A stretch of DNA of 64,000 nt. Origin: an uncultured Dehalococcoidia bacterium. GTDB lineage: Bacteria > Chloroflexota > Dehalococcoidia > Lucifugimonadales > UBA3495. The stretch is from assembly GCA_958296385.1 (NCBI GenBank), contig OY282494.1:2872981-2936980 (forward strand), in the 5' to 3' direction. The notes under the pieces were generated by a model that saw only the letters and a list, made by a program, of their open reading frames with translations, ran no database searches and was not told where the DNA came from. Positions 1-64,000 of this stretch are shown piece after piece. Every line of letters begins with the position of its first letter. Positions within the stretch are counted from its first letter, which is position 1. The position numbers and the translations under genes were made by a program.

Positions 1-3
1 CCG

Positions 4-333
4 ATGATTACTTTCAACTGCACCATTCAGGAGGGGATGATTCCCCCGGAGCTGCGCCCCCGGCTGGCCGCGGAGCTGGCCCGCATCTGCGCGTCCGTCT
101 TGGGCGAGCCGCCCGACGACGTGTCGGTAGATTGGACGGAAATCCCCCACGGATTCGGCTTTCGCGGCGGCAAACTGTCCACTACGTCGGCGGTGCGCGG
201 CCGCATCCCCCCCGGCTGCCCGCAGGAAACCCGCGTCCGGCTGATGCAGGAAATCCAGGATACCTGGATGGCCCTCACCGGCTGCACCACCGACGAACTC
301 GTCGTTTCCGCCCGCGACCGCCGCCCGGAATGA
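4..333 (+). CDS. tautomerase-fold protein lacking the N-terminal proline
   Basis: This 109-residue protein has the beta-alpha-beta layout of the MIF/4-oxalocrotonate tautomerase superfamily and lies 45 bp upstream of a clearer family member. The ATG is three bases from the window edge, so an upstream start cannot be excluded. With this start the residue after Met is Ile. The superfamily normally uses an N-terminal proline as catalytic base, so the protein may be a non-catalytic subunit or have another role. The family call rests on overall pattern and on the neighbour. Confidence 0.55.
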   Translation: MITFNCTIQEGMIPPELRPRLAAELARICASVLGEPPDDVSVDWTEIPHGFGFRGGKLSTTSAVRGRIPPGCPQETRVRLMQEIQDTWMALTGCTTDELVVSARDRRPE

Positions 334-378
334 CCCGGCCTTGACGCCAATCCGACCCCCATTAAAAGGAGTATCAAA

Positions 379-786
379 ATGCCGCACTACCGTTGCATCA
401 TCCCGCAGGATTCCGTTTCCTTTGAGCAGCGCCAGCAAATCGCCCTGGCCTTTACCGACATCCACTGCGGCTCCACCGGCGCCCCCCGCAGCTTTGTGTC
501 GGTAACCTTTATCGAAACGCCCCCCGGCGCAGCCTCCGAGTTCGCCTCCCCTTACTACCTGGACGGCGCCAACCGGGCCGGCCGCTCCGAGGAAGTCAAG
601 CAGCAGCTCTTGTCCGATTTGACCGGCGCGTTCTGCCAGATTGCCAACGTGCCCCCGGACGACATCGCCGGCCGCATCACCGAGAACCCGGCGTCCTGGA
701 CCATGGAAGGCGGATTCGTCCTGCCGGAACCCGGACAGGAAGGCCCCGAGTGGTACGCCGCCGCCGCCGCATCCGCCGCCGACTAA
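379..786 (+). CDS. cis-3-chloroacrylate dehalogenase-like tautomerase
   Basis: The 135-residue protein begins Met-Pro, giving the catalytic Pro1 of the tautomerase superfamily. Counting from that proline, His28 falls where cis-CaaD has its catalytic His28. An Arg-x-x-Arg pair at about 65/68 corresponds to the Arg70/Arg73 pair of cis-CaaD, and a Glu sits just before the conserved FVLPEPGQEG-like segment where cis-CaaD has Glu114. The position I align with cis-CaaD Tyr103 appears to be Arg, so true dehalogenase activity is uncertain. A strong Shine-Dalgarno (AAGGAG) precedes the ATG. It is probably co-transcribed with the preceding tautomerase-fold gene. The alignment was made from memory of the family. 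Confidence 0.78.
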   Translation: MPHYRCIIPQDSVSFEQRQQIALAFTDIHCGSTGAPRSFVSVTFIETPPGAASEFASPYYLDGANRAGRSEEVKQQLLSDLTGAFCQIANVPPDDIAGRITENPASWTMEGGFVLPEPGQEGPEWYAAAAASAAD

Positions 787-812
787 CCCCGCCGGCATCC
801 CATCGGCAACCT

Positions 813-821
813 TGCTATACT
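813..821 (+). promoter_or_regulatory. extended -10 promoter of secA
   Basis: TG-C-TATACT is an extended -10 element 52 bp upstream of the secA start. No good -35 hexamer lies 16-18 bp upstream, which is typical for extended -10 promoters. Inference from sequence only. Confidence 0.45.
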
Positions 822-873
822 GTAACGGCAGCCCGCATCCCTTTGCATTATCAGGGACGGGTGAGGGGTTCCG

Positions 874-3588
874 ATGGTCACTTTTCTGAAAAAAATCGTG
901 GGCGATACGCCCGAACGCGCCGCCGAACGGCTGCGCGGCAACCTCGTGCCGCAGGTCAACGCCCTGGAGGATTCGGTACGCCGACTTGACGATGCCGCCC
1001 TGCGGGGCCAAACCGCCGAGTTTCGCCGCCGCATCGCCGACGGCGCCGCGCTCAGCGACCTGCTGCCCGAGGCTTTTGCGGTGGTGCGCGAGGCCGCCCG
1101 CCGCACGCTGGGCCAGCGTCATTACGACGTCCAGCTCATCGGCGGCGCGGTGCTCAACGACGGCAAAATCGCCGAGATGAAAACCGGCGAGGGCAAAACG
1201 CTGGTCGCTACCCTGCCCGCCTATCTCAACGCCCTCACCGGCGACGGCGTGCACGTCGTAACCGTCAACGACTATCTCGCCCGCCGCGACCCCGTCTGGA
1301 TGGGCCCCGTCTATCATCTATTGGGCCTCACCGTCGGCTGCCTCCAGCACGACGCCGCCTACCTCTATGACCCCGAACTTACCAACGTAGGCAAGGGCGG
1401 CTTTGAGCATCTGGCCCCGGCCCGCCGCGCCGACGCTTACCAGGCCGACATCCTCTACGGCACCAACAACGAGTTTGGCTTTGACTACCTGCGCGACAAC
1501 ATGGCCACCGACGCCATCTCGCAGGTGCAGGCCGGCCGCCGCCATTTCGCCATCGTTGACGAAGTGGACAACATCCTGATTGACGAAGCCCGCACGCCGC
1601 TAATCATCAGCGGCCCGGCGCAGCAGCCCGTTGACCACTACTACACCTGCGCGCGCGTGGCGCCCCGCCTGCGCGAGTACGACGACTACACCATTGACGA
1701 GCGCACGCAGGCCATCTCCCTCACGCAGGAAGGCATCGCGCGGATGGAGCGCCAGTTAAAGGTAAGCAACCTTTACGACCCGGAGAATTTCCACCTGGTG
1801 CAGTACGTCGAGAACGCCGTCGTCGCGCAGGTGCAAAAGGTCAAGGATAAGGATTACGTCGTCAGCGACGGACAGGTTGTCATCGTTGACGAGTTCACCG
1901 GCCGCCTCCAGTATGGCCGCCGCTGGTCCGACGGCCTGCATCAGGCGGTGGAGGCCAAAGAGGGGCTGAAAATCCAGCGCGAAAGCGTCACTTACGCCAC
2001 CATCACCCTGCAAAACTACTTTCGGATGTACCGCAAGCTGTCCGGCATGACCGGCACCGCCGTAACCGAAGCCGACGAGTTCTACAAGATTTACGGCCTG
2101 GAAGTCGTTGCCGTGCCGACGAATCTGCCCATGATTCGTCACGAAGCCGCCGACTTGATATTTGCTACCGATGAGGGCAAGTGGCGCGCGGTGGTGGAGA
2201 ACATCAAGACTCGTTCCGCATCCGGCCAGCCCGTGCTGGTCGGCACCACGTCCATTGAAACCTCCGAGGAGCTGAGCGAGCGGCTGCGCAAGCACGGCAT
2301 CAGCCATCAGGTGCTGAACGCCCGCAACCACGAGCATGAGGCAACTATCGTAGCGCAGGCCGGCCGGGCCGGCGCCGTCACCGTATCCACCAACATGGCC
2401 GGCCGGGGCACCGACATCGTGCTGGGCGGCGCCGACACCGGACGCGATGGCTGGGCCGACGAACATCGCCAGGTCGTCAATCTCGGCGGCCTCCACGTCA
2501 TCGGCACCGAGCATCACGAAGCGCGCCGCGTGGACAACCAGCTCCGGGGCCGCGCCGGACGCCAGGGCGACCCCGGCAGCAGCCAGTTTTTCGTCGCTCT
2601 GGAGGACGAACTGATGCAGCGTTTCGGCGGCGACCGCATCAAAAACGTGATGAGCTGGAGCGGCCTCAACGACGACGAACCCCTGGAGAACAAGCTAATC
2701 ACCAAGTCCATCAGCAGCGCGCAGGTCAAGGTTGAGGGCTACCATTTTGACGTCCGCAAGCACCTGCTCAACTTTGACGACGTGCTGAACCAGCAGCGCG
2801 GCGTCATCTACGACCAGCGCTCCCGCATCCTGGCCGGAGAGGGGCTGCGCGAACGTCTGCTGGAAATGCTCCGCTCCGAGTTTGACCAGCTGGCCGCCAA
2901 TCACCTGCAATCCCGCCATTCCGACGATTGGGACGCGGCGGGGATGCTGGCCGGCCTGAGCCAAATCTGCCCGCTGCCGCCGCAGCTGGACACCGTTGAC
3001 AAAGTGCTGGCCACCCGGCGGGATGAAATAACCGACATCCTGCACGAACACGCCGCCGCCCTTTACGAGGCCAAAGCGCAGGACATGGGCGCCCAGCCGA
3101 TGCAAACTTTGGCCCGCCTGCTGCTGCTCAAGTCCATTGACACCCACTGGGTGAACCACCTCACCCACATGGAGAACCTGCGCACCGGCGTCGGCCTGCA
3201 CGCCGTCGGCCAGCGCGACCCCCTCACCGTGTACCGCTCCGAAGGCCAGCGCGCCTTCACCGAACTAACCCGCCAGATGCAGCGCGAAGTAACCCACACC
3301 CTGTTCCACGTAACGCTAGGCCCGGAGCCGGCCCCCCCGTCCAACGGCGCCGCTATGTCTGATGACGAAAACCCCGGCGATGCGCTGGCCGCCAGCGCCG
3401 TCAACGGCAATAGCAGCGCCCGCCCCGGACGCCGGGCCGCCGCGCGCGCCCCGGTCAGCCCGATGGCGGCCGTGAACGGACAGCGCACCGCCACAATGCC
3501 CCGTGGCGGACGCAAAATCGGCCGCAACGCCCAATGCCCCTGCGGCAGCGGCCTGAAATACAAACGCTGCTGCGGCAGCCGGGCCTAG
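874..3588 (+). CDS. secA: preprotein translocase ATPase SecA
   Basis: SecA is the cytoplasmic motor that pushes unfolded preproteins through the SecYEG channel. The 904-residue length is normal. The Walker A motif GEGKT is at residues 105-109. The DEVD Walker B segment followed by IDEARTPLIISG is near residues 228-245. Helicase-like motifs around NMAGRGTDIVLGG and LRGRAGRQGDPG follow. The C-terminus carries the zinc-binding CPCGSGLKYKRCCG motif, the SecB/ribosome-binding tail, after a low-complexity linker. It is preceded by its own extended -10 promoter and faces the minus-strand YHS gene. Confidence 0.98.
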   Translation: MVTFLKKIVGDTPERAAERLRGNLVPQVNALEDSVRRLDDAALRGQTAEFRRRIADGAALSDLLPEAFAVVREAARRTLGQRHYDVQLIGGAVLNDGKIAEMKTGEGKTLVATLPAYLNALTGDGVHVVTVNDYLARRDPVWMGPVYHLLGLTVGCLQHDAAYLYDPELTNVGKGGFEHLAPARRADAYQADILYGTNNEFGFDYLRDNMATDAISQVQAGRRHFAIVDEVDNILIDEARTPLIISGPAQQPVDHYYTCARVAPRLREYDDYTIDERTQAISLTQEGIARMERQLKVSNLYDPENFHLVQYVENAVVAQVQKVKDKDYVVSDGQVVIVDEFTGRLQYGRRWSDGLHQAVEAKEGLKIQRESVTYATITLQNYFRMYRKLSGMTGTAVTEADEFYKIYGLEVVAVPTNLPMIRHEAADLIFATDEGKWRAVVENIKTRSASGQPVLVGTTSIETSEELSERLRKHGISHQVLNARNHEHEATIVAQAGRAGAVTVSTNMAGRGTDIVLGGADTGRDGWADEHRQVVNLGGLHVIGTEHHEARRVDNQLRGRAGRQGDPGSSQFFVALEDELMQRFGGDRIKNVMSWSGLNDDEPLENKLITKSISSAQVKVEGYHFDVRKHLLNFDDVLNQQRGVIYDQRSRILAGEGLRERLLEMLRSEFDQLAANHLQSRHSDDWDAAGMLAGLSQICPLPPQLDTVDKVLATRRDEITDILHEHAAALYEAKAQDMGAQPMQTLARLLLLKSIDTHWVNHLTHMENLRTGVGLHAVGQRDPLTVYRSEGQRAFTELTRQMQREVTHTLFHVTLGPEPAPPSNGAAMSDDENPGDALAASAVNGNSSARPGRRAAARAPVSPMAAVNGQRTATMPRGGRKIGRNAQCPCGSGLKYKRCCGSRA

Positions 3589-3619
3589 CGACACCCCAAC
3601 GCCGCCGCCGCCCGCCCGC

Positions 3620-3859
3620 CTACTTATCCCGACGAAACAGCCGCCGCACGATAGTCAACGGTTGCGACGCCGCCGGCGCCTCCTCCATCGCAATGGGCGT
3701 ATTGCGCCCCGACGCCCACCCCTCCGGGTCGCGCTCAAAAGCCACACGGCAGCCGGGCGCGCAAAAATAATAAGATTGCCCGCCGTACTCACTGCTGCCG
3801 CCATTCGGCGCGTCAGTATCAACCTGCATCAGGCAAATCGGGTCAGTAGCAGTCGCCAT
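3620..3859 (-). CDS. YHS-domain protein
   Basis: The 79-residue reading frame starting at 3859 contains a YHS-like metal-binding core: DPICLMQVD near the N-terminus, then YGGQSYYFCAPGCRVAFERDPEGW. YHS domains are found in copper-handling proteins and oxygenases and usually bind metal through Cys and His. Here the Cys residues of the first segment and the CAPGC segment are the likely ligands. The start was chosen at the ATG preceded by a purine-rich AAGGCGG; an upstream in-frame ATG would extend the protein into the promoter of non-coding element 1. The gene converges on secA. Confidence 0.7.
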   Translation of the reverse strand: MATATDPICLMQVDTDAPNGGSSEYGGQSYYFCAPGCRVAFERDPEGWASGRNTPIAMEEAPAASQPLTIVRRLFRRDK

Positions 3860-3958
3860 AATAGCCGCCTTTTTGAGATATTGATTGCCACCCCCATAGT
3901 AGCCGAATCCAGCAAATTGCGAAACTCCAAATCCAAAAAAATCAATGACACCATCACC

Positions 3959-3987
3959 TTGCAACCGCACATCAGTTCGTGTAAGAT
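3959..3987 (+). promoter_or_regulatory. promoter of ncRNA element 1, copy A
   Basis: TTGCAA (3959-3964) and TAAGAT (3982-3987) are separated by exactly 17 bp. An A-rich stretch just upstream may act as an UP element. The same two hexamers at the same spacing occur in copies B and C, with one -10 change in C, which supports a real sigma70-type promoter. Confidence 0.72.
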
Positions 3988-3993
3988 ACATCC

Positions 3994-4349
3994 ATCGGGC
4001 AAATCAAGCAACCCCCGCTACCAGCCGTTCTCAGTAAGAGGCATCCCTGGCGAGCGGGGCCATCACACCAAACCGCTAGCACCATCGCATCGTCGGAGAT
4101 TCAAGTCAAAACGGCCAGTCAGCAAAAAACCGCAATCGGCAAGGGTAGTCCCATCCCCGCTTACACGGCGTGGGCTGCCTCCGCAGGGTATCGAGCTTCA
4201 GCCCGCGTGCTGCCTCTCATTAGGGCAGGCCACGTAAAATGAAGGTCCAAAATAGTTGCGTACCAACCTCCGGCCGTAGGGCTGACAACGACTTGAATCT
4301 CCGACACCAAACCAAACCAACCGAACCGCCCGATACCGATAGCCCGATA
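3994..4349 (+). ncRNA. structured repeat RNA, element 1 copy A
   Basis: About 355 nt lie downstream of the conserved promoter; the conserved block with flanks runs from about 3929 to 4387. The 5' ATCGGGC (3994-4000) is complementary to GCCCGAT at 4328-4334 and again at 4342-4348, so the ends can close the molecule. A perfect 16-bp helix pairs 4092-4107 with 4290-4305. Inside it are smaller hairpins: GGGCTG with CAGCCC, a CTGC...GCAG arm, and CCT...AGG around CCGGCCGT. Reading frames through the element are not conserved between copies. I do not recognise it as RNase P, tmRNA, 6S or SRP RNA. The function is unknown, and the 3' end is inferred from conservation because no terminator is evident. 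Confidence 0.65.
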
Positions 4350-4493
4350 CAACACCCACCCGATACCAACCGGAGAATCCATCATGCCACCGTCCAACCG
4401 CGCGCCCCCCACCGTCGTTCTGCGCTGCGCCCAGAGCGGCCCAACCCCCAAACAAAATCCCGCAATTCCCCGCTTTTTGCCGCCGCCGGATGC

Positions 4494-4520
4494 TTGACAT
4501 CTATTGCGGATTGGTATAAT
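4494..4520 (+). promoter_or_regulatory. promoter of ncRNA element 2, copy 1
   Basis: Consensus TTGACA (4494-4499) and TATAAT (4515-4520) are separated by 15 bp. The second copy of the element has TTGACA and TATACT with the same 15-bp spacing, followed in both by CTCTATT. The short spacing is unusual but conserved. Confidence 0.72.
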
Positions 4521-4606
4521 CTCTATTCAAGGTGCTGGGGTTGCTGGGAAATCCCACTCACCGCAACCCGATGGTTCCGTACCGTCGTCATTGCAGGAGG
4601 TATAAA

Positions 4607-4684
4607 GTGGTTTCGCTCATAACGCTGAACCATCAGTGGCATTTCCCCTGTAAGCGCCCTGTCGGTGGCGCATTGGCGAAGTGA
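4607..4684 (+). CDS. conserved 25-residue peptide inside element 2, copy 1
   Basis: A GTG start lies 6 nt after a perfect AGGAGG and opens a 25-codon frame ending in TGA. The peptide reads VVSLITLNHQWHFPCKRPVG, then GALAK (first residue Met in practice). The copy at 28697-28774 has the same length, start codon, Shine-Dalgarno spacing and stop. It differs by silent changes (CTC/CTG, ATA/ATT) and by replacements mainly at the H-Q/R-W-H/Q and C-K/I-T positions. This supports translation. No known peptide family is recognised. The initiation region could be masked by pairing of GTGGTT with AACCAT (4628-4633). Confidence 0.6.
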   Translation: MVSLITLNHQWHFPCKRPVGGALAK

Positions 4685-4842
4685 TGTTTCATTCGCCGCA
4701 CCGACAGGGAATCAAAAGCATCGGGCGAGCCGTTGGTAAGTTCAATCAGCCATACGCCCGACCCGGCGCAGCAGGCGCCCTTGGGACGGCAGGCATATCG
4801 GTCATAAGACCGGCCAGCGGGCGGCCAACGCCGATGATAACC

Positions 4843-4879
4843 GGCCAGGATACCGTAACGGGGTCCTGGCCTTTCCTTT
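4843..4879 (+). terminator. intrinsic terminator of element 2, copy 1
   Basis: GGCCAGGA (4843-4850) pairs with TCCTGGCC (4864-4871) and is followed by TTTCCTTT. The other element 2 copy has an equivalent hairpin with different bases. Confidence 0.7.
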
Positions 4880-4931
4880 GACCCCTGCCCGGTTAGACGC
4901 CAGCCCCGTCAGACTCCGGCCCCGGCCCCCG

Positions 4932-5615
4932 CTACGGAAACCCCGTCGTCCGCAACGGCGGCAGCCCCGCCCCCGCCCGCGCCGCCCGGTACTGCTCCGG
5001 CGTGTTCACGTCCCAAAGCAGTTCCTCCAAACCCAGCTCCACCCGCTGCGTGCTTTCCTGATGCCGCAGCGCCACCGCCCGCATCCCCTGCGTCGCCTCG
5101 TCAATCGCCAGCAGTTCCGGCAGCAAAACCCGGCTGACCGCAATCGGATGCCCCCCCTTGCCCTCGCACGTGGGAATCGTAATCAGCCGGCCATTCCCCG
5201 CCCGGTCGTTATTCAAGTGATGCGACTCCAGCACCCGCTTTATGATTGACGCGCTGCGGGGCTGGTCAACGTTCAGCAGCAGGATTGTCCCTCGCTCGCC
5301 GGCGCCGGCGTCAATCGCCCGCAGGCCGGCGATGATTGACGTAGTTTTCCCCGCTGCGTAGTCCGGGTTCGGCACGCAGCGGATTTGCCCGGCCTCGTAG
5401 ATGTCCCGGTTGGAGCCAATCCGCGCCTGGAGTTCGTCCCCGCGATGCCCCAGCACGATTACCACCTCGTCGGCGCCGGCCTCCCGCAGGGCGGTTGCCT
5501 GGTGCATGATGAGCGGCCGGCCGTGCCAGTCCAGCAGCGCTTTCAGCGTGCCCATCCGGCGCGACACGCCGGCGGCCAGCAGCACCGCAGAAGTAAATAC
5601 CGACGGCCCGGACAC
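4932..5615 (-). CDS. MobA/MocA-like nucleotidyltransferase
   Basis: The 227-residue protein starts with the nucleotide-binding signature VLLAAGVSRRMGTLKALLDW, typical of MobA/MocA-type NTP transferases that attach CMP or GMP to molybdopterin. Later segments VVIVLGHRGDEL and LLLNVDQPR match the family. It lies 16 bp downstream of the xdhC-like gene on the same strand. That pairing is usual for maturation of xanthine dehydrogenase or CO-dehydrogenase-type molybdenum enzymes, so a MocA-type cytidylyltransferase is the best guess. No molybdenum hydroxylase gene is in the window. Confidence 0.85.
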   Translation of the reverse strand: MSGPSVFTSAVLLAAGVSRRMGTLKALLDWHGRPLIMHQATALREAGADEVVIVLGHRGDELQARIGSNRDIYEAGQIRCVPNPDYAAGKTTSIIAGLRAIDAGAGERGTILLLNVDQPRSASIIKRVLESHHLNNDRAGNGRLITIPTCEGKGGHPIAVSRVLLPELLAIDEATQGMRAVALRHQESTQRVELGLEELLWDVNTPEQYRAARAGAGLPPLRTTGFP

Positions 5616-5631
5616 CGTACCGTAACCCGCG

Positions 5632-6768
5632 CTATTCCGCCGGCCGGCCCAGCGCCCGGTTCGCCCGCCGCTCCGCCCGCTCCAGATACCAGTCGTCCAT
5701 CGTCATCGGGCTGCCCTTGCCGCCCCGCCGCGCCATAATAATCTCCCCCATTATGCTCACCGCCAGCTCCTCCGGCTCCAGCGCCCCGATGTCCAGCCCG
5801 ATGGGGGAATACACCTGCGCCAGCCGCTCCCGCGGCACCCCCTCTTGCAGCAGCCGCTGGTAAATCATCAGCGTCTTGCGCCGGCTGCCCAGCAGCCCGA
5901 TGTACCGCGCCCGCGTCGTCAGCGCCGATTCCAGCGCCACGTCGTCAAACCAGTGCCCCCGCGATGCTACCACGATGAAACTGTTGACGTTGATGTCCAG
6001 ATGTTCGGCCCAGTTGGTGTACGGCGTTACGATGGTGTCCTCGGCGTAGGGGAACCGCCCGGCGTTGGCAAAATCCTCCCGGTCGTCCACCACATACACC
6101 CGGTAGCCCAGCCGGTGCGCCAGGTCAGCCGTCGCTTTGCCCACGTGTCCGCCGCCCACCATCACCAGCGTCGGCGGCGTGGTGAACCCCTCCACGAACA
6201 GCTCGGTTGCGTCGTCAATGCTCACCGACTCGTTGGCGCCCACTGCCGCAACCCGCGCGGCCGCCTCCAGCGCCAGCTCGTCCAGCGCCGCCGTGCCGAT
6301 GCCGCCGGCCACCGAACCATCCGAGCGCAGCAGCAGCTTGGCCCCCAGCGCGGCCGTATCCCCATCAGACCGCACGATTGTCGCCAGCGCGGCCGGCTCG
6401 CCCCCGTCGTAAGCCCCCAGCAGCTCGTGGCCGATGTCCGAGAAGTCGTCGGCCTCCCGGAACGGTTCCAGATAAAAGTACATCGTCCCGCCGCAAACCA
6501 GCCCGTCCCGCGCGGCGATGTCCTCGTTAAGGTAATAATCCTTGAACTCCGGCCCGCCCTGATTCCGCAGTATTTCCTGCGCCGCAAACCAGATGTCCCC
6601 CTCAACGCACCCGCCGCCCAGCGTGCCCACCGCCGTGCCGTCCTGCCGCACCAGCAGCATCGCCCCCGCCTTCTGCGGCGTTGACCCCTTAGTCCTGACC
6701 ACCGTAGCCAGCACACAAGGGTTGCCCGAATCTACTTGATTAACCGCTTCCTGAATTACGTCGCGCAC
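5632..6768 (-). CDS. xdhC: XdhC/CoxI family molybdoenzyme maturation factor
   Basis: XdhC proteins bind molybdenum cofactor and help insert it, after sulfuration, into xanthine dehydrogenase-type enzymes. The N-terminal XdhC/CoxI domain shows LATVVRTKGSTPQKAGAMLLV and LGGGCVEGDIW. The C-terminal Rossmann domain shows VMVGGGHVGKATADLAHRLG and GLLGSRRKTL. A GTG at 6768 gives the usual family N-terminus (RDVIQEAV...). A TTG at 6801 in the same frame is an alternative start. Predicted length is 378 residues. It precedes the MocA-like gene and is probably co-transcribed with it. Confidence 0.9.
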   Translation of the reverse strand: MRDVIQEAVNQVDSGNPCVLATVVRTKGSTPQKAGAMLLVRQDGTAVGTLGGGCVEGDIWFAAQEILRNQGGPEFKDYYLNEDIAARDGLVCGGTMYFYLEPFREADDFSDIGHELLGAYDGGEPAALATIVRSDGDTAALGAKLLLRSDGSVAGGIGTAALDELALEAAARVAAVGANESVSIDDATELFVEGFTTPPTLVMVGGGHVGKATADLAHRLGYRVYVVDDREDFANAGRFPYAEDTIVTPYTNWAEHLDINVNSFIVVASRGHWFDDVALESALTTRARYIGLLGSRRKTLMIYQRLLQEGVPRERLAQVYSPIGLDIGALEPEELAVSIMGEIIMARRGGKGSPMTMDDWYLERAERRANRALGRPAE

Positions 6769-6951
6769 ACCAGCACCTGCCTGATTCCTGCCAAAACCCA
6801 ACTCAAATCAACCCAACGCACCCCCGCACCAGCAGCGGCCAACGCCGGATAACGCCGCAATTATACCCCGGATTTAACGCCCACACCAAACCGCCCCCAA
6901 CCGACCGCTCTAACCCCAATGTCATTGCACCCCAACCGACCACTCTAACCC

Positions 6952-7065
6952 CCAATGTCATTCTGAGCGATAGCGAAGAATCTCGATGACGTAGCGCACA
7001 CTTTGAGGGCAACGCCGTTGCCACCCCGTCGAGATTCTTCGCTGGCGCTCAGAATGACATAAGGG
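6952..7065. repeat. imperfect inverted repeat, CATTCTGAGCG type
   Basis: The left arm (about 6957-6990) and right arm (about 7028-7059) are near-perfect inverted copies around CATTCTGAGCG and GAAGAATCTCG. The same element occurs at 40441-40587 and a weaker relic near 44173-44224. Repeats of this type are widespread in environmental genomes and give rise to spurious short ORFs. The rest of the gap between the divergent xdhC and phosphotriesterase genes (6769-7182) holds only a short direct repeat (CTCTAACCCC-AATGTCATT) and nothing else I can name. Confidence 0.7.
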
Positions 7066-7182
7066 CAATAGGTCAGAATTACATTGAGGCAACAGGATTG
7101 ATGGTACGATGTGAACTCACGCCGCCAGCCGGCTGCGGATTACCGGCGCGGACTAATCGGCACGGATTAGCGGAGGAACAAT

Positions 7183-8133
7183 ATGTCGCAAGTCAACACG
7201 GTTCTCGGCCCGGTGGATTCGTCCGACCTGGGCTTTACCCTCAGCCACGAGCATATCACCCTGGGCGCGGCGGGTACGGCGGCCGCCTATCCCGGCTTTC
7301 AAGACCTGGACGCCATCGCCGATGCCGCCACTGCCGCCCTGTCCGCAGCCTACGCCGGCGGCGTCCGCACCATCATTGACGTCACCACCCTTGACTTGGG
7401 CCGCGACGTCGCAATGATGCAGGACGTCAGCCGTCGCTCCGGCGTCCACGTCATCCCCTGCACCGGCAATCATCTGGCCATCCCCCGCATTTTTTGGGGT
7501 GCCCCCGTTGACAAGGTGGCGGCGTTGTTCATCAAGGAAATCACGGACGGCATCGGGGATACCGGCGTCAAGGCCGGCATCATCAAGGTTGCCAGCGACC
7601 GGGGCGGCGTTACCGAGAACGAGGAGATTGTCCTCCGCGCCGCCGCCCGCGCCAGCAACGCTACCGGCGCCCGCATCAGCACCCACACCTGGTCGCCCGA
7701 CCGCGTGGGCGAGGCCCAAGTACGCATCCTGAAAGAGGAGGGCGTTGACCTCAACCGCGTCTATATCGGCCACAGCAACGACGACACCGACGTTGCCTAT
7801 CTAACCGGCCTGCTGGACGAGGGCGTCTGGCTTGGCCTCGACCGCTACCCCGGCGGCCGCACCCCCGAAACGCCCCGCTGGGAGCAGCGCACCGCCGTAG
7901 TCAAACAGCTCATCGACGCCGGCTGGGCCCACCGCCTCATGCTGTCCCACGACCACTCAACCCCCGTAGTCCAGCCCTCCCCGGAACTGCGCCAGGAACG
8001 GGAAGCGTTCAACCCCGACGGCTACCTGTTCATCACCCGCAACGTACTCCCCCGCCTCCTCGAACTAGGCGCCACCGACGCCGACGTACAAACCATAATG
8101 GTAGCAAACCCCCGCCGCTTTTTCGAGGATTGA
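7183..8133 (+). CDS. phosphotriesterase-family metal-dependent hydrolase
   Basis: The 316-residue protein has the binuclear metal centre of the amidohydrolase-superfamily phosphotriesterase group. His-Glu-His is at residues 22-24 and Lys135 in GIIKVAS is the likely carboxylated bridging lysine. His residues in STHTWS and YIGHSND, and Asp in LSHDHS, complete the set. The physiological substrate is more likely a lactone or ester than an organophosphate, but the sequence does not decide this. GGAGG lies 6 nt before the ATG. The next genes are an LLM oxidoreductase and an S9 peptidase. Confidence 0.88.
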   Translation: MSQVNTVLGPVDSSDLGFTLSHEHITLGAAGTAAAYPGFQDLDAIADAATAALSAAYAGGVRTIIDVTTLDLGRDVAMMQDVSRRSGVHVIPCTGNHLAIPRIFWGAPVDKVAALFIKEITDGIGDTGVKAGIIKVASDRGGVTENEEIVLRAAARASNATGARISTHTWSPDRVGEAQVRILKEEGVDLNRVYIGHSNDDTDVAYLTGLLDEGVWLGLDRYPGGRTPETPRWEQRTAVVKQLIDAGWAHRLMLSHDHSTPVVQPSPELRQEREAFNPDGYLFITRNVLPRLLELGATDADVQTIMVANPRRFFED

Positions 8134-8207
8134 CCCATCACCCCCCCGCCATCCGCTGCCATCCCGCCATACCATTCACGCACTATCACAAGTACAGGTG
8201 ACTTACT

Positions 8208-9086
8208 ATGAACATCGGCTTTTCTCTCTCCAACAATCAGGGTCTTACCGACGTGCAGGACGTGGTGCGTACTGCCGTGCGCGCTGAGGAACTTGGCTAC
8301 GATTCGGTGTGGGCCAGCGACCACGTGTTCAACGTCAGCTACGTGTACGAACGCCTGGGCAGCCGCCCCTATTACGACCCGCTGACCATTCTGGCCTTTG
8401 CCGCCGCTCAAACCGAGCGGGTGCTGCTGGGCACCAGCGTGCTGGTGCTGCCCTACCATAACCCCATGCGCCTGGCCAAGCAGGCCGCCACCCTTGACCA
8501 GCTCTCCAACGGCCGCCTGGCCCTGGGCGTTGGCGTGGGCGTGATTGACACCGAACTTGAGGCCATGGGCGTCCCCTTTGCCGAACGGGGCGCCTACACC
8601 GATGAGGCCATCGCGATAATGCAAACCCTCTGGTGCGACGACGACCCCCGCCACGACGGGCGGTTCTTTCAGTTCTCCGACATGGCCTTTTCACCCCGGC
8701 CCGTGCGTCCCGATGGCATCCCCCTGCTGATTGGCGGCACCAGCCGGGCGGCCATCCGGCGGGCGGCCCGCCACGGCGCCGGCTGGCACCCCACCGCAAT
8801 GCCCCCGGAGGATTTAGCCCAGGGCATCCGCTACCTCCACGAACAAGCCGAGAACGCCGGCCGCGACCCGGCAAGCATCCCCGTATCGGTAAGCGTCCCC
8901 CTGCAAGGCGGCCGCCCCGGCCGTTTCACCCTGGGCGCCAACCCCGACGAAATGCGCGCCAACGCCCAGGCCCTGGCCGACGTCGGCGTATCCCGCATCG
9001 TAGTATCCCCCTACTCGGGCGATCCCGGCGAGGTATTCCCGGCAATGGAAACCATCGCCGCCGCAGTAATGCCGGCCGTGGCGTGA
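8208..9086 (+). CDS. LLM-class flavin-dependent oxidoreductase
   Basis: The 292-residue TIM-barrel protein belongs to the bacterial luciferase-like monooxygenase/F420-dependent reductase superfamily. The N-terminus MNIGFSLSNNQGL and the segment AEELGYDSVWASDHVF are typical. GTSVLVLPYHNPMRLAKQAA and NGRLALGVGVGV follow, and LLIGGTSRAAIRRAARHGAGW matches the flavin-phosphate region. The layout resembles F420-dependent members, but FMN use cannot be excluded. The substrate is unknown. It is followed after 21 bp by a peptidase gene. Confidence 0.88.
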   Translation: MNIGFSLSNNQGLTDVQDVVRTAVRAEELGYDSVWASDHVFNVSYVYERLGSRPYYDPLTILAFAAAQTERVLLGTSVLVLPYHNPMRLAKQAATLDQLSNGRLALGVGVGVIDTELEAMGVPFAERGAYTDEAIAIMQTLWCDDDPRHDGRFFQFSDMAFSPRPVRPDGIPLLIGGTSRAAIRRAARHGAGWHPTAMPPEDLAQGIRYLHEQAENAGRDPASIPVSVSVPLQGGRPGRFTLGANPDEMRANAQALADVGVSRIVVSPYSGDPGEVFPAMETIAAAVMPAVA

Positions 9087-9107
9087 GATTTCACCGGAGC
9101 TTGCAAG

Positions 9108-11066
9108 ATGCCAACATCCGACAATCCCACCGCATCCAACCCCACCGTCGCCCCCTACGGTTCCTGGCGCTCGCCCATCACCGCCGACGCCATCGTCGCT
9201 GAGGCGGTGGGCCTGGGGCAGGTTGCCATCGATGGCGATGCCGTGCTTTGGACAGAATCCCGTCCCTCCGAGGGCGGGCGCAGCGTCATTATGCGGATGA
9301 CGCCCGACGGCTCGGTTGTCGAAGTGAACCCCCGCCCTTACAACGCGCGCACCCGCGTCCACGAGTACGGCGGCGGGGCGTGGCTGGCCGCCGACGGCGC
9401 CGTCTGGTTCTCCAACTTTGACGACCAGCGCATCTACCGGGTGTATGCCGGCGGCCGGCCGGGCGCAATCACGCCTAACGCCCCCCTGCGCTACGCCGAC
9501 GCCGTGCTGGACAGTCTGCGCCATCGTCTAATCTGCGTCCGCGAGGACCACACCGACCCCGACCGCATCGTCAACACCATCGCCGCCATCCCCTCCAACG
9601 GCATCGGCGCGCAAACCGTGCTGGCCTCCGGCTGGGATTTCGTCGCCGCGCCCCGGCTCAGTCCCAACGGCGGCACGCTGGCCTGGCTGTCCTGGAACCA
9701 CCCCGATATGCCCTGGGACGGCACGCAGCTCTGGACGGCAGACGTCCGCAGCGACGGCGCGCTGGGCCAGGCCACCCCCGTTGCCGGCGGCGCCGGGGTA
9801 TCCGTGTTCCAGCCCGAATGGTCGCCCGATGGCATCCTGCACTACGTATCCGACCAAACCGGCTGGTGGAATCTCTACCGGCACGGCCCAAACGGCCCCG
9901 AGGCGCTGCATCCCGACGACGCCGAGTACGCCCGCCCCCAATGGATATTCGGCGCCCGCACCTACGGATTCGCCGGCAACGGCAGCATCGTCTGCGCCGT
10001 CAACCGGCGCGGCCAGTGGTCGCTAAACCTCCTGAACCCGGACGACGAGCAACTCTCTGAGCTGGACGTGCCGGCCAGCGAGATGGGGCGGGGCGACCTG
10101 GCCGTATCGGGCCGCACTGCGGTAGTTCTGGCCGGTGCCGCCGAACGCCCGCTGTCGGTGCTGCGCGTTGACCTGAGCAACGGCTATTGGGACACGCTGC
10201 GCCAGTCATCCGCCGCCAGCGTTGACCCCGACAGCCTTTCGCCGGCGCAAACCATCGAGTTCCCCTCCAACGAGGGCCGCCCGGCCTACGCCCTCTACTA
10301 CGCCCCGCGCAACGCCGAATTCGTCGCCCCGGACGGCGCGCAACCGCCCCTGCTGGTAATCAGCCACGGCGGGCCCACCGGGGCCGCCGCCGGCGCGTTG
10401 GACTTGTCCATCCAGTATTGGACGACGCGGGGCTTTGCGGTGGTGGACGTGAACTACGGCGGCAGCGTGGGCTACGGGCGGGAGTACCGGCAGCTGCTCA
10501 ACGGCAACTGGGGCGTGGTGGACGTGGACGACTGCGCCAACGCCGCCCTGCATCTGGTGCATCAAGGACTGGCCGACGGCTCCCGGCTGGCGATACGGGG
10601 CGTCAGCGCCGGAGGCTATACCACCCTGGCCGCCCTCACCTTTCGCAACGTGTTCTCCGCCGGCGCCAGCTACTACGGCATCTCCGATTTGGAGGCCCTG
10701 GCCACCGACACCCACAAGTTCGAGTCGCGCTACCTCGACCGGCTGATTGCTCCCTACCCGGAGGGCGCCGACACCTACCGCCGCCGCTCCCCCATCCACC
10801 ACGTGGCCAGCCTGTCCTGCCCCATCATCCTGCTGCAAGGACTGGACGACCGCATCGTACCCCCCAACCAGGCCGAAATGATGTTCAACGCCGTACAAAG
10901 CAAAGGCATCCCCTGCGCCTACCTACCCTTCCCCGGCGAACAGCACGGCTTCCGCCGCGCCGAAAACATCAAACGCGCCCTGGAAGCCGAACTGTACTTC
11001 TACTCACAAGTATTCGGCTTCCAGCTTGCCGATACAATAGAGCCGGTGGAAATTGCAAACCTGTAG
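9108..11066 (+). CDS. S9-family prolyl oligopeptidase-like serine peptidase
   Basis: The 652-residue protein has an N-terminal beta-propeller with repeated WSPDG and LSPNGG type blades. A C-terminal alpha/beta hydrolase domain follows, with the nucleophile elbow GVSAGGY near residue 500, an acid in LQGLDDRIVPP and a His in EQHGFR. LLVISHGGPTG supplies the oxyanion region. There is no obvious signal peptide, so a cytoplasmic peptidase acting on short peptides is likely. GGAG precedes the ATG, and the gene probably belongs with the preceding oxidoreductase transcript. Confidence 0.92.
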   Translation: MPTSDNPTASNPTVAPYGSWRSPITADAIVAEAVGLGQVAIDGDAVLWTESRPSEGGRSVIMRMTPDGSVVEVNPRPYNARTRVHEYGGGAWLAADGAVWFSNFDDQRIYRVYAGGRPGAITPNAPLRYADAVLDSLRHRLICVREDHTDPDRIVNTIAAIPSNGIGAQTVLASGWDFVAAPRLSPNGGTLAWLSWNHPDMPWDGTQLWTADVRSDGALGQATPVAGGAGVSVFQPEWSPDGILHYVSDQTGWWNLYRHGPNGPEALHPDDAEYARPQWIFGARTYGFAGNGSIVCAVNRRGQWSLNLLNPDDEQLSELDVPASEMGRGDLAVSGRTAVVLAGAAERPLSVLRVDLSNGYWDTLRQSSAASVDPDSLSPAQTIEFPSNEGRPAYALYYAPRNAEFVAPDGAQPPLLVISHGGPTGAAAGALDLSIQYWTTRGFAVVDVNYGGSVGYGREYRQLLNGNWGVVDVDDCANAALHLVHQGLADGSRLAIRGVSAGGYTTLAALTFRNVFSAGASYYGISDLEALATDTHKFESRYLDRLIAPYPEGADTYRRRSPIHHVASLSCPIILLQGLDDRIVPPNQAEMMFNAVQSKGIPCAYLPFPGEQHGFRRAENIKRALEAELYFYSQVFGFQLADTIEPVEIANL

Positions 11067-11091
11067 GCAATCAAGGCACCCACAGCAACGA

Positions 11092-11100
11092 TGGTAAAAT
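11092..11100 (+). promoter_or_regulatory. extended -10, leaderless promoter
   Basis: TG-G-TAAAAT ends 6 bp before the ATG at 11107, placing the expected transcription start on or beside the start codon. The paralogous gene downstream has the same arrangement, and there is no Shine-Dalgarno. Confidence 0.55.
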
Positions 11101-11106
11101 AGTTAG

Positions 11107-11748
11107 ATGGTAACGACAACGCAGATTGCCCCGGCATTGCTGGTAAAGCGCATCACCGCCGAGCTTCAGGCCAACCCTGACGCCCACCGCCTGCTGCTGC
11201 GCGTACTGCTAACCAACGAGTTCCAGGGCCGGCCCGCCGGCCTGGATAGCATCGCGCAAGACATCGCAGAGCTGAACGCCGCCGTAAAGCCCAGAAAGAT
11301 AAACTCCTTTAGGGCCGCCAGTTTGGAACGTCGTCTGGATCGCCATATCCGGTTACTGGTAGAACGGTCACTGCCACTGCGAAATCTCTCGATAGCCCAA
11401 AATCCGGTGCAAGGCCGGCAGGGCGAGTTTGCCGACCTGCTTGAGGCCATCTGTAATTGCGGCCTAACCAGCAATGAGCAGGATGCCCATATCGAAGGTA
11501 CCGAATTTATCATTCACGCCTGGCGCAGCAGCGATGGCGCTCCGGTTTGGGTTCCCGTTGTAACAGCCATCAAAATCAATGCCCAAGACATCCAACGGGC
11601 CCGGGAATGCGCCGACATTCTGGTCGCCGTTTTAAGGATACCGGCAATCCCCGTAGTGGCCGGGTATCGTATCGACCTGCCCGACCTGGACCGGGCCATC
11701 GCCGCCGGGGTCAGGTACGTGCCGGCTGATGAGGATTCCGTACCGTAA
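11107..11748 (+). CDS. nuclease-like protein, probably inactive paralog
   Basis: This 213-residue protein is a tandem paralog of the next gene; both share ITAELQANPDAHRLLLRVLLTNEF-like N-termini. The C-terminal half resembles the PD-(D/E)XK-like domain of coiled-coil DUF3782-type proteins common in Chloroflexota and cyanobacteria; I infer this from pattern only. Where the paralog has LLIAVEASNKIDAHDIQ, this copy reads VWVPVVTAIKINAQDIQ, so a candidate acidic catalytic residue is lost. It may be degenerate or regulatory. The start is supported by the extended -10 six bases upstream. Confidence 0.5.
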   Translation: MVTTTQIAPALLVKRITAELQANPDAHRLLLRVLLTNEFQGRPAGLDSIAQDIAELNAAVKPRKINSFRAASLERRLDRHIRLLVERSLPLRNLSIAQNPVQGRQGEFADLLEAICNCGLTSNEQDAHIEGTEFIIHAWRSSDGAPVWVPVVTAIKINAQDIQRARECADILVAVLRIPAIPVVAGYRIDLPDLDRAIAAGVRYVPADEDSVP

Positions 11749-11751
11749 TGA

Positions 11752-11760
11752 TGGTACAAT
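11752..11760 (+). promoter_or_regulatory. extended -10, leaderless promoter
   Basis: TG-G-TACAAT ends 6 bp before the ATG at 11767, exactly as for the paralog upstream. It overlaps the end of the preceding gene (stop at 11748). Confidence 0.55.
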
Positions 11761-11766
11761 AGCCGC

Positions 11767-12408
11767 ATGGTAATAGAAGCACAAATTGACCCGCAATCGC
11801 TGGTCGCCCGCATCGTAGCCGAGCTTCAGGCCAACCCCGAAGCCCAACGGATGCTGTTGCAGGTCCTGCTAACCAACGAATTCATGGGTATGCCCGCCCG
11901 CCTGGACCGCATCGAGAAAGACATAGCGGAGATTAAGGGCGACGTAGCAGGGCTTAAAAACAATGTAGCCTTCCTTAGGGGCAGCGAATTGGAAAATCGC
12001 CTGCACCGCAAAGTCCGGCCCTTGCTGAGCCAGTCGCTGCAACTGCGGGAACCCAGCATAATGCAAAGTCAGTTGCAGGAACCGCAGGCCGAGTTTGCTG
12101 CCGAGATCCGAAACGCGCTGAATAGCGGTCTGATCAGCGATGCGCAGGATAACCGGATTATAACCACCGACTTCATCCTCCGCGCATTGCGCCGCAGCGA
12201 TAGCGCTCCGCTTTTGATTGCCGTTGAAGCATCCAACAAAATCGATGCCCACGACATCCAGCGGGCCCGGGAATCCGCCGATATTCTGGCGGTCGTTTTC
12301 GGGATTGAGACGCTGCCCGTTGTGGCCGGGTACAGCATCGACCCGCCCGACCGGGAGCGGGCCGTCGCCGCCGGAGTCTATTATCTGGAAGCCCGGGAGG
12401 ATTTCTAG
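11767..12408 (+). CDS. coiled-coil PD-(D/E)XK nuclease-like protein
   Basis: The 213-residue protein has an N-terminal helical part, a short coiled coil (RLDRIEKDIAEIKGDVAGLK, about 45-64) and a C-terminal domain. That domain has IAVEASNKIDAHDIQRARESADIL and VVAGYSID, resembling the core of PD-(D/E)XK-fold proteins of the DUF3782 kind. The Glu in VEAS could be a catalytic acid. It is the tandem duplicate of the preceding gene and carries its own leaderless-type promoter. Family membership is inferred; the biological role is unknown. Confidence 0.5.
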   Translation: MVIEAQIDPQSLVARIVAELQANPEAQRMLLQVLLTNEFMGMPARLDRIEKDIAEIKGDVAGLKNNVAFLRGSELENRLHRKVRPLLSQSLQLREPSIMQSQLQEPQAEFAAEIRNALNSGLISDAQDNRIITTDFILRALRRSDSAPLLIAVEASNKIDAHDIQRARESADILAVVFGIETLPVVAGYSIDPPDRERAVAAGVYYLEAREDF

Positions 12409-12419
12409 CCCCCGCGCCC

Positions 12420-13604
12420 TCAGTAAGCCGCCCGCAGCACTTCCATAATCGGCCCGGCGTCGCGCACCGGCTTGGGGTTGGTGCTCAGGCTGCGGTCGTG
12501 GAGCGTGGCGGTGGCGATGTACTCCAGGCCGTCCTCAGGTACGCCTACCTCCCGGAGCGTGCGGGGCAGTTCCAGCTCCCGGCACAGCCCATCCACGGCG
12601 TCAGCGGCGGCCAGCCCCGCCTCCTCGTCGCTCATCCCGCTGCTGGCCACCCCGATGGCCTCGGCGATGAGACGCTGCCGGTCGGCGCAGGCGTCCAGGT
12701 TGTAGCGCATCGTGTGCGGCAGCAAAATCGCATTCGCCTCGCCGTGCGGCACGTCATACAGCCCGCCCACGTGGTGGCAAGTCGCCGTGTTCAGCCCCAA
12801 CCCGCCAAAGGACGCCAGCGACGCCATCGCACAGGCCGTTTTCGTATTCAGCAGGTTGTCAATGTCCCCATCCTGGCACCGCGGCAGGTTCTCGAACAGC
12901 AGGCGAATCGCGTGCAGCGCCATACCGTCGCCGATGGGGTTGCGCCCGGTGGAGTACACGGTTTCGATGGCGATGCGCAGCTGGCCGATGGCGGTGGAAA
13001 CCAGAATCCGCAAAGGAGTAGTGGCCAAAGCCTGCCCGTCGATGATGACGGTGCGATGGGTGACGCCGTCGCCGGCCAGGATGAGCTTGCGCCCCAGCCG
13101 GTGGTCGGTAATGCCGCCCCCGCCGCGACTGAACTCGGCGCAGCCCATCGTCGTCGGCACGCTCAGGATTGGCACCTTTGGCGATGGCGTGGGCGGCACG
13201 GTAATCTTGTCCGGCGGCTCAAAGATAATCTCGTAGTCGTGAATGTCGCCGCCCTCGGCCAGCAGGGTGGCGATTGCCTTGGTGGTGTCGTGAGTGCTGC
13301 CGCCGCCCACGCTGATGAAAACCTCGGGCTGTGCCTCGCGGGCCATAGCGGCCCCCGCCTCAACGGTTTCCACCGGCGAGTGCGGCGCCACGCCGGAATA
13401 CGTGCCGACGTAGCGCGCGCCCAAAGCCTCCTGCACCCGCGGCACGACGTCGCACGCCCGCAGGATGGTTGGCCCGCAGGTAATCAGCGCCCGGCTGGCC
13501 CCCAGCCGGTCCAGCTCGGCGGGCAGGGCGTCAATCGCGGTTTCGGCGCAGATGATGTCCTGATGCAAAGGGTTATAGCGATATTGCAGCGCGTTCCCGA
13601 CCAT
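12420..13604 (-). CDS. iron-containing alcohol dehydrogenase / maleylacetate reductase-like
   Basis: The 394-residue protein carries the group III alcohol dehydrogenase signature: GGGSTHDTTKAIA for NAD(P) binding and a cluster of His residues in NTATCHHVGGLYDVPHGEAN for the metal. The length suits maleylacetate reductases and lactaldehyde/alcohol dehydrogenases; the exact substrate is open. The start at 13604 was chosen because GGAG lies 8 nt upstream; a longer in-frame extension upstream is proline/arginine-rich shadow sequence. The gene converges on the nuclease-like pair with a gap of about 10 bp. Confidence 0.87.
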   Translation of the reverse strand: MVGNALQYRYNPLHQDIICAETAIDALPAELDRLGASRALITCGPTILRACDVVPRVQEALGARYVGTYSGVAPHSPVETVEAGAAMAREAQPEVFISVGGGSTHDTTKAIATLLAEGGDIHDYEIIFEPPDKITVPPTPSPKVPILSVPTTMGCAEFSRGGGGITDHRLGRKLILAGDGVTHRTVIIDGQALATTPLRILVSTAIGQLRIAIETVYSTGRNPIGDGMALHAIRLLFENLPRCQDGDIDNLLNTKTACAMASLASFGGLGLNTATCHHVGGLYDVPHGEANAILLPHTMRYNLDACADRQRLIAEAIGVASSGMSDEEAGLAAADAVDGLCRELELPRTLREVGVPEDGLEYIATATLHDRSLSTNPKPVRDAGPIMEVLRAAY

Positions 13605-13669
13605 GTTGTTATCTCCTGTATTCCTAATCTCTTGATAGATAGATGGTTGGAGTGATGGGCATTGCCCGC

Positions 13670-14188
13670 TTATTGTCCCAATCCCCGCTGCATCCCGCGC
13701 AGGTAGCCGGCCTGTCCGCCGTGCTGGTTGACCTCCCAGATGAGCAGACGGAACATATCGGCCAGGGCAATATTCTCGCCCCGGCGGTTGGTCATCATCG
13801 TGTTGACCAGCGATGTATCGTCGTGCTGGGCCAGAAACTCCAGCAGGTTGCTGCGGGCGGCGTCGGCGTACTCCATCAGCAGCGCCTTGTCGGGGCAAGT
13901 CCAGTTCGCCAGGTCGTCAGCGGAGTAGCCAAAGCCCACGTTCATCGGCTCCGGGGCAAACCCCAGCCGCTCCGCCCACTCGCGCTCGTACAGCTGCGGC
14001 GCCTGTTTCGCCAGCGACTGCACCCACATATCCAGCGCGCGCCCGTAGTGCCAGACGATGAACCCGATGGAGTGGCACTGCTCGTTGGGCGCAAACTCAA
14101 CCTCGGCCTGCGTCAGCCCGTCCACGTAGCGCACCAGCCACTCCCAGTTGTTGTCAAAACTTTGTCGGATAAACTCTTGCAGCGCCAT
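13670..14188 (-). CDS. DinB-family protein
   Basis: The 172-residue all-helical protein matches the DinB/YfiT superfamily of putative metal-dependent enzymes, including thiol transferases. Candidate metal ligands are His in HSIGFIVWHYGRAL and His in EVNQHGGQAGYLRGMQ near the C-terminus, the usual places. The ATG at 14188 follows AGAGGTAACG and fits better than the in-frame start five codons upstream. It lies between the iron alcohol dehydrogenase and crotonase genes on the same strand. Confidence 0.8.
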   Translation of the reverse strand: MALQEFIRQSFDNNWEWLVRYVDGLTQAEVEFAPNEQCHSIGFIVWHYGRALDMWVQSLAKQAPQLYEREWAERLGFAPEPMNVGFGYSADDLANWTCPDKALLMEYADAARSNLLEFLAQHDDTSLVNTMMTNRRGENIALADMFRLLIWEVNQHGGQAGYLRGMQRGLGQ

Positions 14189-14256
14189 CGTTACCTCTTT
14201 CACGCACGTAACAGTGTTCGGATGTTTGTATCGTCGTAGTTACTGCGTACTCCGGA

Positions 14257-15231
14257 TTACGTACTCCACACCGGCGGCCGCTTTTCCAGAAAGGCGGTGA
14301 TGCCCTCGTGCGCGTCGTCGGCCAGCAGATTATCCACCATCACCCGGCTGGCAAACTGATAGGCGTCAGGGCGGTTCATTTCAACCTGCTGGTAGAACGC
14401 GGCCTTGCCCAACGCCAGCGTGTGCGCGGACGCCGCCGCAATCTGTCGCGCCAATGCCATCGTCTGCGTTTCCAACCCGTCGGACGGCGCGATGCGGCTA
14501 ATCAGGCCAAACTCCAAAGCTTCCTGCGCCGAGATAGGCTGCCCCGTAAGCAGCATCTCCATCGCCTTTTTGGGCATCACCGAGCGGGCCACCGCCACGC
14601 CCGGCGTGGTGCAGAACAGGCCAATCTGAACCCCCGGCGTAGCAAAAGCCGCCGTATCCGCCGCCACCGCAATATCGCAAGTAGCCACCAGCTGGCACCC
14701 GGCCGCCGTAGCCAACCCCTGCACCTGCGCGATAACCGGCTTGGGCAGCAGCCGAATCGCCTCCATAACCCGCGTACACGCCGCAAAAACGGCGGTGTAA
14801 TCCTCGGCATCGCGATTGACCAACTCGTTAAGGTCATGCCCCGAGCTGAACACCGGCCCCTCAGAACGTATCACGACGACGCGGGCCGCAGCATCATCAG
14901 CAATATCAGCCAGCCGCTCCTCCAAAGCCGCCAAAGCGCGCGCCGAAAGCGCATTGCGCCGCTGCGGATTGTTAAGCGTGAGCACCGCAACGCCATCAGC
15001 GGCATAGTTGTACAAAACCGGCAAAGACGCCCCCTCCTCCGGAGCCGCCGCCCGAACCTGCGCCGCCTCAACAGCCGCCACCGCAACAGTATCGCCAGCC
15101 GGAGAAAAGAACTCCACCATATAACCCTCCACACCGGGGGAAGTATGCACAACAGTGCCACGTTGACCCGCCTTAAGCCCATGCTCTGGCAAGTCGGTCG
15201 TCAGCACAATCAGGTCATGTTCGCCAATCAT
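14257..15231 (-). CDS. enoyl-CoA hydratase/isomerase with N-terminal DUF4926 domain
   Basis: Residues 1-65 (LIVLTTDLPEHGLKAGQRGT ... YMVEFF) match the small DUF4926 beta-rich domain, normally a stand-alone protein. The remainder is a crotonase: LTLNNPQRRNALS, the oxyanion segment FSSGHDLNEL, GLATAAGCQLVATCD, and GQPISAQEALEFGLISRI. The usual catalytic Glu of hydratases is not evident in VQIGLFCTTPGVAV, as in ECHDC3-like proteins. GGAG is 6 nt before the ATG at 15231. An ATG at 15237 overlaps the upstream stop codon (ATGA), so translational coupling is also possible. Confidence 0.82.
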   Translation of the reverse strand: MIGEHDLIVLTTDLPEHGLKAGQRGTVVHTSPGVEGYMVEFFSPAGDTVAVAAVEAAQVRAAAPEEGASLPVLYNYAADGVAVLTLNNPQRRNALSARALAALEERLADIADDAAARVVVIRSEGPVFSSGHDLNELVNRDAEDYTAVFAACTRVMEAIRLLPKPVIAQVQGLATAAGCQLVATCDIAVAADTAAFATPGVQIGLFCTTPGVAVARSVMPKKAMEMLLTGQPISAQEALEFGLISRIAPSDGLETQTMALARQIAAASAHTLALGKAAFYQQVEMNRPDAYQFASRVMVDNLLADDAHEGITAFLEKRPPVWST

Positions 15232-15233
15232 AG

Positions 15234-16994
15234 TCATCTCCGAGTTGAGTACGCATTTGGCCTGGAGCGATATTCTACCAGCGATGAACCACCCACGACG
15301 TCGATGATACGTACTAACGCTTCATTGATGTGAACATCGGTTAGAGTCAGTTCATCGCCAGGCACGAAATAGACCGGCTGAGGCTTGCCGCCGTCAATAG
15401 CGATATTGGCGGCGTAAAGATAGGTGCGGTCGTGAGCATCCCGCATCGGATTCAAGCGTCCGGTTAAGTTGGGAATATGTCCGATGGCGTCGGGGAAAAT
15501 CACCGCGCCGCCATCGGGTAGCGGCTCAAGTTCCGCAATTAAGGCGTTTTCAGCGGGTATCCAATCGCGCTGTATGCCTGCCCGGTAGCCGGCGGCGGCT
15601 ATAAGCACCGTCATCGGCAATTCAGTTGCGTGCAATTCAACGCTTGCCGTGCCATCCTGCCCTGTTATTGCTTGACACCGGGTATCGTCTGGGAACAATG
15701 CCAGCACGTTGGCGTTTGCTACGGGCTGCCCTGCTGAGCTCACGGTGACGTTCACAGTCGCCGGCCGGTGTTCCGGGGCGGCAGCCGGTATCGTAACCCG
15801 AAACTCTGCATCATCAATCAGGTCAAATATCGGGAGCCGTCCGCATAGTTTCTGAGTCTCCCGGCGGATGATGGTAATGCCGTCCCCTCGCCGTTCCATA
15901 ATATACTGCCGTTCACCGGAACCGGCGACATCAAGCACCGGGATTCGGCTGAGTATTGACGTCAAAGTCTCATTGCGGGTTGCCTGCCGCTCGCCGATGC
16001 TGTCAATAGTAAGGTTGTTGGGCAGCCCGCCCGGAGAGTTGATTTCCACGCGGTCATCAAACATTGCAATTCTGATACGACTGGCCTGGATTGAATAGTC
16101 ACGGTGGACGACGGCGTTGACGATGGCCTCAAACAACGCTTGTTCGCTGTACTGCGGCAGACTCGTCCGCGCCGGTGTTTTGCTGGACGATACCTGCATA
16201 TTGCGTTTCACAAAGGCCAATGTGTACTTAATCTGCTCCGGGATAGGGCCATGAATGTCCTGCGCGTCGGTTTGCCCTGATGCCCGGTCGATTCCCCGGT
16301 AGCGCGTAGCGGTGATGTAAGCGTTACTCAGCCATTGCGCGGGTTGTCTGCTGCAAAGCAACAAACCGGCGACCGTGGCCCGCGTTACGTCGTAAGCGTC
16401 AAGGGCCAGCAAGCCCATCCGCATCAACCCTACCTCCGGCGCGGCGGCCCCGGTAGGGCTGAGCAAGGGCCGCCACAAAGTTTCGTCCAGCGATCCAAAC
16501 CCGGTACCCGGCACCGGATGCTCATCGTACCAGACGAAACGGGCCTGCCCCCGCCTTTGCGCCAGACGCAAATGCTCATCGCTGTTCAACAGCCTTTTTG
16601 AGCTGCCCACCCGCTGGAAAACGCCGCCCGGACTGCTATGCGCCGCGTAGCCTTCCGGTATCTGCGTCAACAGCACCGCGCCGCCATCGTCCAGCGCAAT
16701 GCGGTGTGTACTGACGTTGATGCGGGGTTTGATGGAATCCTGGCTGATTTCTACCAGCAGGCGTTCCAGATTATCCAGCTGCGCGCGGGTGAGCGGCTGC
16801 CCGGCTCCGTCATCCGTAACCCCGCACAGCAATACCCCGCCGCCGGCATTGGCGAAAGCGCCGATTTCATCGGCCAGGTCATCCCGGCGCGGGCCGGTAG
16901 GACGGTCGCCGGCGAATTCAATCCGCTTGAATTCCCAGAAACTATCCTCACCCAAACGCAGTCGGCTTTGGATTTCATCCGATGTGAACGGCAT
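15234..16994 (-). CDS. AlbA_2/Schlafen-type putative transcriptional regulator
   Basis: The 586-residue protein begins with an AlbA_2 (Schlafen AAA_4-like) domain: FWEFKRIEF, then GAFANAGGGVLLCGVTDDG. A HATPase_c_4-like segment EAIVNAVVHRDYS with FDDRVEINSPGGLP is near residues 290-330, as in RecG-like helicase-related regulators. After about residue 400 there is an added beta-sandwich with VNVTVSSAGQPVANANVLAL, resembling carboxypeptidase-regulatory or Ig-like domains, which is unusual here. It overlaps or abuts the downstream crotonase gene. The biological target is unknown. Confidence 0.75.
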   Translation of the reverse strand: MPFTSDEIQSRLRLGEDSFWEFKRIEFAGDRPTGPRRDDLADEIGAFANAGGGVLLCGVTDDGAGQPLTRAQLDNLERLLVEISQDSIKPRINVSTHRIALDDGGAVLLTQIPEGYAAHSSPGGVFQRVGSSKRLLNSDEHLRLAQRRGQARFVWYDEHPVPGTGFGSLDETLWRPLLSPTGAAAPEVGLMRMGLLALDAYDVTRATVAGLLLCSRQPAQWLSNAYITATRYRGIDRASGQTDAQDIHGPIPEQIKYTLAFVKRNMQVSSSKTPARTSLPQYSEQALFEAIVNAVVHRDYSIQASRIRIAMFDDRVEINSPGGLPNNLTIDSIGERQATRNETLTSILSRIPVLDVAGSGERQYIMERRGDGITIIRRETQKLCGRLPIFDLIDDAEFRVTIPAAAPEHRPATVNVTVSSAGQPVANANVLALFPDDTRCQAITGQDGTASVELHATELPMTVLIAAAGYRAGIQRDWIPAENALIAELEPLPDGGAVIFPDAIGHIPNLTGRLNPMRDAHDRTYLYAANIAIDGGKPQPVYFVPGDELTLTDVHINEALVRIIDVVGGSSLVEYRSRPNAYSTRR

Positions 16995-17075
16995 AGATTT
17001 TACCCTGTACCGGCTTGCAATCCCCGCTTTACCGCCTGCATTACGCAGGGTTAAGAGTAGCCATTGGTGGCCCTC

Positions 17076-18248
17076 CTACCCCCGGGGCAGGCCGAGGCCG
17101 CGGCTGGCGATTATGTTGCGTTGTACTTCGCTGGTGCCGGCGGCTATGGTGTGGGAGAAGGCGCGCAGCCAGTGTTCCTGTATGTCGGCTTCCAGCGGCG
17201 TCCATTTCTCGTCGCGCAGGCCGCCGTACATCCCCATCACTTCCAGGCAGGCCGCCGTCGTGCGCTGCACCGTTTCGCTGCCGAACACTTTGGACATTGA
17301 CGCTTCCTTGTTCGGCACCAGCCCCTCGCCCTGCATCCAGGCCACGTTGTAGGCGATGAGGCGGGCAACTTCGGTCTCGATGTAGCGGTCGGCCAGCAGG
17401 TTGCGCACCCACGGCTCCCGGCTCAGCGGCTGGCCGTTGCGCTGGATGCCGTCGGCCCACTGGCGCGTGTCATCCAGATGCCGGCGGGCGGCGGCGGAGT
17501 AGTCGATGCCGGAGCGCTCGAAGTCCAGCAGCGTAACGGCCACGTACCAGCCCCGGTTTTCCTCGCCGACGATGTTGCGGGCCGGCACCCGCACGTTGTC
17601 AAAGATAACCTGGTTAAACTCGTGGCGGCCGCCCATATTGATGATGGGCCGCACCTCGATGCCGGGGGTTTTCATGTCCACCAGAAAGAAACTGATGCCC
17701 CGGTGCTTGGGCGCGTCGGTATCGGTGCGGGTCAGCAGCATAATCCAGTCGCCCCGATGGCCCATGGACGTCCAGATTTTGCTGCCGTTGATGACGAACT
17801 CGTCGCCGTCGCGGATGGCGCGGGTGCTGAGGGAGGCCAGGTCGGAACCGGATTCCGGCTCGCTGTAGCCCTGGCACCACTGCACTTCGCCCTTGGCGAC
17901 GGCCGGCAGATGCTCGGCTTTCTGCTCGTCGGTGCCGTGAATCATCAGCGTGGCCCCCATCATACGGACGCCGAAGTTGTCCCGTCCGGGCGCCCGGTGG
18001 TAGGTCATCGCCTCGTTGAAAATGGCGGTGCGCACCGGCGAGGCAGCCTGCCCGCCGTACTCCTCCGGCCAGTGCATCGTAAGCCAGCCCCGGTCGGCCA
18101 GCTTGCGGCGCACGTCCAGCGTGCGCTGCCAGTTGTCCTCGCCGGCGCCCCGTTCGCCCAGCTCCCACTCCGGAACATACTCGTCGGCGATAAACTGTTG
18201 CAGGGCGCTTTGGAAATTGGCGTCCTCGGTACTGAACTGGAACTCCAT
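17076..18248 (-). CDS. acyl-CoA dehydrogenase
   Basis: This 390-residue FAD enzyme oxidises acyl-CoA thioesters and passes electrons to ETF. It has the family landmarks QGYSEPESGSDLASLSTRA and WTSMGHRGDWIMLLTRTD in the middle domain. Near the end is AGTSEVQRNIIASRGLGLPRG. The active-site base is not certain from sequence alone. GGAG precedes the ATG at a good distance. It stands between the AlbA-type regulator and an SDR gene on the same strand, within a block of CoA and redox enzymes. Confidence 0.93.
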   Translation of the reverse strand: MEFQFSTEDANFQSALQQFIADEYVPEWELGERGAGEDNWQRTLDVRRKLADRGWLTMHWPEEYGGQAASPVRTAIFNEAMTYHRAPGRDNFGVRMMGATLMIHGTDEQKAEHLPAVAKGEVQWCQGYSEPESGSDLASLSTRAIRDGDEFVINGSKIWTSMGHRGDWIMLLTRTDTDAPKHRGISFFLVDMKTPGIEVRPIINMGGRHEFNQVIFDNVRVPARNIVGEENRGWYVAVTLLDFERSGIDYSAAARRHLDDTRQWADGIQRNGQPLSREPWVRNLLADRYIETEVARLIAYNVAWMQGEGLVPNKEASMSKVFGSETVQRTTAACLEVMGMYGGLRDEKWTPLEADIQEHWLRAFSHTIAAGTSEVQRNIIASRGLGLPRG

Positions 18249-18315
18249 GTTGAGTCTCCTGTGCGGGAAGTGGCGGCGGTCTTGTTGCGGTTAATTATTC
18301 TATCGTGCGTGATGG

Positions 18316-19167
18316 TCAGATTTGGCTGTACCCGCTGCCGGGGCCACGGGTATCGTCAACGCCCCAGCCGCGCCCCTCGCTAATCCAGCCAAACTCGAGG
18401 AGGATTTGCTGACTGTAACACACCCGGCCAGTGACTTTGTCGGCGGGTTCGGAGGCCAGCAGCAAAGTCGCTTGGGCCAGCAGCTCCGGCGGCTCGCCGC
18501 GCGGGTCGTCCATACCCTCCACCAGATGATGAAAGACGGTGCCGGGGGTTGGCACCACCAGCGAGGGGGCGACGGCGGTAACGGCGATGCCATGCTCATA
18601 GATTTCCTGCGCCAGCCCCTGCGAGAACCGCTCCAGAGCGGCCTTCTCCGCCCCGTAGCAGGTGCCGTTGTTGGTCGGCGTAGTATAAGGCCCGCGCCCC
18701 GGCCCCACGGCGGCGCCGGACGAAATGTTGACGATGCTGCCCGACTGCCGGGGTATCATGTCGGTCAAGACCAGCTGGCTGAGAATGAACGGGGCGTGAA
18801 AGTTCACCGCCCAGGAACGCAGCCAGCGGTTGAGAGGAAAATCCTTGACCGGCAGATAGTAGGTCAAAGCGGCGTTGTTCACCAGTACGTCCACCGGGCC
18901 GTAAATGCGGCGGGCCTCCTCCACCAGCATCGCGCAGTCCTCCGGCAGCGATATATTAGCCGCAACCGCCGTAGCCTCCCCCCCGGCCGCCTTGATGTCG
19001 GCAATGGTTTTGGCCAGCGAGCCTTCCAGTGGATGGTCCCCCTCGTTCACCGTGCGGGCCGCGCAAACAACGCGCGCCCCCTCAGCGGCAAACAAACGGC
19101 TAACCTCAGCGCCAATACCACGACTGGCGCCGGTAACAATAGCAGTCTTTCCTTCCAATCTGGGCAT
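18316..19167 (-). CDS. SDR-family oxidoreductase
   Basis: The 283-residue classical short-chain dehydrogenase has the cofactor motif TGASRGIG near residue 12 and NNAA near residue 95. The catalytic serine is in NISSGAAVG and the Tyr-x-x-x-Lys pair is in CYGAEKAAL. The C-terminal tail (SEGRGWGVDDTRGPGSGYSQI) resembles SDRs found in steroid and CoA degradation gene sets. The substrate is unknown. The gene is co-oriented with the acyl-CoA dehydrogenase. Confidence 0.9.
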   Translation of the reverse strand: MPRLEGKTAIVTGASRGIGAEVSRLFAAEGARVVCAARTVNEGDHPLEGSLAKTIADIKAAGGEATAVAANISLPEDCAMLVEEARRIYGPVDVLVNNAALTYYLPVKDFPLNRWLRSWAVNFHAPFILSQLVLTDMIPRQSGSIVNISSGAAVGPGRGPYTTPTNNGTCYGAEKAALERFSQGLAQEIYEHGIAVTAVAPSLVVPTPGTVFHHLVEGMDDPRGEPPELLAQATLLLASEPADKVTGRVCYSQQILLEFGWISEGRGWGVDDTRGPGSGYSQI

Positions 19168-19212
19168 TTACAATCCATCCTTATGCAGTGGGGTAATTAG
19201 TCAGGGCGCATC

Positions 19213-19551
19213 TCAGCGACGCCCAACAGATGCGCCGGGCTCAAAATCGTCGGCCAGCCAACGGACGAAATTATTTGAGTGGAGCAAGTAGGTCTTTTTA
19301 GTCGACTCGCGCATTGGAGACGCCGCAACGATACGTTCATACCGCCGGAGAGCCTCCCGCACTTCCCGAAGTGTCGTTGGGCTTACCTTGGGCATCATCT
19401 TATCGTTGCGCGATGGCGTGGGTTCGGTGAAAGGCCGGCCTTCCCGCTCAGTAGCCAGGCGGCGCTCGTTCCACGCCTCCCACAGCCGGTCTCTTTCCTC
19501 ACGAACGCTGTCGGCTTGCGATTTTGCGAATACCATTGGTATTCCCTCCAC
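19213..19551 (-). CDS. truncated membrane-protein paralog joined to an integrase-N-like domain
   Basis: The first ~45 residues (EGIPMVFAKSQADSVREERD, then WEAWNERRLATEREGRPFTE) match the C-terminal half of the three downstream-numbered membrane-protein copies, but both membrane segments are missing. In-frame homology (GISFPLAIGIVEG) continues upstream to a stop codon that is the stop of the neighbouring copy, so a deletion created this gene. The C-terminal part (PMRESTKKTYLLHSNNFVRW) looks like a SAM-like core-binding domain of tyrosine integrases; this is an inference. It may be a relic or a new fusion. Confidence 0.5.
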   Translation of the reverse strand: MEGIPMVFAKSQADSVREERDRLWEAWNERRLATEREGRPFTEPTPSRNDKMMPKVSPTTLREVREALRRYERIVAASPMRESTKKTYLLHSNNFVRWLADDFEPGASVGRR

Positions 19552-19584
19552 TATTCCGATTGCCAGGGGGAATGAGATGCCGGT

Positions 19585-20010
19585 TTAGCCGGAGCCTTGA
19601 CTTCGCGTTTCCTTGCGCGATGGCGTGGGTTCAGTGAAAGGCCGGCCTTCCCGCTCGGCTGCCAAGCGTCGCTCATTCCACGCCTCCCACTCAACCCGCT
19701 CTTCTGACCGGCCCTCTTCGCGAACGCGGTCGGTGTACAACTTTGCGAGTACCATTGGTATTCCCTCCACTATTCCGATTGCCAGGGGGAACGCGATGCC
19801 GACGGTTACGGCGGCGGCGATTATGATGATTGTAGCAGTTTCCTGCCACACCAGCGGCGGGTTGTCGGCGGTTACGACCCGCGCATAGCTGAGCAGTCCA
19901 GTTAGCAGGGCCCAAATGGCGTAGAACGTGGCCAGGAAGCGCCCGGCGTGGTGTGTCAGGATGCTGAAAGGCGGGCTGCGGTCATCGGCGTTATTGTTCC
20001 GGGAAACCAT
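19585..20010 (-). CDS. tandem small membrane protein, copy 2
   Basis: The 141-residue protein has two predicted membrane segments (FLATFYAIWALLTGLLSYA about 29-47; ATIIIIAAAVTVGIAFPLAI about 59-78). A charged tail rich in Glu/Arg ends in GRPFTEPTPSRKE. Two almost identical copies follow at higher coordinates. A 1-nt gap separates the ATG from a short upstream relic of the panB 3' end. Function unknown. Confidence 0.65.
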   Translation of the reverse strand: MVSRNNNADDRSPPFSILTHHAGRFLATFYAIWALLTGLLSYARVVTADNPPLVWQETATIIIIAAAVTVGIAFPLAIGIVEGIPMVLAKLYTDRVREEGRSEERVEWEAWNERRLAAEREGRPFTEPTPSRKETRSQGSG

Positions 20011-20078
20011 ACTATCCGTCCAATAACGCCTCGTTCATCGCAAAGCTCTCGGCCACTTGCAACGAGCGGAGTTCCGTT

Positions 20079-20540
20079 TTAGCCGGAGTCCGCACTTTGC
20101 GTTCCGTTGCGCGATGGCGTGGGTTCCGTGAAAGGCCGGCCTTCCCGTTCGGCTGCCAAACGCCGCTCGTTCCAAGCTTCCCATTCAACCCGCTCTTCCG
20201 ACCGTCCCTCTTGCCGGCCCTCCTGTCGCCCCTCCGACCTGGCCTCTTCACGGACTCGGTCGGTGTACAATTTTGCGAGTACCATTGGTATTCCCTCCAC
20301 TATTCCGATTGCTAGGGGGAATGCGATGCCGACGGTTATGGCGGCGGCTATGATGATGATTGTAGCAGTTTCCTGCCACACCAGCGGCGGGTTGTCGGCG
20401 GTTACGATGCGGGCGTAGCTGAGCAGTCCGGTTAGCAGGGCCCAAACGGCGTAGAACGTGGCCAGGAAACGGCCGGCGTGGTGCGTCAGGATGCTGAAAG
20501 GCGGGCTGCGGTCATCGGCGTTATTGTTCCGGGAAACCAT
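20079..20540 (-). CDS. tandem small membrane protein, copy 3
   Basis: This 153-residue near-identical paralog of the preceding copy has the same two membrane segments. The tail contains extra EGRQEGRQEGRSE repeats, so copies differ mainly by short tandem-repeat expansion. As with copy 2, the start codon follows a relic reading AESFAMNEALLDG-stop, which matches the C-terminus of PanB. Function unknown. Confidence 0.65.
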   Translation of the reverse strand: MVSRNNNADDRSPPFSILTHHAGRFLATFYAVWALLTGLLSYARIVTADNPPLVWQETATIIIIAAAITVGIAFPLAIGIVEGIPMVLAKLYTDRVREEARSEGRQEGRQEGRSEERVEWEAWNERRLAAEREGRPFTEPTPSRNGTQSADSG

Positions 20541-20608
20541 ACTATCCGTCCAATAACGCCTCGTTCATCGCAAAGCTCTCGGCCGCTTGCAACGAGCGAC
20601 GTTCCGTT

Positions 20609-21046
20609 TTAGCCGGAGTCCGCACTTTGCGTTCCATTGCGCGATGGCGTGGGTTCCGTGAAAGGCCGGCCTTCCCGCTCGGCTGCCAAACGCCGCTCAT
20701 TCCAAGCCTCCCACAGCCGGTCCCTTTCTACCCGCCCCTCTGACCGGGCCTCTTCGCGAACGCGGTCGGTGTACAGTTTTGCTAGTACCATTGGTATTCC
20801 CTCCACTATTCCGATTGCCAGGGGGAACGCGATGCCGACGGTTACGGCGGCGGCGATTATGATGATTGTAGCAGTTTCCTGCCACACTAGCGGCGGGTTG
20901 TCGGCGGTTACGACCTGCGCGTAGCTGAGCAATCCCGCCAGCAAGATCCAGGTGGCGTAGAACGTGGCCAGGAAGCGGCCGGCGTGGTGTGTCAGGATGC
21001 TGAACGGGGGGCTGCGGCCGGCGGCGTTATTGTTCCGGGCAGCCAT
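20609..21046 (-). CDS. tandem small membrane protein, copy 4
   Basis: This 145-residue copy is adjacent to intact panB: the panB stop TAA is followed by one base and then this ATG. It has the same two membrane segments and a Glu/Arg-rich tail ending GRPFTEPTPSRNGTQSADSG. This arrangement was evidently the template for the other copies, because each carries the panB tail in front of it. Translational coupling to panB is likely here. Function unknown. Confidence 0.68.
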   Translation of the reverse strand: MAARNNNAAGRSPPFSILTHHAGRFLATFYATWILLAGLLSYAQVVTADNPPLVWQETATIIIIAAAVTVGIAFPLAIGIVEGIPMVLAKLYTDRVREEARSEGRVERDRLWEAWNERRLAAEREGRPFTEPTPSRNGTQSADSG

Positions 21047-21047
21047 C

Positions 21048-21881
<834 letters not shown>

Positions 21882-21892
21882 ATTAAGGCGAT

Positions 21893-21901
21893 TGTATCAG
21901 G
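21893..21901 (-). promoter_or_regulatory. extended -10 of panB
   Basis: On the minus strand TG-A-TACAAT ends 11 nt before the panB ATG, implying a leader of only a few bases. It follows the 3' end of ncRNA element 1 copy B on the same strand. Confidence 0.45.
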
Positions 21902-22005
21902 ACGGGGCAAAGCCGGCGACTGTATCGGCCAGCAGCGTTCCGTTCCAGGCGGTTTGGTTATTGCATCATCGGTCATCCTTGGGGAGTGGGTTTCGTGGTT
22001 GGCGG

Positions 22006-22388
22006 CATCGGGCTATCGGTATCGGGCGGTGGGTTCGGTTCGGTTTGATTGGTGTTGGTTGTTGTCGGAGATTCCAGTCGGTGTCAGCCCTTACGGCCGG
22101 AAGGTTTTTACGCAACTATTACGGACCTTCATTTTACGTGTCCTGCACTTTGGGGGAGCAGCACGCGGGCTGAAGCTCGATACCCTGCGGAGTACCGCCC
22201 ACGCCGTGGATGCGTCGATGGGTCGGCCTGGCCGATTGCGGTTTGGATGCTGACGGGGGTGGCCGTGGTGACTGGAATCTCCGGCGACGTTTGACGCGGT
22301 GTTGTGATAGTGTGTAGGCCCCGGTTCCTCAGGGGACGCTCTCCGTCGAGAACGGCTGAGGCGGGGATTGGTTGTTGATTTGCCCGAT
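22006..22388 (-). ncRNA. structured repeat RNA, element 1 copy B
   Basis: This is the minus-strand copy of the element at 3994-4349; the conserved block with flanks spans about 21964-22455. The 5' ATCGGGC (22388-22382) can pair with GCCCGAT in two places (22027-22020 and 22013-22006). The long helix pairs 22270-22282 with 22067-22079. Relative to copies A and C, one A-T pair in it is replaced by C-G on both arms. In the CCT/AGG hairpin an extra T-A pair is inserted (CCTT/AAGG). It ends about 70 bp upstream of the panB promoter. Confidence 0.65.
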
Positions 22389-22394
22389 GGATGT

Positions 22395-22423
22395 ATCTTA
22401 CACGAACTGGTGTGCGGTTGCAA
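22395..22423 (-). promoter_or_regulatory. promoter of ncRNA element 1, copy B
   Basis: On the minus strand TTGCAA (22423-22418), a 17-bp spacer and TAAGAT (22400-22395) match copy A exactly in both hexamers and spacing. Confidence 0.7.
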
Positions 22424-22483
22424 GGGGCGGGCGTCGCTGATTTTTGGGATTTGGCGGGGGGGCGTATCCTAAGGGGGTTGCCG

Positions 22484-22506
22484 CTGGGGGAAATGATTTC
22501 CCCCAG
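22484..22506. terminator. perfect hairpin downstream of the HNH gene
   Basis: CTGGGGGAAAT (22484-22494) and ATTTCCCCCAG (22496-22506) form a perfect inverted repeat with one central base. There is no T-run on either side, so it may be a rho-assisted or bidirectional terminator, or a protein site. Confidence 0.4.
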
Positions 22507-22591
22507 ACCCCCTCGGTGTATCGTTGAGGGCTAGGGCGCTGTGCGCGGCCGCGGCGGCCGGGGTTCGAAAAATCGTACTTATGGGATGCTC

Positions 22592-23059
22592 CTATAAACG
22601 TTCCAGCCGGGCACCGTTAACCAAGTCTTTCGCCGGCTGGCTCTCGAAATCGTGGACGATGACCCGGACGGTGTTTTGGACGCGCTTGAGCGCATCGGTT
22701 GCTGACCTTTCATCTTTCATCCAGCGGTTGGGGCGGGCTGCCGAGTTGCGCCTTTTCAGGCCGCTGAGGGTTAAACTGTTGCCTTTGGCGCCGTTGCAGG
22801 GGCTGCACAGCAGGATGCGGTTGTCAATGGTGTTGGGGCCGCCCTCGGATTTGGGGCGGATATGGTCAAGCTCGGTGAATTCGTGTTCCAGGACGCGCCC
22901 GCAGCCGACGCAGATGACGTTGCCGTTGCCAGACTGCTGTGCGTACCGGAGTACCACTTTAATCTGCGCGTGGGTTAGCTTTTGCCAGTCGGCGCGGGCT
23001 ACCTGCGGGGTGAGATGCAGGTCGGGGACGGTTTCCGTGCCGCCATCGGTGCGGGGGGG
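22592..23059 (-). CDS. HNH endonuclease domain, downstream part of a frame-split gene
   Basis: About 155 codons in a different frame continue the methyltransferase gene. A helical start (LTPQVARADWQKLTHAQIKV) leads into a zinc-bound HNH fold: VICVGCGRVLEHEF, ELDHIRPKSEGG, NRILLCSPCNGAKG. The CVGC and CSPC pairs are the zinc ligands and DH is the catalytic start. It has no ribosome-binding site or start of its own. Addition of one base (or loss of two) in the C9 tract (23053-23061, G on the plus strand) would fuse it in frame to the methyltransferase. Confidence 0.7.
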   Translation of the reverse strand, partial: PPRTDGGTETVPDLHLTPQVARADWQKLTHAQIKVVLRYAQQSGNGNVICVGCGRVLEHEFTELDHIRPKSEGGPNTIDNRILLCSPCNGAKGNSLTLSGLKRRNSAARPNRWMKDERSATDALKRVQNTVRVIVHDFESQPAKDLVNGARLERL

Positions 23060-23991
23060 GGCACGGTTTCGTATAGCACGGCGGCGTCCGGGTCGCGGAT
23101 GAGCTGGCGGTTGTCGTTGAGCCGCTGGACGACGACAGCATAGGCGCCGTCCCAGATGTCGATGCCGACCCACTGGCGGCCCAACCGCTCGGCGGCAACG
23201 GGGGTGGTGGCACAGCCGCAGAACGGGTCCAGCACCATGTCGCCCTCGTTGCTGCTGGCTTTGATGATGCGCTCGTAAAGGGCTAACGGCTTTTGCGTGG
23301 GATAGCCGGTGCGCTCTTTATCCATCGTATTCAACGATGGCATCAATATCACGTCGTCAGGGGTCTTGCCGGCCGGCGGTGTTTTACCAGCCTTAGCATA
23401 CCGCCATTGCGTCATGCCGCTCTCATAGGGTTCAAGGATAGCATCCCTGTTGAACACTGGCTTTTGTTTGCCGTACCACAAAACCGTATCGTGTGCCTTA
23501 GCAAATTGCCTCTTGCCCCGCGATGCGTTTTTATACCACCACACGATTTCATTCTGAAAGTTCTTTTTACCAAAGATGCCGTCCAGCAGCATCTTGGCGT
23601 AGGCGTGCGCCGTGTGGTCGATGTGGAGGTACAACGAGCCAGTGGGCTTCAGCACCCGGTGGCACTCAATGAGCCGCACGCCAAGCCAGCATAGGAACGC
23701 CGCCATATCCTGCCCCGACGTTACCCGCGCCGCCGCAATCGCCGCGTGGACGCCCGGCCAGTCGTCTTTGATGGCGTCCACCCATTCCTCATGCACGTCC
23801 CGCTCCCAATTCCAACGGTCGGTGAACTTGGCGCCGGCGGCCAGGCTGTCCGGCGTGGCATGGAAATCCCGGCTTTTGTTGAATGGCGGGTCGGTGGCGA
23901 TGAGGTCAACGCTTGCGCTGTTCATTCCACGCAGGACGTCCAGGTTGTCGCAGTGGTAGAGGGTGCGGGTTTGGAAATTGGCGGTGGTCAT
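22999..23991 (-). CDS. beta-class site-specific DNA methyltransferase
   Basis: The 330-residue enzyme methylates an adenine N6 or cytosine N4 in DNA. The catalytic motif IV DPPF comes early (DLIATDPPFNKSRDF). The SAM-binding motif I comes late (MVLDPFCGCATTPVAAERLG), the order of beta-class enzymes; WVGIDIWDGAY follows. ATG at 23991 gives the usual TLYHCDNLDVLRGM start; ATG at 24087 is possible. The frame ends shortly after a 9-base homopolymer, beyond which an HNH nuclease continues in the next frame, so the gene may be a switchable fusion or a mutated one. Confidence 0.85.
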   Translation of the reverse strand: MTTANFQTRTLYHCDNLDVLRGMNSASVDLIATDPPFNKSRDFHATPDSLAAGAKFTDRWNWERDVHEEWVDAIKDDWPGVHAAIAAARVTSGQDMAAFLCWLGVRLIECHRVLKPTGSLYLHIDHTAHAYAKMLLDGIFGKKNFQNEIVWWYKNASRGKRQFAKAHDTVLWYGKQKPVFNRDAILEPYESGMTQWRYAKAGKTPPAGKTPDDVILMPSLNTMDKERTGYPTQKPLALYERIIKASSNEGDMVLDPFCGCATTPVAAERLGRQWVGIDIWDGAYAVVVQRLNDNRQLIRDPDAAVLYETVPPPAPMAARKPSPTCISPRR

Positions 23992-24378
23992 TTTGTTCTG
24001 GCTCTTTGTCGTTGCGATTTCGTTATTCGTTACCGTCACCGATGCTGGGCTACCCGCAGCAGACGCAGTTAGCGCGTATGAGGTCAAACACCCGGAGCGT
24101 TATCGTCCAATGCCGCAGGTTTGGCAAAACACGGTGTACATCGTCCCACTGGTCATAGTGTAGGTCAAGGGGCAGCGGTCACTCCTCCATTATTGGCAAA
24201 TGGCTACGCGCCAAATATCGCACAATGGTCTTGACGCCAATCCGTCATTGGCGGGCTCGTAGAACGGTATTGCACTGGATGGAGAGCAGGGAAAGACCGC
24301 AACTACTTCCGGCCGCATCCGGGATTAAAGGGCAAGCGGCCGGCGGAGCGGGCTGGCGCGGCGATACCGTTCGCCAAA
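23992..24378. other. intergenic region without recognised content
   Basis: This gap lies between the methyltransferase start and the end of the DUF2520 gene on the same strand. I see no convincing gene, RNA or repeat. A 66-codon plus-strand frame here has a hydrophobic start but no ribosome-binding site. Confidence 0.4.
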
Positions 24379-25299
24379 TCAGCGGAACCCGGCGATTGCA
24401 TCGGCCAGTTCAGCCAGGCGTTGCGGGGATACCCCCTTGCCCTGCGCCAGGGGCAGCGTGGCAATTGTCAGCTCCCGGTACAGCGGCGCCAGGTGGGGGG
24501 CGTGGTGGGTTAGTGCGGCCAGGTGTGCTGCTGTGGTGGCGGCGTCGCCGCGCACGGCGGGGCCGGTTGCGGCGGCCAGCGTGCCGGCGTTGGCGATGGC
24601 CTCCACCGTTGCCCGCACTAACGGCATAACTGCGCTGGCCCCGTCGTCGGCGTGCAGGCCCAGCGGTTCCCACAGGCTGATGGCGGCGTGCAGCAGCGTT
24701 GCCACGTAGCCGCAGCCCAGCACCGCGCTGGCGTGGTACAGCGGCCGCAGCTCATCGGAGATTGCGATGGCCCGCCCGCCCAGCGCGGCCGCCAGATTCG
24801 GCAGATACGATTCCAGCCAGCCGTTGGCGGCGATGGCAAACGTCACCCCGTCCAGACGCCGGGCCGCGTCGGCCGGCTCGCTGAGGCCGGCAAAGGTCTG
24901 GAAGGGGTGCAGCGCGCCCACTGCTGCGCCGGCGTCCGCCGCCGATTCCAGCAGCTCTACCGACGCCGCCCCGCAGCAGTGGGCCACGCCCTGCCCGCTG
25001 CGCCAGTCCACGCCGGATGCAACGCCGGCAATCGCCCCGTCGGGCGTGGTGATGAACACCAGGTCGCAAGCATCGGCAACCGGCTGCGCCGCGTCCATTG
25101 CGATGCAGCCGGGGATGCGGGCGGCCAGCCAGTCGGCGCTCTCCCGGCGGCGGCTGGCGGCGGCGGTTACGGGGCGCCCCGCCGCGTCCAGCGCCAGGGC
25201 CAGCCCCCGCCCCAGCGTGCCAATGCCGATAAAGCCAATCTTGACGTCGCCGTCCGTCTTGATGTCGCTGTCCGTCTTGATATTGCTATCCGCTGCCAT
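24379..25299 (-). CDS. Rossmann/DUF2520 reductase, candidate ketopantoate reductase
   Basis: The 306-residue protein has an N-terminal NAD(P)-binding fold (VKIGFIGIGTLGRGLALALD) and an ITTPDGAI segment. The C-terminal helical domain (HPFQTFAGLSEPADAARRLD, YHASAVLGCGYVATLLHAA) matches the Rossmann-like plus DUF2520 family. Related proteins often sit with pantothenate genes and are proposed ketopantoate reductases; panB lies 2.5 kb away, so that role is plausible. GAGG lies 8 nt before ATG 25299. It overlaps the end of the upstream peptidase gene by 14 bp. The N-terminus carries short DIKTD repeats. Confidence 0.82.
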   Translation of the reverse strand: MAADSNIKTDSDIKTDGDVKIGFIGIGTLGRGLALALDAAGRPVTAAASRRRESADWLAARIPGCIAMDAAQPVADACDLVFITTPDGAIAGVASGVDWRSGQGVAHCCGAASVELLESAADAGAAVGALHPFQTFAGLSEPADAARRLDGVTFAIAANGWLESYLPNLAAALGGRAIAISDELRPLYHASAVLGCGYVATLLHAAISLWEPLGLHADDGASAVMPLVRATVEAIANAGTLAAATGPAVRGDAATTAAHLAALTHHAPHLAPLYRELTIATLPLAQGKGVSPQRLAELADAIAGFR

Positions 25300-26308
25300 C
25301 GTCAACACCTCGTCTTGCCAACTCGCCCACCGCCGGCGCTCCGGCCAGGCCGGTTGCGGATTGGATGGCGTCCAGAACCGCCAGCGCGGTTACGTGCGTT
25401 GCGGCGGCGACAATGGCCATCAGGTCAACCGGCGCCGGGTGGCGGCCCGTGGCCAGGCAGAACAGCGTATCGCCGTCGTTGGGCGTGTGGCACGGGCGTA
25501 TCGCCAGCGCCAGCCCGTCGTGTGCCGACGATGCCACGAAGTTGGCCTGCATCTTGTCCAGTGCGGCGTCGGTAGCCACGGCGCCGATGGTAGTGTTGAC
25601 CAGCGGCGCAGCAGCGGCGGCGCCGGCTGCCGTGCCGTCCAGCATGATTGCCACCGGGTCGGCCAGCGACCCATCCGGCCGGCGCGGCCCGGCGAGCAGC
25701 TGGCCGGTGCGATGGTCAAAGACGCCGCCCCAGGCGTTGACGGCGACCGCCGCGCCCACCGTTATGCCGTCGGCCAGCGTGCAAACCGCCGAACCGATGC
25801 CGCCCTTGATGGCGCCAGCCGCCCCCAGCCCCTTGGCCACCGTAGCGCCGGCGCCGGCGCCGATGCTGCCCACCGGCATCGGGTTCACGGATGCGGCGGA
25901 TGCGGCGGCGTACCCGGCGGCGGCATCGGGCCGCACGGACGCCGCGCCAACGCCCAAATCGTAAAGGATTGCCGCCGGCACGATTGGCACGTAAGCGTGG
26001 TGCGTCGCAAAACCGATGCCCCGTTCCTCCAGCCAGCGCTGCGCTCCGGACGCCGCCGCCAGCCCGAAAGCGCTGCCGCCGCTGAGCAGCACGGCGTGCA
26101 CCCGCGCCACCCGATTAACCGGATTGAGCAGGTCGGTTTCGCGGGTTCCCGGCGAGCCGCCGCGCACGGCAACGCCGCCAACCGCCCCCTCCCGGCACAG
26201 CAGCACGGTGCAGCCGGTAGCGGCGTCAAAATCCGTCCAATGCCCCGCCGCAACGCCCGGCACGCCGGTAATCGTCCGCCCGGCGGCATTGTCGTCAGAG
26301 ATGGACAT
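25286..26308 (-). CDS. P1-family (DmpA-like) aminopeptidase
   Basis: The 340-residue protein matches self-processing N-terminal nucleophile peptidases of the DmpA/P1 group. It has GVAVRGGSPGTRETDLLNP, AVLLSGGSAFGLAAASGAQRW, and a putative autocleavage site at Asn-Thr-Thr-Ile near residue 240, with Thr rather than Ser as likely nucleophile. Such enzymes remove N-terminal amino acids from small peptides and amides. Its stop overlaps the start of the DUF2520 reductase, indicating co-translation. Confidence 0.87.
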   Translation of the reverse strand: MSISDDNAAGRTITGVPGVAAGHWTDFDAATGCTVLLCREGAVGGVAVRGGSPGTRETDLLNPVNRVARVHAVLLSGGSAFGLAAASGAQRWLEERGIGFATHHAYVPIVPAAILYDLGVGAASVRPDAAAGYAAASAASVNPMPVGSIGAGAGATVAKGLGAAGAIKGGIGSAVCTLADGITVGAAVAVNAWGGVFDHRTGQLLAGPRRPDGSLADPVAIMLDGTAAGAAAAAPLVNTTIGAVATDAALDKMQANFVASSAHDGLALAIRPCHTPNDGDTLFCLATGRHPAPVDLMAIVAAATHVTALAVLDAIQSATGLAGAPAVGELARRGVDDGSG

Positions 26309-26338
26309 AAGAGGAATATGCGCCCGGCATTGCAGCGT

Positions 26339-27577
26339 TCACGCGTCGGCGTCCAGCCCGGCCAGCAGCCGTTCGGCCCGTTCCAATAGCAACTGCTGGC
26401 GTTCCGGGTTCACGCTGCGGCTTTCCAGATACATTCGCAAGGCCGCCAGCGGCTGCAAGTCGGACGCCTCGGCCGGCGCCCGCCGCCGCTGCTGGTCCGT
26501 CGTCTCGCGGGCGATGCTGGCGATGTAGTGTGCCGCTGACAGCGCCTGCCGCAGCTCTGCATCCCGCACTTGTGCCGACTGCGCGGCGGACAGTTTCAGC
26601 CGCAGGCGCACGACGGCGCCGGATACGTTCCGTCGCTCAATGGCCCGCACCACAAAGCCCGTCGGGTTGTCCTCGTGCTCCGGCACCGCGGCGTCAACGG
26701 TTACGAAAGGACGGACGTTGACCGGCTGGAATCGGAAATCCGTCATCCGCTGGCCCCGGGGCGCGTTGGGGTCAATGTCCACGATGCAGAACCCTTTTTC
26801 GTCCGCCTCCTCGGAGAAGTCAACCCGTTGCAGGCTGCCGGAATACACCACCATCGGGCTGGCGGGGCGCAGTATCTGATGCTTGTGGATATGCCCCAGC
26901 GCGGCGTATTCCAGCTGCGGCTGCCCGATGGCGCTGATGTTCAGCACGTGGTCGCTGCCCAGCATCATTGAGCGTTCGGTGCCGACGGTGGCGCCGTTGA
27001 CGGTAACGTGGCCGGCGAGGATGGCCGGCACGTCCGGGTTAAGCGCCTGCGCCTGCCCCAGCACGGCGTTGGTCATCCGCTCCTCCGTCGCCCGCCGGAT
27101 GTCCTCAATGGACAGCCCCCGCGTCCCCGGGCTGGCCAGCATCGCCCCCCGGCTGGGCCACGGCACCGCCAGCACCTGCACCGGCCCGCCCGGCGTGCTG
27201 ACGGTATGATTGCCCAGACGCGCTGCCACGGTAACGTTGGGCACGTCCAGCGTAGAGAATATCTCCACCGAGTTAGCCCGGCTGGACGCCGCCGGCAGGT
27301 CGTGATTGCCGGCCAGCAGAAAGGTGGGGATGCCGGCGGCCGACAGCCGGCGCAGCCGCAGCGCAAACGCCCGCTGGTGCGTCTGCGACGGGTCGCGCCC
27401 CTTGTAAGCATCGCCGGCCAGCAAAACCAGGTCAACGGCGTTGGACAGCGCAAACTCCACCAGCTCGTCAAAAGCGGCCAGAAAATCGCCCAGCCGGGTG
27501 GACAGCCCGGTATCCGGGTCAATCCGGCCAAAGTTCTCAACACCGATGTGCAAGTCGGAAAAGTGCAGCAGGCGCAT
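26339..27577 (-). CDS. SbcD/Mre11-like DNA repair exonuclease
   Basis: The 412-residue calcineurin-like phosphoesterase contains the metal motifs LLHFSDLHIG, VLLAGDAYKGRDP, LLAGNHD, ILAGHVTVNG and ALGHIHKHQ, as in SbcD/Mre11. These proteins trim DNA hairpins and blocked double-strand ends, normally with the SMC-like ATPase SbcC. No sbcC is adjacent; the gene downstream on this strand is a P1 peptidase. ATG at 27577 begins MRLLHFSDLH, the family N-terminus, although the frame is open further upstream. Confidence 0.87.
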   Translation of the reverse strand: MRLLHFSDLHIGVENFGRIDPDTGLSTRLGDFLAAFDELVEFALSNAVDLVLLAGDAYKGRDPSQTHQRAFALRLRRLSAAGIPTFLLAGNHDLPAASSRANSVEIFSTLDVPNVTVAARLGNHTVSTPGGPVQVLAVPWPSRGAMLASPGTRGLSIEDIRRATEERMTNAVLGQAQALNPDVPAILAGHVTVNGATVGTERSMMLGSDHVLNISAIGQPQLEYAALGHIHKHQILRPASPMVVYSGSLQRVDFSEEADEKGFCIVDIDPNAPRGQRMTDFRFQPVNVRPFVTVDAAVPEHEDNPTGFVVRAIERRNVSGAVVRLRLKLSAAQSAQVRDAELRQALSAAHYIASIARETTDQQRRRAPAEASDLQPLAALRMYLESRSVNPERQQLLLERAERLLAGLDADA

Positions 27578-27665
27578 AATCTGGTAACGGTTTCGGCAGC
27601 CGGCAACAGCCCGCCGGGGTTCGTACACTATACACGTTAAAATGGAATGTTAGCCAAAAGCCCGC

Positions 27666-27671
27666 TATAAT
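27666..27671 (+). promoter_or_regulatory. -10 element of the Uma2 gene
   Basis: TATAAT lies 38 bp upstream of the ATG at 27709, in the divergent region with the SbcD-like gene. No clear -35 is seen. Confidence 0.4.
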
Positions 27672-27708
27672 AAGCTGCGCCGTGTCCCGCCAGGTTCCGG
27701 AGTTCAGT

Positions 27709-28491
27709 ATGACCACTACTACCACCAGCGCCGCCAAAACGCCGCCGCCTCCGGGCCGTTTCCGGTTCCCGGAGCCGCCCCCACGTGAGCCGGATGAATC
27801 AATGACTAGCCACAGACAAGTTCACCTGGTGGGCGGCGGAATGCACCTCATCAAGCACCTGGGCAATCCCGAAACTACTCTCGTGGGCGCTGACCTTTGG
27901 ATGGCGCACGGCCCGCGCCCCGGCGCCCGGGGCCTGCGCCGGCCCGATTTGCTCATCGCCTTTGACGTTGACCCGCAGGCTTACGAGGACACCGGGGGTT
28001 ATCTGATAACGGAGCAGGGCAAGCCGCCGGACTTTGTGCTGGAGGTGGCGTCGGTGAGCACCGCCGACGTGGACGTGGAACAAAAGCCCGGCGAATACGC
28101 CGCGCTGGGCATCCTGGAATACTGGCGTTTTGACGAAACGGGGGAGTTTCACGGCGACCGGCTGGCCGGTGACCGTTTGGTGAATGGCCAGTATGAGCCC
28201 ATCCCCATTGAGGAATTGCCGGACGGTTCTTTGCAGGGGTATAGCCCCGTGCTGAACCTGTACATCCGGTGGGAGCCCGTCCCGGAGGCACGGGGACGGT
28301 TGGGCTGGTACGACCCGGAAACGGGGCAGCACATCCCGACGTTTGACGATGAGCGGGAGGGGCGTCTCATGGAGCGGGAGGGCCGCCTCATTGAGCAGGA
28401 GGGCCGACTCCGGGCCGAGGCCCGCGCTGCTGCCGCCGAGGCGCGGAATCGGGAGTTGGAGGCGGAGTTGCGGCGATTGCGTGGCGGTTAG
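27709..28491 (+). CDS. Uma2-family (DUF820) putative endonuclease
   Basis: The 260-residue protein has the DUF820 version of the PD-(D/E)XK fold. An acidic residue is in RRPDLLIAFDV, Glu in PDFVLEVAS, and Lys in QKPGEYAALGILEYWRFD. A C-terminal coiled coil rich in REGRLMEREGRLIEQEGRL repeats follows (about 215-260), common in Chloroflexota copies. GGAG lies 6 nt before the ATG at 27709; an in-frame upstream start lacks support. The role is unknown; DUF820 genes multiply in cyanobacteria and Chloroflexota and are linked to mobile DNA by fold only. Confidence 0.82.
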   Translation: MTTTTTSAAKTPPPPGRFRFPEPPPREPDESMTSHRQVHLVGGGMHLIKHLGNPETTLVGADLWMAHGPRPGARGLRRPDLLIAFDVDPQAYEDTGGYLITEQGKPPDFVLEVASVSTADVDVEQKPGEYAALGILEYWRFDETGEFHGDRLAGDRLVNGQYEPIPIEELPDGSLQGYSPVLNLYIRWEPVPEARGRLGWYDPETGQHIPTFDDEREGRLMEREGRLIEQEGRLRAEARAAAAEARNRELEAELRRLRGG

Positions 28492-28584
28492 CGGTTAGTT
28501 GAGAGCAGCGTTTCGTTGCCGGCGGTTTATTAGCCTGTGGGGGAATGGACGCTCAAAATGGCCCAAAGCAGCGGATTCAAGGGC

Positions 28585-28611
28585 TTGACAGGTATCAACG
28601 GATGCTATACT
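28585..28611 (+). promoter_or_regulatory. promoter of ncRNA element 2, copy 2
   Basis: TTGACA (28585-28590), a 15-bp spacer and TATACT (28606-28611), then CTCTATT, match copy 1. Confidence 0.7.
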
Positions 28612-28696
28612 CTCTATTGTAAGCGCTGGGGTGGCCGGGACATCCCACCCGCGATTACCAGATAACCGCCAGGTTGCTCTGCACAGGAGGTGCGAA

Positions 28697-28774
28697 GTGG
28701 TTTCGCTGATTACGCTGAACCATAGATGGCAATTTCCGATTACACGCCCTGTCGGTGGCGCCGTTGCGCTCTGA
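28697..28774 (+). CDS. conserved 25-residue peptide inside element 2, copy 2
   Basis: A GTG start 6 nt after AGGAGG opens a frame reading VVSLITLNHRWQFPITRPVG, then GAVAL and TGA. It matches the peptide at 4607-4684 in length and at 18 of 25 residues, with some silent codon differences. The C-terminal RPVGG codons also form one arm of the 11-bp RNA hairpin, so part of the conservation could reflect RNA structure. Confidence 0.6.
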   Translation: MVSLITLNHRWQFPITRPVGGAVAL

Positions 28775-28932
28775 CTGGCAACCGGCCAGCCGAGCCGCCC
28801 CAAGACAAACCGCGTAACCGACAGGGCATCCAGCAGGCATCGGGTTCTCCGACTGCCGCCAGCGCGTAGCGGTGCCAGCCAGACGCAGAACCAGCCGGCC
28901 CGGACGAAGGCCCGCCCCGATGCCGGACAACA

Positions 28933-28972
28933 AGCCAGGTATCCGACTGTTTATCGGCGCCTGGCTTTCTCT
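28933..28972 (+). terminator. intrinsic terminator of element 2, copy 2
   Basis: AGCCAGG (28933-28939) pairs with CCTGGCT (28960-28966), followed by TTCTCT. The loop contains a second small pairing. Confidence 0.65.
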
Positions 28973-29019
28973 ATGCCTCCGGGCCAATCCCGCTATCGCT
29001 CCGCCTTGCCCCGGGGCGG

Positions 29020-29446
29020 CCGGGAGTTCTACGACATCACCGTTGTCGGCGCGGACAAGATGAAACTGGCCGTGTCAGGCTGCCCCCGCAACTGCGCCGA
29101 GTCCAGCACCAAAGACCTGGGCGCCACCGCCATTGATGGCGGCAAGTGGGAGGTGTACGTCGTCGTCGTCGGCTCCCGCGTCCGCAAGGGCGATACGCGG
29201 TGCACCGTCGACTCCCACGATGCGGTGCTGCGGTACATGGGGCGGTTTATGCAGTATTACCGGGAGAACGCCAAGTACCTGGAGCGCACCTACGACTTTG
29301 CCTAACGCATCGGCATCGCCCGCCGGCGCGAGATTCCGGTTGACGACAGCGCGGGGATTTGCGCCCGGCTGGAATCCGAAGCGCCCATCCACCCCAACGA
29401 GTTCGTAACCGCGAACGACGCCGGCGAGATACTGCTGACGTTGTGA
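29020..29446 (+). pseudogene. nirB-like nitrite/sulfite reductase remnant
   Basis: The fragment encodes the C-terminal part of a siroheme nitrite reductase large subunit: MKLAVSGCPRNCAESSTKDL with the CxxxC iron-sulfur ligands, then RYMGRFMQYYRENAKYLERT. An in-frame TAA at 29303-29305 interrupts the protein just after TYDFA. Homology-like sequence continues after it (RIGIARRREIPVDDS ...) to a TGA at 29444. The first 500 or so residues of a NirB are absent; the fragment begins about 50 bp after the element 2 terminator. It is a decayed relic, unless the stop is a sequencing error. Confidence 0.75.
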
Positions 29447-29514
29447 ACCAATTTACTGGTGTATGATGGGGCAAATCGCAAACCCGTTTCACCAACGCCC
29501 GGAGGTATGAGCAG

Positions 29515-29895
29515 ATGCAGGCAGTCAGGATTTACACGGGAGAGGACGGCGAGTCGCACATCGAGGACATGGAGCTGCCCTTTGAGCAGGTTGGCCACGC
29601 TATGCGGACGGCCACGCAAGGCGCAACCGGCGTCCAGTTCAGCAAACTTGGCCCCGGCCAGCTGGTGGAGTTTCACACCGCCCCCCGCCGCCAGTACGTC
29701 ATCACCCTGCAAGGCCAGGTGGAGATTGGCCTCGGCGACGGCAGCAAGCGCATATTCAACGTAGTCGACATTGAGCTGTGCGAGGACCTCACCGGCCGGG
29801 GGCACACCACCCGCAGCGTCGGCAGCATCGACCGCGTCAGCGTACAAATCCCCCTGGCCGACCAGACGCCCGGCGGCGGATTCGGCGTAGCCTGA
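29515..29895 (+). CDS. cupin-fold small protein
   Basis: This 126-residue protein shows a single cupin barrel: LVEFHTAPRRQYVITLQGQVEIGLGDGSKRI supplies the first motif with one His, and EDLTGRGHTTRSVG supplies the second. Small cupins of this type occur near oxidoreductases and hydrolases and may be isomerases, lyases or sensors; the function is not assigned. GGAGG lies 9 nt before the ATG. An alpha/beta hydrolase gene follows 65 bp later and is probably co-transcribed. Confidence 0.7.
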   Translation: MQAVRIYTGEDGESHIEDMELPFEQVGHAMRTATQGATGVQFSKLGPGQLVEFHTAPRRQYVITLQGQVEIGLGDGSKRIFNVVDIELCEDLTGRGHTTRSVGSIDRVSVQIPLADQTPGGGFGVA

Positions 29896-29960
29896 CCTGA
29901 CCGGACGCCGGGTTGCGCCGGCGTCCGCTGCTCTCCGAACGAACACCGCAGGAGGATACT

Positions 29961-30779
29961 ATGCCCATCGCCCAACTCCCCGGCAATCTGGAGATGTACT
30001 ACGACGACGATAATTTCACCGACCCGTGGCGCGACCCGGACACGGTGGAGACCGTCGTGCTGCACCACGGCAACGCCAAAAACGGGCGGTTGTGGTACGC
30101 CTGGCCGCCGCTGCTGGCCCGCCAGTACCGGGTCATCCGGGTCGATGCGCGGGGCTTTGGCCGCTCCACCGTGCCGGCCCCCGGCTACGACTGGTCGCTG
30201 GAGGGATTCGCCGCCGACTTGCGCAACCTGCTGGACTATCTGGCGCTGGACAAAGTACATCTGATTGGCGAAACCATCGGCGGCACCATCGCCTTGCAGT
30301 TTGCCCACCAGCACCCCGAACGCCTGCACACGGTAACCACCTGCACCTCGCCCTACAACTTCACCGGCGTAGAAACCTACCAGAACTACTACCGTCTGGT
30401 AACCGAGGAGGGCGTTGAGGCGTGGGCCCGGGCCACCGGCGGCCGCCGCGTCAGCGCCGACCGCGCGCCGGAGCATCACGAGTGGTACATCCAGCAGATG
30501 GGCCAAACCGCCCGCCACGTAGTGCTGGAAACGCTGGCCTACCTGGGAACGCAAAACCTCTCCGACAAACTCCCCACCATCCAAACGCCAGCGCTGGCAA
30601 TGGTAGGCGAACTAAGCGAAGGCGACATCCCCGACCGGGCCCAAGGCCAGGCCGACCTAATGCCCAACTGCACCCTGGCCCGCGTCCCCGGCGCCAGCGG
30701 CTACGTACAACACTCCGCCCCGGAGCAATGCGTACAAACCTGGCAACAATTCATCGGCACAACACACCAGCCGGACTGA
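29961..30779 (+). CDS. alpha/beta hydrolase with Thr at the nucleophile position
   Basis: The 272-residue protein has the alpha/beta-hydrolase pattern of 3-oxoadipate enol-lactonase or C-C hydrolase relatives: VVLHHGNAKNGRLWYAW oxyanion region, GFGRSTVPAPGYDWS, then the elbow LIGETIGGTIALQFA. The elbow reads G-E-T-I-G-G, with Thr where Ser is expected. That may alter or abolish hydrolase activity. GGAGG precedes the ATG at 29961; an upstream in-frame start is less likely. It follows the cupin gene. Confidence 0.82.
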   Translation: MPIAQLPGNLEMYYDDDNFTDPWRDPDTVETVVLHHGNAKNGRLWYAWPPLLARQYRVIRVDARGFGRSTVPAPGYDWSLEGFAADLRNLLDYLALDKVHLIGETIGGTIALQFAHQHPERLHTVTTCTSPYNFTGVETYQNYYRLVTEEGVEAWARATGGRRVSADRAPEHHEWYIQQMGQTARHVVLETLAYLGTQNLSDKLPTIQTPALAMVGELSEGDIPDRAQGQADLMPNCTLARVPGASGYVQHSAPEQCVQTWQQFIGTTHQPD

Positions 30780-30831
30780 TTGACATTAGGGGGGCGCAGA
30801 ATTTCTCCGAGCGGCGGTAGCAGAATTGGTT

Positions 30832-30860
30832 TTGACCCGCCGGGGTGGTTGCCATATAAT
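30832..30860 (+). promoter_or_regulatory. promoter of the Gfo/Idh gene
   Basis: TTGACC (30832-30837) and TATAAT (30855-30860) are spaced by 17 bp, 51 bp upstream of the GTG start. This is a good sigma70-type promoter. Confidence 0.7.
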
Positions 30861-30911
30861 CGGTTGGGTTGCGCCGTTGCAGACAATTTGGCCGGCGCCG
30901 GAGGTATTACC

Positions 30912-31946
30912 GTGGCCCTTGAATCTGTCCGAGTCGGCTTGATTGGCGCCGGCCGCAACACCCGCGATCGACACATTCCCGGTTTCAATAGCACGCCCGG
31001 CGTGGAGATTGGCGCCGTGGCCAACCGCAGCCGGGAGTCCGGCCAGCGCGTGGCCGACGCTTACAACATTCCCACCGTGTACGACAGCTGGGAGGAACTG
31101 CTGGAGGATGAGAGCCTGGATGCGGTGTGCATCGGCACCTGGCCTTATATGCACCGCACGCTGACGCTGGCGTCGCTGGCGGCCGGCAAGCACGTGCTTT
31201 GCGAGGCGCGGATGGCGATGAACGCCGGCGAGGCCCACGAAATGCTGGCGGCGTCGCAGGCGTCCCCCGGCATCGTGGCGCAAATCGTGCCGTCGCCGAT
31301 GACCTTTGGCATCGACGACCTGCTGATCCGGCTGGTGTCGGAGGGCTTTCTCGGCGATTTGGTGTCGGTGGAGGTGCAATCGCTTACCGGGTTTGCCGAC
31401 CCGGAGTCAACGATGCACTGGCGGCAGGATCGGGACTTGAGCGGGTTCAACATCCTGAACATGGGCATCTGGTACGAGGCGATGATTCGCTGGGTGGGGC
31501 GCGCCACCGAGGTGATGGCGATGTCCAAGATTAGCGTGCCGCACCGGAGGGACGACGACGGCAATTGGCGGTCGGTGACGATTCCCGACACGGTGGACAT
31601 TCTGGCCCGGCTGGCCAACGGGGCCAACGCGCACCTGCGGTTCAGCGCCTGCGCCGGCCTGTCCCCCGGCAACTCGGTGTGGCTCTACGGCACTGAGGGG
31701 ACCATCCACGTGGACAACGGACTGCGGGTGTACGGCGGCAAGCGAGGCGACAGCGAGTTGCAGGAAATCGCCAACCCGCCGGAGAACCGCTACGGGTGGT
31801 CGGTAGAGCAGGAGTTCATCGCCTCAGTGCGCGACGGGGCGCCCGTGCTGCGGACGCCGTTCAACATCGGCGTGCACTACATGGAGTTCACCGAGGCGGT
31901 CACCGCCAGCGCGCAAAGCGGGGAATCCATCGCCCTGCCGCTGTAA
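30912..31946 (+). CDS. Gfo/Idh/MocA-family dehydrogenase
   Basis: The 344-residue NAD(P)-dependent enzyme has the Rossmann start VRVGLIGAGRNTRDRHIPGF and the segment AGKHVLCEARMAMNAGEAHE, where the family usually has EKP; here Glu is kept but Lys is replaced by Ala. That is notable because the Lys contributes to catalysis. The C-terminal alpha/beta domain contains FNILNMGIWYEAMIRWVG. GTG at 30912 was chosen because GGAGG lies 7 nt upstream. Substrate unknown. Confidence 0.87.
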   Translation: MALESVRVGLIGAGRNTRDRHIPGFNSTPGVEIGAVANRSRESGQRVADAYNIPTVYDSWEELLEDESLDAVCIGTWPYMHRTLTLASLAAGKHVLCEARMAMNAGEAHEMLAASQASPGIVAQIVPSPMTFGIDDLLIRLVSEGFLGDLVSVEVQSLTGFADPESTMHWRQDRDLSGFNILNMGIWYEAMIRWVGRATEVMAMSKISVPHRRDDDGNWRSVTIPDTVDILARLANGANAHLRFSACAGLSPGNSVWLYGTEGTIHVDNGLRVYGGKRGDSELQEIANPPENRYGWSVEQEFIASVRDGAPVLRTPFNIGVHYMEFTEAVTASAQSGESIALPL

Positions 31947-32009
31947 AGCCGGCGAACCTACGGGATGATGCGGACGGGGGCGGCGATACGGGCTGCCCCC
32001 GTTGCGTGT

Positions 32010-32226
32010 CGCTGCGTAGGCAATCCTTAACTTCCGGGGTGAAAGGCAGCGTCACCAGGCCGGTTGCCTCGTCAAGTATGCCAAAGCGTCGTATCGCCTC
32101 GGCAAGCCGCTTATCGAATTCTTTGCGCTCCTTGGCGCGGGCTCTGGCCAGCATTTTTGCGCGCGTTGCCCTTCTGATTTCTTCCGTTGTCCTGAACATC
32201 TCGCGCACTCCGTACAGTGGTATCAC
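32010..32226 (-). pseudogene. truncated copy of the 32289-32771 membrane-protein family
   Basis: The frame encodes GVREMFRTTEEIRRATRAKM, then FGILDEATGLVTLPFTPEV, clearly paralogous to the C-terminal half of the adjacent 160-residue protein. The N-terminal membrane region is missing and the reading frame runs into the Gfo/Idh gene on the other strand. This appears to be a tandem partial duplication. Confidence 0.6.
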
Positions 32227-32288
32227 GCTGGCTAACCGGCGGAACTACGCAAACGAAAGGCAATCCTTGCAGTTGCCCCCGTTGCGTA

Positions 32289-32771
32289 TCAGGCATCAGT
32301 CTGCTGATTGTCGTTCAGGAAATCCTCGACTTCCTGGGTGAAAGGCAGCAGTAGCACGCCGGTTGCTTCATCGCGTATGCCAAAGCGTCGCCTTGCCTCT
32401 GCATACCGGCTGTCGCGTGCCTTGCTCCCCTCGGTACGCCCCTCGGCAATCCCTTCGGTGCGCCCCTCAGCGATCCCCTCGGTGCGCCCCCGCGCGTGCC
32501 CTCTTGCCATGATTCTGGCGCGCGTTGCTTCTCTGATTTCTGCCGCTGTCCTGAACATTTCGCGTACTCCGTCAAACAGTCCGGCCAATGGTATCACAAA
32601 GGCCCAGTACAGCCGGGTTACGGCGGTTTCAAAGTACAGGTATGCCTTGACTTCCGACCCGGCGAATTCGCCCAGAATTACCAGGCTGACGGCGGCTACC
32701 AGCGTAAAGCCGCCGACTTGCCACCAGATGCCGCGGGCGGACAGTTCGTTGGGCAATTCTGACGCTCTCAT
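32289..32771 (-). CDS. small membrane protein with TEGIAEGR repeats
   Basis: The 160-residue protein has two likely membrane segments (WWQVGGFTLVAAVSLVILGEF near 16-36 and FVIPLAGLF near 58-66). A charged tail contains three RTEGIAEG-type repeats and a conserved end FGIRDEATGVLLLPFTQEVE. The architecture resembles the tandem family at 19-21 kb but the sequence differs. Such lineage-specific proteins are common in Chloroflexota; the function is unknown. It is followed by a truncated paralog. Confidence 0.6.
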   Translation of the reverse strand: MRASELPNELSARGIWWQVGGFTLVAAVSLVILGEFAGSEVKAYLYFETAVTRLYWAFVIPLAGLFDGVREMFRTAAEIREATRARIMARGHARGRTEGIAEGRTEGIAEGRTEGSKARDSRYAEARRRFGIRDEATGVLLLPFTQEVEDFLNDNQQTDA

Positions 32772-32816
32772 TGTAGCATTACGGGCAGCATCCGGGCGGC
32801 CGGCGGCGGCCTCCGG

Positions 32817-33359
32817 CTACCTGTCCACCAGGCAGGCGATTACCTGGGGGGCTGCTGTGGCGGCGCGCTCTGATAGCTCGGCGTCGGTTAGCGTTACTAT
32901 GGGGTGTTCAATTACGGCCAGGCCGTAGTCCGGGTCGCCGCGCATCCGCGACATGGCGTGGGCCTGGCTGATGAAGGGGCGGGTGGTTAGGACGGTTGAA
33001 GGGATGCCCAGCAGTTCGGTTTCCATTGCGTCGTGCACACTGCACGCAGTGCAGGAGCCTCATTCGGCGGTGGCGTGTATTGCGACATCTATGCTGGCCG
33101 CCGTCTTTTGCAAGTCCTCGATGCGCGCCGGCCACTGCCAGCCGCCCTTGTTGTGTTCTACGGTGCCGGCGATGTCGTAGCGCTCGCCGATGATGGCCGC
33201 GATGCGCCGCAGCAGTTCCTCAGAGTGGGGCTTGTTGTTGGCGAACAGCCCGATGACTTTGCCGTCCAAAGTAGCCGGCCGCTGCGCCAGCCGGGACGGA
33301 GCCGCCGGCGCATCATCCCGCGGGTCCAGCGTGATAATCGGTGTGCCTTGCGTTACCAT
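32817..33359 (-). CDS. UGSC-family selenoprotein with in-frame TGA (selenocysteine)
   Basis: The frame from 33359 continues through TGA at 33062-33060 into another 80 codons, giving about 180 residues. The residues around the TGA read HATAE-U-GSCTACSVHDAME, the defining U/C-G-S-C motif of the UGSC family first described in ocean metagenomes. The upstream part (KVIGLFANNKPHSEELLRRI) and downstream part (ELLGIPSTVLTTRPFISQAH) read continuously as one protein. A GC-rich hairpin directly after the TGA could be the SECIS. It lies 52 bp downstream of a gene commonly seen beside UGSC proteins. The selenocysteine machinery is not in this window. Confidence 0.82.
33032..33059 (-). promoter_or_regulatory. 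candidate bacterial SECIS element
   Basis: Immediately after the TGA, the transcript can fold CTGCAC with GTGCAG, or CACTGC with GCAGTG, leaving a small apical loop containing GU. This is the position and kind of hairpin read by SelB in bacteria. The exact pairing is not settled. Confidence 0.5.
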
Positions 33360-33411
33360 TGTGCAACCTCCTGGTTCAATCTGTCTATGCTTGGTCTGTG
33401 CCTTGCTTGCC

Positions 33412-34458
33412 TTACCATAACACGCCGGGGCTGGAGCGCTGGCGGCCGGGGGCGGCTACCACCCGCGTTACCGAGCGGCTGCTGCCCCAGGTGTTGATTA
33501 GGCTTACGAATGCGCCGGCGCGGCCGCCGCCGGGCAGTACGGTGATGCGGTTGGCGTCGGCTACTACCGGAACCATTCGGGTGTCGTCGTCGGATGCTTC
33601 CAGGCGGCGCCAGCGGGCCCATTCCGATGCCGGCAGGTGGGTGCTTTCGTGCAGAAACTCGGCTACTTGCTGGCGTGTCCAGCCGGATTCTGCTACGTGC
33701 AGCATTGCTTCGGGGCTGATTACGCAGATTACTTCGGTGGAGTTGGGGCCGAAGGCCAGCATTGCGTGGGCAACGGTGGTGAGCAGGTCGGCCGGGTTGC
33801 GGTCGCCGTGCAGGGTTACTTGCAGGGGGGCGAGGGTGGCGTAGGCGGTTACGATGGTGGCGTCGTCGCCGTAGCCCCGCTCGGCGGCCAGCGACGGCCA
33901 GGGGCTGACGTCCAGATCCTCCGGGAAGCAGAAGCTAATCTTGCCGGGATGCCCGAAGGTGCTGTTGTCCATTACCACCGGCGCGGAGCCGTAGAAGTTG
34001 GATTTAAAGAGGTTCACCGCCCGTCCGATGGCGGCGTTGGCGCGGCTGCCGTTGCCCATCATCTCCACGCCGGCGGACATACCGATGGCGCTGGCGTGGG
34101 GGCCGCTGACTACGGTGAGGACGGTGGCGCCGTTGGTGGAGGTGCTGCTGGCGTGGAGGTTGAAACTGCGCTCCGCGATGGCCGAGATTGACGCCATCAC
34201 CACCGGAAAATGCTCCGGCCGGCAGCCGGCCATCACCGCGTTGACCGCCGCTTTGCCGGCGGTGAAACGCTTTTGCCGGATGACCTCGGTTCCCAGCGCG
34301 TGGCCGGCGTCAACCCCGCAGTAATCCAGCATCGCCTGCACCCGCTCCGGCGTGGGCGGGATGACCGGCAGGCCGTCGGTCAGGCCGTTGTCCAAATAGT
34401 AATCCTGCGCCTCATTCCAGTCGGCAAACTGCAAAGGGCTGGCGTTGTGCGTAGTCAT
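33412..34458 (-). CDS. UGSC-associated protein of unknown function
   Basis: The 348-residue protein begins WNEAQDYYLDNGLTDGLPVI and contains VNAVMAGCRPEHFPVVMASI, NGATVLTVVSGPHASAIGMS and HPGKISFCFPED. I recognise this as an uncharacterised family often encoded with UGSC (seleno)proteins; no enzymatic activity is established to my knowledge. The conserved Cys in AGCRPEHFP may be functional. It is upstream of the UGSC gene on the same strand, so the two probably act together, perhaps in a thiol- or selenol-dependent reaction. Confidence 0.65.
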   Translation of the reverse strand: MTTHNASPLQFADWNEAQDYYLDNGLTDGLPVIPPTPERVQAMLDYCGVDAGHALGTEVIRQKRFTAGKAAVNAVMAGCRPEHFPVVMASISAIAERSFNLHASSTSTNGATVLTVVSGPHASAIGMSAGVEMMGNGSRANAAIGRAVNLFKSNFYGSAPVVMDNSTFGHPGKISFCFPEDLDVSPWPSLAAERGYGDDATIVTAYATLAPLQVTLHGDRNPADLLTTVAHAMLAFGPNSTEVICVISPEAMLHVAESGWTRQQVAEFLHESTHLPASEWARWRRLEASDDDTRMVPVVADANRITVLPGGGRAGAFVSLINTWGSSRSVTRVVAAPGRQRSSPGVLW

Positions 34459-34498
34459 AAAGTCAAAACTCCAGAGGGAGGGGGGGATGGTTGGCCGG

Positions 34499-35902
34499 CT
34501 ACCCCGTTCCGCCGCGCCGGTAGTCGGGGGCTACTACCAGCAGTCTGGTTACTACCAGCCGGTCGCTGAGGCGGGCGAGGATGCGGGGGCGGTCTTGCTC
34601 GATGCTGTCCAGGCGGGAGGTGGTTATGATGGTGGGCAGTTGTTCGGCGTAGCGGTAGTCGATAATCTGAAAGAGCTTTTCCTCGGCGAAAGCGTTGGTG
34701 CGTTCGGCGCCGATGTCGTCCAGCACCAGCAGATTTACCGTTTTGATGTGCTCCAGCAGGTCGTCGTGGGTGATTGGGCTGTCGGGCGCAAAGGCGGCGC
34801 GCAGGCGGTCGAGCAGGTCGGCGGCGGATGCGAAAAACACCTCATCGCCGGCGTCCTGGCGGGCGGCGGCGGCGGCTACGGCCAGGTGCGTTTTGCCGGC
34901 GCCGGCCGAACCCACCAGAAACAGCCAGTTGGTGGGCAGATTAGTCCAGTTCTGCATAAACGCTTTGGTCGTGGACAGGCTGGCCCTTTCGTCGTCGTTC
35001 AGCCGGCCGTTGCCCGCCGGGTTGAAAGCGTCAAAAGTCATGCGGCGGCGCATATTGGGCGGGATGGCGCCGACCTGCCGGGCGGCGACGACGCCGGTTT
35101 GCCCCAGGTAATAGAGCCGGCCGGTTCCGTCGGGAGATTCCAGCCGGGTGCGCAGGAATTCGTCCAGCCGGTTCGGGGCGCCGCGCAGGGTGATGACGGT
35201 GGGCAGGCGGGCCGAATGGCGCCAGGCCAGCAGCTGGAACAGCCGCTCCTGCCCCCAGGGGGTGGCCGGGCGCGTGGGCAGGTCATCCAGCACCAGCAGC
35301 TGGGCATCGCGAGACTGCTCAAAGCGGTCAACAAAGCCCAACTCGGCGTCATCGTCAAACCCGCCGCGCAGGTAGTCCAGCAAGTCGGCGGCGGTGATGA
35401 ACAGCGCGGGATGGCCGGCCTCAATGCGCCGGTTGGCGATGGCGGCGGCGAGGTAGGTTTTGCCGCTGCCGCTGGGGCCGGCGAAAGTTAGCCAGCCCTG
35501 GGGGTCGGCGGCGTAGCGGGCGGCGGCGGCCAGCGCGAGGGCAAACGCCTGATGGTTGGCCGGATGGTCGGTTGGCCCGCTGGGGTTGGCGTTGGCGAAA
35601 GTTGACTGGCGCAGCGGGCCCAGATTGCTGTACCGCTCCAGCGCCTCCAGACTGCGGGCCTGGTCAACGCCGGACTGCCGGCACTGGCAGGGGAAAGCCT
35701 GTCCAAAGTCGGGCTGCCCGACGGGGACGCGCCGGGTCAGCCAGCCGGCGCCGTTGCAGACCGGGCAGGGCTCAGCCTCCGGACTCTCCCGGCGCGCCGT
35801 CTCCGGGTTCCCAGGGTAGGCGTCCGAAAAGGCGTCGGTATTGTTCCATGTATTCCGTGCTGCTATCCGGCGCAGTATCGCGCCCAGGCTTTCCATGCTC
35901 AT
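34499..35902 (-). CDS. DnaC/IstB-type AAA+ helicase loader with two ATPase domains
   Basis: DnaC-type ATPases load the replicative helicase. This 467-residue protein has an N-terminal zinc-type motif (Cys46, Cys49, Cys72, Cys74). A first AAA+ domain follows (Walker A GPSGSGKT 142-149; Walker B LLVLDD 202-207), then a second (Walker A GSAGAGKT 331-338; Walker B LLVLDD 391-396). The domains align throughout, including an AADLLD[YR]LR segment, so an internal duplication is likely. Usual loaders have one domain and about 250-330 residues. The start overlaps the end of the DnaD-domain gene by 131 bp. Confidence 0.82.
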   Translation of the reverse strand: MSMESLGAILRRIAARNTWNNTDAFSDAYPGNPETARRESPEAEPCPVCNGAGWLTRRVPVGQPDFGQAFPCQCRQSGVDQARSLEALERYSNLGPLRQSTFANANPSGPTDHPANHQAFALALAAAARYAADPQGWLTFAGPSGSGKTYLAAAIANRRIEAGHPALFITAADLLDYLRGGFDDDAELGFVDRFEQSRDAQLLVLDDLPTRPATPWGQERLFQLLAWRHSARLPTVITLRGAPNRLDEFLRTRLESPDGTGRLYYLGQTGVVAARQVGAIPPNMRRRMTFDAFNPAGNGRLNDDERASLSTTKAFMQNWTNLPTNWLFLVGSAGAGKTHLAVAAAAARQDAGDEVFFASAADLLDRLRAAFAPDSPITHDDLLEHIKTVNLLVLDDIGAERTNAFAEEKLFQIIDYRYAEQLPTIITTSRLDSIEQDRPRILARLSDRLVVTRLLVVAPDYRRGGTG

Positions 35903-36578
35903 TTGCAGTCATTGTACCGTTGGGCAGCCCCTCGCGCACCAGGCGGCGCAGGATGGTATTGACGTAACTCCAGCTGCGGGCGTCGTGCCGGGCGGCGGTG
36001 GCAAAGGCGTATTCAATCCAGCGGGCCGGGTACTCCCGCTCGGCGGCGCGCAGCTGCTCGGCAACCTGATGCCCGTAAGGGCCGATGTGCCGTTCGTAGA
36101 GGGCAAAGATGTTGTCCGCGCGGGCGGGCGGCGCCGGCTTTTGGGGGCGCTGCGGCGGGGGCGCCGGGGTATGATGCTCAACCAGTGCATCGGGCGGCAG
36201 GGGTTGCAGCCCGGCGCTTTGCAGATAGCGCCGGCAGTCGGCGTCGGCGATGAAAATGCGCGTTGCGGCGGCCGGCCGCACCGCCGTCAAGACGCCCCGG
36301 GCGATGCTGGCGGCCAGTGCCCGGCGGATGGCGTAGTCGCTGCCGCCGCTATCTTGATGCGTTTGCAATGCCGGGTCGTCAAGCAGTTCATCCAGATTTA
36401 AGGACGGCGGTATCCCGCGCCGGATGGGTTGGCCGGCCAGCAGGGCCGCCGTGCGCAGGATTACTTTCAGCTCGGCAAGGTCGTCAATCTCGGCCAGCGT
36501 TGGGCCGAGCAGATTGGCCGGTATCGGTATGCGCCGGACGCCGGATTTGGGGCCGGATTTAAGGTCGGATTGAGTCAT
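35772..36578 (-). CDS. DnaD-domain replication initiation protein
   Basis: The 268-residue protein has an N-terminal winged-helix-like region (about 15-125), a proline-rich linker (PAPPPQRPQKPAPP) and a C-terminal DnaD-like domain: NIFALYERHIGPYGHQVAEQ, then EYAFATAARHDARSWSYVNT. DnaD proteins act in primosome assembly together with DnaB-type helicase and loader. Its place between dnaB and the DnaC-like gene supports this. It overlaps the downstream loader gene, suggesting coupled translation. Confidence 0.78.
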   Translation of the reverse strand: MTQSDLKSGPKSGVRRIPIPANLLGPTLAEIDDLAELKVILRTAALLAGQPIRRGIPPSLNLDELLDDPALQTHQDSGGSDYAIRRALAASIARGVLTAVRPAAATRIFIADADCRRYLQSAGLQPLPPDALVEHHTPAPPPQRPQKPAPPARADNIFALYERHIGPYGHQVAEQLRAAEREYPARWIEYAFATAARHDARSWSYVNTILRRLVREGLPNGTMTANEHGKPGRDTAPDSSTEYMEQYRRLFGRLPWEPGDGAPGESGG

Positions 36579-36604
36579 ACAGGATGGCCGGAACCGGGCG
36601 GCAG

Positions 36605-37990
36605 CTAGGCGATTGACTCCTGATATTGGGCCAGCTGGTCAAAGCGCATCAGCGAATCGCGGAAGTACAGATGGAGGCTGCCGGTGGGGCCGTGGCGGTG
36701 TTTGGCGACGATTAGTTCGGCGATGTTGCGGGGGTACGGGCGGCCCGGCGCGTGCTGTTCCCATTCCTCCTCGGTGTAGTTTTTGTCCTCGCGGTAGAGG
36801 AACATCACCACGTCGGCGTCCTGCTCAATGCTGCCGCTGTCGCGCAGGTCGGAGAGCTGGGGGCGATGGCCGGGGCGGTTCTCGACGACGCGGCTGAGCT
36901 GGGAGCAGGTGAATACCGGCACGTTGAGGTCGCGGGCGATGCCTTTGAGGGAGCGGGAGATTTCGCTGATTTCCTGCACCCGGTTCTCGCCGCCGCCCCG
37001 CCGCCGGTTGGTGCCTTCAATGAGCTGCAAGTAGTCCACCACCAGAAAATCCAGGCCGTGTTCCAGCTTGAGCCGCTGCGCCTTGCTCCGCATTTCAATG
37101 ACCGACTGGAAAGGCGTATCGTCCACGTACACGGGCAGGCCGGACAGCACGCCGATGGCGTCCACGATGGCGTTCTCCTCCTGCTGGGTGTACAGGCCCA
37201 GGCGCAGGCGGTGGGAATCAACTTCGGATTCGGCGGCGAGGATGCGCATTGCCACCTGCTCGCGGCTCATCTCCAGGCTGAAAATCCCGCAGACGGCGCC
37301 GCTTTTGGCGGCGTTGATGCAGACGTTGAGGGCCAGGCTGCTTTTGCCCAGGCTGGGGCGCGCGCCAACAATCAGCAAGTCGGAACGCTGCCACCCCCCC
37401 AGCAGGCTGTCCAGGTCGGTGTAGCCGCTGAGCAGGGGCGCCTGGTCGGTCAGGGCGTCGTCGGCAACGTCGCCTTGCAGGTAGATGTCAAAGACGGAGC
37501 TGAGGGGCACAAAGCCCCGGTCAGTCTCGTTGGGCTGGATGCTGAACAGGACGTCCACCGACTGGCGGATGGCCTCGTCGGCGTCGGCGCTGTCCTCAAA
37601 GCCCAGCTCGGCGATGCGGTTGCCGGCGTCAATCAAGCGGCGCTTGGTAGCGGTGTCGGCCACGATGCCGGCGTAGTATTCCACGTTGACCGACGTGGGG
37701 GTGCCGGAGATGAGCTGGCCGAGATAGGCCGGGCCGCCCACGTCCTCCAGCCGGTCCTGGCGGGAGAGTTCCCGGGCCACGGTGATGGGGTCAATCGCGT
37801 CCTGCTGGGTGAACAGGGCGATGCAGGCTTCGTAGCAGTAGCGATGGCGGGCCCGGTGAAAATCCTCCGGCTTGATGATGGGCAAAACCCGGTGCAGCGC
37901 CTCGCCGTCAATCAGCAGCCCACCCAGCACCGCCGCCTCAGCGTTGTGGTCGTGGGGTATCTGGCGTTCGTTAAACGGAGCAACCGTCAC
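36605..37990 (-). CDS. dnaB: replicative DNA helicase
   Basis: DnaB is the hexameric fork helicase. The 461-residue protein has the N-terminal DnaB domain (HDHNAEAAVLGGLLIDGEAL) and a RecA-like C-terminal domain with Walker A ARPSLGKSSLALNV, then GIFSLEMSREQVAMR, LDFLVVDYLQLIEG, and SQLSRVVENRPGHRPQLSDL with the arginine finger region. It is 6 bp downstream of rplI, the usual arrangement, and heads the dnaB-dnaD-loader set. Confidence 0.97.
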   Translation of the reverse strand: MTVAPFNERQIPHDHNAEAAVLGGLLIDGEALHRVLPIIKPEDFHRARHRYCYEACIALFTQQDAIDPITVARELSRQDRLEDVGGPAYLGQLISGTPTSVNVEYYAGIVADTATKRRLIDAGNRIAELGFEDSADADEAIRQSVDVLFSIQPNETDRGFVPLSSVFDIYLQGDVADDALTDQAPLLSGYTDLDSLLGGWQRSDLLIVGARPSLGKSSLALNVCINAAKSGAVCGIFSLEMSREQVAMRILAAESEVDSHRLRLGLYTQQEENAIVDAIGVLSGLPVYVDDTPFQSVIEMRSKAQRLKLEHGLDFLVVDYLQLIEGTNRRRGGGENRVQEISEISRSLKGIARDLNVPVFTCSQLSRVVENRPGHRPQLSDLRDSGSIEQDADVVMFLYREDKNYTEEEWEQHAPGRPYPRNIAELIVAKHRHGPTGSLHLYFRDSLMRFDQLAQYQESIA

Positions 37991-37996
37991 AGTTGA

Positions 37997-38446
37997 CTAT
38001 TCCTCGATGGTGGCCACGACGTTGACGGTAGCGGAAATCTCGCTGGACAAGGGCAGGACGACTTCGTACTCGCCGGGTTCGCGGATGGGCTCAACCGAGT
38101 TGGTGATGCGGCGGTCGATGGTGCGTTCCAGCAGTTCGCCCAGGGCGTCGGCGATGCGGATGCCGCTGATGGCGCCGTAGTAGCGGCCGGTGGGCGTGAC
38201 GCGGCCGGGAATGGTAACGGTCATGTTGTCCAGCGCCTCGGCCAGCTCCTCCATAACCTGGGTCTCCCGGGCCCGCTGCGAATCGCCGGCTTCCTTGACC
38301 TTGGCCAGCCGCTTGAGGGTTTCGTCGGTAGCGATTTCGGCCAGGCCCTTGGGCAGCAGGTAGTTGCGGGCGTAGCCGCGCGACACGCGCTTGACCTCGC
38401 CGGCCCGGGCCTGGTCGGGGACATCGCTCAAAAACAGCATCATCAT
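37997..38446 (-). CDS. rplI: 50S ribosomal protein L9
   Basis: The 149-residue protein has the L9 N-terminal RNA-binding motif GEVKRVSRGYARNYLLPKGL, a connecting helix and a C-terminal domain ending in VNVVATIEE. Three consecutive ATG codons precede LFLSD; the first follows AGAGG at 8 nt. L9 binds 23S rRNA near the L1 stalk. It is the first gene of the replication operon; rpsR is not beside it here. Confidence 0.95.
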   Translation of the reverse strand: MMMLFLSDVPDQARAGEVKRVSRGYARNYLLPKGLAEIATDETLKRLAKVKEAGDSQRARETQVMEELAEALDNMTVTIPGRVTPTGRYYGAISGIRIADALGELLERTIDRRITNSVEPIREPGEYEVVLPLSSEISATVNVVATIEE

Positions 38447-38653
38447 AATGGCAGCCTCTCAATTTCAGTGCGCCGCCGCAATGACAGTGCGGGCGGCCCG
38501 GTGCGCGCCGGGAGTAAGACGCCGCCCAGCCAGTGGGCAACGCCGCGCAGCGCAGCCATTATAGACCATCCGGCAAGGCGGCATAAACCGGGCGGCATTA
38601 CCTGGTTAAGCAGCATCACGGGGTTAGGGCGATTGCAAACGGGCGGTTTGCCC

Positions 38654-38682
38654 TTGCCGCCGGTGTCTAATAGACATATTAT
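38654..38682 (+). promoter_or_regulatory. promoter of the GlcG-like gene
   Basis: TTGCCG (38654-38659) and TATTAT (38677-38682) are separated by 17 bp, 47 bp before the ATG. The gap 38447-38728 separates this gene from the divergent rplI operon and otherwise shows nothing I can name. Confidence 0.6.
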
Positions 38683-38728
38683 GTCGTGTGGCATTTGGCT
38701 GCGTAACATTTTGTGAGGAGAATTGAAC

Positions 38729-39124
38729 ATGGCGCTTACTTTGGCAGACAGCAACCGGATTATGGCGGCGGCAATCGCCCAGGCCGAGGAACTTAACATC
38801 AAGGTCAGCGTGGCCGTGGTTGACGCCGGCGGCCGGCTGATTGGCTTGCAGCGTATGGACGGCGCAATCTGGGCCTCGGCATACGGCTGCCAGGGCAAGG
38901 CGGTGGCATCGTCCGCCTTTGGCCGGCCCAGCGGCGAGATGCAGGCGCGGGCCGATGCTCCCACGCCGGCCGGCATCCGCCAGCGAGCCGGCGGCGAGAT
39001 GATTATGGGCCAGGGCGCGGTGCCTATCATCAGCGACGGCGCGGTAGTTGGCGCCTGCGGCGTGGGCGGCGGCACCAGCGAGGAGGACGAGCAGTGCGCC
39101 GCCGCCGGCGCGGCCGCGCTGTAA
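38729..39124 (+). CDS. GlcG/HbpS (DUF336) family protein
   Basis: The 131-residue protein has the DUF336 pattern: LTLADSNRIMAAAIAQAEEL, VAVVDAGGRLIGLQRMDGAI, ASSAFGRPS and GACGVGGGTSEEDEQCAAAG. Family members include haem-binding HbpS and GlcG of glycolate loci; the exact role here is open. GAGGAG lies 8 nt before the ATG. A strong promoter is upstream and the cyclase gene converges on it. Confidence 0.87.
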   Translation: MALTLADSNRIMAAAIAQAEELNIKVSVAVVDAGGRLIGLQRMDGAIWASAYGCQGKAVASSAFGRPSGEMQARADAPTPAGIRQRAGGEMIMGQGAVPIISDGAVVGACGVGGGTSEEDEQCAAAGAAAL

Positions 39125-39200
39125 TCTCCGGCTTTCCCGCGCACAAATCGCATCGTACAAATCCAGTCGCATAAATCCAGTCGCACAAATCCCGCAGCGG

Positions 39201-39917
39201 TCAAGGCGTTAGCGCCAGCACTGCTGCGGGGGAGCCGCTCCCGCCGGCCAGTTTGAGGCGGCCGGTGATGATGGTGGCTCCGGTGGGCGGGAGTTGATGC
39301 AGGTTGTTGACGCACTCCAGGACTAGCCGGGGCTGCGCCAGGGCCAGCCGGCTGATGGACAGGGTTTGGTCGGTTCCGGGGTCGATGCCGGGGGCGTCGG
39401 TGCCGAGGCCGGCGGCGGCCCGGTCGTGCAGCAGTCTGGCGGCGGCGTCCGGGCCAAAGCCGGGCGTGTGCATGATGCCGTTGGCGTCGGCGTTGATAAA
39501 CCGCTCCGGGTGGGGCCAGCGTTCCTGCCAGCCCGTGTACAGCAGCGCCAACGCGCCGGCCGGGATTGTACCGTTGCGCCGTTCCCACGCGGCCAGGTCG
39601 TCAAGGGACAATGCGTAGTCCGGGTTGGCGGCGGCCTGATTGCTGACGTCGATGACTACGCCGGGCGTCACCAGTGCGGCGGCCGGCAGCGACTCCGGGC
39701 CGTCCCCGTCCGGGTAAAAGGCGGAGGGGGACGACAGATGCGTGCCGCTGTGTTCGCCCATGCTGAACCGGCGCAGGTAATAGCCGCCGCCGGCGATAGC
39801 GGCAACCGTCTCAAACCGTATGCCGGGGTCGCCGGGCCACACCGGGTTGCCGGGGTGGACCTCGTGGCTGAGGTCAACAACCCGGCGGTAGGTGATGGTA
39901 TGCGTTGCAGTTTGCAT
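39201..39917 (-). CDS. cyclase/kynurenine formamidase-family protein
   Basis: The 238-residue protein matches the PF04199 cyclase family (VDLSHEVHPGNPVWPGDPGI, FSMGEHSGTHLSSPSAF, ALALLYTGWQERWP). Active members use an HxGTHxDxPxH metal motif. Here HSGTH is kept but the following Asp and His are replaced (LSSPSAF), so the metal site seems incomplete and activity uncertain. It converges on the GlcG-like gene. Confidence 0.75.
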   Translation of the reverse strand: MQTATHTITYRRVVDLSHEVHPGNPVWPGDPGIRFETVAAIAGGGYYLRRFSMGEHSGTHLSSPSAFYPDGDGPESLPAAALVTPGVVIDVSNQAAANPDYALSLDDLAAWERRNGTIPAGALALLYTGWQERWPHPERFINADANGIMHTPGFGPDAAARLLHDRAAAGLGTDAPGIDPGTDQTLSISRLALAQPRLVLECVNNLHQLPPTGATIITGRLKLAGGSGSPAAVLALTP

Positions 39918-39965
39918 ATTCCGGTGCGTCCGGCGTGATTTGGGCCAGTCGGCGTTGGGCCGGAA

Positions 39966-40310
39966 TCAGGCGGCGGCGCGCTGGGGCGGCATGGCGTTGC
40001 CGGCCGGCGTAAAGTCCGCCGCCGCCACTGCCTTTAACTGTTGCATCTCGCCGATGTGCCGGTCAACCCAGAGCATGGCGTCGGCGAAACTGCGGGCGGC
40101 GCCCAGCTCGGTGAGCTGCCCCAGGGGGTTGCGCCCGTAGATGACGTAGCAGATGGCGGGAATCTCGGCGTGAATCAGGTAGCAGCGGTAGTAGATGCGC
40201 CGCCCCTGCGCCGGAATGGGAACCGATGCGACAGCGGATGTTGCCCCGACGATGCTCTTGACCCCGACGATGCTCTTGACGTTGTTCATCGTGTTGACGT
40301 TGTTCAGCAT
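39966..40310 (-). CDS. hypothetical protein
   Basis: The 114-residue frame from ATG 40310 is supported by GGAGG 7 nt upstream. The N-terminus contains imperfect repeats (VKSIVGVKSIVG, from a DNA repeat around CGACGATGCTCTTGAC). The middle (RRIYYRCYLIHAEIPAICYV) and FADAMLWVDRHIGEMQQL suggest a small alpha/beta domain. I do not recognise the family. It is 48 bp upstream of the cyclase gene on the same strand. Confidence 0.5.
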   Translation of the reverse strand: MLNNVNTMNNVKSIVGVKSIVGATSAVASVPIPAQGRRIYYRCYLIHAEIPAICYVIYGRNPLGQLTELGAARSFADAMLWVDRHIGEMQQLKAVAAADFTPAGNAMPPQRAAA

Positions 40311-40440
40311 AATAGCGCCTCCAAGTGGCGGGCCGGCTGGATGCCGGCCGGTGTGATGTACAAATGTTCTACCATGCGCTATCATTCCGTCAATAGCGGG
40401 CCGGTCACTCGAAAAAATTGCGCCGCCGGATTGCCCATTT

Positions 40441-40587
40441 ACCCCAATGTCATTCTGAGCGCAGCGAAGAATCTCGACGGGGCAGCGCAGACTTTGGGGG
40501 CAACGCCGCTGCTACGCTATCGAGATTCTTCGCTGCGCTCAGAATGACATTGGGGGTAAAGGGGACGCTCAGAATGACATTATGGTA
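40441..40587. repeat. inverted repeat, CATTCTGAGCG type, second copy
   Basis: The left arm (about 40448-40478) and right arm (about 40520-40550) pair almost perfectly, and a third partial arm follows at 40565-40582. The sequence matches the element at 6952-7065. The remaining part of the gap 40311-40686 holds the dnaX -10 element. Confidence 0.7.
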
Positions 40588-40659
40588 AAGGGGATGCTCG
40601 GAATAACAGCGGGGCGCGGCAGTGACCGCCGGCCTATGGTGTTGCTATCCGGCAGTGGG

Positions 40660-40665
40660 TATAAT
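40660..40665 (+). promoter_or_regulatory. -10 element of dnaX
   Basis: TATAAT lies 21 bp upstream of the chosen dnaX ATG at 40687, implying a short leader. A -35 match at proper spacing was not found. Confidence 0.4.
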
Positions 40666-40686
40666 GCGAATCAGGATTTTGCCAGA

Positions 40687-42423
40687 ATGACGATGACCTC
40701 TCAGGTGTACTACCGCAAGTGGCGGCCCAGCCGTTTTACTGACCTGGCGGGGCAGGAGCACGTTACGAACACGCTGCGCCAGGCCATTACGCAGGGCCGG
40801 GCCAGCCACAGCTACCTGTTTTGCGGGCCGCGCGGCACCGGCAAAACGACCACCGCCCGCGTGCTGGCCAAAGCCGTCAACTGCGCCAGCCCGCAGGACG
40901 GCGACCCCTGCAACGAGTGCAACCCCTGCATCTCCATTAATCAGGGGCGCAACGTGGACATCATTGAGCTGGACGCGGCCAGCAACCGGGGCATCGACGA
41001 AATCCGGGATATTCGCGACCGGGTGCACTTTCTGCCCGCTGAGAGCGCGCGCAAGGTGTACATAATAGATGAAGCGCATATGCTCACGGCGCAGGCGTCC
41101 AACGCCTTTCTCAAAACGCTGGAGGAACCGCCGCCGCACGTCATCTTTATCCTCTGCACCACCGAGGCGCACAACATCCTGCCCACCATCATATCCCGCT
41201 GCCAGCGGTACGATTTCCGGCGGCTGCCCGGCCAGGTCATTTACGACCGGCTGGCCCACATCACGGATCGCGAGGCGGTGGCCATTGAACCGGATGCGCT
41301 GCGGCTGGTGGCCCGCAACGCCGGCGGCTCGCTGCGCGATGCGGAGAACCTGCTGGAGCAGCTGGTCGTGTCATCCTCATCGGGCGCCATCAACGTGCAC
41401 GACGTGGAGGAACTGCTGGGCCTGGGCCGGGGTGAGGGCTACCTGAGTCTGGCGCAAAAGCTGCTGGCCGGCGATACTCCGGGGGCGCTTACTGCTATTA
41501 ATGACGCCGTTTGGGAGGGCGCCGACCCCCGGCAGATGCACCGGCAGACGCTGGAACTGCTGCGCTCCGCCCTGCTGATTTCGTGGAACGCCGGCGATAC
41601 GCTGGACTTGCCGGACGACGTGATGGCCGCCCTGCGCGCCGCCGTTGCCGTGGCCGAGCAGCCGCACATCCTGCGGGTGGTGCGCATCTGGGCCGAGGCC
41701 AACCTGCGCTACGACGCGCCGGCATCGCTGCCGCTGGAAGTTGCCGCCGCTGAGATTGGCCGCCCGGAGCCGGTGGCCGCCGCGCCGGTTGCCGCGTCCG
41801 GCCCGCCGCCGGCCCGAGCGCAGCGGGCCGAACCGGCCCGGCGCAATCAACCGCCGCCGCCGCCGCGCCCGGATTACCAACCGCGCCCGGCCGAGCCGCC
41901 CCGTCAGACGGAACGCCCGCCGGCGACGGAACGGCAGTCCGGTGAACGGCAGCCCGTTGCCGAACGCCAGCCGGTGACGGAACGCCAGCCCGTCGGGGAA
42001 AGGGCTGCGCCGGCCGCCGCCGGCGGGTTGCAGGGGCAGTGGGAGCAGGCGGTGCGGGAGTTGAGCCGCACTAAGGGCAACAAGTACAGCCTGGGCGCGC
42101 TGCTGCGGGATTGCCGCCCCGACAGCGTGCGGCTGTCGGATGACGGCGCCGCGCTGGTGCTGCCCTTTCGCAACGCCGCCAACCTGGACCGGATGAACGA
42201 GGAACTGGCCGACCCCAAAGTCCGCAATACTATCGAAGCGGCAATCGAGCAGTCGTTCGGCACCCGCTACCCCTTTCAGGTTGCCCTGGCCGGGGCCGGC
42301 AGCAACGGCGGCGGCGCCGCGCGTCCCGCCCGCGGGTCGGTGCAGGAAAGCCATCTGGTGCGCACCGCAATGGGGCTGGGCGCCCGTATCATAGAAGACG
42401 ACCAACAGGAGGCGCCGTACTAA
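40687..42423 (+). CDS. dnaX: DNA polymerase III subunit gamma/tau
   Basis: DnaX forms the clamp-loader core. The 578-residue protein starts MTMTSQVYYRKWRPSRFTDL. It has Walker A GPRGTGKTT, the zinc site CASPQDGDPCNECNPC, VYIIDEAHMLTAQASNAFLK and the SRC arginine finger in ISRCQRYDF. After residue ~355 comes a proline-rich linker with ERQPV-type repeats (about 400-440) and a C-terminal domain of the tau type (NKYSLGALLRDCRPDSVRLS). ATG at 40693 is an alternative start. It begins the dnaX-ybaB-recR recombination/replication cluster. Confidence 0.95.
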   Translation: MTMTSQVYYRKWRPSRFTDLAGQEHVTNTLRQAITQGRASHSYLFCGPRGTGKTTTARVLAKAVNCASPQDGDPCNECNPCISINQGRNVDIIELDAASNRGIDEIRDIRDRVHFLPAESARKVYIIDEAHMLTAQASNAFLKTLEEPPPHVIFILCTTEAHNILPTIISRCQRYDFRRLPGQVIYDRLAHITDREAVAIEPDALRLVARNAGGSLRDAENLLEQLVVSSSSGAINVHDVEELLGLGRGEGYLSLAQKLLAGDTPGALTAINDAVWEGADPRQMHRQTLELLRSALLISWNAGDTLDLPDDVMAALRAAVAVAEQPHILRVVRIWAEANLRYDAPASLPLEVAAAEIGRPEPVAAAPVAASGPPPARAQRAEPARRNQPPPPPRPDYQPRPAEPPRQTERPPATERQSGERQPVAERQPVTERQPVGERAAPAAAGGLQGQWEQAVRELSRTKGNKYSLGALLRDCRPDSVRLSDDGAALVLPFRNAANLDRMNEELADPKVRNTIEAAIEQSFGTRYPFQVALAGAGSNGGGAARPARGSVQESHLVRTAMGLGARIIEDDQQEAPY

Positions 42424-42425
42424 CT

Positions 42426-42743
42426 ATGGTGAACCGCAGGATGATGCGACAGGCCCAGCAGTTGCAAAACCGCCTGGCCAAAGCGCAGGAAGAGCTGGAA
42501 CAACTCACCGCGGAAGGCTCCGCCGGCGGCGGCGTGGTGCGCGTCACCATGAACGGCAAGCAGGAAGTCTCCGCAGTGGTCATCGACCCGGAGGCGGCGC
42601 CGGCTTTGGAGCAGGATGACATCGACCTGCTGCAAGATTTAGTCGCCGCCGCCGTCAACGACGCCTCGGCCCGCACGCAACAGATGGCCGCTGAAAAGAT
42701 GAACTCCGTCACCGGCGGGCTGAACATTCCGGGCCTTACTTGA
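42426..42743 (+). CDS. ybaB: YbaB/EbfC nucleoid-associated protein
   Basis: The 105-residue protein is the DNA-binding YbaB/EbfC family: MRQAQQLQNRLAKAQEELEQL, VRVTMNGKQEVSAVVIDPEA, and DLLQDLVAAAVNDASARTQQ. It starts 2 bp after dnaX, the conserved dnaX-ybaB-recR arrangement. Confidence 0.95.
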   Translation: MVNRRMMRQAQQLQNRLAKAQEELEQLTAEGSAGGGVVRVTMNGKQEVSAVVIDPEAAPALEQDDIDLLQDLVAAAVNDASARTQQMAAEKMNSVTGGLNIPGLT

Positions 42744-42790
42744 CCGAACCGGGCCCCGGTTCGCAATCCAAAAGGGAGATTTCCGATTTT

Positions 42791-44146
42791 ATGGACCATA
42801 ACGAGATTGTCCGGCAGGCGCAAGATGCCGGGGTACAGCTGGTTTCATTCCTCTATTGCGACAATGGGGGAATCATCCGGGGCAAGACGGGCCACGTGTC
42901 CGGGCTGGCCGGGCGGCTTGAGGCGGGCATCGGGCTGACGCTGGCGATGCAGGCGATGAGCGATATGGACCAGTTGCAGATTGTGGACGGGATGGGGCCG
43001 GTGGGCGAGGTGCGGATGATACCGGACACCGATACGTTCACCATCCTGCCCTACGCCCCGCAGCGCGCGCTGATGCTGGCCGACTTGATTACCATTGCCC
43101 GCCAGCCCTGGGCCGCCTGCCCGCGCGATTTCCTGAAACGGATGCTGGCCCAGGCCAAATCAGCCGGCCTGACTATCCAGGCCGCTTTGGAACCGGAGTG
43201 GTATCTGGCCCGCAAAGAAGGCGATACCTACGTGCCTTGCGACGAAAGCCTGGACAACTCCACCATTGGCGCAACCATCTCCCGCGAGGTCATTGACGAC
43301 CTGGTGCTGGCGCTGGAAACGCAGGGCCTGCACGTGGAGCAGTACTACCCGGAGTTGGGGCACGGCCAGCAGGAATTGAGCATCCGGCACGCCGGAGCAT
43401 TGCGCGCCGCCGACAATCACATCCTCTATCGGGAAACCGTGCGCAACGTGGCGTGGCAGCATGGGCTGTACGCCTCTTTCGCCCCCAAACCCTTTCCCGA
43501 CCAGGCGGGCAACGGCTGCCACATCCACTTCAGCGCGTGGGACATGGACGGTCAGCAAAACCTGTTCTTTGACCCGGATGACGGGCAGAATCTCAGCACG
43601 CTGGCCTACCAGTTCATCGGCGGAATAATGGCCCATCTGCCGGCGCTGGTGGCGCTGACCTGTCCGAGCATGAACAGCTACCGCCGGCTTTCGCCCGGCT
43701 CGTGGAGTACGGCTTTCACCTGCTACGGCCCGGACAACCGGGAGGCCGCGTTGCGGATACCGTCCCGGTTCTGGGGCGAGGAGATGGCCTCGACGAACCT
43801 GGAGTTCCGGCCGGTGGATTCCAGCTCCAATCCGTACATCGCTTTGGGCGGCCTGCTGGCCGCCGGGCTGGACGGCGTGGCGCGCGACTTGCGGCCCGGC
43901 GCCGGGCAGTGGATTGAAGTTGACCCGGTGCGGCTAACCCCGGAGGAACTGGCCGCGCGGGACATCCGACGGCTGCCCACCACCCTGCTGGAATCCATAC
44001 ACGCCCTGGAAGCCGACACCGTGCTAACCGACGCAATGGGGCCGCTGCTGGCCGACTCCTACCTCACCATCCGGCGGGCCGATTGGGAACTGTTCTCCCA
44101 GCACGACGCCGAGTACGAAATCAAAAACCACTTCTACAAATACTGA
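42791..44146 (+). CDS. glutamine synthetase-family ligase
   Basis: The 451-residue protein has the glutamine synthetase fold with VSFLYCDNGGIIRGKT, the ATP-site segment NGCHIHFSAWD, SMNSYRRLSPGSWSTAFTCY and EFRPVDSSSNPYIALGG. The sequence is closer to gamma-glutamyl-amide synthetases or uncharacterised GS-like ligases than to GlnA. ATG at 42791 gives the normal start; a TTG at 42740 overlaps the ybaB stop. It interrupts the usual ybaB-recR order, which is unusual. Confidence 0.85.
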   Translation: MDHNEIVRQAQDAGVQLVSFLYCDNGGIIRGKTGHVSGLAGRLEAGIGLTLAMQAMSDMDQLQIVDGMGPVGEVRMIPDTDTFTILPYAPQRALMLADLITIARQPWAACPRDFLKRMLAQAKSAGLTIQAALEPEWYLARKEGDTYVPCDESLDNSTIGATISREVIDDLVLALETQGLHVEQYYPELGHGQQELSIRHAGALRAADNHILYRETVRNVAWQHGLYASFAPKPFPDQAGNGCHIHFSAWDMDGQQNLFFDPDDGQNLSTLAYQFIGGIMAHLPALVALTCPSMNSYRRLSPGSWSTAFTCYGPDNREAALRIPSRFWGEEMASTNLEFRPVDSSSNPYIALGGLLAAGLDGVARDLRPGAGQWIEVDPVRLTPEELAARDIRRLPTTLLESIHALEADTVLTDAMGPLLADSYLTIRRADWELFSQHDAEYEIKNHFYKY

Positions 44147-44172
44147 CGCCCGCCGCCGCGCATCCCCCGCAC

Positions 44173-44224
44173 GGTCATTCTAACCGTCCCCGATTTTTAC
44201 ATTAGGGGATAGTCAGAATGACAA
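44173..44224. repeat. degenerate inverted repeat
   Basis: TCATTCT and AGAATGA flank short CCCC/GGGG arms, resembling a shrunken member of the CATTCTGAGCG repeats in the gap before recR. Confidence 0.35.
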
Positions 44225-44302
44225 TAGGCGATAGAATGGTATTAAGGGAGTGCAGATTGCGCGCAGACGCCCCGGCCCGGTTTGCAGGCAAGGCCCATCA
44301 GG

Positions 44303-44932
44303 ATGATTACGCCAGGTCAACCTACCCCCGGCTCCACCCGTTCGCTGGGCCAGCTGGTTGCTGAGCTGAACCGGCTGCCCGGCGTTGGCCCCAAGAGCGC
44401 CCAGCGCATCGCCTATCACATCGCCCAGATTCCGGCGGAGGAGGCCAGGGGGCTGGCGGAGGCTATCATTGCGGTTAAAGACGTGCTGCTGTTCTGCGCG
44501 GAGTGCCGCAATCTTACCGATGCCTCGCCCTGCGATATTTGCGCCAACCCGCAGCGCAACCGCGACCAAATCTGCGTGGTGGAAGACCCCCGCGACCTGG
44601 TGGCGCTGGAACGCACCCGCGCTTATCGCGGCCTCTATCACGTGCTGCACGGCGTGCTTTCCCCCCTCAACGGCGTTGGCCCGGAGGACATCCACCTGCC
44701 CCAGCTGTTCGCCCGCTTGGACGGGGCCAGCGACCCCTTGCAGGAGGTGATTATCGCCACCAACCCTACTCTGGAGGGCGATGCCACCGCCGACTTTATC
44801 CAGCGCCGCCTGTCCGGGTCGGGCGTTACCATCACGCATCTGGCCCGTGGGCTGCCGGTGGGCGGCACGCTGGAGTTTGCCGACGATACTACGCTCACCC
44901 GGGCGCTGTCCGGGCGCAGCCCGCTGGAATGA
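44303..44932 (+). CDS. recR: recombination mediator RecR
   Basis: RecR, with RecO and RecF, loads RecA on gapped DNA. The 209-residue protein has the helix-hairpin-helix LVAELNRLPGVGPKSAQRIA, a C4 zinc finger (CAEC ... CDIC), and a Toprim domain with VVEDPRDLVALERT and YHVLHGVLSPLNGVGPEDI. ATG at 44303 was chosen; a TTG lies seven codons upstream. recO follows 7 bp later. Confidence 0.95.
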   Translation: MITPGQPTPGSTRSLGQLVAELNRLPGVGPKSAQRIAYHIAQIPAEEARGLAEAIIAVKDVLLFCAECRNLTDASPCDICANPQRNRDQICVVEDPRDLVALERTRAYRGLYHVLHGVLSPLNGVGPEDIHLPQLFARLDGASDPLQEVIIATNPTLEGDATADFIQRRLSGSGVTITHLARGLPVGGTLEFADDTTLTRALSGRSPLE

Positions 44933-44939
44933 ATGAGCG

Positions 44940-45701
44940 ATGACGCAGCCCCGCACTTACCGCGCCGTTGGCCTCACCCTCCGCAAACGACTTGCCGGCG
45001 AGGCCGACGTCATAGCTACCATGCTCACCCGCGAGCATGGCAAGCTGGACGTGCTGGCCCGCGGCGCCCGGCGTCTGACCAGCAAGCTGATGGGCCACTT
45101 TGAACCGCTGACGCTGCTGCGCGTCGCCGTTGCCCGGGGCCGCGCTCTGGACGTCATCAGCGAGGCCGAAGTGATAACCGCTTTCCAGTCGGTAAAGACC
45201 GGCTACCAGACTACCGCCCGCGCCCTGTACGTGGCCGAACTGGTTGACGGGTTCAGCGCCGAATCCAACGCTAACCCGGCGCTGTTTGACCTTACCCTCC
45301 AGACCCTGAACGCCATCGCAGAGCAGCCCATGTCGGATTTGCCGCTGCGTCACTTTGACTTGCGACTGCTTGACCTGTCGGGTTTTCTGCCGGAGCTGTA
45401 CTGCTGCATTGACTGCGGCGCGGAGCTGGAACCGGAGCGGCACCGCTACGCGGCCGGCGCCGGCGGCACGCTGTGTCCCGACTGCGCGCCGCCGGATACG
45501 CTAATCCGCCCCCTGTCGCTGCCGGCGCTGAAAGTTTTGCGGCTGCTGCACCGCACCGCGCAGCCCGCCGGCCTGCCGTCGCTGAACATCCCGGCGGCGG
45601 TGCAAAACGAAGTCCACAGCGCGTTGAGCGCAACCCTCCAGTACTGGCTCGACCGCCCGGTACAGTCCCAGCGTTTTCTGGACGCCACCAAATCAGCCTG
45701 A
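44940..45701 (+). CDS. recO: DNA repair protein RecO
   Basis: The 253-residue protein has the N-terminal OB fold (TYRAVGLTLRKRLAGEADVI, LTREHGKLDVLARGARRLTS). A helical domain and a zinc-type motif CCIDC ... CPDC (about 155-182) follow. It works with RecR, encoded immediately upstream. The 150-bp gap to the biotin carboxylase gene shows nothing notable. Confidence 0.93.
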   Translation: MTQPRTYRAVGLTLRKRLAGEADVIATMLTREHGKLDVLARGARRLTSKLMGHFEPLTLLRVAVARGRALDVISEAEVITAFQSVKTGYQTTARALYVAELVDGFSAESNANPALFDLTLQTLNAIAEQPMSDLPLRHFDLRLLDLSGFLPELYCCIDCGAELEPERHRYAAGAGGTLCPDCAPPDTLIRPLSLPALKVLRLLHRTAQPAGLPSLNIPAAVQNEVHSALSATLQYWLDRPVQSQRFLDATKSA

Positions 45702-45851
45702 AATCCGTTGCCGTTTCCGTTGGCCCGCCGTCTGCAAAAAGCGTAAAAAGACTAGCGTAAAAAGCACCCGCAAAAATCACCGGGGTTACGCAATTCATCC
45801 CGTCCATCCGTGCCAATCCGTCCGCGCCGCTAGTTTCCGACAGAGGCAGCT

Positions 45852-47432
45852 ATGTTCAGCAAGGTACTGGTCGCCAACCGGGGCGAAATCGCCGCCCGCA
45901 TCATCCGCACCTGCCAGCGTTTGGGCGTTTCTACTGTTGCCGTGTATTCCGACGCCGACGCCGGGGCTTTACATACCCGGATGGCCGACGAATCGGTGCG
46001 TATCGGCAGCGCCGCCGCAGCGGAATCATACCTGAATATCGACTCCGTGCTGTCCGCGTGTCGGGATACCGGGGCGCAGGCGATACACCCCGGCTACGGG
46101 TTCCTGTCCGAGAATCCGGAGCTGGCCCGGCGCTGCAAATCCGATGGCATCGTGTTCATCGGCCCCGGCGAGGAAGTGCTGAACCAGATGGCCGACAAAC
46201 TTTCGGCCCGGCGGGTGGCCCGCAAGTCGGGCCTGCCCATCATGCCCGGCAGCGAGGAACCCGTCGGCGACGACGAGGCTATCACGCGGGCGTGGGAGCT
46301 GGGCTTTCCCATCATGGTGAAAGCGGCGGCCGGCGGCGGCGGCATCGGCATCCACATCGTGAACAACATGGCCGAGCTGGAACCCATCATCCAGCGCACC
46401 CGCCTCACCGCGCAGGCCGCCTTTGCCGACGCCAGCCTGTTCTACGAGCGCTACCTCCAGGGCGCATCGCACATTGAAGTGCAGCTCATCGCCGACCAGT
46501 ACGGCAACGTGCTGCATCTTTACGAGCGGGATTGCTCCATCCAGCGGCGCAACCAGAAACTGATTGAGGAAACGCCGGCCTCGGCCAAACTGCCCGCCGA
46601 AGTGCGGGGGCAAATCGGCCGCCTGTCCAGCCAGCTGGGGCGCGAAGTAGGCTACACCAACGCCGGCACGGTGGAGTTTCTGGTAACGCCCGACGGCCAT
46701 TTTTACTTTCTGGAGATGAACCCCCGCCTGCAAGTGGAGCATGGCGTGTCCGAGCTGCTCACCGGCCGGGACATCGTGGAACTCCAGCTGCAAGCCGCCG
46801 CCGGCGCGCCTTTTGACCTGCGCCAGCGCGACATACGGGCCAACGGCCACGCCATCGAAGCCCGCGTCTATCCCGAAGACCCGGACACCTGCCTGCCCAA
46901 CGTGGGCGTGGTAACCGACTTGCGGCTGCCGGAGGGCGAACACGTCCGGGTAGATACCGCCCTTTCCGTCGGCTACGAAGTGTCGCTGCACTACGAGCCG
47001 CTGCTGGCCAAGGTGATGGCGTGGGGAACCGACCGCACCGCCGCCATCGCCACCCTGGACGCTGCCCTGGCCGACTTTCACCTGGCGGGCGTTACCACCA
47101 ACATACCGCTGCTGCGGGACGTGCTGGCCAGCCCGGAGTTCACGTCGGGGAATTACAACACCAGCAGCCTGCCCGACATTCTGGCGCGGCGACAGAGCCG
47201 GGGCCGCGGGGCCGCCGTCCCGGCCCAATCGTCCAAAGGCCGGCCGAGCAGCTACGACCCGGAACTGGCACAGAACCCCCGGGCCCTGGCCGCCGCCATC
47301 GGGGCCGCGGTCGTCGCCGCGCAGAACGCCCAGCAAAACAACGGCGCCGAACGCAGCGCCAGCCGCTCCCGGTGGCGCACCATGGGCCGCCGGGAGCTGT
47401 TCCGCTCCCGCCTGGGCAGCGCATCCTGGTAG
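45852..47432 (+). CDS. accC: biotin carboxylase
   Basis: This ATP-grasp enzyme carboxylates biotin on the carrier protein. The 526-residue protein begins SKVLVANRGEIAARIIRTCQ. It has AIHPGYGFLSENPELARRCK, the glycine-rich ATP loop VKAAAGGGGIGIHIV, and NFYFLEMNPRLQVEHGVSEL-like sequence. A C-terminal extension of about 75 residues beyond the usual 450 contains DPELAQNPRALAAAIGAAVV, as in acyl-CoA or pyruvate carboxylases before the biotin domain. The carrier gene follows; no carboxyltransferase is in the window. Confidence 0.93.
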   Translation: MFSKVLVANRGEIAARIIRTCQRLGVSTVAVYSDADAGALHTRMADESVRIGSAAAAESYLNIDSVLSACRDTGAQAIHPGYGFLSENPELARRCKSDGIVFIGPGEEVLNQMADKLSARRVARKSGLPIMPGSEEPVGDDEAITRAWELGFPIMVKAAAGGGGIGIHIVNNMAELEPIIQRTRLTAQAAFADASLFYERYLQGASHIEVQLIADQYGNVLHLYERDCSIQRRNQKLIEETPASAKLPAEVRGQIGRLSSQLGREVGYTNAGTVEFLVTPDGHFYFLEMNPRLQVEHGVSELLTGRDIVELQLQAAAGAPFDLRQRDIRANGHAIEARVYPEDPDTCLPNVGVVTDLRLPEGEHVRVDTALSVGYEVSLHYEPLLAKVMAWGTDRTAAIATLDAALADFHLAGVTTNIPLLRDVLASPEFTSGNYNTSSLPDILARRQSRGRGAAVPAQSSKGRPSSYDPELAQNPRALAAAIGAAVVAAQNAQQNNGAERSASRSRWRTMGRRELFRSRLGSASW

Positions 47433-47502
47433 ATTGCCCATTGCCATTGCGGGCAAAACGTGGCAACCTCACTGCCACACTCCCGGCAGCGCAGGTAGCA
47501 GC

Positions 47503-47943
47503 GTGACGACGATAAGGGTTCGCATTGGCGAACAATGGTACACCGTTGAAGTGGGCGACTTGGCCCAGTCGCCGGTAGAAGTAACCGTTGACGGCGAAAC
47601 TTTCCGGATTGACATTGAGGTTGACAGCGGCCCGGCGCCGCCCCGACGGGGCCGTCCCGCCGGCGGCCTCACCGTACCCGACGCCCCCGCAGCAGCAACG
47701 CCGGCGCCGGGGGCCGCCGACGCTATTGACGACGACATCCTGCGCTCGCCAATGCCGGGCCGGGTAATGTCGGTGCGGGTGCGGCCCGGCGACGCCGTAT
47801 CCGCCGGCGATGAGGTCTGCGTAGTAGAGGCGATGAAGATGGAACAAAGCATCCTGGCCCACCGGGACGGCATCGTCAAAACCGTATTCGTCCAACCCCT
47901 GGACTCCGTGAACGCCAACGACCCGCTGGTTGAACTGGAATAG
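47503..47943 (+). CDS. biotin carboxyl carrier protein
   Basis: The 146-residue protein ends in a biotinyl/lipoyl domain with the biotinylation motif EAMKMEQ. A beta-rich N-terminus (RVRIGEQWYTVEVG) and a proline/alanine linker precede it. GTG at 47503 follows an AGG at 7 nt and gives a sensible start; the TTG at 47434 is less likely. It is the partner of the biotin carboxylase upstream. Confidence 0.9.
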   Translation: MTTIRVRIGEQWYTVEVGDLAQSPVEVTVDGETFRIDIEVDSGPAPPRRGRPAGGLTVPDAPAAATPAPGAADAIDDDILRSPMPGRVMSVRVRPGDAVSAGDEVCVVEAMKMEQSILAHRDGIVKTVFVQPLDSVNANDPLVELE

Positions 47944-48016
47944 CCGATTTGCGGTAGAATGGAACGGCAGCCGGGCGCCGCAAGCAAATCAACCCGGCGT
48001 CGCAAGGAGACCTATC

Positions 48017-48436
48017 ATGTCAGAAACCGGGCCAAAAAACGGACTTCATCCCGTCGAGGTGGTCGTCGAAGTGAAGTCTATGGAAATGAACCTGGACCAC
48101 AGCGGCGCGTTCCGATTCCTGCTGGAGGACGGCTCTATGGTGCTGGCCGATTTCACCCCACTTCAATGGAGCGTCGTCGAAAGTAAGCACAACCGGGGTC
48201 GGTACAAGGTCAAAATAGTCGGCACGGGCGATTACGCAGACGGGCAGCTGCAACGAATTGTCGACATTGACATCATAAATACGGATCGGGTACGGCCCCC
48301 GAGAGACCCGAACGCGCCGGATCTGTGGGACAAAATCGATGCGATCGGCAAATCCACTGACTGGAGCGGCGTACCGACGGACGGCGCGAAAAATATGCAC
48401 TACTACCTGTATGGCCGTCGCCGGATCGAAGATTGA
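48017..48436 (+). CDS. putative antitoxin partner of a PIN-domain toxin
   Basis: The 139-residue protein is mostly beta-strand-like (VEVVVEVKSMEMNLDHSGAF, LQRIVDIDIINTDRV) with a polar C-terminus. I do not recognise the family; it lacks an evident AbrB, RHH or HTH motif. GGAG precedes the ATG. Its stop codon overlaps the start of the PIN-domain gene (TGATG), as in type II toxin-antitoxin pairs, so an antitoxin role is inferred from context only. Confidence 0.5.
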   Translation: MSETGPKNGLHPVEVVVEVKSMEMNLDHSGAFRFLLEDGSMVLADFTPLQWSVVESKHNRGRYKVKIVGTGDYADGQLQRIVDIDIINTDRVRPPRDPNAPDLWDKIDAIGKSTDWSGVPTDGAKNMHYYLYGRRRIED

Positions 48437-48846
48437 TGCCGGCCATCTTTGTAGATGCCTGTTTCTGGATTGCGTTGCTGCATAGACGGGATGCGCTGCA
48501 TGATACGGCAAGGCAATTACGACGGAGATTTCGCCGGCGCAAAAAGGTAACTACCGAAATGGTTCTCGTCGAGGTGCTGGACTTTTTTGCGGGATTTGGG
48601 GAAGCGCAACGCCGGGACGCATTGGATTTGATACAGACCATCGTGGATGACGATGATACTGACATCCGTCCTCAGACCACCAATCAATTTTGGGATGCCG
48701 TCGCTTTCTACGCCGCCCGCCCCGACCAGGAATGGGGACTGGTCGATTGCTCCAGTTTCCAGATGATGGCATCTTTGGGCATACGGGAAGTTCTGACTAA
48801 TGACCATCACTTTACGCAGGCCGGTTTCACCATCCTGATGCAGTAG
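48436..48846 (+). CDS. PIN-domain (VapC-like) ribonuclease
   Basis: The 136-residue protein has the PIN acidic residues: Asp in IFVDACFWIALL, Glu in TTEMVLVEVLDFF, Asp in EWGLVDCSSFQMM, and Asp in LTNDHHF near the end. PIN toxins cleave RNA. The start codon overlaps the stop of the preceding gene, implying coupled translation. uvrA follows 10 bp downstream on the same strand. Confidence 0.8.
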   Translation: MPAIFVDACFWIALLHRRDALHDTARQLRRRFRRRKKVTTEMVLVEVLDFFAGFGEAQRRDALDLIQTIVDDDDTDIRPQTTNQFWDAVAFYAARPDQEWGLVDCSSFQMMASLGIREVLTNDHHFTQAGFTILMQ

Positions 48847-48855
48847 GGCCGTTTT

Positions 48856-51800
48856 ATGCCGCAAGAAGTTATCTACATCAAGGGCGCGCGCGAGCACAAC
48901 CTTAAGAATGTTGACGTTACCATCCCCCGCGACCGGCTGGTGGTTATTACCGGGGTGTCCGGCTCCGGCAAGAGCAGCCTGGCTTTTGACACCATCTATG
49001 CCGAGGGGCAGCGCCGCTACGTGGAGTCGCTGTCGGCTTACGCCCGCCAGTTTCTGGGGCGGATGGACAAGCCGGACGTGGATTATATCGAGGGCCTTTC
49101 GCCGGCCATATCCATTGACCAGAAGGGCGTATCGCACAACCCGCGTTCTACCGTTGGCACGGTTACCGAGATTTACGACTACCTGCGGCTGCTGTACGCC
49201 CGTGTGGGCAAGCCGCACTGCCCCAAGTGCGGCAATCCGGTGGCCCGGCAAACCGTCCAGCAGATTGTTGACGCCATCCTGAACCTGCCCGAATCGTCCC
49301 GCATCACCCTGCTGGCGCCCAAGGTGCGGCGCAAAAAGGGGGAGCATCGGGAGGTGTTTGAGGCGGCCCGGCGCGGCGGTTTCGTCCGCGTCCGCGTCAA
49401 CGGCGACGTGCTGCTGGTGGAGGATACCGACACGCTGGCCCTGGACAAGCAGAAGTGGCACTACATTGATATTGTCGTTGACCGCCTGATCATCCGTCCC
49501 GACACCGAGGGCAGCCGGGTAACCGAGTCGGTGGAAACGGCCCTGCGCGAGGGCGAGGGCGTGCTTACCGTCGCCCGCGAGGGCGCTGACGACCTGGTGT
49601 TCAGCGAGCAGTTTGCCTGCGTAGCCTGCGGCGTCAGCCTGCCGGAGATTGAGCCGCGCACGTTCAGTTTCAACAGTCCCCACGGGGCGTGCGTCGTCTG
49701 CGCCGGCCTGGGCTACCAGCTGGAGGTTGACCCGTCGCTGGTCATTCAGAACCGTTCGCTGTCCCTGCTGGATGGCGCCATCGTGCCGTGGGCCCGCTCC
49801 GGCGCCGCCAACGCCTGGTACGCCAGCACGATGGAGGCCGTGGCCAGGGAGTTTGACTTCTCCGCCCATGCGCCCATCCGGGAACTTACCGACGAGCAGG
49901 TTAACGTCATTCTCTACGGCGCCGGCAAGCGCCAGGTGCAGGTTCACTACCGCACCACCCGGGGGCGTACTTTCGTCCGGCCCACCACCTACAAGGGCGT
50001 CATCCCCACCTTGCAAAGCCAGTATCAGCATACCAAGTCGGACTATACCCGCAACGAGGTTGAGCGCTATATGTCGCCGCGGGCCTGCCGGGCCTGCGGC
50101 GGCGCGCGGCTGCGGCCGGAGGCCCTGGGCGTGCTGGTGTGCGGGCGCAACATAATGGAGACAACCGGCCTCACCATCGGTGCCGGCCTGCAATGGGTGC
50201 GCAGCATCAAGCCCGGCGCCGAACCGACGGCCAGCGGCCCTGGCGCTAATGGACATAGCCCTAACGGACAGCACGGCGGCAACGGCCATCAGCCCGCCGA
50301 TGCTTTGCCCGCCGCCGACGTCTTGCCGTCTGCAAACGCGAATGGCAGCGGAAACAGCGCTAATGGCAAGGGTCGTCGTCCCCGCAAAAATGACGTCCGC
50401 CCAGATGGGCCGTCCACGCTCACCGCGCGGGAAATGACCATCGCCGACCAGATTCTCAAAGAAATTGAGGGGCGCCTGCATTTCCTCGACAGCATCGGCC
50501 TGGATTACGTAACGATGAGCCGCACCGCCCGCACGCTGTCCGGCGGCGAGGCGCAGCGGGTGCGGCTGGCTACGCAGATTGGCAGCGGGCTGACCGGCGT
50601 GCTGTACGTTTGCGACGAGCCTACCGTTGGCCTGCACCCCCACGACGACCACCGGCTGATTGGCACGCTGTCCCGCCTGCGGGATATGGGCAACACCGTC
50701 ATCGTAGTGGAGCATGACGACGCGATGATGCGGGCGGCCGACCACATCGTTGACCTGGGGCCGGGCGCCGGCGAACACGGCGGCAACATCGTAGCCACCG
50801 GCGACGTGGCGGCGGTGATGGCCAACGAGGCATCCCTCACCGGCGCCTACCTCAGCGGGCGCAAGCGCATCCCCGTTCCGGAGGAGCGCCGGCCGGGCAA
50901 CGGCCTGTCCATCTCCGTAACCGGCGCCCGCGAGAACAACCTGAAAGGCATTGACGTTGAGTTTCCCCTGGGCCTGCTGGGCTGCGTCACCGGCGTGTCC
51001 GGCAGCGGCAAAAGCACCCTGGTGTACGACATCCTGTACAAACGGCTGGCCCAGGCCGTCGCGCAGGGCCGCGACCGCCCCGGCGAACACGACGAGGTTA
51101 CCGGCATTGAGCATATTGACAAGGTAGTCAACATCGACCAGTCTCCCATCGGGCGCACGCCGCGCAGCAACCCGGCCACCTACACCGGCGCGTTCACGCC
51201 CATCCGCGAGCTGTTCGCCGCCCTGCCGGAGGCCCGCATCCGGGGCTACAAGCCGGGGCGCTTTTCGTTCAACGTCAAGGGCGGCCGCTGCGAAGCCTGC
51301 CAGGGCGAGGGCTACATCCAGATTGAGATGCAGTTCCTGCCCGACGTTACCGTGCCGTGCGAGGTTTGCCAGGGCAGCCGCTACAACCGGGAGGCGCTGG
51401 AGGTGACCCTGCGCGACCAGTCCATCGCCGACGTGCTGGCGATGACGGTGGAAACGGCGCTGGATTTCTTTTGGAACTTCTCCCGGATTCGCAACCGGCT
51501 GCAAACGCTGCGGGACGTGGGCCTGGGCTACATCAGATTGGGCCAGCCGGCAACCACGCTGTCCGGCGGCGAGGCGCAGCGGGTCAAGCTGGCCACCGAG
51601 TTATCCCGCCGGGCTACCGGGCGCACCCTCTACCTGCTGGACGAACCCACCACCGGCCTGTCCTTTGAGGACTGCGCCGCCCTGCTGCGCGTGCTGCACC
51701 GGCTGGTCGATCAGGGCAACTCGGTACTCTTGATTGAACACAACCTGGACTTAATCAAGAACTCCGACTGGATTATCGACCTGGGTCCCGGCGCCGGCGA

Positions 51801-51936
51801 TAAAGGCGGCGAACTGCTGGCCTGCGGAACGCCGGAGGCCATCGCCCAAGCCGAGCAGAGCCACACGGGCCGCTACCTGCGCCAAACGTTAGCCCAAGCG
51901 GAAACGGCGCCGCTGGCCGACGCCGTAGCCGGCTGA
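48856..51936 (+). CDS. uvrA: excinuclease ABC subunit A with low-complexity insert
   Basis: UvrA finds helix-distorting DNA damage for nucleotide excision repair. The 1026-residue protein has the first Walker [20 protein letters not shown] and zinc modules (CVACG ... [17 protein letters not shown] ... CEVC). Signature motifs [18 protein letters not shown] and [18 protein letters not shown] and a second Walker [11 protein letters not shown] are present. Residues about 455-515 are an Asn/Gly/Ala-rich insert absent from typical 940-residue UvrA proteins, preceding the first signature motif. Confidence 0.97.
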
Positions 51937-51964
51937 TGCCCCAATCCTTTGCCGTTCCAATTCT

Positions 51965-52006
51965 TTGACGCCCTGATTTATTGACGCCCTGATTTATTGA
52001 CGCTCC
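51965..52006. repeat. 16-bp direct repeats before the CocE gene
   Basis: TTGACGCCCTGATTTA occurs at 51965-51980 and 51981-51996, with a partial third unit starting at 51997. It lies 30-70 bp upstream of the CocE start. Confidence 0.6.
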
Positions 52007-52035
52007 AGTGCCGGCCTTTCCGGGAGGTTGACCCT

Positions 52036-53799
52036 ATGACTGCCCAACGCCGCCAGTATCCGGTAATCCGCGAACCCGACGTTATGGTGCCGATGCGCGA
52101 CGGCGTGCGGCTGGCTACCGACGTGGTTCGCCCCGATGCTCCCGGACGCTTTCCGGTGCTGATTAATCGCGGCCCCTACGGCAAGGACAGCTATCTGGAC
52201 AACCCCGACCATTCCATCTGGTTCTTTCCCCGCAACGGCTACGTGCTGCTCAGCCAGGACGTGCGGGGGCGCTTTGGCTCGGAGGGCGAGTACAACCCGC
52301 TGTTTCAGGAGGCGCAGGACGGCTACGACATCGTGGAGTGGGCGGCCCGCCAGCCCTGGTCTAACGGGCGCGTGGCAACTACCGGGCAAAGCTATCTGGG
52401 CGCCACGCAGTACACGCTGGCCGGCGGCCATCCGCTGCCGCCCCATCTGCAAACGCTGGTGCCGGTGTCCGCGTCCGCCGACTTTCACCAGTCCTGGGTC
52501 TATCACACCGGCGGCGTGATGGAGTGGGGCTGGACGGTGCCTTACGCCATCCTGAAAGGCCGCAACACCCTGGCCCGCGCCGGGCGGGATGACCTGCTGG
52601 CCCGGATGGATGATTACGTCATCGCGCCGGGCAACTTCGGGCAGCCCCTGTCCGACGAGTGGTATCGCCATCTGCCCCTGTGCGACTGGATTGACCGGCT
52701 GCGGGAGGCGGCGCCCTACTTTCACGAATACTTTGACCAGGAACTGGACGGCCCCTACTGGTGGCCCATCAACATGATACGCCAGGCCGCCAACGTAACC
52801 GTGCCGATGTTTCACATCACGTCCTGGTACGACATCTTTCTGGAGGGCGCGCTCAATTCGTACAACGCCATCCGGCAGCACGGCGGCAGCGAACTGGCCC
52901 GCCGCAATCAAAAGCTGCTGGTGGGCCCCTGGGGCCATCTGCGGCCTTTCACGCAGCCCACTACCGGCGGCGCCGGCAACATTGACTTCGGCCCGGCGGC
53001 CGCCATCGAGCTGCACGACTATATGATGCGGTGGTACGACTACTGGCTACAAGATATTGACACCGGCATTATGGACGATGCGCCGGTCAAGCTGTTTGTG
53101 ATGGGCGATAACCGCTGGCGGGATGAGCAGGAATGGCCGCTGGCCCGCACGCACTACACCCGCTGGTATCTCCACTCCGGCGGCGCCGCCAACACCCGCA
53201 GCGGCGACGGCTCCCTCTCCACCGTGCCCCCGGAAACCGACGCGCCGGCCGACGAGTTCACCTATGACCCGGCCAACCCGGCGCCCACGATGGGCGGCAA
53301 CACGCTGATTATTGACTACGGCGTGTTTGACCAGCGGCCCGTGGAAGACCGCCCCGACGTGCTGGTTTATACGTCGGAACCGCTGCCGTCGGACGTTGAA
53401 ATCACCGGCCCGATAACGGTCACCCTGTACGCCGCCACCACTGCGCCGGATACGGATTTCACTGCCAAGCTGGTTGACGTGCGGCCCGACGGGTTCGCCC
53501 ACAACTTGCAGGACGGCGTCATCCGCGCCCGCTACCGCACATCGGTGCGCGAGCCGTCGCCCATCAATCCGGGCCGGGTCTATCGCTACGAGATTGACTT
53601 GTGGGCCACCAGCCACGTGGTCAAGGCCGGCCATCGCATACGGGTGGATATATCCAGCAGCAACTTTCCCCGCTTTGACCGCAACCCCAACACCGGCGCC
53701 GCCCTGGGCGTGGACGCCCGCTTGCAAGCGGCCCGCCAAACCGTGCATCATTCCGCGCAACACCCCTCGCACATAACCCTGCCCATCATCCCGCGCTGA
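52036..53799 (+). CDS. CocE/NonD-family hydrolase
   Basis: The 587-residue serine hydrolase resembles cocaine esterase and X-Pro dipeptidyl-peptidases. VMVPMRDGVRLATDVVRPDA starts the hydrolase domain and the nucleophile elbow is TTGQSYLGATQ. GPWGHLRPF carries a likely catalytic His. A C-terminal jelly-roll (DVEITGPITVTLYAATTAPD ... HRIRVDISSSNFPRFDRNPN) follows. GGGAGG precedes the ATG at 52036. It likely hydrolyses an ester or amide in the same catabolic context as the dioxygenase downstream. Confidence 0.92.
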   Translation: MTAQRRQYPVIREPDVMVPMRDGVRLATDVVRPDAPGRFPVLINRGPYGKDSYLDNPDHSIWFFPRNGYVLLSQDVRGRFGSEGEYNPLFQEAQDGYDIVEWAARQPWSNGRVATTGQSYLGATQYTLAGGHPLPPHLQTLVPVSASADFHQSWVYHTGGVMEWGWTVPYAILKGRNTLARAGRDDLLARMDDYVIAPGNFGQPLSDEWYRHLPLCDWIDRLREAAPYFHEYFDQELDGPYWWPINMIRQAANVTVPMFHITSWYDIFLEGALNSYNAIRQHGGSELARRNQKLLVGPWGHLRPFTQPTTGGAGNIDFGPAAAIELHDYMMRWYDYWLQDIDTGIMDDAPVKLFVMGDNRWRDEQEWPLARTHYTRWYLHSGGAANTRSGDGSLSTVPPETDAPADEFTYDPANPAPTMGGNTLIIDYGVFDQRPVEDRPDVLVYTSEPLPSDVEITGPITVTLYAATTAPDTDFTAKLVDVRPDGFAHNLQDGVIRARYRTSVREPSPINPGRVYRYEIDLWATSHVVKAGHRIRVDISSSNFPRFDRNPNTGAALGVDARLQAARQTVHHSAQHPSHITLPIIPR

Positions 53800-53826
53800 T
53801 AATACTGCTACTGCGGAGGGTTCAGA

Positions 53827-55185
53827 ATGGACATCAATAATACAATGTCTGACATTCCGATGTACGACAGTCTGGTGTACGACCGCCCGGATTTGGGCCA
53901 GTTCAAGGTGCACCGCTCCAGTATGACGTCGCCGGACATCTACGATTTGGAGATGCGACGCATCTTTGACCGCTGCTGGCTGTATCTGGGCCACGAGTCG
54001 GAGATTCCCAATGCCGGGGATTACGCCCGGCGGGTGGTGGCGGAGCGGCCGCTGTTCTTTGCCCGCAATCGGGAGGGCGAGCTGCGGGTGTTTCACAACA
54101 CTTGCCCGCACCGGGGCGCGCTCATCTGCCGCAGCGACCGGGGCAACGCGCCGGTGTTCCAGTGCTTTTACCACGCCTGGAGTTTCAATACCTCCGGCGA
54201 ACTAATCGGCCTGCCCGACGCCGACGGCTACGGCCCGGACTTTGACCGGGCCGAGATGTCCCTGCGCGCGCCCCGCTATGACATCTACCGGGGGTTCATC
54301 TTTGTGTGCTTTGACGAGGAAACCGTGCCGCTGCGGGAGTATCTGGCCGGCGCCGCCGAATATCTGGACTTAGTCTGCGACCAGAGTATTGACGGTATGC
54401 AGGTCATTCCCGGTTCCAACCGTTACAGTATCAAGGCCAACTGGAAACTGCTGGGCGAAAACAGCGTTGACGGCTACCACGTCATCCCCACCCACCAGAC
54501 TTACTTTGATTATATGGACGGGCAGGGCGCCGAGACGACGGGCAGCCGCAAGGGGTTTGGCCGCGCGCTGGGCAACGGCCACGGCGCTATGGAGAACGAC
54601 GCCATCTTTGGCCGCCCCATCGCCATGTGGCATCCCTACTTTGGTGAGGACGCCCGACCGCAGATGCAGCGCGTCAAGGATGACCTCATCGCCCGCTTTG
54701 GCCGCACCAAGGCGCTGCGGATGGCGGAAAAGAGCCGCAACCTGCTGATATTCCCCAACCTGATTATCAACGACATAATGGCCGTAACCATCCGCGTGTT
54801 CCAGCCGACCGGCCCCGCCGGGATGGACGTTACCGCCTGGGAACTGGCGCCGGCCGGCGAAAGCGGCAACCTGCTGCGCCGCCGCCTGGAGTCATTCCTG
54901 GCCTTTCTGGGCCCCGGCGGATTGGCCACTCCCGACGACGTAGAGGCCCTGGAATCGTGCCAGCAGGGGTTCCGCGCCGGCGGGGTTGAATGGTCGGACT
55001 TGTCCCGCGGCATGACCCGCTCCCCCCGGGGCAGCGACGAGTTGCAGATGCGCTCATTCTGGCGACGCTGGCAGTCGCTGGTTGCCGACCTGCCCTACGT
55101 AGAACAGTACGAACACGGCCTCACCCCCGGCGCAATCCCCGAAGTAGATCCCTCCCCGGAACTGGCCCCCTCCGCCGACGACTAA
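53827..55185 (+). CDS. aromatic ring-hydroxylating dioxygenase alpha subunit
   Basis: The 452-residue protein carries a Rieske centre (NTCPHRGALICRSDRG, then CFYHAWSF) and a mononuclear iron site in ENSVDGYHVIPTHQTYFDYM (Asp/His/His). Such subunits insert both atoms of O2 into aromatic rings using electrons from a reductase and ferredoxin. The small subunit gene follows; no reductase is adjacent. The substrate cannot be inferred. Confidence 0.93.
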   Translation: MDINNTMSDIPMYDSLVYDRPDLGQFKVHRSSMTSPDIYDLEMRRIFDRCWLYLGHESEIPNAGDYARRVVAERPLFFARNREGELRVFHNTCPHRGALICRSDRGNAPVFQCFYHAWSFNTSGELIGLPDADGYGPDFDRAEMSLRAPRYDIYRGFIFVCFDEETVPLREYLAGAAEYLDLVCDQSIDGMQVIPGSNRYSIKANWKLLGENSVDGYHVIPTHQTYFDYMDGQGAETTGSRKGFGRALGNGHGAMENDAIFGRPIAMWHPYFGEDARPQMQRVKDDLIARFGRTKALRMAEKSRNLLIFPNLIINDIMAVTIRVFQPTGPAGMDVTAWELAPAGESGNLLRRRLESFLAFLGPGGLATPDDVEALESCQQGFRAGGVEWSDLSRGMTRSPRGSDELQMRSFWRRWQSLVADLPYVEQYEHGLTPGAIPEVDPSPELAPSADD

Positions 55186-55230
55186 CCGGCCGCTGACGAC
55201 TGACCGGCCACCGACGAGGAACCGCCCAAC

Positions 55231-55758
55231 ATGGCGCCCGAACTTACCCCATCATTCCCCCCGCCGGCTACCGTAGAGTCGCTGCTCCTGCAATACGAAG
55301 TAGAGCAGCTGCTGTACCGCGAGGCCCGCATCCTTGATGACTGGAACCTTGATGCCTGGCTGACGCTGTACACCGCCGACGCGCGCTACATCGTGCCCAC
55401 CACCGACTTGCCCGACGCCAACCCGGACACCGATTTGGTGTTTATCGACGACGACTACCAGCGGATGGCAGGACGCGTTGGCCGGCTGAAAAGCCGCCAC
55501 GCCCACCGGGAATACCCGGCATCCCGCACCCGTCGTTTCATCAGCAACGTAATGGTAACCGATGTTGACGGCAATGAAATCAGCGCCACCGCCTCCGTAG
55601 CGGTGTGGCGATTCCGCGCCGGCGAATCCGCCCCCTACGTCGGATACTATGACGTCCGGATGCGCCGCGTAGCCGGCCAACTCAAACTATGCTACAAACG
55701 CGCCGTGTTGGACCAGGAAGCCCTATCGGACCATGGGGCGTTGAGTATCATTTTCTAA
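55231..55758 (+). CDS. ring-hydroxylating dioxygenase beta subunit
   Basis: The 175-residue SnoaL-like protein has the small-subunit pattern VEQLLYREARILDDWNLDAW, LTLYTADARYIVPTTD, and TRRFISNVMVTDVDGNEISA, typical of the structural beta subunit of Rieske dioxygenases. It is encoded 45 bp after the alpha subunit and would form an alpha3beta3 hexamer. Confidence 0.9.
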   Translation: MAPELTPSFPPPATVESLLLQYEVEQLLYREARILDDWNLDAWLTLYTADARYIVPTTDLPDANPDTDLVFIDDDYQRMAGRVGRLKSRHAHREYPASRTRRFISNVMVTDVDGNEISATASVAVWRFRAGESAPYVGYYDVRMRRVAGQLKLCYKRAVLDQEALSDHGALSIIF

Positions 55759-55833
55759 TCGCAATCTCCCGGCCTGTGGTGTGGTAGCATTACTGAGAAT
55801 TAGCGGCAGTGCCGATTGTGTGAGGCTTTGGCG

Positions 55834-56295
55834 ATGACTATTGCAAACCGGATTTTTGACGACGCGCAGCGCGATTTGCTCCAGGCGGCCCTCAACCGCA
55901 TCGTGCCGGCGGATGGCGAAATGCCGGCCGCTGGCGACTTGGGCATCGCGGAGTTCATCGAAGGGGTAGCCGCCGAGCGCAGCACAGCCCGCCGGTTGTT
56001 TCTGGACGGCCTGGTGCAAATCCGGCTGGCCGCCGCGGAACGGGGCGGTGCTTTCTCCGCACTGCCGGCGGCGGCCCAAACCGAAACGCTGGAGGCCGTT
56101 GCCGCCGCCGCGCCGGAGTTCTTTCAGCAGCTGGTAACGCAAACTTATCGCGGCTACTACACCAACCAAACGGTGTTTGACCTGCTCCAGTACCGCGCGC
56201 CCAACCGCGCCGACTACGCCCCGCTGCCCTTTGACGAATCCCTGCTGGAACCCGTGCGCCAGCGGGGGCCCATCTGGGTGCGGACGTCCGGTTAG
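55834..56295 (+). CDS. gluconate 2-dehydrogenase subunit 3-like protein
   Basis: The 153-residue protein (DDAQRDLLQAALNRIVPADG, GIAEFIEGVAAER, TYRGYYTNQTVFDLLQY) fits the gluconate 2-dehydrogenase subunit 3 family, small partners of membrane-linked FAD dehydrogenases. No GMC-type large subunit lies beside it and no signal peptide is clear, so the partner is unknown. ATG at 55834 matches the family start. Confidence 0.75.
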   Translation: MTIANRIFDDAQRDLLQAALNRIVPADGEMPAAGDLGIAEFIEGVAAERSTARRLFLDGLVQIRLAAAERGGAFSALPAAAQTETLEAVAAAAPEFFQQLVTQTYRGYYTNQTVFDLLQYRAPNRADYAPLPFDESLLEPVRQRGPIWVRTSG

Positions 56296-56306
56296 TCCGT
56301 CAATCA

Positions 56307-56519
56307 TCAGTCCAGGCTCGCATCCATGCGCTGAGCTCCCGCGCCCCCGCCCAGCCATGCATCATAGGCGGGTTCGTCGCTGAGCATTACCATCGCCGTG
56401 TCCGCCGCCGTATCGTAGGTCGGGCTGCCGTACAGATACCAGCCCAACTTAAGCAGCGTGTTCACCTCGTTGTCAAAGTCTCCCAGACTTAACCGAGCGG
56501 CTACCGTCTTGATTTTCAT
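56307..56519 (-). CDS. DUF1737-like small protein
   Basis: The 70-residue protein contains NEVNTLLKLGWYLYGSPTYD, resembling the DUF1737 motif of an acidic helix followed by L..GW.L.G. The family is uncharacterised. It converges with the preceding plus-strand gene. Confidence 0.45.
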   Translation of the reverse strand: MKIKTVAARLSLGDFDNEVNTLLKLGWYLYGSPTYDTAADTAMVMLSDEPAYDAWLGGGAGAQRMDASLD

Positions 56520-56582
56520 TTGTCCTATCCTTTGCGGAAAGTGTTGGCGCGGGCAGTGTCGGCCGCCCGCGAGTGTAATTGT

Positions 56583-57560
56583 TCAGGCGGCCAGCGGCAG
56601 GGCCAGCTGCGTGGGCGATGCGCTCCGGTCGTCGCTGTAATCCCCGCCGTAGGCCATCTCCATAACCTCGGTGAACCCCGGCAGGGTTGCGGGTTGCAGT
56701 CCTTTAATGGACGGCATACGGGGCAGTTCCCAGCGCAGGCGGGCATCGTCCACCAGGTTCAGCACGGCGTGGGTGTAATCGCGGGGGGCGTGTTCGCTGC
56801 GGTACAGGCGGGCGTAGCCGGGCGCCAGGTGGGGGTACGACTCCCGGATTAGCGGCATAAACCATTCCCGGCTGCCGGGGCGCAGGAACAGCAGGTTCCC
56901 GGACAGGAATTGCGCCCGATGCTCGGCGGCGGCCTTGACCAAAGCGTTGATGCTGTCGGCGGCGTCGGACAGGCCGGGCAGCAGCGGAGCGGCCAGCACG
57001 CCGGCGCTGATGCCATGCTCCACCAGATACTGCATCGCCTCCAGCCGGGCCATCGGGTGCGGCGCGCCCGGCTCCGTCTCCCGCCACACCGTTTCGTCAA
57101 TGGTGCCAACGCTGAACACCACCTGCACGCCGGCCACTTCGCCAAGCCGCCGCAGCACGTCAACATCCCGCCGGATTAGCGTCCCCTTGGTGGTAATCGA
57201 CGCCGGATTGCGGAAGTCGGCCAGCACCTGGAGAATCTGCCGGGTCAGCTGATACTGCGCCTCGGCCGGCTCGTAAGGGTCGGATGCCGTGCCGATGGCG
57301 ATGGCCTCGCCGGCCCACTTGGAGCGCGACAATTCCTGCCGCAGCACCTCCGGCGCGTTGACCTTGGCGAATATCTGCCGGTCAAAGTCGGCGCCGGCGT
57401 CCATCCCCCAATACTGGTGCGTGGAACGGGCGTAGCAGTAGCGGCAGGCGTGCCGGCAGCCGCGATACGGGTTAATCGTCCACTGAAAGGGAAAATCCGG
57501 CGCGTTGACGTGGTTGATGATGGACTTGCATTGGATTTCGGTAACTTCGGCGGCGGCCAT
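56583..57560 (-). CDS. SPL-family radical SAM protein
   Basis: The 325-residue protein has the radical SAM cysteine triad in GCRHACRYCYARSTHQYWG and a TIM-barrel-like remainder, resembling Rv2578c-type proteins in the spore photoproduct lyase superfamily. AIAIGTASDPYEPAEAQYQL and VVFSVGTIDETVWRETEPGA are family-like. It cleaves SAM to a 5'-deoxyadenosyl radical; the substrate is unknown. A palindrome lies about 130 bp upstream of the start. Confidence 0.87.
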   Translation of the reverse strand: MAAAEVTEIQCKSIINHVNAPDFPFQWTINPYRGCRHACRYCYARSTHQYWGMDAGADFDRQIFAKVNAPEVLRQELSRSKWAGEAIAIGTASDPYEPAEAQYQLTRQILQVLADFRNPASITTKGTLIRRDVDVLRRLGEVAGVQVVFSVGTIDETVWRETEPGAPHPMARLEAMQYLVEHGISAGVLAAPLLPGLSDAADSINALVKAAAEHRAQFLSGNLLFLRPGSREWFMPLIRESYPHLAPGYARLYRSEHAPRDYTHAVLNLVDDARLRWELPRMPSIKGLQPATLPGFTEVMEMAYGGDYSDDRSASPTQLALPLAA

Positions 57561-57692
57561 GGGTCAGTCCTCCGGTCGGCGTCCTGTCGCCCGCAGGAGG
57601 GCAACAAACGAATGTTCTAGCCAGTTACCACCAGTTTAGGGCAGATGTTCCAACCTGTCAACACCAACGCGTCACTCCGGAAAATCGGGGAA

Positions 57693-57706
57693 TTACCAGC
57701 TGGTAA
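57693..57706. promoter_or_regulatory. palindrome, possible operator
   Basis: TTACCAGCTGGTAA is a perfect 14-bp palindrome. Related half-sites (CCAGTTACCACCAG) occur at about 57619-57632, between it and the radical SAM gene. Regulator unknown. Confidence 0.35.
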
Positions 57707-57725
57707 CGCGCGGAACTAATGACGC

Positions 57726-57956
57726 TCAAGGCAATGAGGATTCCTGCGCTTGTCCCGTTGTGCTGATGCCGTTTGGCCGGCGGGTGCAACAGTAACAGCA
57801 GGGACGAACCACCTCATGGAGCAGCCGGGCATTGTTCGAGCCGGAGCTTTGGCGATACTCGCGAATCTTGGTTATGAGAACGTAACCGGCGAGTGCAAAG
57901 CCGGTGGCAAAGAGGATGGCGGCGACTATGGTTAAAAGGATGGCTAACATCAACAT
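57726..57956 (-). CDS. possible small single-pass membrane protein
   Basis: The 76-residue frame begins with a hydrophobic segment (MLMLAILLTIVAAILFATGF ALAGY) followed by a charged and Cys-containing tail. GAGG is close to the ATG. It could be real or chance; the family is not recognised. The stretch 57957-58180 holds nothing I can name. Confidence 0.35.
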   Translation of the reverse strand: MLMLAILLTIVAAILFATGFALAGYVLITKIREYRQSSGSNNARLLHEVVRPCCYCCTRRPNGISTTGQAQESSLP

Positions 57957-58208
57957 AGGGGCCTCGCAGCCTACGGCAATGGCGTACTAGCGGGGGCTGG
58001 CCCTGGTAGGCATAATCGCAGTGTACAAGGCGGTACGCCGGCGCGCAAGGATGGGTCTAGTCCGGCAGCGTTGCGTTTTAGGCGGTTCAATCAGCCCACC
58101 GTCTGCCACTCTGGGCGCAGCGATGAATCCCAATGCCGCAGCAGCACCCTCGCCCCCAGGGTACGCCGGCCGCCCCGTCAAATCCAAAAAATCAGCGACA
58201 CCAATCAC

Positions 58209-58237
58209 TTGCAATCGCACTTTCGTTCGTGTAGGAT
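58209..58237 (+). promoter_or_regulatory. promoter of ncRNA element 1, copy C
   Basis: TTGCAA (58209-58214), a 17-bp spacer and TAGGAT (58232-58237). This is one -10 difference from copies A and B, with the same spacing and upstream A-tract. Confidence 0.68.
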
Positions 58238-58242
58238 ACATC

Positions 58243-58594
58243 TATCGGGCAAATCAACCAACCAATCCCCCCTTAGCCGTCCTCGCTCGAGAACATCCCC
58301 TGAGGAACCGGGGCCATCACACTGCTAGCACAACCGCTGGAGATTCAAGTCAAAACGGCCAGTCAGCATCAAATCGCAATCGGCAAGGGTAGTCCCATCC
58401 CCGCTTCCACGGCGCGGGCTGCCTCCGCAGGGTATCGAGCTTCAGCCCGCGTGCTGTCCGAAAAGGCAGGCCACGTAAAATGAAGGTCCAAAATAGTTGC
58501 GTACCAACCTCCGGCCGTAGGGCTGACAACGACTTGAATCTCCGACAACCAACACCAAATCAAACCGAACCCACCGCCCGATAAACGCCCGATA
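58243..58594 (+). ncRNA. structured repeat RNA, element 1 copy C
   Basis: This is the third copy of the element at 3994-4349; the block with flanks spans about 58180-58636. TATCGGGC (58243-58250) pairs over 8 bp with GCCCGATA at 58576-58583 or 58587-58594. The long helix joins 58339-58351 with 58531-58543. The CCCC...GGGG hairpin after the 5' end and the CTG...CAG arm are kept with changed loops. It converges on the hydrolase gene at 58704. Confidence 0.65.
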
Positions 58595-58703
58595 CCAGTC
58601 AACCACAAACCCTCTCCCAAAGGATGACCCATCATGACTTGACCAAACCACCCTGAAACGGAACGCTGCCTCTATTCCCCCCGGCTTGCCAACCCCCGTT
58701 TTA

Positions 58704-60668
58704 CTACCCGCCGTTTGCCGCGCAGTCGTATCTTTCCAGGCAGGATGCTGCTACGGTTGGCACGTCCTCATCCAGCAGGTAGCCTTGTTTGGCCAGCGAT
58801 TCTGCGGCTGCTTTGGCCTGTGCTGCGTAGTCGTCCCGGCTGGCGTAGCGTTCGGCCAGCGCGGGGCGAGGGTCGTTGCTGGCCTGGCGTTGCGCTGCGG
58901 TGGCGGCGAACCAGTGGGTGGAACCCTGCATTGACATCAGCTGCTCCGGCGCGCCCGTGTCCGGGTGGCGCAGGTTCCAGCCGGTATGCGTCCCCACCGG
59001 CACCGTCAAATCGGGCAGCCTGATGCCGGCCCGGTCGTTGCCGTCGGCGTCGGCGGCCGGCGCCAGATGCGCGTACTCCCGTCCCTCAATTGCGGGATAC
59101 CGTCCGATGCCTTGCGGAGCGTTGGTCCCCAGGTCAACCTCGCGGATGCGCCACAGTCTGGCCGCATCCGGACTGGCCCGGCCCGGCACATTGCCCGCCG
59201 CCTCCAGATAGGCGTCCTGGCTGATTGCCGTGCCGTCGTCCAATCGGGGGTGCTGGCTGGCCGGCGGCTCTACGCCGTCCGATACCCAGCGGTCCAGATT
59301 GACCAGCGCCGCCCGCAGCAGAGGGATGTAATCCACCGCGTTGTACGGATGCCGCCCGGTTGACCCGTCCGGGCCAACGCCGTCCATCAAGTCCGGCGCG
59401 CCGGGCAGATGCTGCGTGCCGGCGAACAGATAGTGCCGGGTCTCCGGCGCCGGTTCTAGGTCGTAGCGGCCCGTGCCGTCAATGTGCGCCAGGCACGCAT
59501 CGCCCCGCCAGTACTCGGCGGCGGAATTGGTGTAGATAATCTTGGGCGCGGCGTCCAACTGCCGCAGACGATTCAGCAGCCCGTCGGTGCGCTCGGTCAG
59601 CGGGTCGGTCAGCTCGTTGTCGGCAAAGGGAAACTGATGCCCGAACCCCGGCGCCGACTGGCACGACGGTTGCGCAAACCGATGGTTGAACTCGCCCCGG
59701 CGCGCGCCGGCAACGTGGGGCAGCAAGCCGTCAAACGCCGGCTGCCCGTCCTCGTCCACGTTCAACCCGCAATACACCATCGTGCGCAGCAGCCGCCCGG
59801 TCTGCGACACGCCGTGTCCGTATATCCGCTCAAAGCCTTGCGATGGATTATTTGCCGACGGATGCCGCATCCAGGTTGCCGCCTCGCGGATGGCCAGCAT
59901 ACCGCAGCCCACGACCACCGGCCGCGCCGCCGTATAGATGGCGTAGTAGATTTTGCCCGGCTCAAACCCGGACGCCATGTAGATGTGCTCGTCGCTGTCC
60001 ATAATGCCGTCGGCGGTATCCCTGGCGAACCGCCATTCGGAGCGTGGTATCGTGCGGTGCGGGCCGTCCTCCCATTCCTGCACCAGCAGAACTGCGCCGG
60101 CGTCGTCAAGATTGGCAACCGGATAGGGGCGATGGGCCCGGTTGGCCAGCAGGCGCGTCGTTTCGCGGACGTTGGGGCGGATTTCCACGCTGCACTGTCC
60201 GGTAACCGGCTGGCCGTCAATGCGAATCTCCGGCGCGTCCAGCCCCATCAGGGCGTCGCTGCGGTACACGTCCCACTGCCAGCCGATGGACAGGATGGCG
60301 TAGCCGTGGCGCATCAGAAAGCCGTCGCCAACGGGAATGGCGTCCGAGTCAATGTCCGGCGTCGGCCCGCGATTGAAAAAGGTAACGGTGCGGCGGCGGC
60401 CCCGGTTCACCGCCTCGACGATGAGCCGCCCGTTGCCCCGGTCTTGCTCCACCGGCGCCACCAGCGTGAAATCCGCCGCAAACCGCACCCGCCCCGCCGC
60501 ATCCACCGGCGCATACTCCAGGTCAACAATGCTGGCGTTGGCCGGATTAGCCGGATTGACGGCAAAGACCACCACGCCGTCAATCCGCTCATAAGCCCCC
60601 GCAGCGCCAAACGACTGCCCCTCCGCCAGCGGCTCCCGCCTCCGGATACTCACACTCTCAACCGGCAT
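58704..60668 (-). CDS. alpha/beta hydrolase domain protein (PF20091-type)
   Basis: The 654-residue protein resembles the large alpha/beta hydrolase family with RLIVEAVNRGRRRTVTFFNR, GYAILSIGWQWDV, and the nucleophile elbow YGHGVSQTGRLLRTMVYCGL. EFNHRFAQPS and GTQHLPGAPDLMDG follow. Esterase-like activity is likely but substrates are unknown. No signal peptide is clear. ATG at 60668 is immediately preceded by GGAGG; a GTG/ATG further upstream is possible. Confidence 0.82.
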   Translation of the reverse strand: MPVESVSIRRREPLAEGQSFGAAGAYERIDGVVVFAVNPANPANASIVDLEYAPVDAAGRVRFAADFTLVAPVEQDRGNGRLIVEAVNRGRRRTVTFFNRGPTPDIDSDAIPVGDGFLMRHGYAILSIGWQWDVYRSDALMGLDAPEIRIDGQPVTGQCSVEIRPNVRETTRLLANRAHRPYPVANLDDAGAVLLVQEWEDGPHRTIPRSEWRFARDTADGIMDSDEHIYMASGFEPGKIYYAIYTAARPVVVGCGMLAIREAATWMRHPSANNPSQGFERIYGHGVSQTGRLLRTMVYCGLNVDEDGQPAFDGLLPHVAGARRGEFNHRFAQPSCQSAPGFGHQFPFADNELTDPLTERTDGLLNRLRQLDAAPKIIYTNSAAEYWRGDACLAHIDGTGRYDLEPAPETRHYLFAGTQHLPGAPDLMDGVGPDGSTGRHPYNAVDYIPLLRAALVNLDRWVSDGVEPPASQHPRLDDGTAISQDAYLEAAGNVPGRASPDAARLWRIREVDLGTNAPQGIGRYPAIEGREYAHLAPAADADGNDRAGIRLPDLTVPVGTHTGWNLRHPDTGAPEQLMSMQGSTHWFAATAAQRQASNDPRPALAERYASRDDYAAQAKAAAESLAKQGYLLDEDVPTVAASCLERYDCAANGG

Positions 60669-60802
60669 AACCAACCTCCGCCGCGCCGCCGGCAAACCGG
60701 CAGCCCGCAATCTGTTGCCCGAAACTATGCCGGGATGTTAGCAACCCCCCGCCAACCGGTCAAACCCCGCCAACCCCTCTCTCTCAAAATGCCCGTGGGG
60801 AA

Positions 60803-60811
60803 TGGTATGCT
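60803..60811 (+). promoter_or_regulatory. extended -10 of membrane protein gene
   Basis: TG-G-TATGCT ends 9 bp before the ATG at 60821, implying an almost leaderless transcript. The paralog downstream has the same sequence and spacing. Confidence 0.5.
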
Positions 60812-60820
60812 AATCCCGCT

Positions 60821-62524
60821 ATGACTGGCAGCAAGAACTATCTACGGCAGTACGCTGCCCCGGCGGTGGGATGGCTGCGGGGGCGGCGAGCGTTTTTTAC
60901 GCGGCCGGCGTCGCTGCCGCTTATCCTGTTGCTGCTGGCGATGTCCACGGTGTTTCTGCTGGGCAACGACCGGGGGCATTTTTACCGGAGCGGGTACAAT
61001 GACTGGGAGTCGTCAAAGAACCTGACGCTTGCGGAGAATTTGTCTCCTCGGCACTACTTCCTGGGATTTATGCGCCAGGCTTTGGATGAGGATGGAAACC
61101 GCACCTATGCCGAACTGTACAACCGATTTCCGAAAGGCGCCTATGTTTTAATCAAGCTGGTCATTTTGCCCTTTGGAGATAACTTCTCAGCAGAAATCTA
61201 CGCCGCCCGGATGTTGATGCTGCTGTTATTTGCAGCAGCAGCAGTCTTGGCCTATCTGTCATTGGCCCGGCTGTTGGACAATCGTTGGATTGCGTTGACG
61301 GCGACGGCGCTGGCGTTCTCGTCGTATTACTTCTTATACACTGCGGACGCGATTAGTAACGAAGCATCGCCAGACCTTTTTGCCGTGATGCTGGCCTTTC
61401 ACGGTATGGTCGTCTTCGTGCAGGAGGGGCGGTTCCGGCAGCTGCTGGTCAAGGCGTGCCTGGCGCTGCTGCTGGGCTGGCACGTCTATGCGTTCTTGCT
61501 ACCCTTTATTATTTTTGGCCTGGCCATTGAACTGTTCAAGGCACGCGCCGGCATTGCAGCGGGTTTGACGGCGCAACTCAAGCGTTGCGGGGCGGCGCTG
61601 CTGTCCAGTCGTTATGTGACGCTGGGCGTGGTTACGCTGTGCTTTGGGGTTGCGATATTGGCTTTCAACCTGGCCGGCGAATACTTTGCTCTGGACGGGG
61701 CAGTGCCGTTAGACCAACTGCCATCAGTCGAGTCAGCGACTAAGCGGCTGGGAGCGGATGCGGCGTTTAACGCTGATTACGCCGAGCGTTTGGCCTGGGG
61801 AAACTTTCTGGAAAGCCAGTTCTACCGCATCGGCACAATGCTGTATCCGTTCTTGCTGAGCTCCATCGCCATTGACGACAGTTTCGGACTGGTCAAAGCG
61901 CGCGGCTACCTGGGCGTTTTTACCGGAGTATTGGCGTTAGCCGCTTACGGTATCGGGCTGGCCTTTTCCCCAATCAAGCACAAGATGCTGCTGGCAACCC
62001 TTTCCGTTGCGGGCTTTTGCTGGGCTTTGCCGCTACGCCATTCCGTTTTCGTACATGATTGGGAAACTATATTTTACATTGGTGTTCCGTTGGTATTTTT
62101 CGCTTTGATTATGTTGTACTTGCGCAAACTGTTGAGTCAACGAGTCATTGTTGCCGTGGCGGTAGCCGCGCTGCTGCTGTTTGTTTTGTCCAACGCCGCG
62201 ATGTCCCGCATCGGACATGATGAAGTTGAGGCCGCAGCGGAGGCCGAGATGATGCAGGACTTTAGGGCTATTCGCGCTATGGTGGGCGCGGGCGTTGTTT
62301 ATATTCCTACGGAAGCCGGGGGGTGGCAGGGCCAGCCTGACGAGTTTGGCGGCGCGCCGTGGGCGCTGCTTTACTTCCTCGCCGGCAGCACGGTCATATA
62401 CGAGGACAAACACCGGGCCAACTTTGTCGTTGACCGGCAGCGCGAACCCGGCCCGGCGCTGCTGACGCCGGACAACCGGCGGGTTTTTCTGTACGACCGC
62501 GCGCTTTACGACTGGCAGTTCTGA
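60821..62524 (+). CDS. polytopic membrane glycosyltransferase-like protein
   Basis: The 567-residue protein has many membrane segments (for example PLILLLLAMSTVFLLGNDRG, LMLLLFAAAAVLAYLSLARL, YVTLGVVTLCFGVAILAFNL) and a first loop NRFPKGAYVLIKLVILPFGD. This is the layout of GT-C/PMT-like lipid-linked sugar transferases (RgtA/PMT_2 type). The exact family is inferred. A near-identical paralog follows. It probably acts at the cytoplasmic membrane in envelope glycan assembly. Confidence 0.65.
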   Translation: MTGSKNYLRQYAAPAVGWLRGRRAFFTRPASLPLILLLLAMSTVFLLGNDRGHFYRSGYNDWESSKNLTLAENLSPRHYFLGFMRQALDEDGNRTYAELYNRFPKGAYVLIKLVILPFGDNFSAEIYAARMLMLLLFAAAAVLAYLSLARLLDNRWIALTATALAFSSYYFLYTADAISNEASPDLFAVMLAFHGMVVFVQEGRFRQLLVKACLALLLGWHVYAFLLPFIIFGLAIELFKARAGIAAGLTAQLKRCGAALLSSRYVTLGVVTLCFGVAILAFNLAGEYFALDGAVPLDQLPSVESATKRLGADAAFNADYAERLAWGNFLESQFYRIGTMLYPFLLSSIAIDDSFGLVKARGYLGVFTGVLALAAYGIGLAFSPIKHKMLLATLSVAGFCWALPLRHSVFVHDWETIFYIGVPLVFFALIMLYLRKLLSQRVIVAVAVAALLLFVLSNAAMSRIGHDEVEAAAEAEMMQDFRAIRAMVGAGVVYIPTEAGGWQGQPDEFGGAPWALLYFLAGSTVIYEDKHRANFVVDRQREPGPALLTPDNRRVFLYDRALYDWQF

Positions 62525-62571
62525 GCGAGCGAATACCGTTGTTATAATCCCCCTCGGAATGACCGGGGAAA

Positions 62572-62580
62572 TGGTATGCT
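62572..62580 (+). promoter_or_regulatory. extended -10 of the second membrane protein gene
   Basis: TG-G-TATGCT lies 9 bp before ATG 62590, matching the upstream paralog. A TATAAT at 62543-62548 is a possible second promoter. Confidence 0.48.
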
Positions 62581-62589
62581 TATCCCGCT

Positions 62590-64000
62590 ATGACTGGCAG
62601 CGAGAACTATTTACGGCAGTACGCTGCCCCGGCGGTGGGATGGCTGCGGGGCCGGCTGGCGTTTTTCACGCAGCCGGCGGCGTTGCCGCTCATCCTGCTG
62701 CTGCTGGCGATGTCCACGGTATTTATGTTCGGCAACGACCGGGGGCATTTTTACCGGGACGGCAACCATGACTGGAACTCTTCGCAGAGCCTGGCTTTCG
62801 CAGAGAATCTTTCCTTCCAACGCGGCTTGCTGGTGTTCCATTATCAGTCTTTAGATGATGACGGAAACCTCATCTATACCGAACTGTACAACCGATTTCC
62901 GAAAGGCGGCTATGCTTTAATCAAGCTGGCCATTCTGCCCTTTGGGGATAACCTGGGAGCGAAAATCTATGCCGCCAGGGTGTTGATGCTGCTGTTATTT
63001 GCCGCCGCCGCATCGCTGGCCTATCTGGCCCTGGCCCGGCTGGTGGGCAACCGCTGGGTTGCGCTGACGGCGACGGCGCTGGCGTTCTCTTCGTATTACA
63101 TCCTGTATTACAGCGACAAGATTTCTAACGAAGTAACGATTGACCTTTTCGCCGTGATGCTGGCCTTTCACGGGATGGTCGTATTCGCGCAGGAGGGGCG
63201 GTTCCGGCAACTGCTGGTCAAGGCGTGCCTGGCGCTGCTGCTGGGCTGGCACGTTTATGCGTTCCTGCTGCCCTTTATTATTTTTGGCCTGGCCGGTGAA
63301 CTGTACAAGGCGCGCGCCGGTAGCCCTCCGAGTTTGGCCGGTCAAATAAAACGTTGCGGGGCGGCGCTGCTGTCCAGTCGTTATGTGGCGCTGGGCGTGG
63401 TTACGCTGTGCTTTGGCGTCGCGGTGCTGGCTTTCAGCCTGGCCGGCGAGTACTTTGCGCTGGATGGGGAAACGCCGCCAGACCAACTGCCCTCAGTCCG
63501 GTCGGTGGCTAAGCGACTGGGAGCTGATGCGGGGTTTAACGCTAACAACGCCGAGCGTCTGACCTGGGGAAACTTTCTGGAAACCCAGTTTTACCGCATA
63601 GGCACAATGTTTTATCCGTTCTTTCTGAGCCCTTTTGACAACAGCTGGGGGGTAGTTGGCAAAGCGCGCGACTACCTGGCCGTTTTTACCGGAGCATTGG
63701 CGTTAATCGCTTGCGGTATCGGGCTGGTTTTCGCCCGAGTCAAGCACAAAACGCTGCTGGCAACCCTGGCGATTGCGGGATTTTGCTGGGCTTTGCCGCT
63801 GCGCCATTCCGTTATCTTCCATGAGTTTGAGGCGGTATTTTACGTCGGCATTCCGTTGGTATTTTTCGCTTTTATAGTATTGTACTTGTGCAAACTGTCG
63901 AGCCGGCAGTCTATTGCCGCCGTGACTGTGGCCATAGCCGCTCTGCTCCTGTTTGCTCTGTCCAGCGCCGAGATGTCCCGCATCGGACATGGTGGTAGCG
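62590..64000 (+). CDS. membrane glycosyltransferase-like paralog, cut by the window end
   Basis: An open frame of 470 codons runs from ATG 62590 to the last base without a stop. It is a tandem paralog of the preceding gene: it starts MTGSENYLRQYAAPAVGWLR and shares long near-identical stretches (FRQLLVKACLALLLGWHVYA), mixed with diverged stretches such as the loop SFQRGLLVFHYQSLDDDGNL. The patchwork of identity suggests gene conversion. Same predicted role; the C-terminus is missing. Confidence 0.65.
   Translation, partial: MTGSENYLRQYAAPAVGWLRGRLAFFTQPAALPLILLLLAMSTVFMFGNDRGHFYRDGNHDWNSSQSLAFAENLSFQRGLLVFHYQSLDDDGNLIYTELYNRFPKGGYALIKLAILPFGDNLGAKIYAARVLMLLLFAAAASLAYLALARLVGNRWVALTATALAFSSYYILYYSDKISNEVTIDLFAVMLAFHGMVVFAQEGRFRQLLVKACLALLLGWHVYAFLLPFIIFGLAGELYKARAGSPPSLAGQIKRCGAALLSSRYVALGVVTLCFGVAVLAFSLAGEYFALDGETPPDQLPSVRSVAKRLGADAGFNANNAERLTWGNFLETQFYRIGTMFYPFFLSPFDNSWGVVGKARDYLAVFTGALALIACGIGLVFARVKHKTLLATLAIAGFCWALPLRHSVIFHEFEAVFYVGIPLVFFAFIVLYLCKLSSRQSIAAVTVAIAALLLFALSSAEMSRIGHGGS

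Follow-up and report, generated by a model that had tools for sequence, protein, structure and literature searches.

A candidate class of folded RNA adjacent to a HEPN-fold protein gene, with RNA-only copies in MITE-like elements of one Chloroflexota genus

A non-coding block that recurs three times within 64 kb, each time behind a pair of promoter-like hexamers, raises the question of what kind of element it represents and what keeps it in the genome. The window, i.e. the whole 64-kb stretch of DNA that was analyzed, covers positions 2872981-2936980 of a 3.3 Mb genome assembled as one contig (G000). BLASTN within the window re-finds the three copies of about 450 bp at the places and on the strands given by the original prediction, with 77-84% identity among them and E-values of 1e-89 to 1e-123 (Table 1). 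These places hold, but the conserved unit of copy C is longer than proposed and is bounded by inverted repeats (TIRs); copies A and B are incomplete as TIR-bounded elements. The hexamers TTGCAA and TAAGAT (TAGGAT in copy C), spaced by 17 bp, and the conserved common 3' end of the three copies are present as described. A strict sigma-70 consensus scan around the copies does not score these hexamer pairs as promoters. At the homologous positions of 27 subfamily representatives, the mean number of mismatches to TTGACA/TATAAT is 2.4 of 12, compared with 4.6 in shuffled sequence, and some subfamilies are near-perfect. The proposed multicopy, non-coding, promoter-headed and structured RNA is supported, its transcription being predicted from sequence. 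Three features extend beyond this proposal: a HEPN-fold partner gene, MITE-like ends in G000 and in a second genome of the genus (G006), and a two-codon ORF in most protein-less G000 copies.

Table 1. Features of the three copies in the 64-kb window (window coordinates)
Feature	Position	Strand	Basis
Copy A, aligned extent	3928-4350	+	BLASTN within the window
Copy A, A-rich tract 5' of promoter	3931-3945	+	direct reading
Copy A, promoter-like pair: TTGCAA 3959-3964, 17 bp, TAAGAT 3982-3987	3959-3987	+	direct reading; homologous positions in 27 subfamilies
Copy A, structured RNA core	4095-4302	+	alignments, covariation, P0 cognate test
Copy A, P0 closing stem	4095-4107 with 4290-4302	+
Copy A, P1 (probable pseudoknot)	4111-4116 with 4272-4277	+
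Copy A, P2	4118-4122 with 4282-4286	+
Copy A, P3, variable arm in between	4131-4136 with 4255-4260	+
Copy A, 3' end: Shine-Dalgarno GGAG 4372-4375, ATG 4384-4386	4372-4497	+
Copy A, ORF behind Shine-Dalgarno, 37 codons, MPPSNRAPP..., minority class	within 4372-4497	+
Copy B, aligned extent	22463-21932	-	BLASTN within the window
Copy B, promoter-like pair TTGCAA-N17-TAAGAT	22395-22423	-	direct reading
Copy B, structured RNA core; P0 22282-22270 with 22079-22067	22067-22282	-
Copy B, Shine-Dalgarno AAGGA 21980-21976 and two-codon ORF ATG CAA TAA 21966-21958	21958-21980	-
Copy B, 3' TIR, 2 mismatches to CCTGAAACGGAACGCTGCC	21931-21949	-
Perfect hairpin CTGGGGGAAATSATTTCCCCCAG, 5' of copy B	22483-22507	.
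Copy C, aligned extent	58169-58669	+	BLASTN within the window
Copy C, complete TIR-bounded MITE-like element, 607 bp; 5' TIR 58064-58082, 3' TIR 58652-58670	58064-58670	+
Copy C, promoter-like pair TTGCAA-N17-TAGGAT	58209-58237	+	direct reading
Copy C, structured RNA core; P0 58339-58351 with 58531-58543	58339-58543	+
Copy C, Shine-Dalgarno AAGGA 58620-58624 and two-codon ORF ATG ACT TGA 58634-58642	58620-58642	+

Alignments of copies of many subfamilies define the anatomy of the RNA. The promoter is followed by a leader of variable length, the 5' strand of the closing stem P0, ACGGCC (5' strand of P1), GUCAG (P2), an A-rich stretch, CGCAAC (P3) and a variable arm; the 3' part consists of GUUGCG (P3'), GGCCGU (P1'), CUGAC (P2'), P0', an A/C-rich linker (33% A, 39% C, 17% G) and a Shine-Dalgarno sequence. 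The core measures about 210-240 nt, and P0 comprises 13-21 bp. As thermodynamic folding of the RNA is not strong (z-score -0.96), the structural claim rests on covariation. In P2 and P3 together, 94.6% of cells are paired and 27 both-side changes are found compared with 7.5 in shuffles, giving a covariation score of 0.176 versus 0.072 for shuffled and at most 0.051 for slid alignments. The covarying pairs are G-C/A-U in P2 and A-U/G-C, A-U/U-A and others in P3. The sequence of P0 is wholly different between subfamilies, and its strands pair at a median of -28.7 kcal/mol with the cognate partner and -13.2 kcal/mol with the partners of others (p = 2e-13, 27 subfamilies). P1 is nearly invariant across subfamilies, which makes its pairing plausible while unproven by covariation; the pairing, and hence a pseudoknot, is probable. 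In G000, the linkers contain GCCCGATA two to four times, complementary to the 5' leader of the RNA (TATCGGGC), and linkers of the G003/G010/G012 type contain ATCGCCTG twice, complementary to the leader at CAGGCGAT. The expectation that the element belongs to no known family agrees with the Rfam search that had been suggested as a check: cmscan of the window and 24 related loci against Rfam 15 assigns this RNA to no family at the gathering threshold, and a relaxed search of copy A and nine loci finds no family matching this RNA. On this comparative evidence, the RNA is a previously undescribed folded class that matches no Rfam family. The HEARO/omega RNA of IscB/TnpB systems was considered and rejected, with no HEARO match, no iscB or tnpB gene, and a HEPN-fold protein as the conserved neighbor. 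A T-box leader on the contig of a relative (L144, 2539-2797) is unrelated to the element.

Copies were counted by sequence patterns rather than by a covariance model, because a first model, from which the variable arm had been removed, lacked the power to do so. The strict core pattern yields 50 copies in G000, 25 on each strand, and none for the reversed control pattern, in line with the earlier suggestion that many copies exist in the genome. Of the 14 genomes analyzed from the genus, 11 are positive with it (G006 99, G000 50, G002 21, G005 14 and 1-11 in the others), and a looser pattern combined with inspection adds the remaining three (G001, G004 and G013), so that the RNA is present in all 14 genomes with 1 to 99 copies each. 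Matches in 36 other genomes of the family stay at chance level, and 392 other genomes of the class contain none apart from one genome with a chance-like, unaligned match. Among about 85,000 GTDB species genomes, matches occur solely in MAGs labelled Chloroflexi, Chloroflexota or Dehalococcoidia. Among the genomes searched, the RNA was found nowhere outside this one Chloroflexota genus. An origin from phages or plasmids was also considered and rejected: phage and plasmid records show no BLASTN match to the repeat, and 13 loose-pattern matches in viral contigs approximate the estimated chance number.

Behind the Shine-Dalgarno sequence, several copies continue on the same strand into an ORF of about 140-245 codons that encodes a short HEPN domain followed by a variable tail. 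Each of the 14 genomes of the genus contains this HEPN-fold protein gene, and no genome outside the genus gives a match of that strength; other genomes of the family yield weaker matches (about E 1e-6) that extend over part of the domain only, and short HEPN-like ORFs in the same genomes give weak profile matches. Wherever the contig permits a judgement, the RNA nearly always lies directly upstream of the protein gene, the exceptions being L247 (G001), which has no recognizable RNA upstream, and L234, where the RNA is found at 690 nt. The full-length loci of G000 are located at 1163 and 1325 kb (L266 and L265). RNA and protein distances are correlated (r = 0.86; 0 of 5000 permutations), and genomes with several loci keep matched RNA-protein pairs; by these comparisons, the RNA gene and the HEPN gene are adjacent and co-inherited. 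A dN/dS of about 0.2-0.6 indicates that the protein is under selection. Terminator scans around copies A, B and C show no clear terminator between the RNA and the gene position.

A hmmscan of the protein against Pfam, NCBIfam, PADLOC and PHROGs returns nothing convincing and no Abi_2 match. In an AF2 model, residues 1-125 form a helical domain with pLDDT mostly above 90, whose best structure matches are 2hsb (Z 17.5), 1o3u (Z 15.4) and 1wol (Z 14.7). The ten best VIA matches, with Z from 17.5 down to 11.8, are nearly all HEPN proteins and exceed the level that unrelated bundles reach, and the protein is accordingly modelled as a four- to five-helix HEPN fold. It has the same fold over the whole N-terminal domain as the HEPN-T family (PF05168; AF_0298 2hsb, TM0613 1o3u, PaREP1-type 2q00), but differs from it in the absence of a Pfam match, in the lack of a conserved Rx4-6H motif and in having an RNA instead of a nucleotidyltransferase as partner. 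Because the last helix does not conserve this RNase motif and the RR.V segment is followed by no conserved H, toxicity is uncertain; many true HEPN families are without the motif (PMC3710099). Invariant polar residues are H9, S13, R38, S41, H42 and T45, including a conserved R38..H42 in helix 2. In seven species, the ORF begins with AUC-GGN-ACC or a near variant 8-9 nt past the Shine-Dalgarno sequence, and four of these loci contain no AUG, GUG or UUG in the open frame, for which an AUC start codon is the simplest reading. Apparent AUC-start HEPN-fold ORFs with an optimally spaced Shine-Dalgarno sequence are seen at L175, L148, L155, L163, L124, L128 and L233.

The element had been described as not being a leader tied to one gene. 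It has indeed no single host gene, but in full-length loci it is the leader and partner of one specific gene, that of the HEPN-fold protein. One serious rival makes the RNA a cis-acting regulatory 5' UTR of that gene, serving protein autoregulation or as a riboswitch, with the RNA-only copies as transposon-borne relics or decoys. The common orientation of RNA and gene, the Shine-Dalgarno sequence right behind the RNA and an AUC start suited to tight translational control fit such a role, as does the complementarity between leader and repeated linker motifs in G000 and the G003/G010/G012 type. This complementarity is not general across subfamilies (p = 0.20), however, and the core shows a mean divergence of 0.01-0.03 even in copies without a gene to regulate; we regard a cis-acting leader as unlikely. 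The explanation tentatively placed first, though it falls short of probable, is a module of RNA and HEPN protein similar to AbiF or type III toxin-antitoxin pairs, from which mobile elements with the RNA only are derived. Such a module fits the RNA-linker-HEPN order, the weakness of the AUC start, the paired divergence of RNA and protein, and the fact that mobile copies lost the protein but not the RNA. In AbiF, a HEPN toxin is neutralized by an upstream ncRNA in cis and in trans (PMC12373285). AbiF/AbiD (Abi_2; RF03085) likewise combines a HEPN protein and a structured ncRNA just upstream, on the same strand, as a unit. In contrast to AbiF, the loci described here show no RF03085 covariance-model match in the window and 24 related loci, a protein that Pfam does not recognize as Abi_2, an RNA core of more than 200 nt that is probably pseudoknotted rather than motifs of 33-37 nt, and RNA-only mobile amplification. 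Type III systems (ToxIN, CptIN, TenpIN) similarly have one promoter for an RNA and a small protein encoded behind it, but tandem RNA repeats, a ToxN fold and a clear terminator between RNA and gene are not found here. Membership in either group is not claimed.

In G000 and G006, the vehicle of the protein-less copies is a MITE-like element bounded by TIRs. Of 20 sampled G006 copies of subfamily 1, 17 have the inverted repeats GGCAGCGTTCCGTTTCAGG...CCTGAAACGGAACGCTGCC as a pair, and 10 of these 17 show 9-bp target duplications (TSDs) at an identity of at least 8/9. The mean TSD identity is 6.0 of 9 compared with 2.5 after permutation, and several imperfect TSDs match given a one-base shift. Both hallmarks of a MITE, TIRs (GGCAGCGTTCCGTTTCAGG) and TSDs of fixed length (9 bp), are thus found in G006. 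Most G000 copies retain the 3' TIR only, as does copy B, whose 5' TIR is not recognizable; copy C retains both and has an imperfect target duplication. The same TIRs bound short RNA-less elements (L262, G000:805958-806278; L260, G006:757388-757509; L263, G000:436006-436220), which suggests that a pre-existing MITE family captured the module; L262 looks like an RNA element with its core deleted. Within the best-spaced TIR pair of G006 (2300278-2302074), the ORF list, on which this judgement is based, contains no obvious transposase. TIRs, 9-bp TSDs, internal deletions, the lack of an internal transposase and tens of copies are shared with bacterial MITEs, from which the present elements differ in that they contain an entire structured RNA gene on which purifying selection acts. 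The original prediction had named a match to a transposon end as evidence against its claim. Copies in G000 and G006 do carry such ends, but the RNA family predates the transposon and is more widely distributed. The shared unit of G002 spans the promoter to the Shine-Dalgarno sequence without these TIRs, which points to a further mode of spread.

According to a second serious rival, multiplication of the element depends in cis on the folded RNA or on the equivalent fold in DNA, with the HEPN protein as cargo or regulator; only intact-core copies would leave descendants. A constrained core between variable flanks is what this predicts, the TIRs and TSDs show DNA transposition, and the G002 unit without such TIRs indicates a second mode of spread. 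Yet RNA-less MITEs with the same TIRs also moved, which shows that their transposase can act without the RNA, and the RNA co-diverges with the protein in low-copy genomes; multiplication through the RNA is judged improbable as the main explanation.

The divergence among copies indicates which part of the element is kept. In G000, the two core halves differ between copies by a pairwise mean of 0.035 and 0.027, whereas the promoter block reaches 0.19, the second half of the linker 0.24 and the sequence past the start codon 0.35. The core of G006 subfamily 1 (g1) diverges by 0.01-0.02, versus 0.11-0.26 outside promoter and leader; G006 values are 0.26 between TIR and promoter and 0.23 past the ORF start. 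Since nearly all compared copies are without the protein gene, it is the RNA and not the protein that is being kept. A core divergence of 2-3% versus 15-35% in the flanks of protein-less copies therefore shows, at the level of sequence comparison, purifying selection on the RNA core itself. A neutral repeat, in which recent MITE bursts and gene conversion mimic core conservation, would account for the greater similarity among copies of one genome than between copies of different species. Age, however, affects core and flanks alike, yet their divergence is about tenfold apart and the stems covary between species; neutrality is judged very improbable.

At the 3' end of the RNA, a Shine-Dalgarno sequence is recognized by pattern in 25 of 27 subfamily representatives, compared with 12 of 27 on the reverse strand, and the two exceptions read CCGGAGCC. 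In G000, it is followed by AUG-X-stop in 37 of 50 loci. One of these 37 (L282) is a chance match in a class of longer ORFs, which start with MPPS or MLPS and include that of copy A. In 27 of the mini-ORFs the second codon is ACU, the others having AAA, AUA, AGA, CGA, CAA or CAG; each of the three stop codons is used. Because copies were chosen for having AUG-X-stop, the evidence is only suggestive that a two-codon ORF is conserved behind the Shine-Dalgarno sequence of protein-less G000 copies. The two-codon minigene mg2 of axe-txe is reported to act in cis and probably stabilizes the toxin mRNA, possibly by protection (PMC8708949). Shine-Dalgarno and AUG-X-stop are common to this minigene, lambda bar and the present elements, in which, unlike in the known cases, they lie 3'-terminally in a non-coding RNA and are present in tens of copies.

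For the RNA-HEPN module, the following course of events is proposed. One promoter would give rise to a transcript headed by the pseudoknotted RNA, and the same transcript, past the A/C-rich linker and the Shine-Dalgarno sequence, could encode the small HEPN-fold protein. The RNA would most likely bind and restrain this protein, by analogy to AbiF and type III RNA antitoxins, with a high output of RNA, a low output of protein and, in one clade, an AUC gene start. In G000 and G006, TIR-bounded MITE-like transposons would have captured the module, and internal deletions would have removed the protein gene to leave RNA-only elements, which multiplied to 50 and 99 copies, respectively, with the core intact. 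Protein-less copies would be harmless, the RNA being the restrainer of the protein, and a ribosome loading at their Shine-Dalgarno sequence would read just AUG-X-stop in most G000 copies. Transcription, RNA-protein binding, neutralization and ribosome loading as a means of RNA protection are steps that we infer. A number of 50-99 copies is not explained by host benefit, because a host needs only few antitoxin genes. It is conceivable, if rather doubtful, that a structured RNA with a HEPN partner has by now become an RNA-only mobile element, which sheds the protein, gains AUG-X-stop and spreads under selection on the RNA as an "antitoxin-only" element.

Non-coding RNAs upstream of HEPN proteins are thought to be ancestral to Cas13, at its root, and to our knowledge very few natural examples are known. 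The RNA described here is larger and probably pseudoknotted, its partner belongs to a different HEPN family, and many cognate pairs are available in one genus. Dozens of RNA-only copies allow the sequence requirements of the RNA to be read almost as in a mutagenesis experiment. The system makes it possible to test whether an RNA antitoxin can evolve into a selfish element in its own right, and why a terminal Shine-Dalgarno sequence with a two-codon ORF would be kept by a non-coding RNA.

Several minor observations concern the surroundings of the copies. The palindrome CTGGGGGAAATSATTTCCCCCAG is linked to most G000 copies, about 60-150 bp 5' of the promoter, and may be a terminator or a transposon-internal hairpin. 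An HNH endonuclease gene (22592-23173, minus strand) lies just 5' of copy B on the same strand. In the flank of copy A, BLASTN detects a second repeated stretch at 4492-4558, which recurs at 28583-28648 with 78% identity and contains a TTGACA/TATAAT-like pair.
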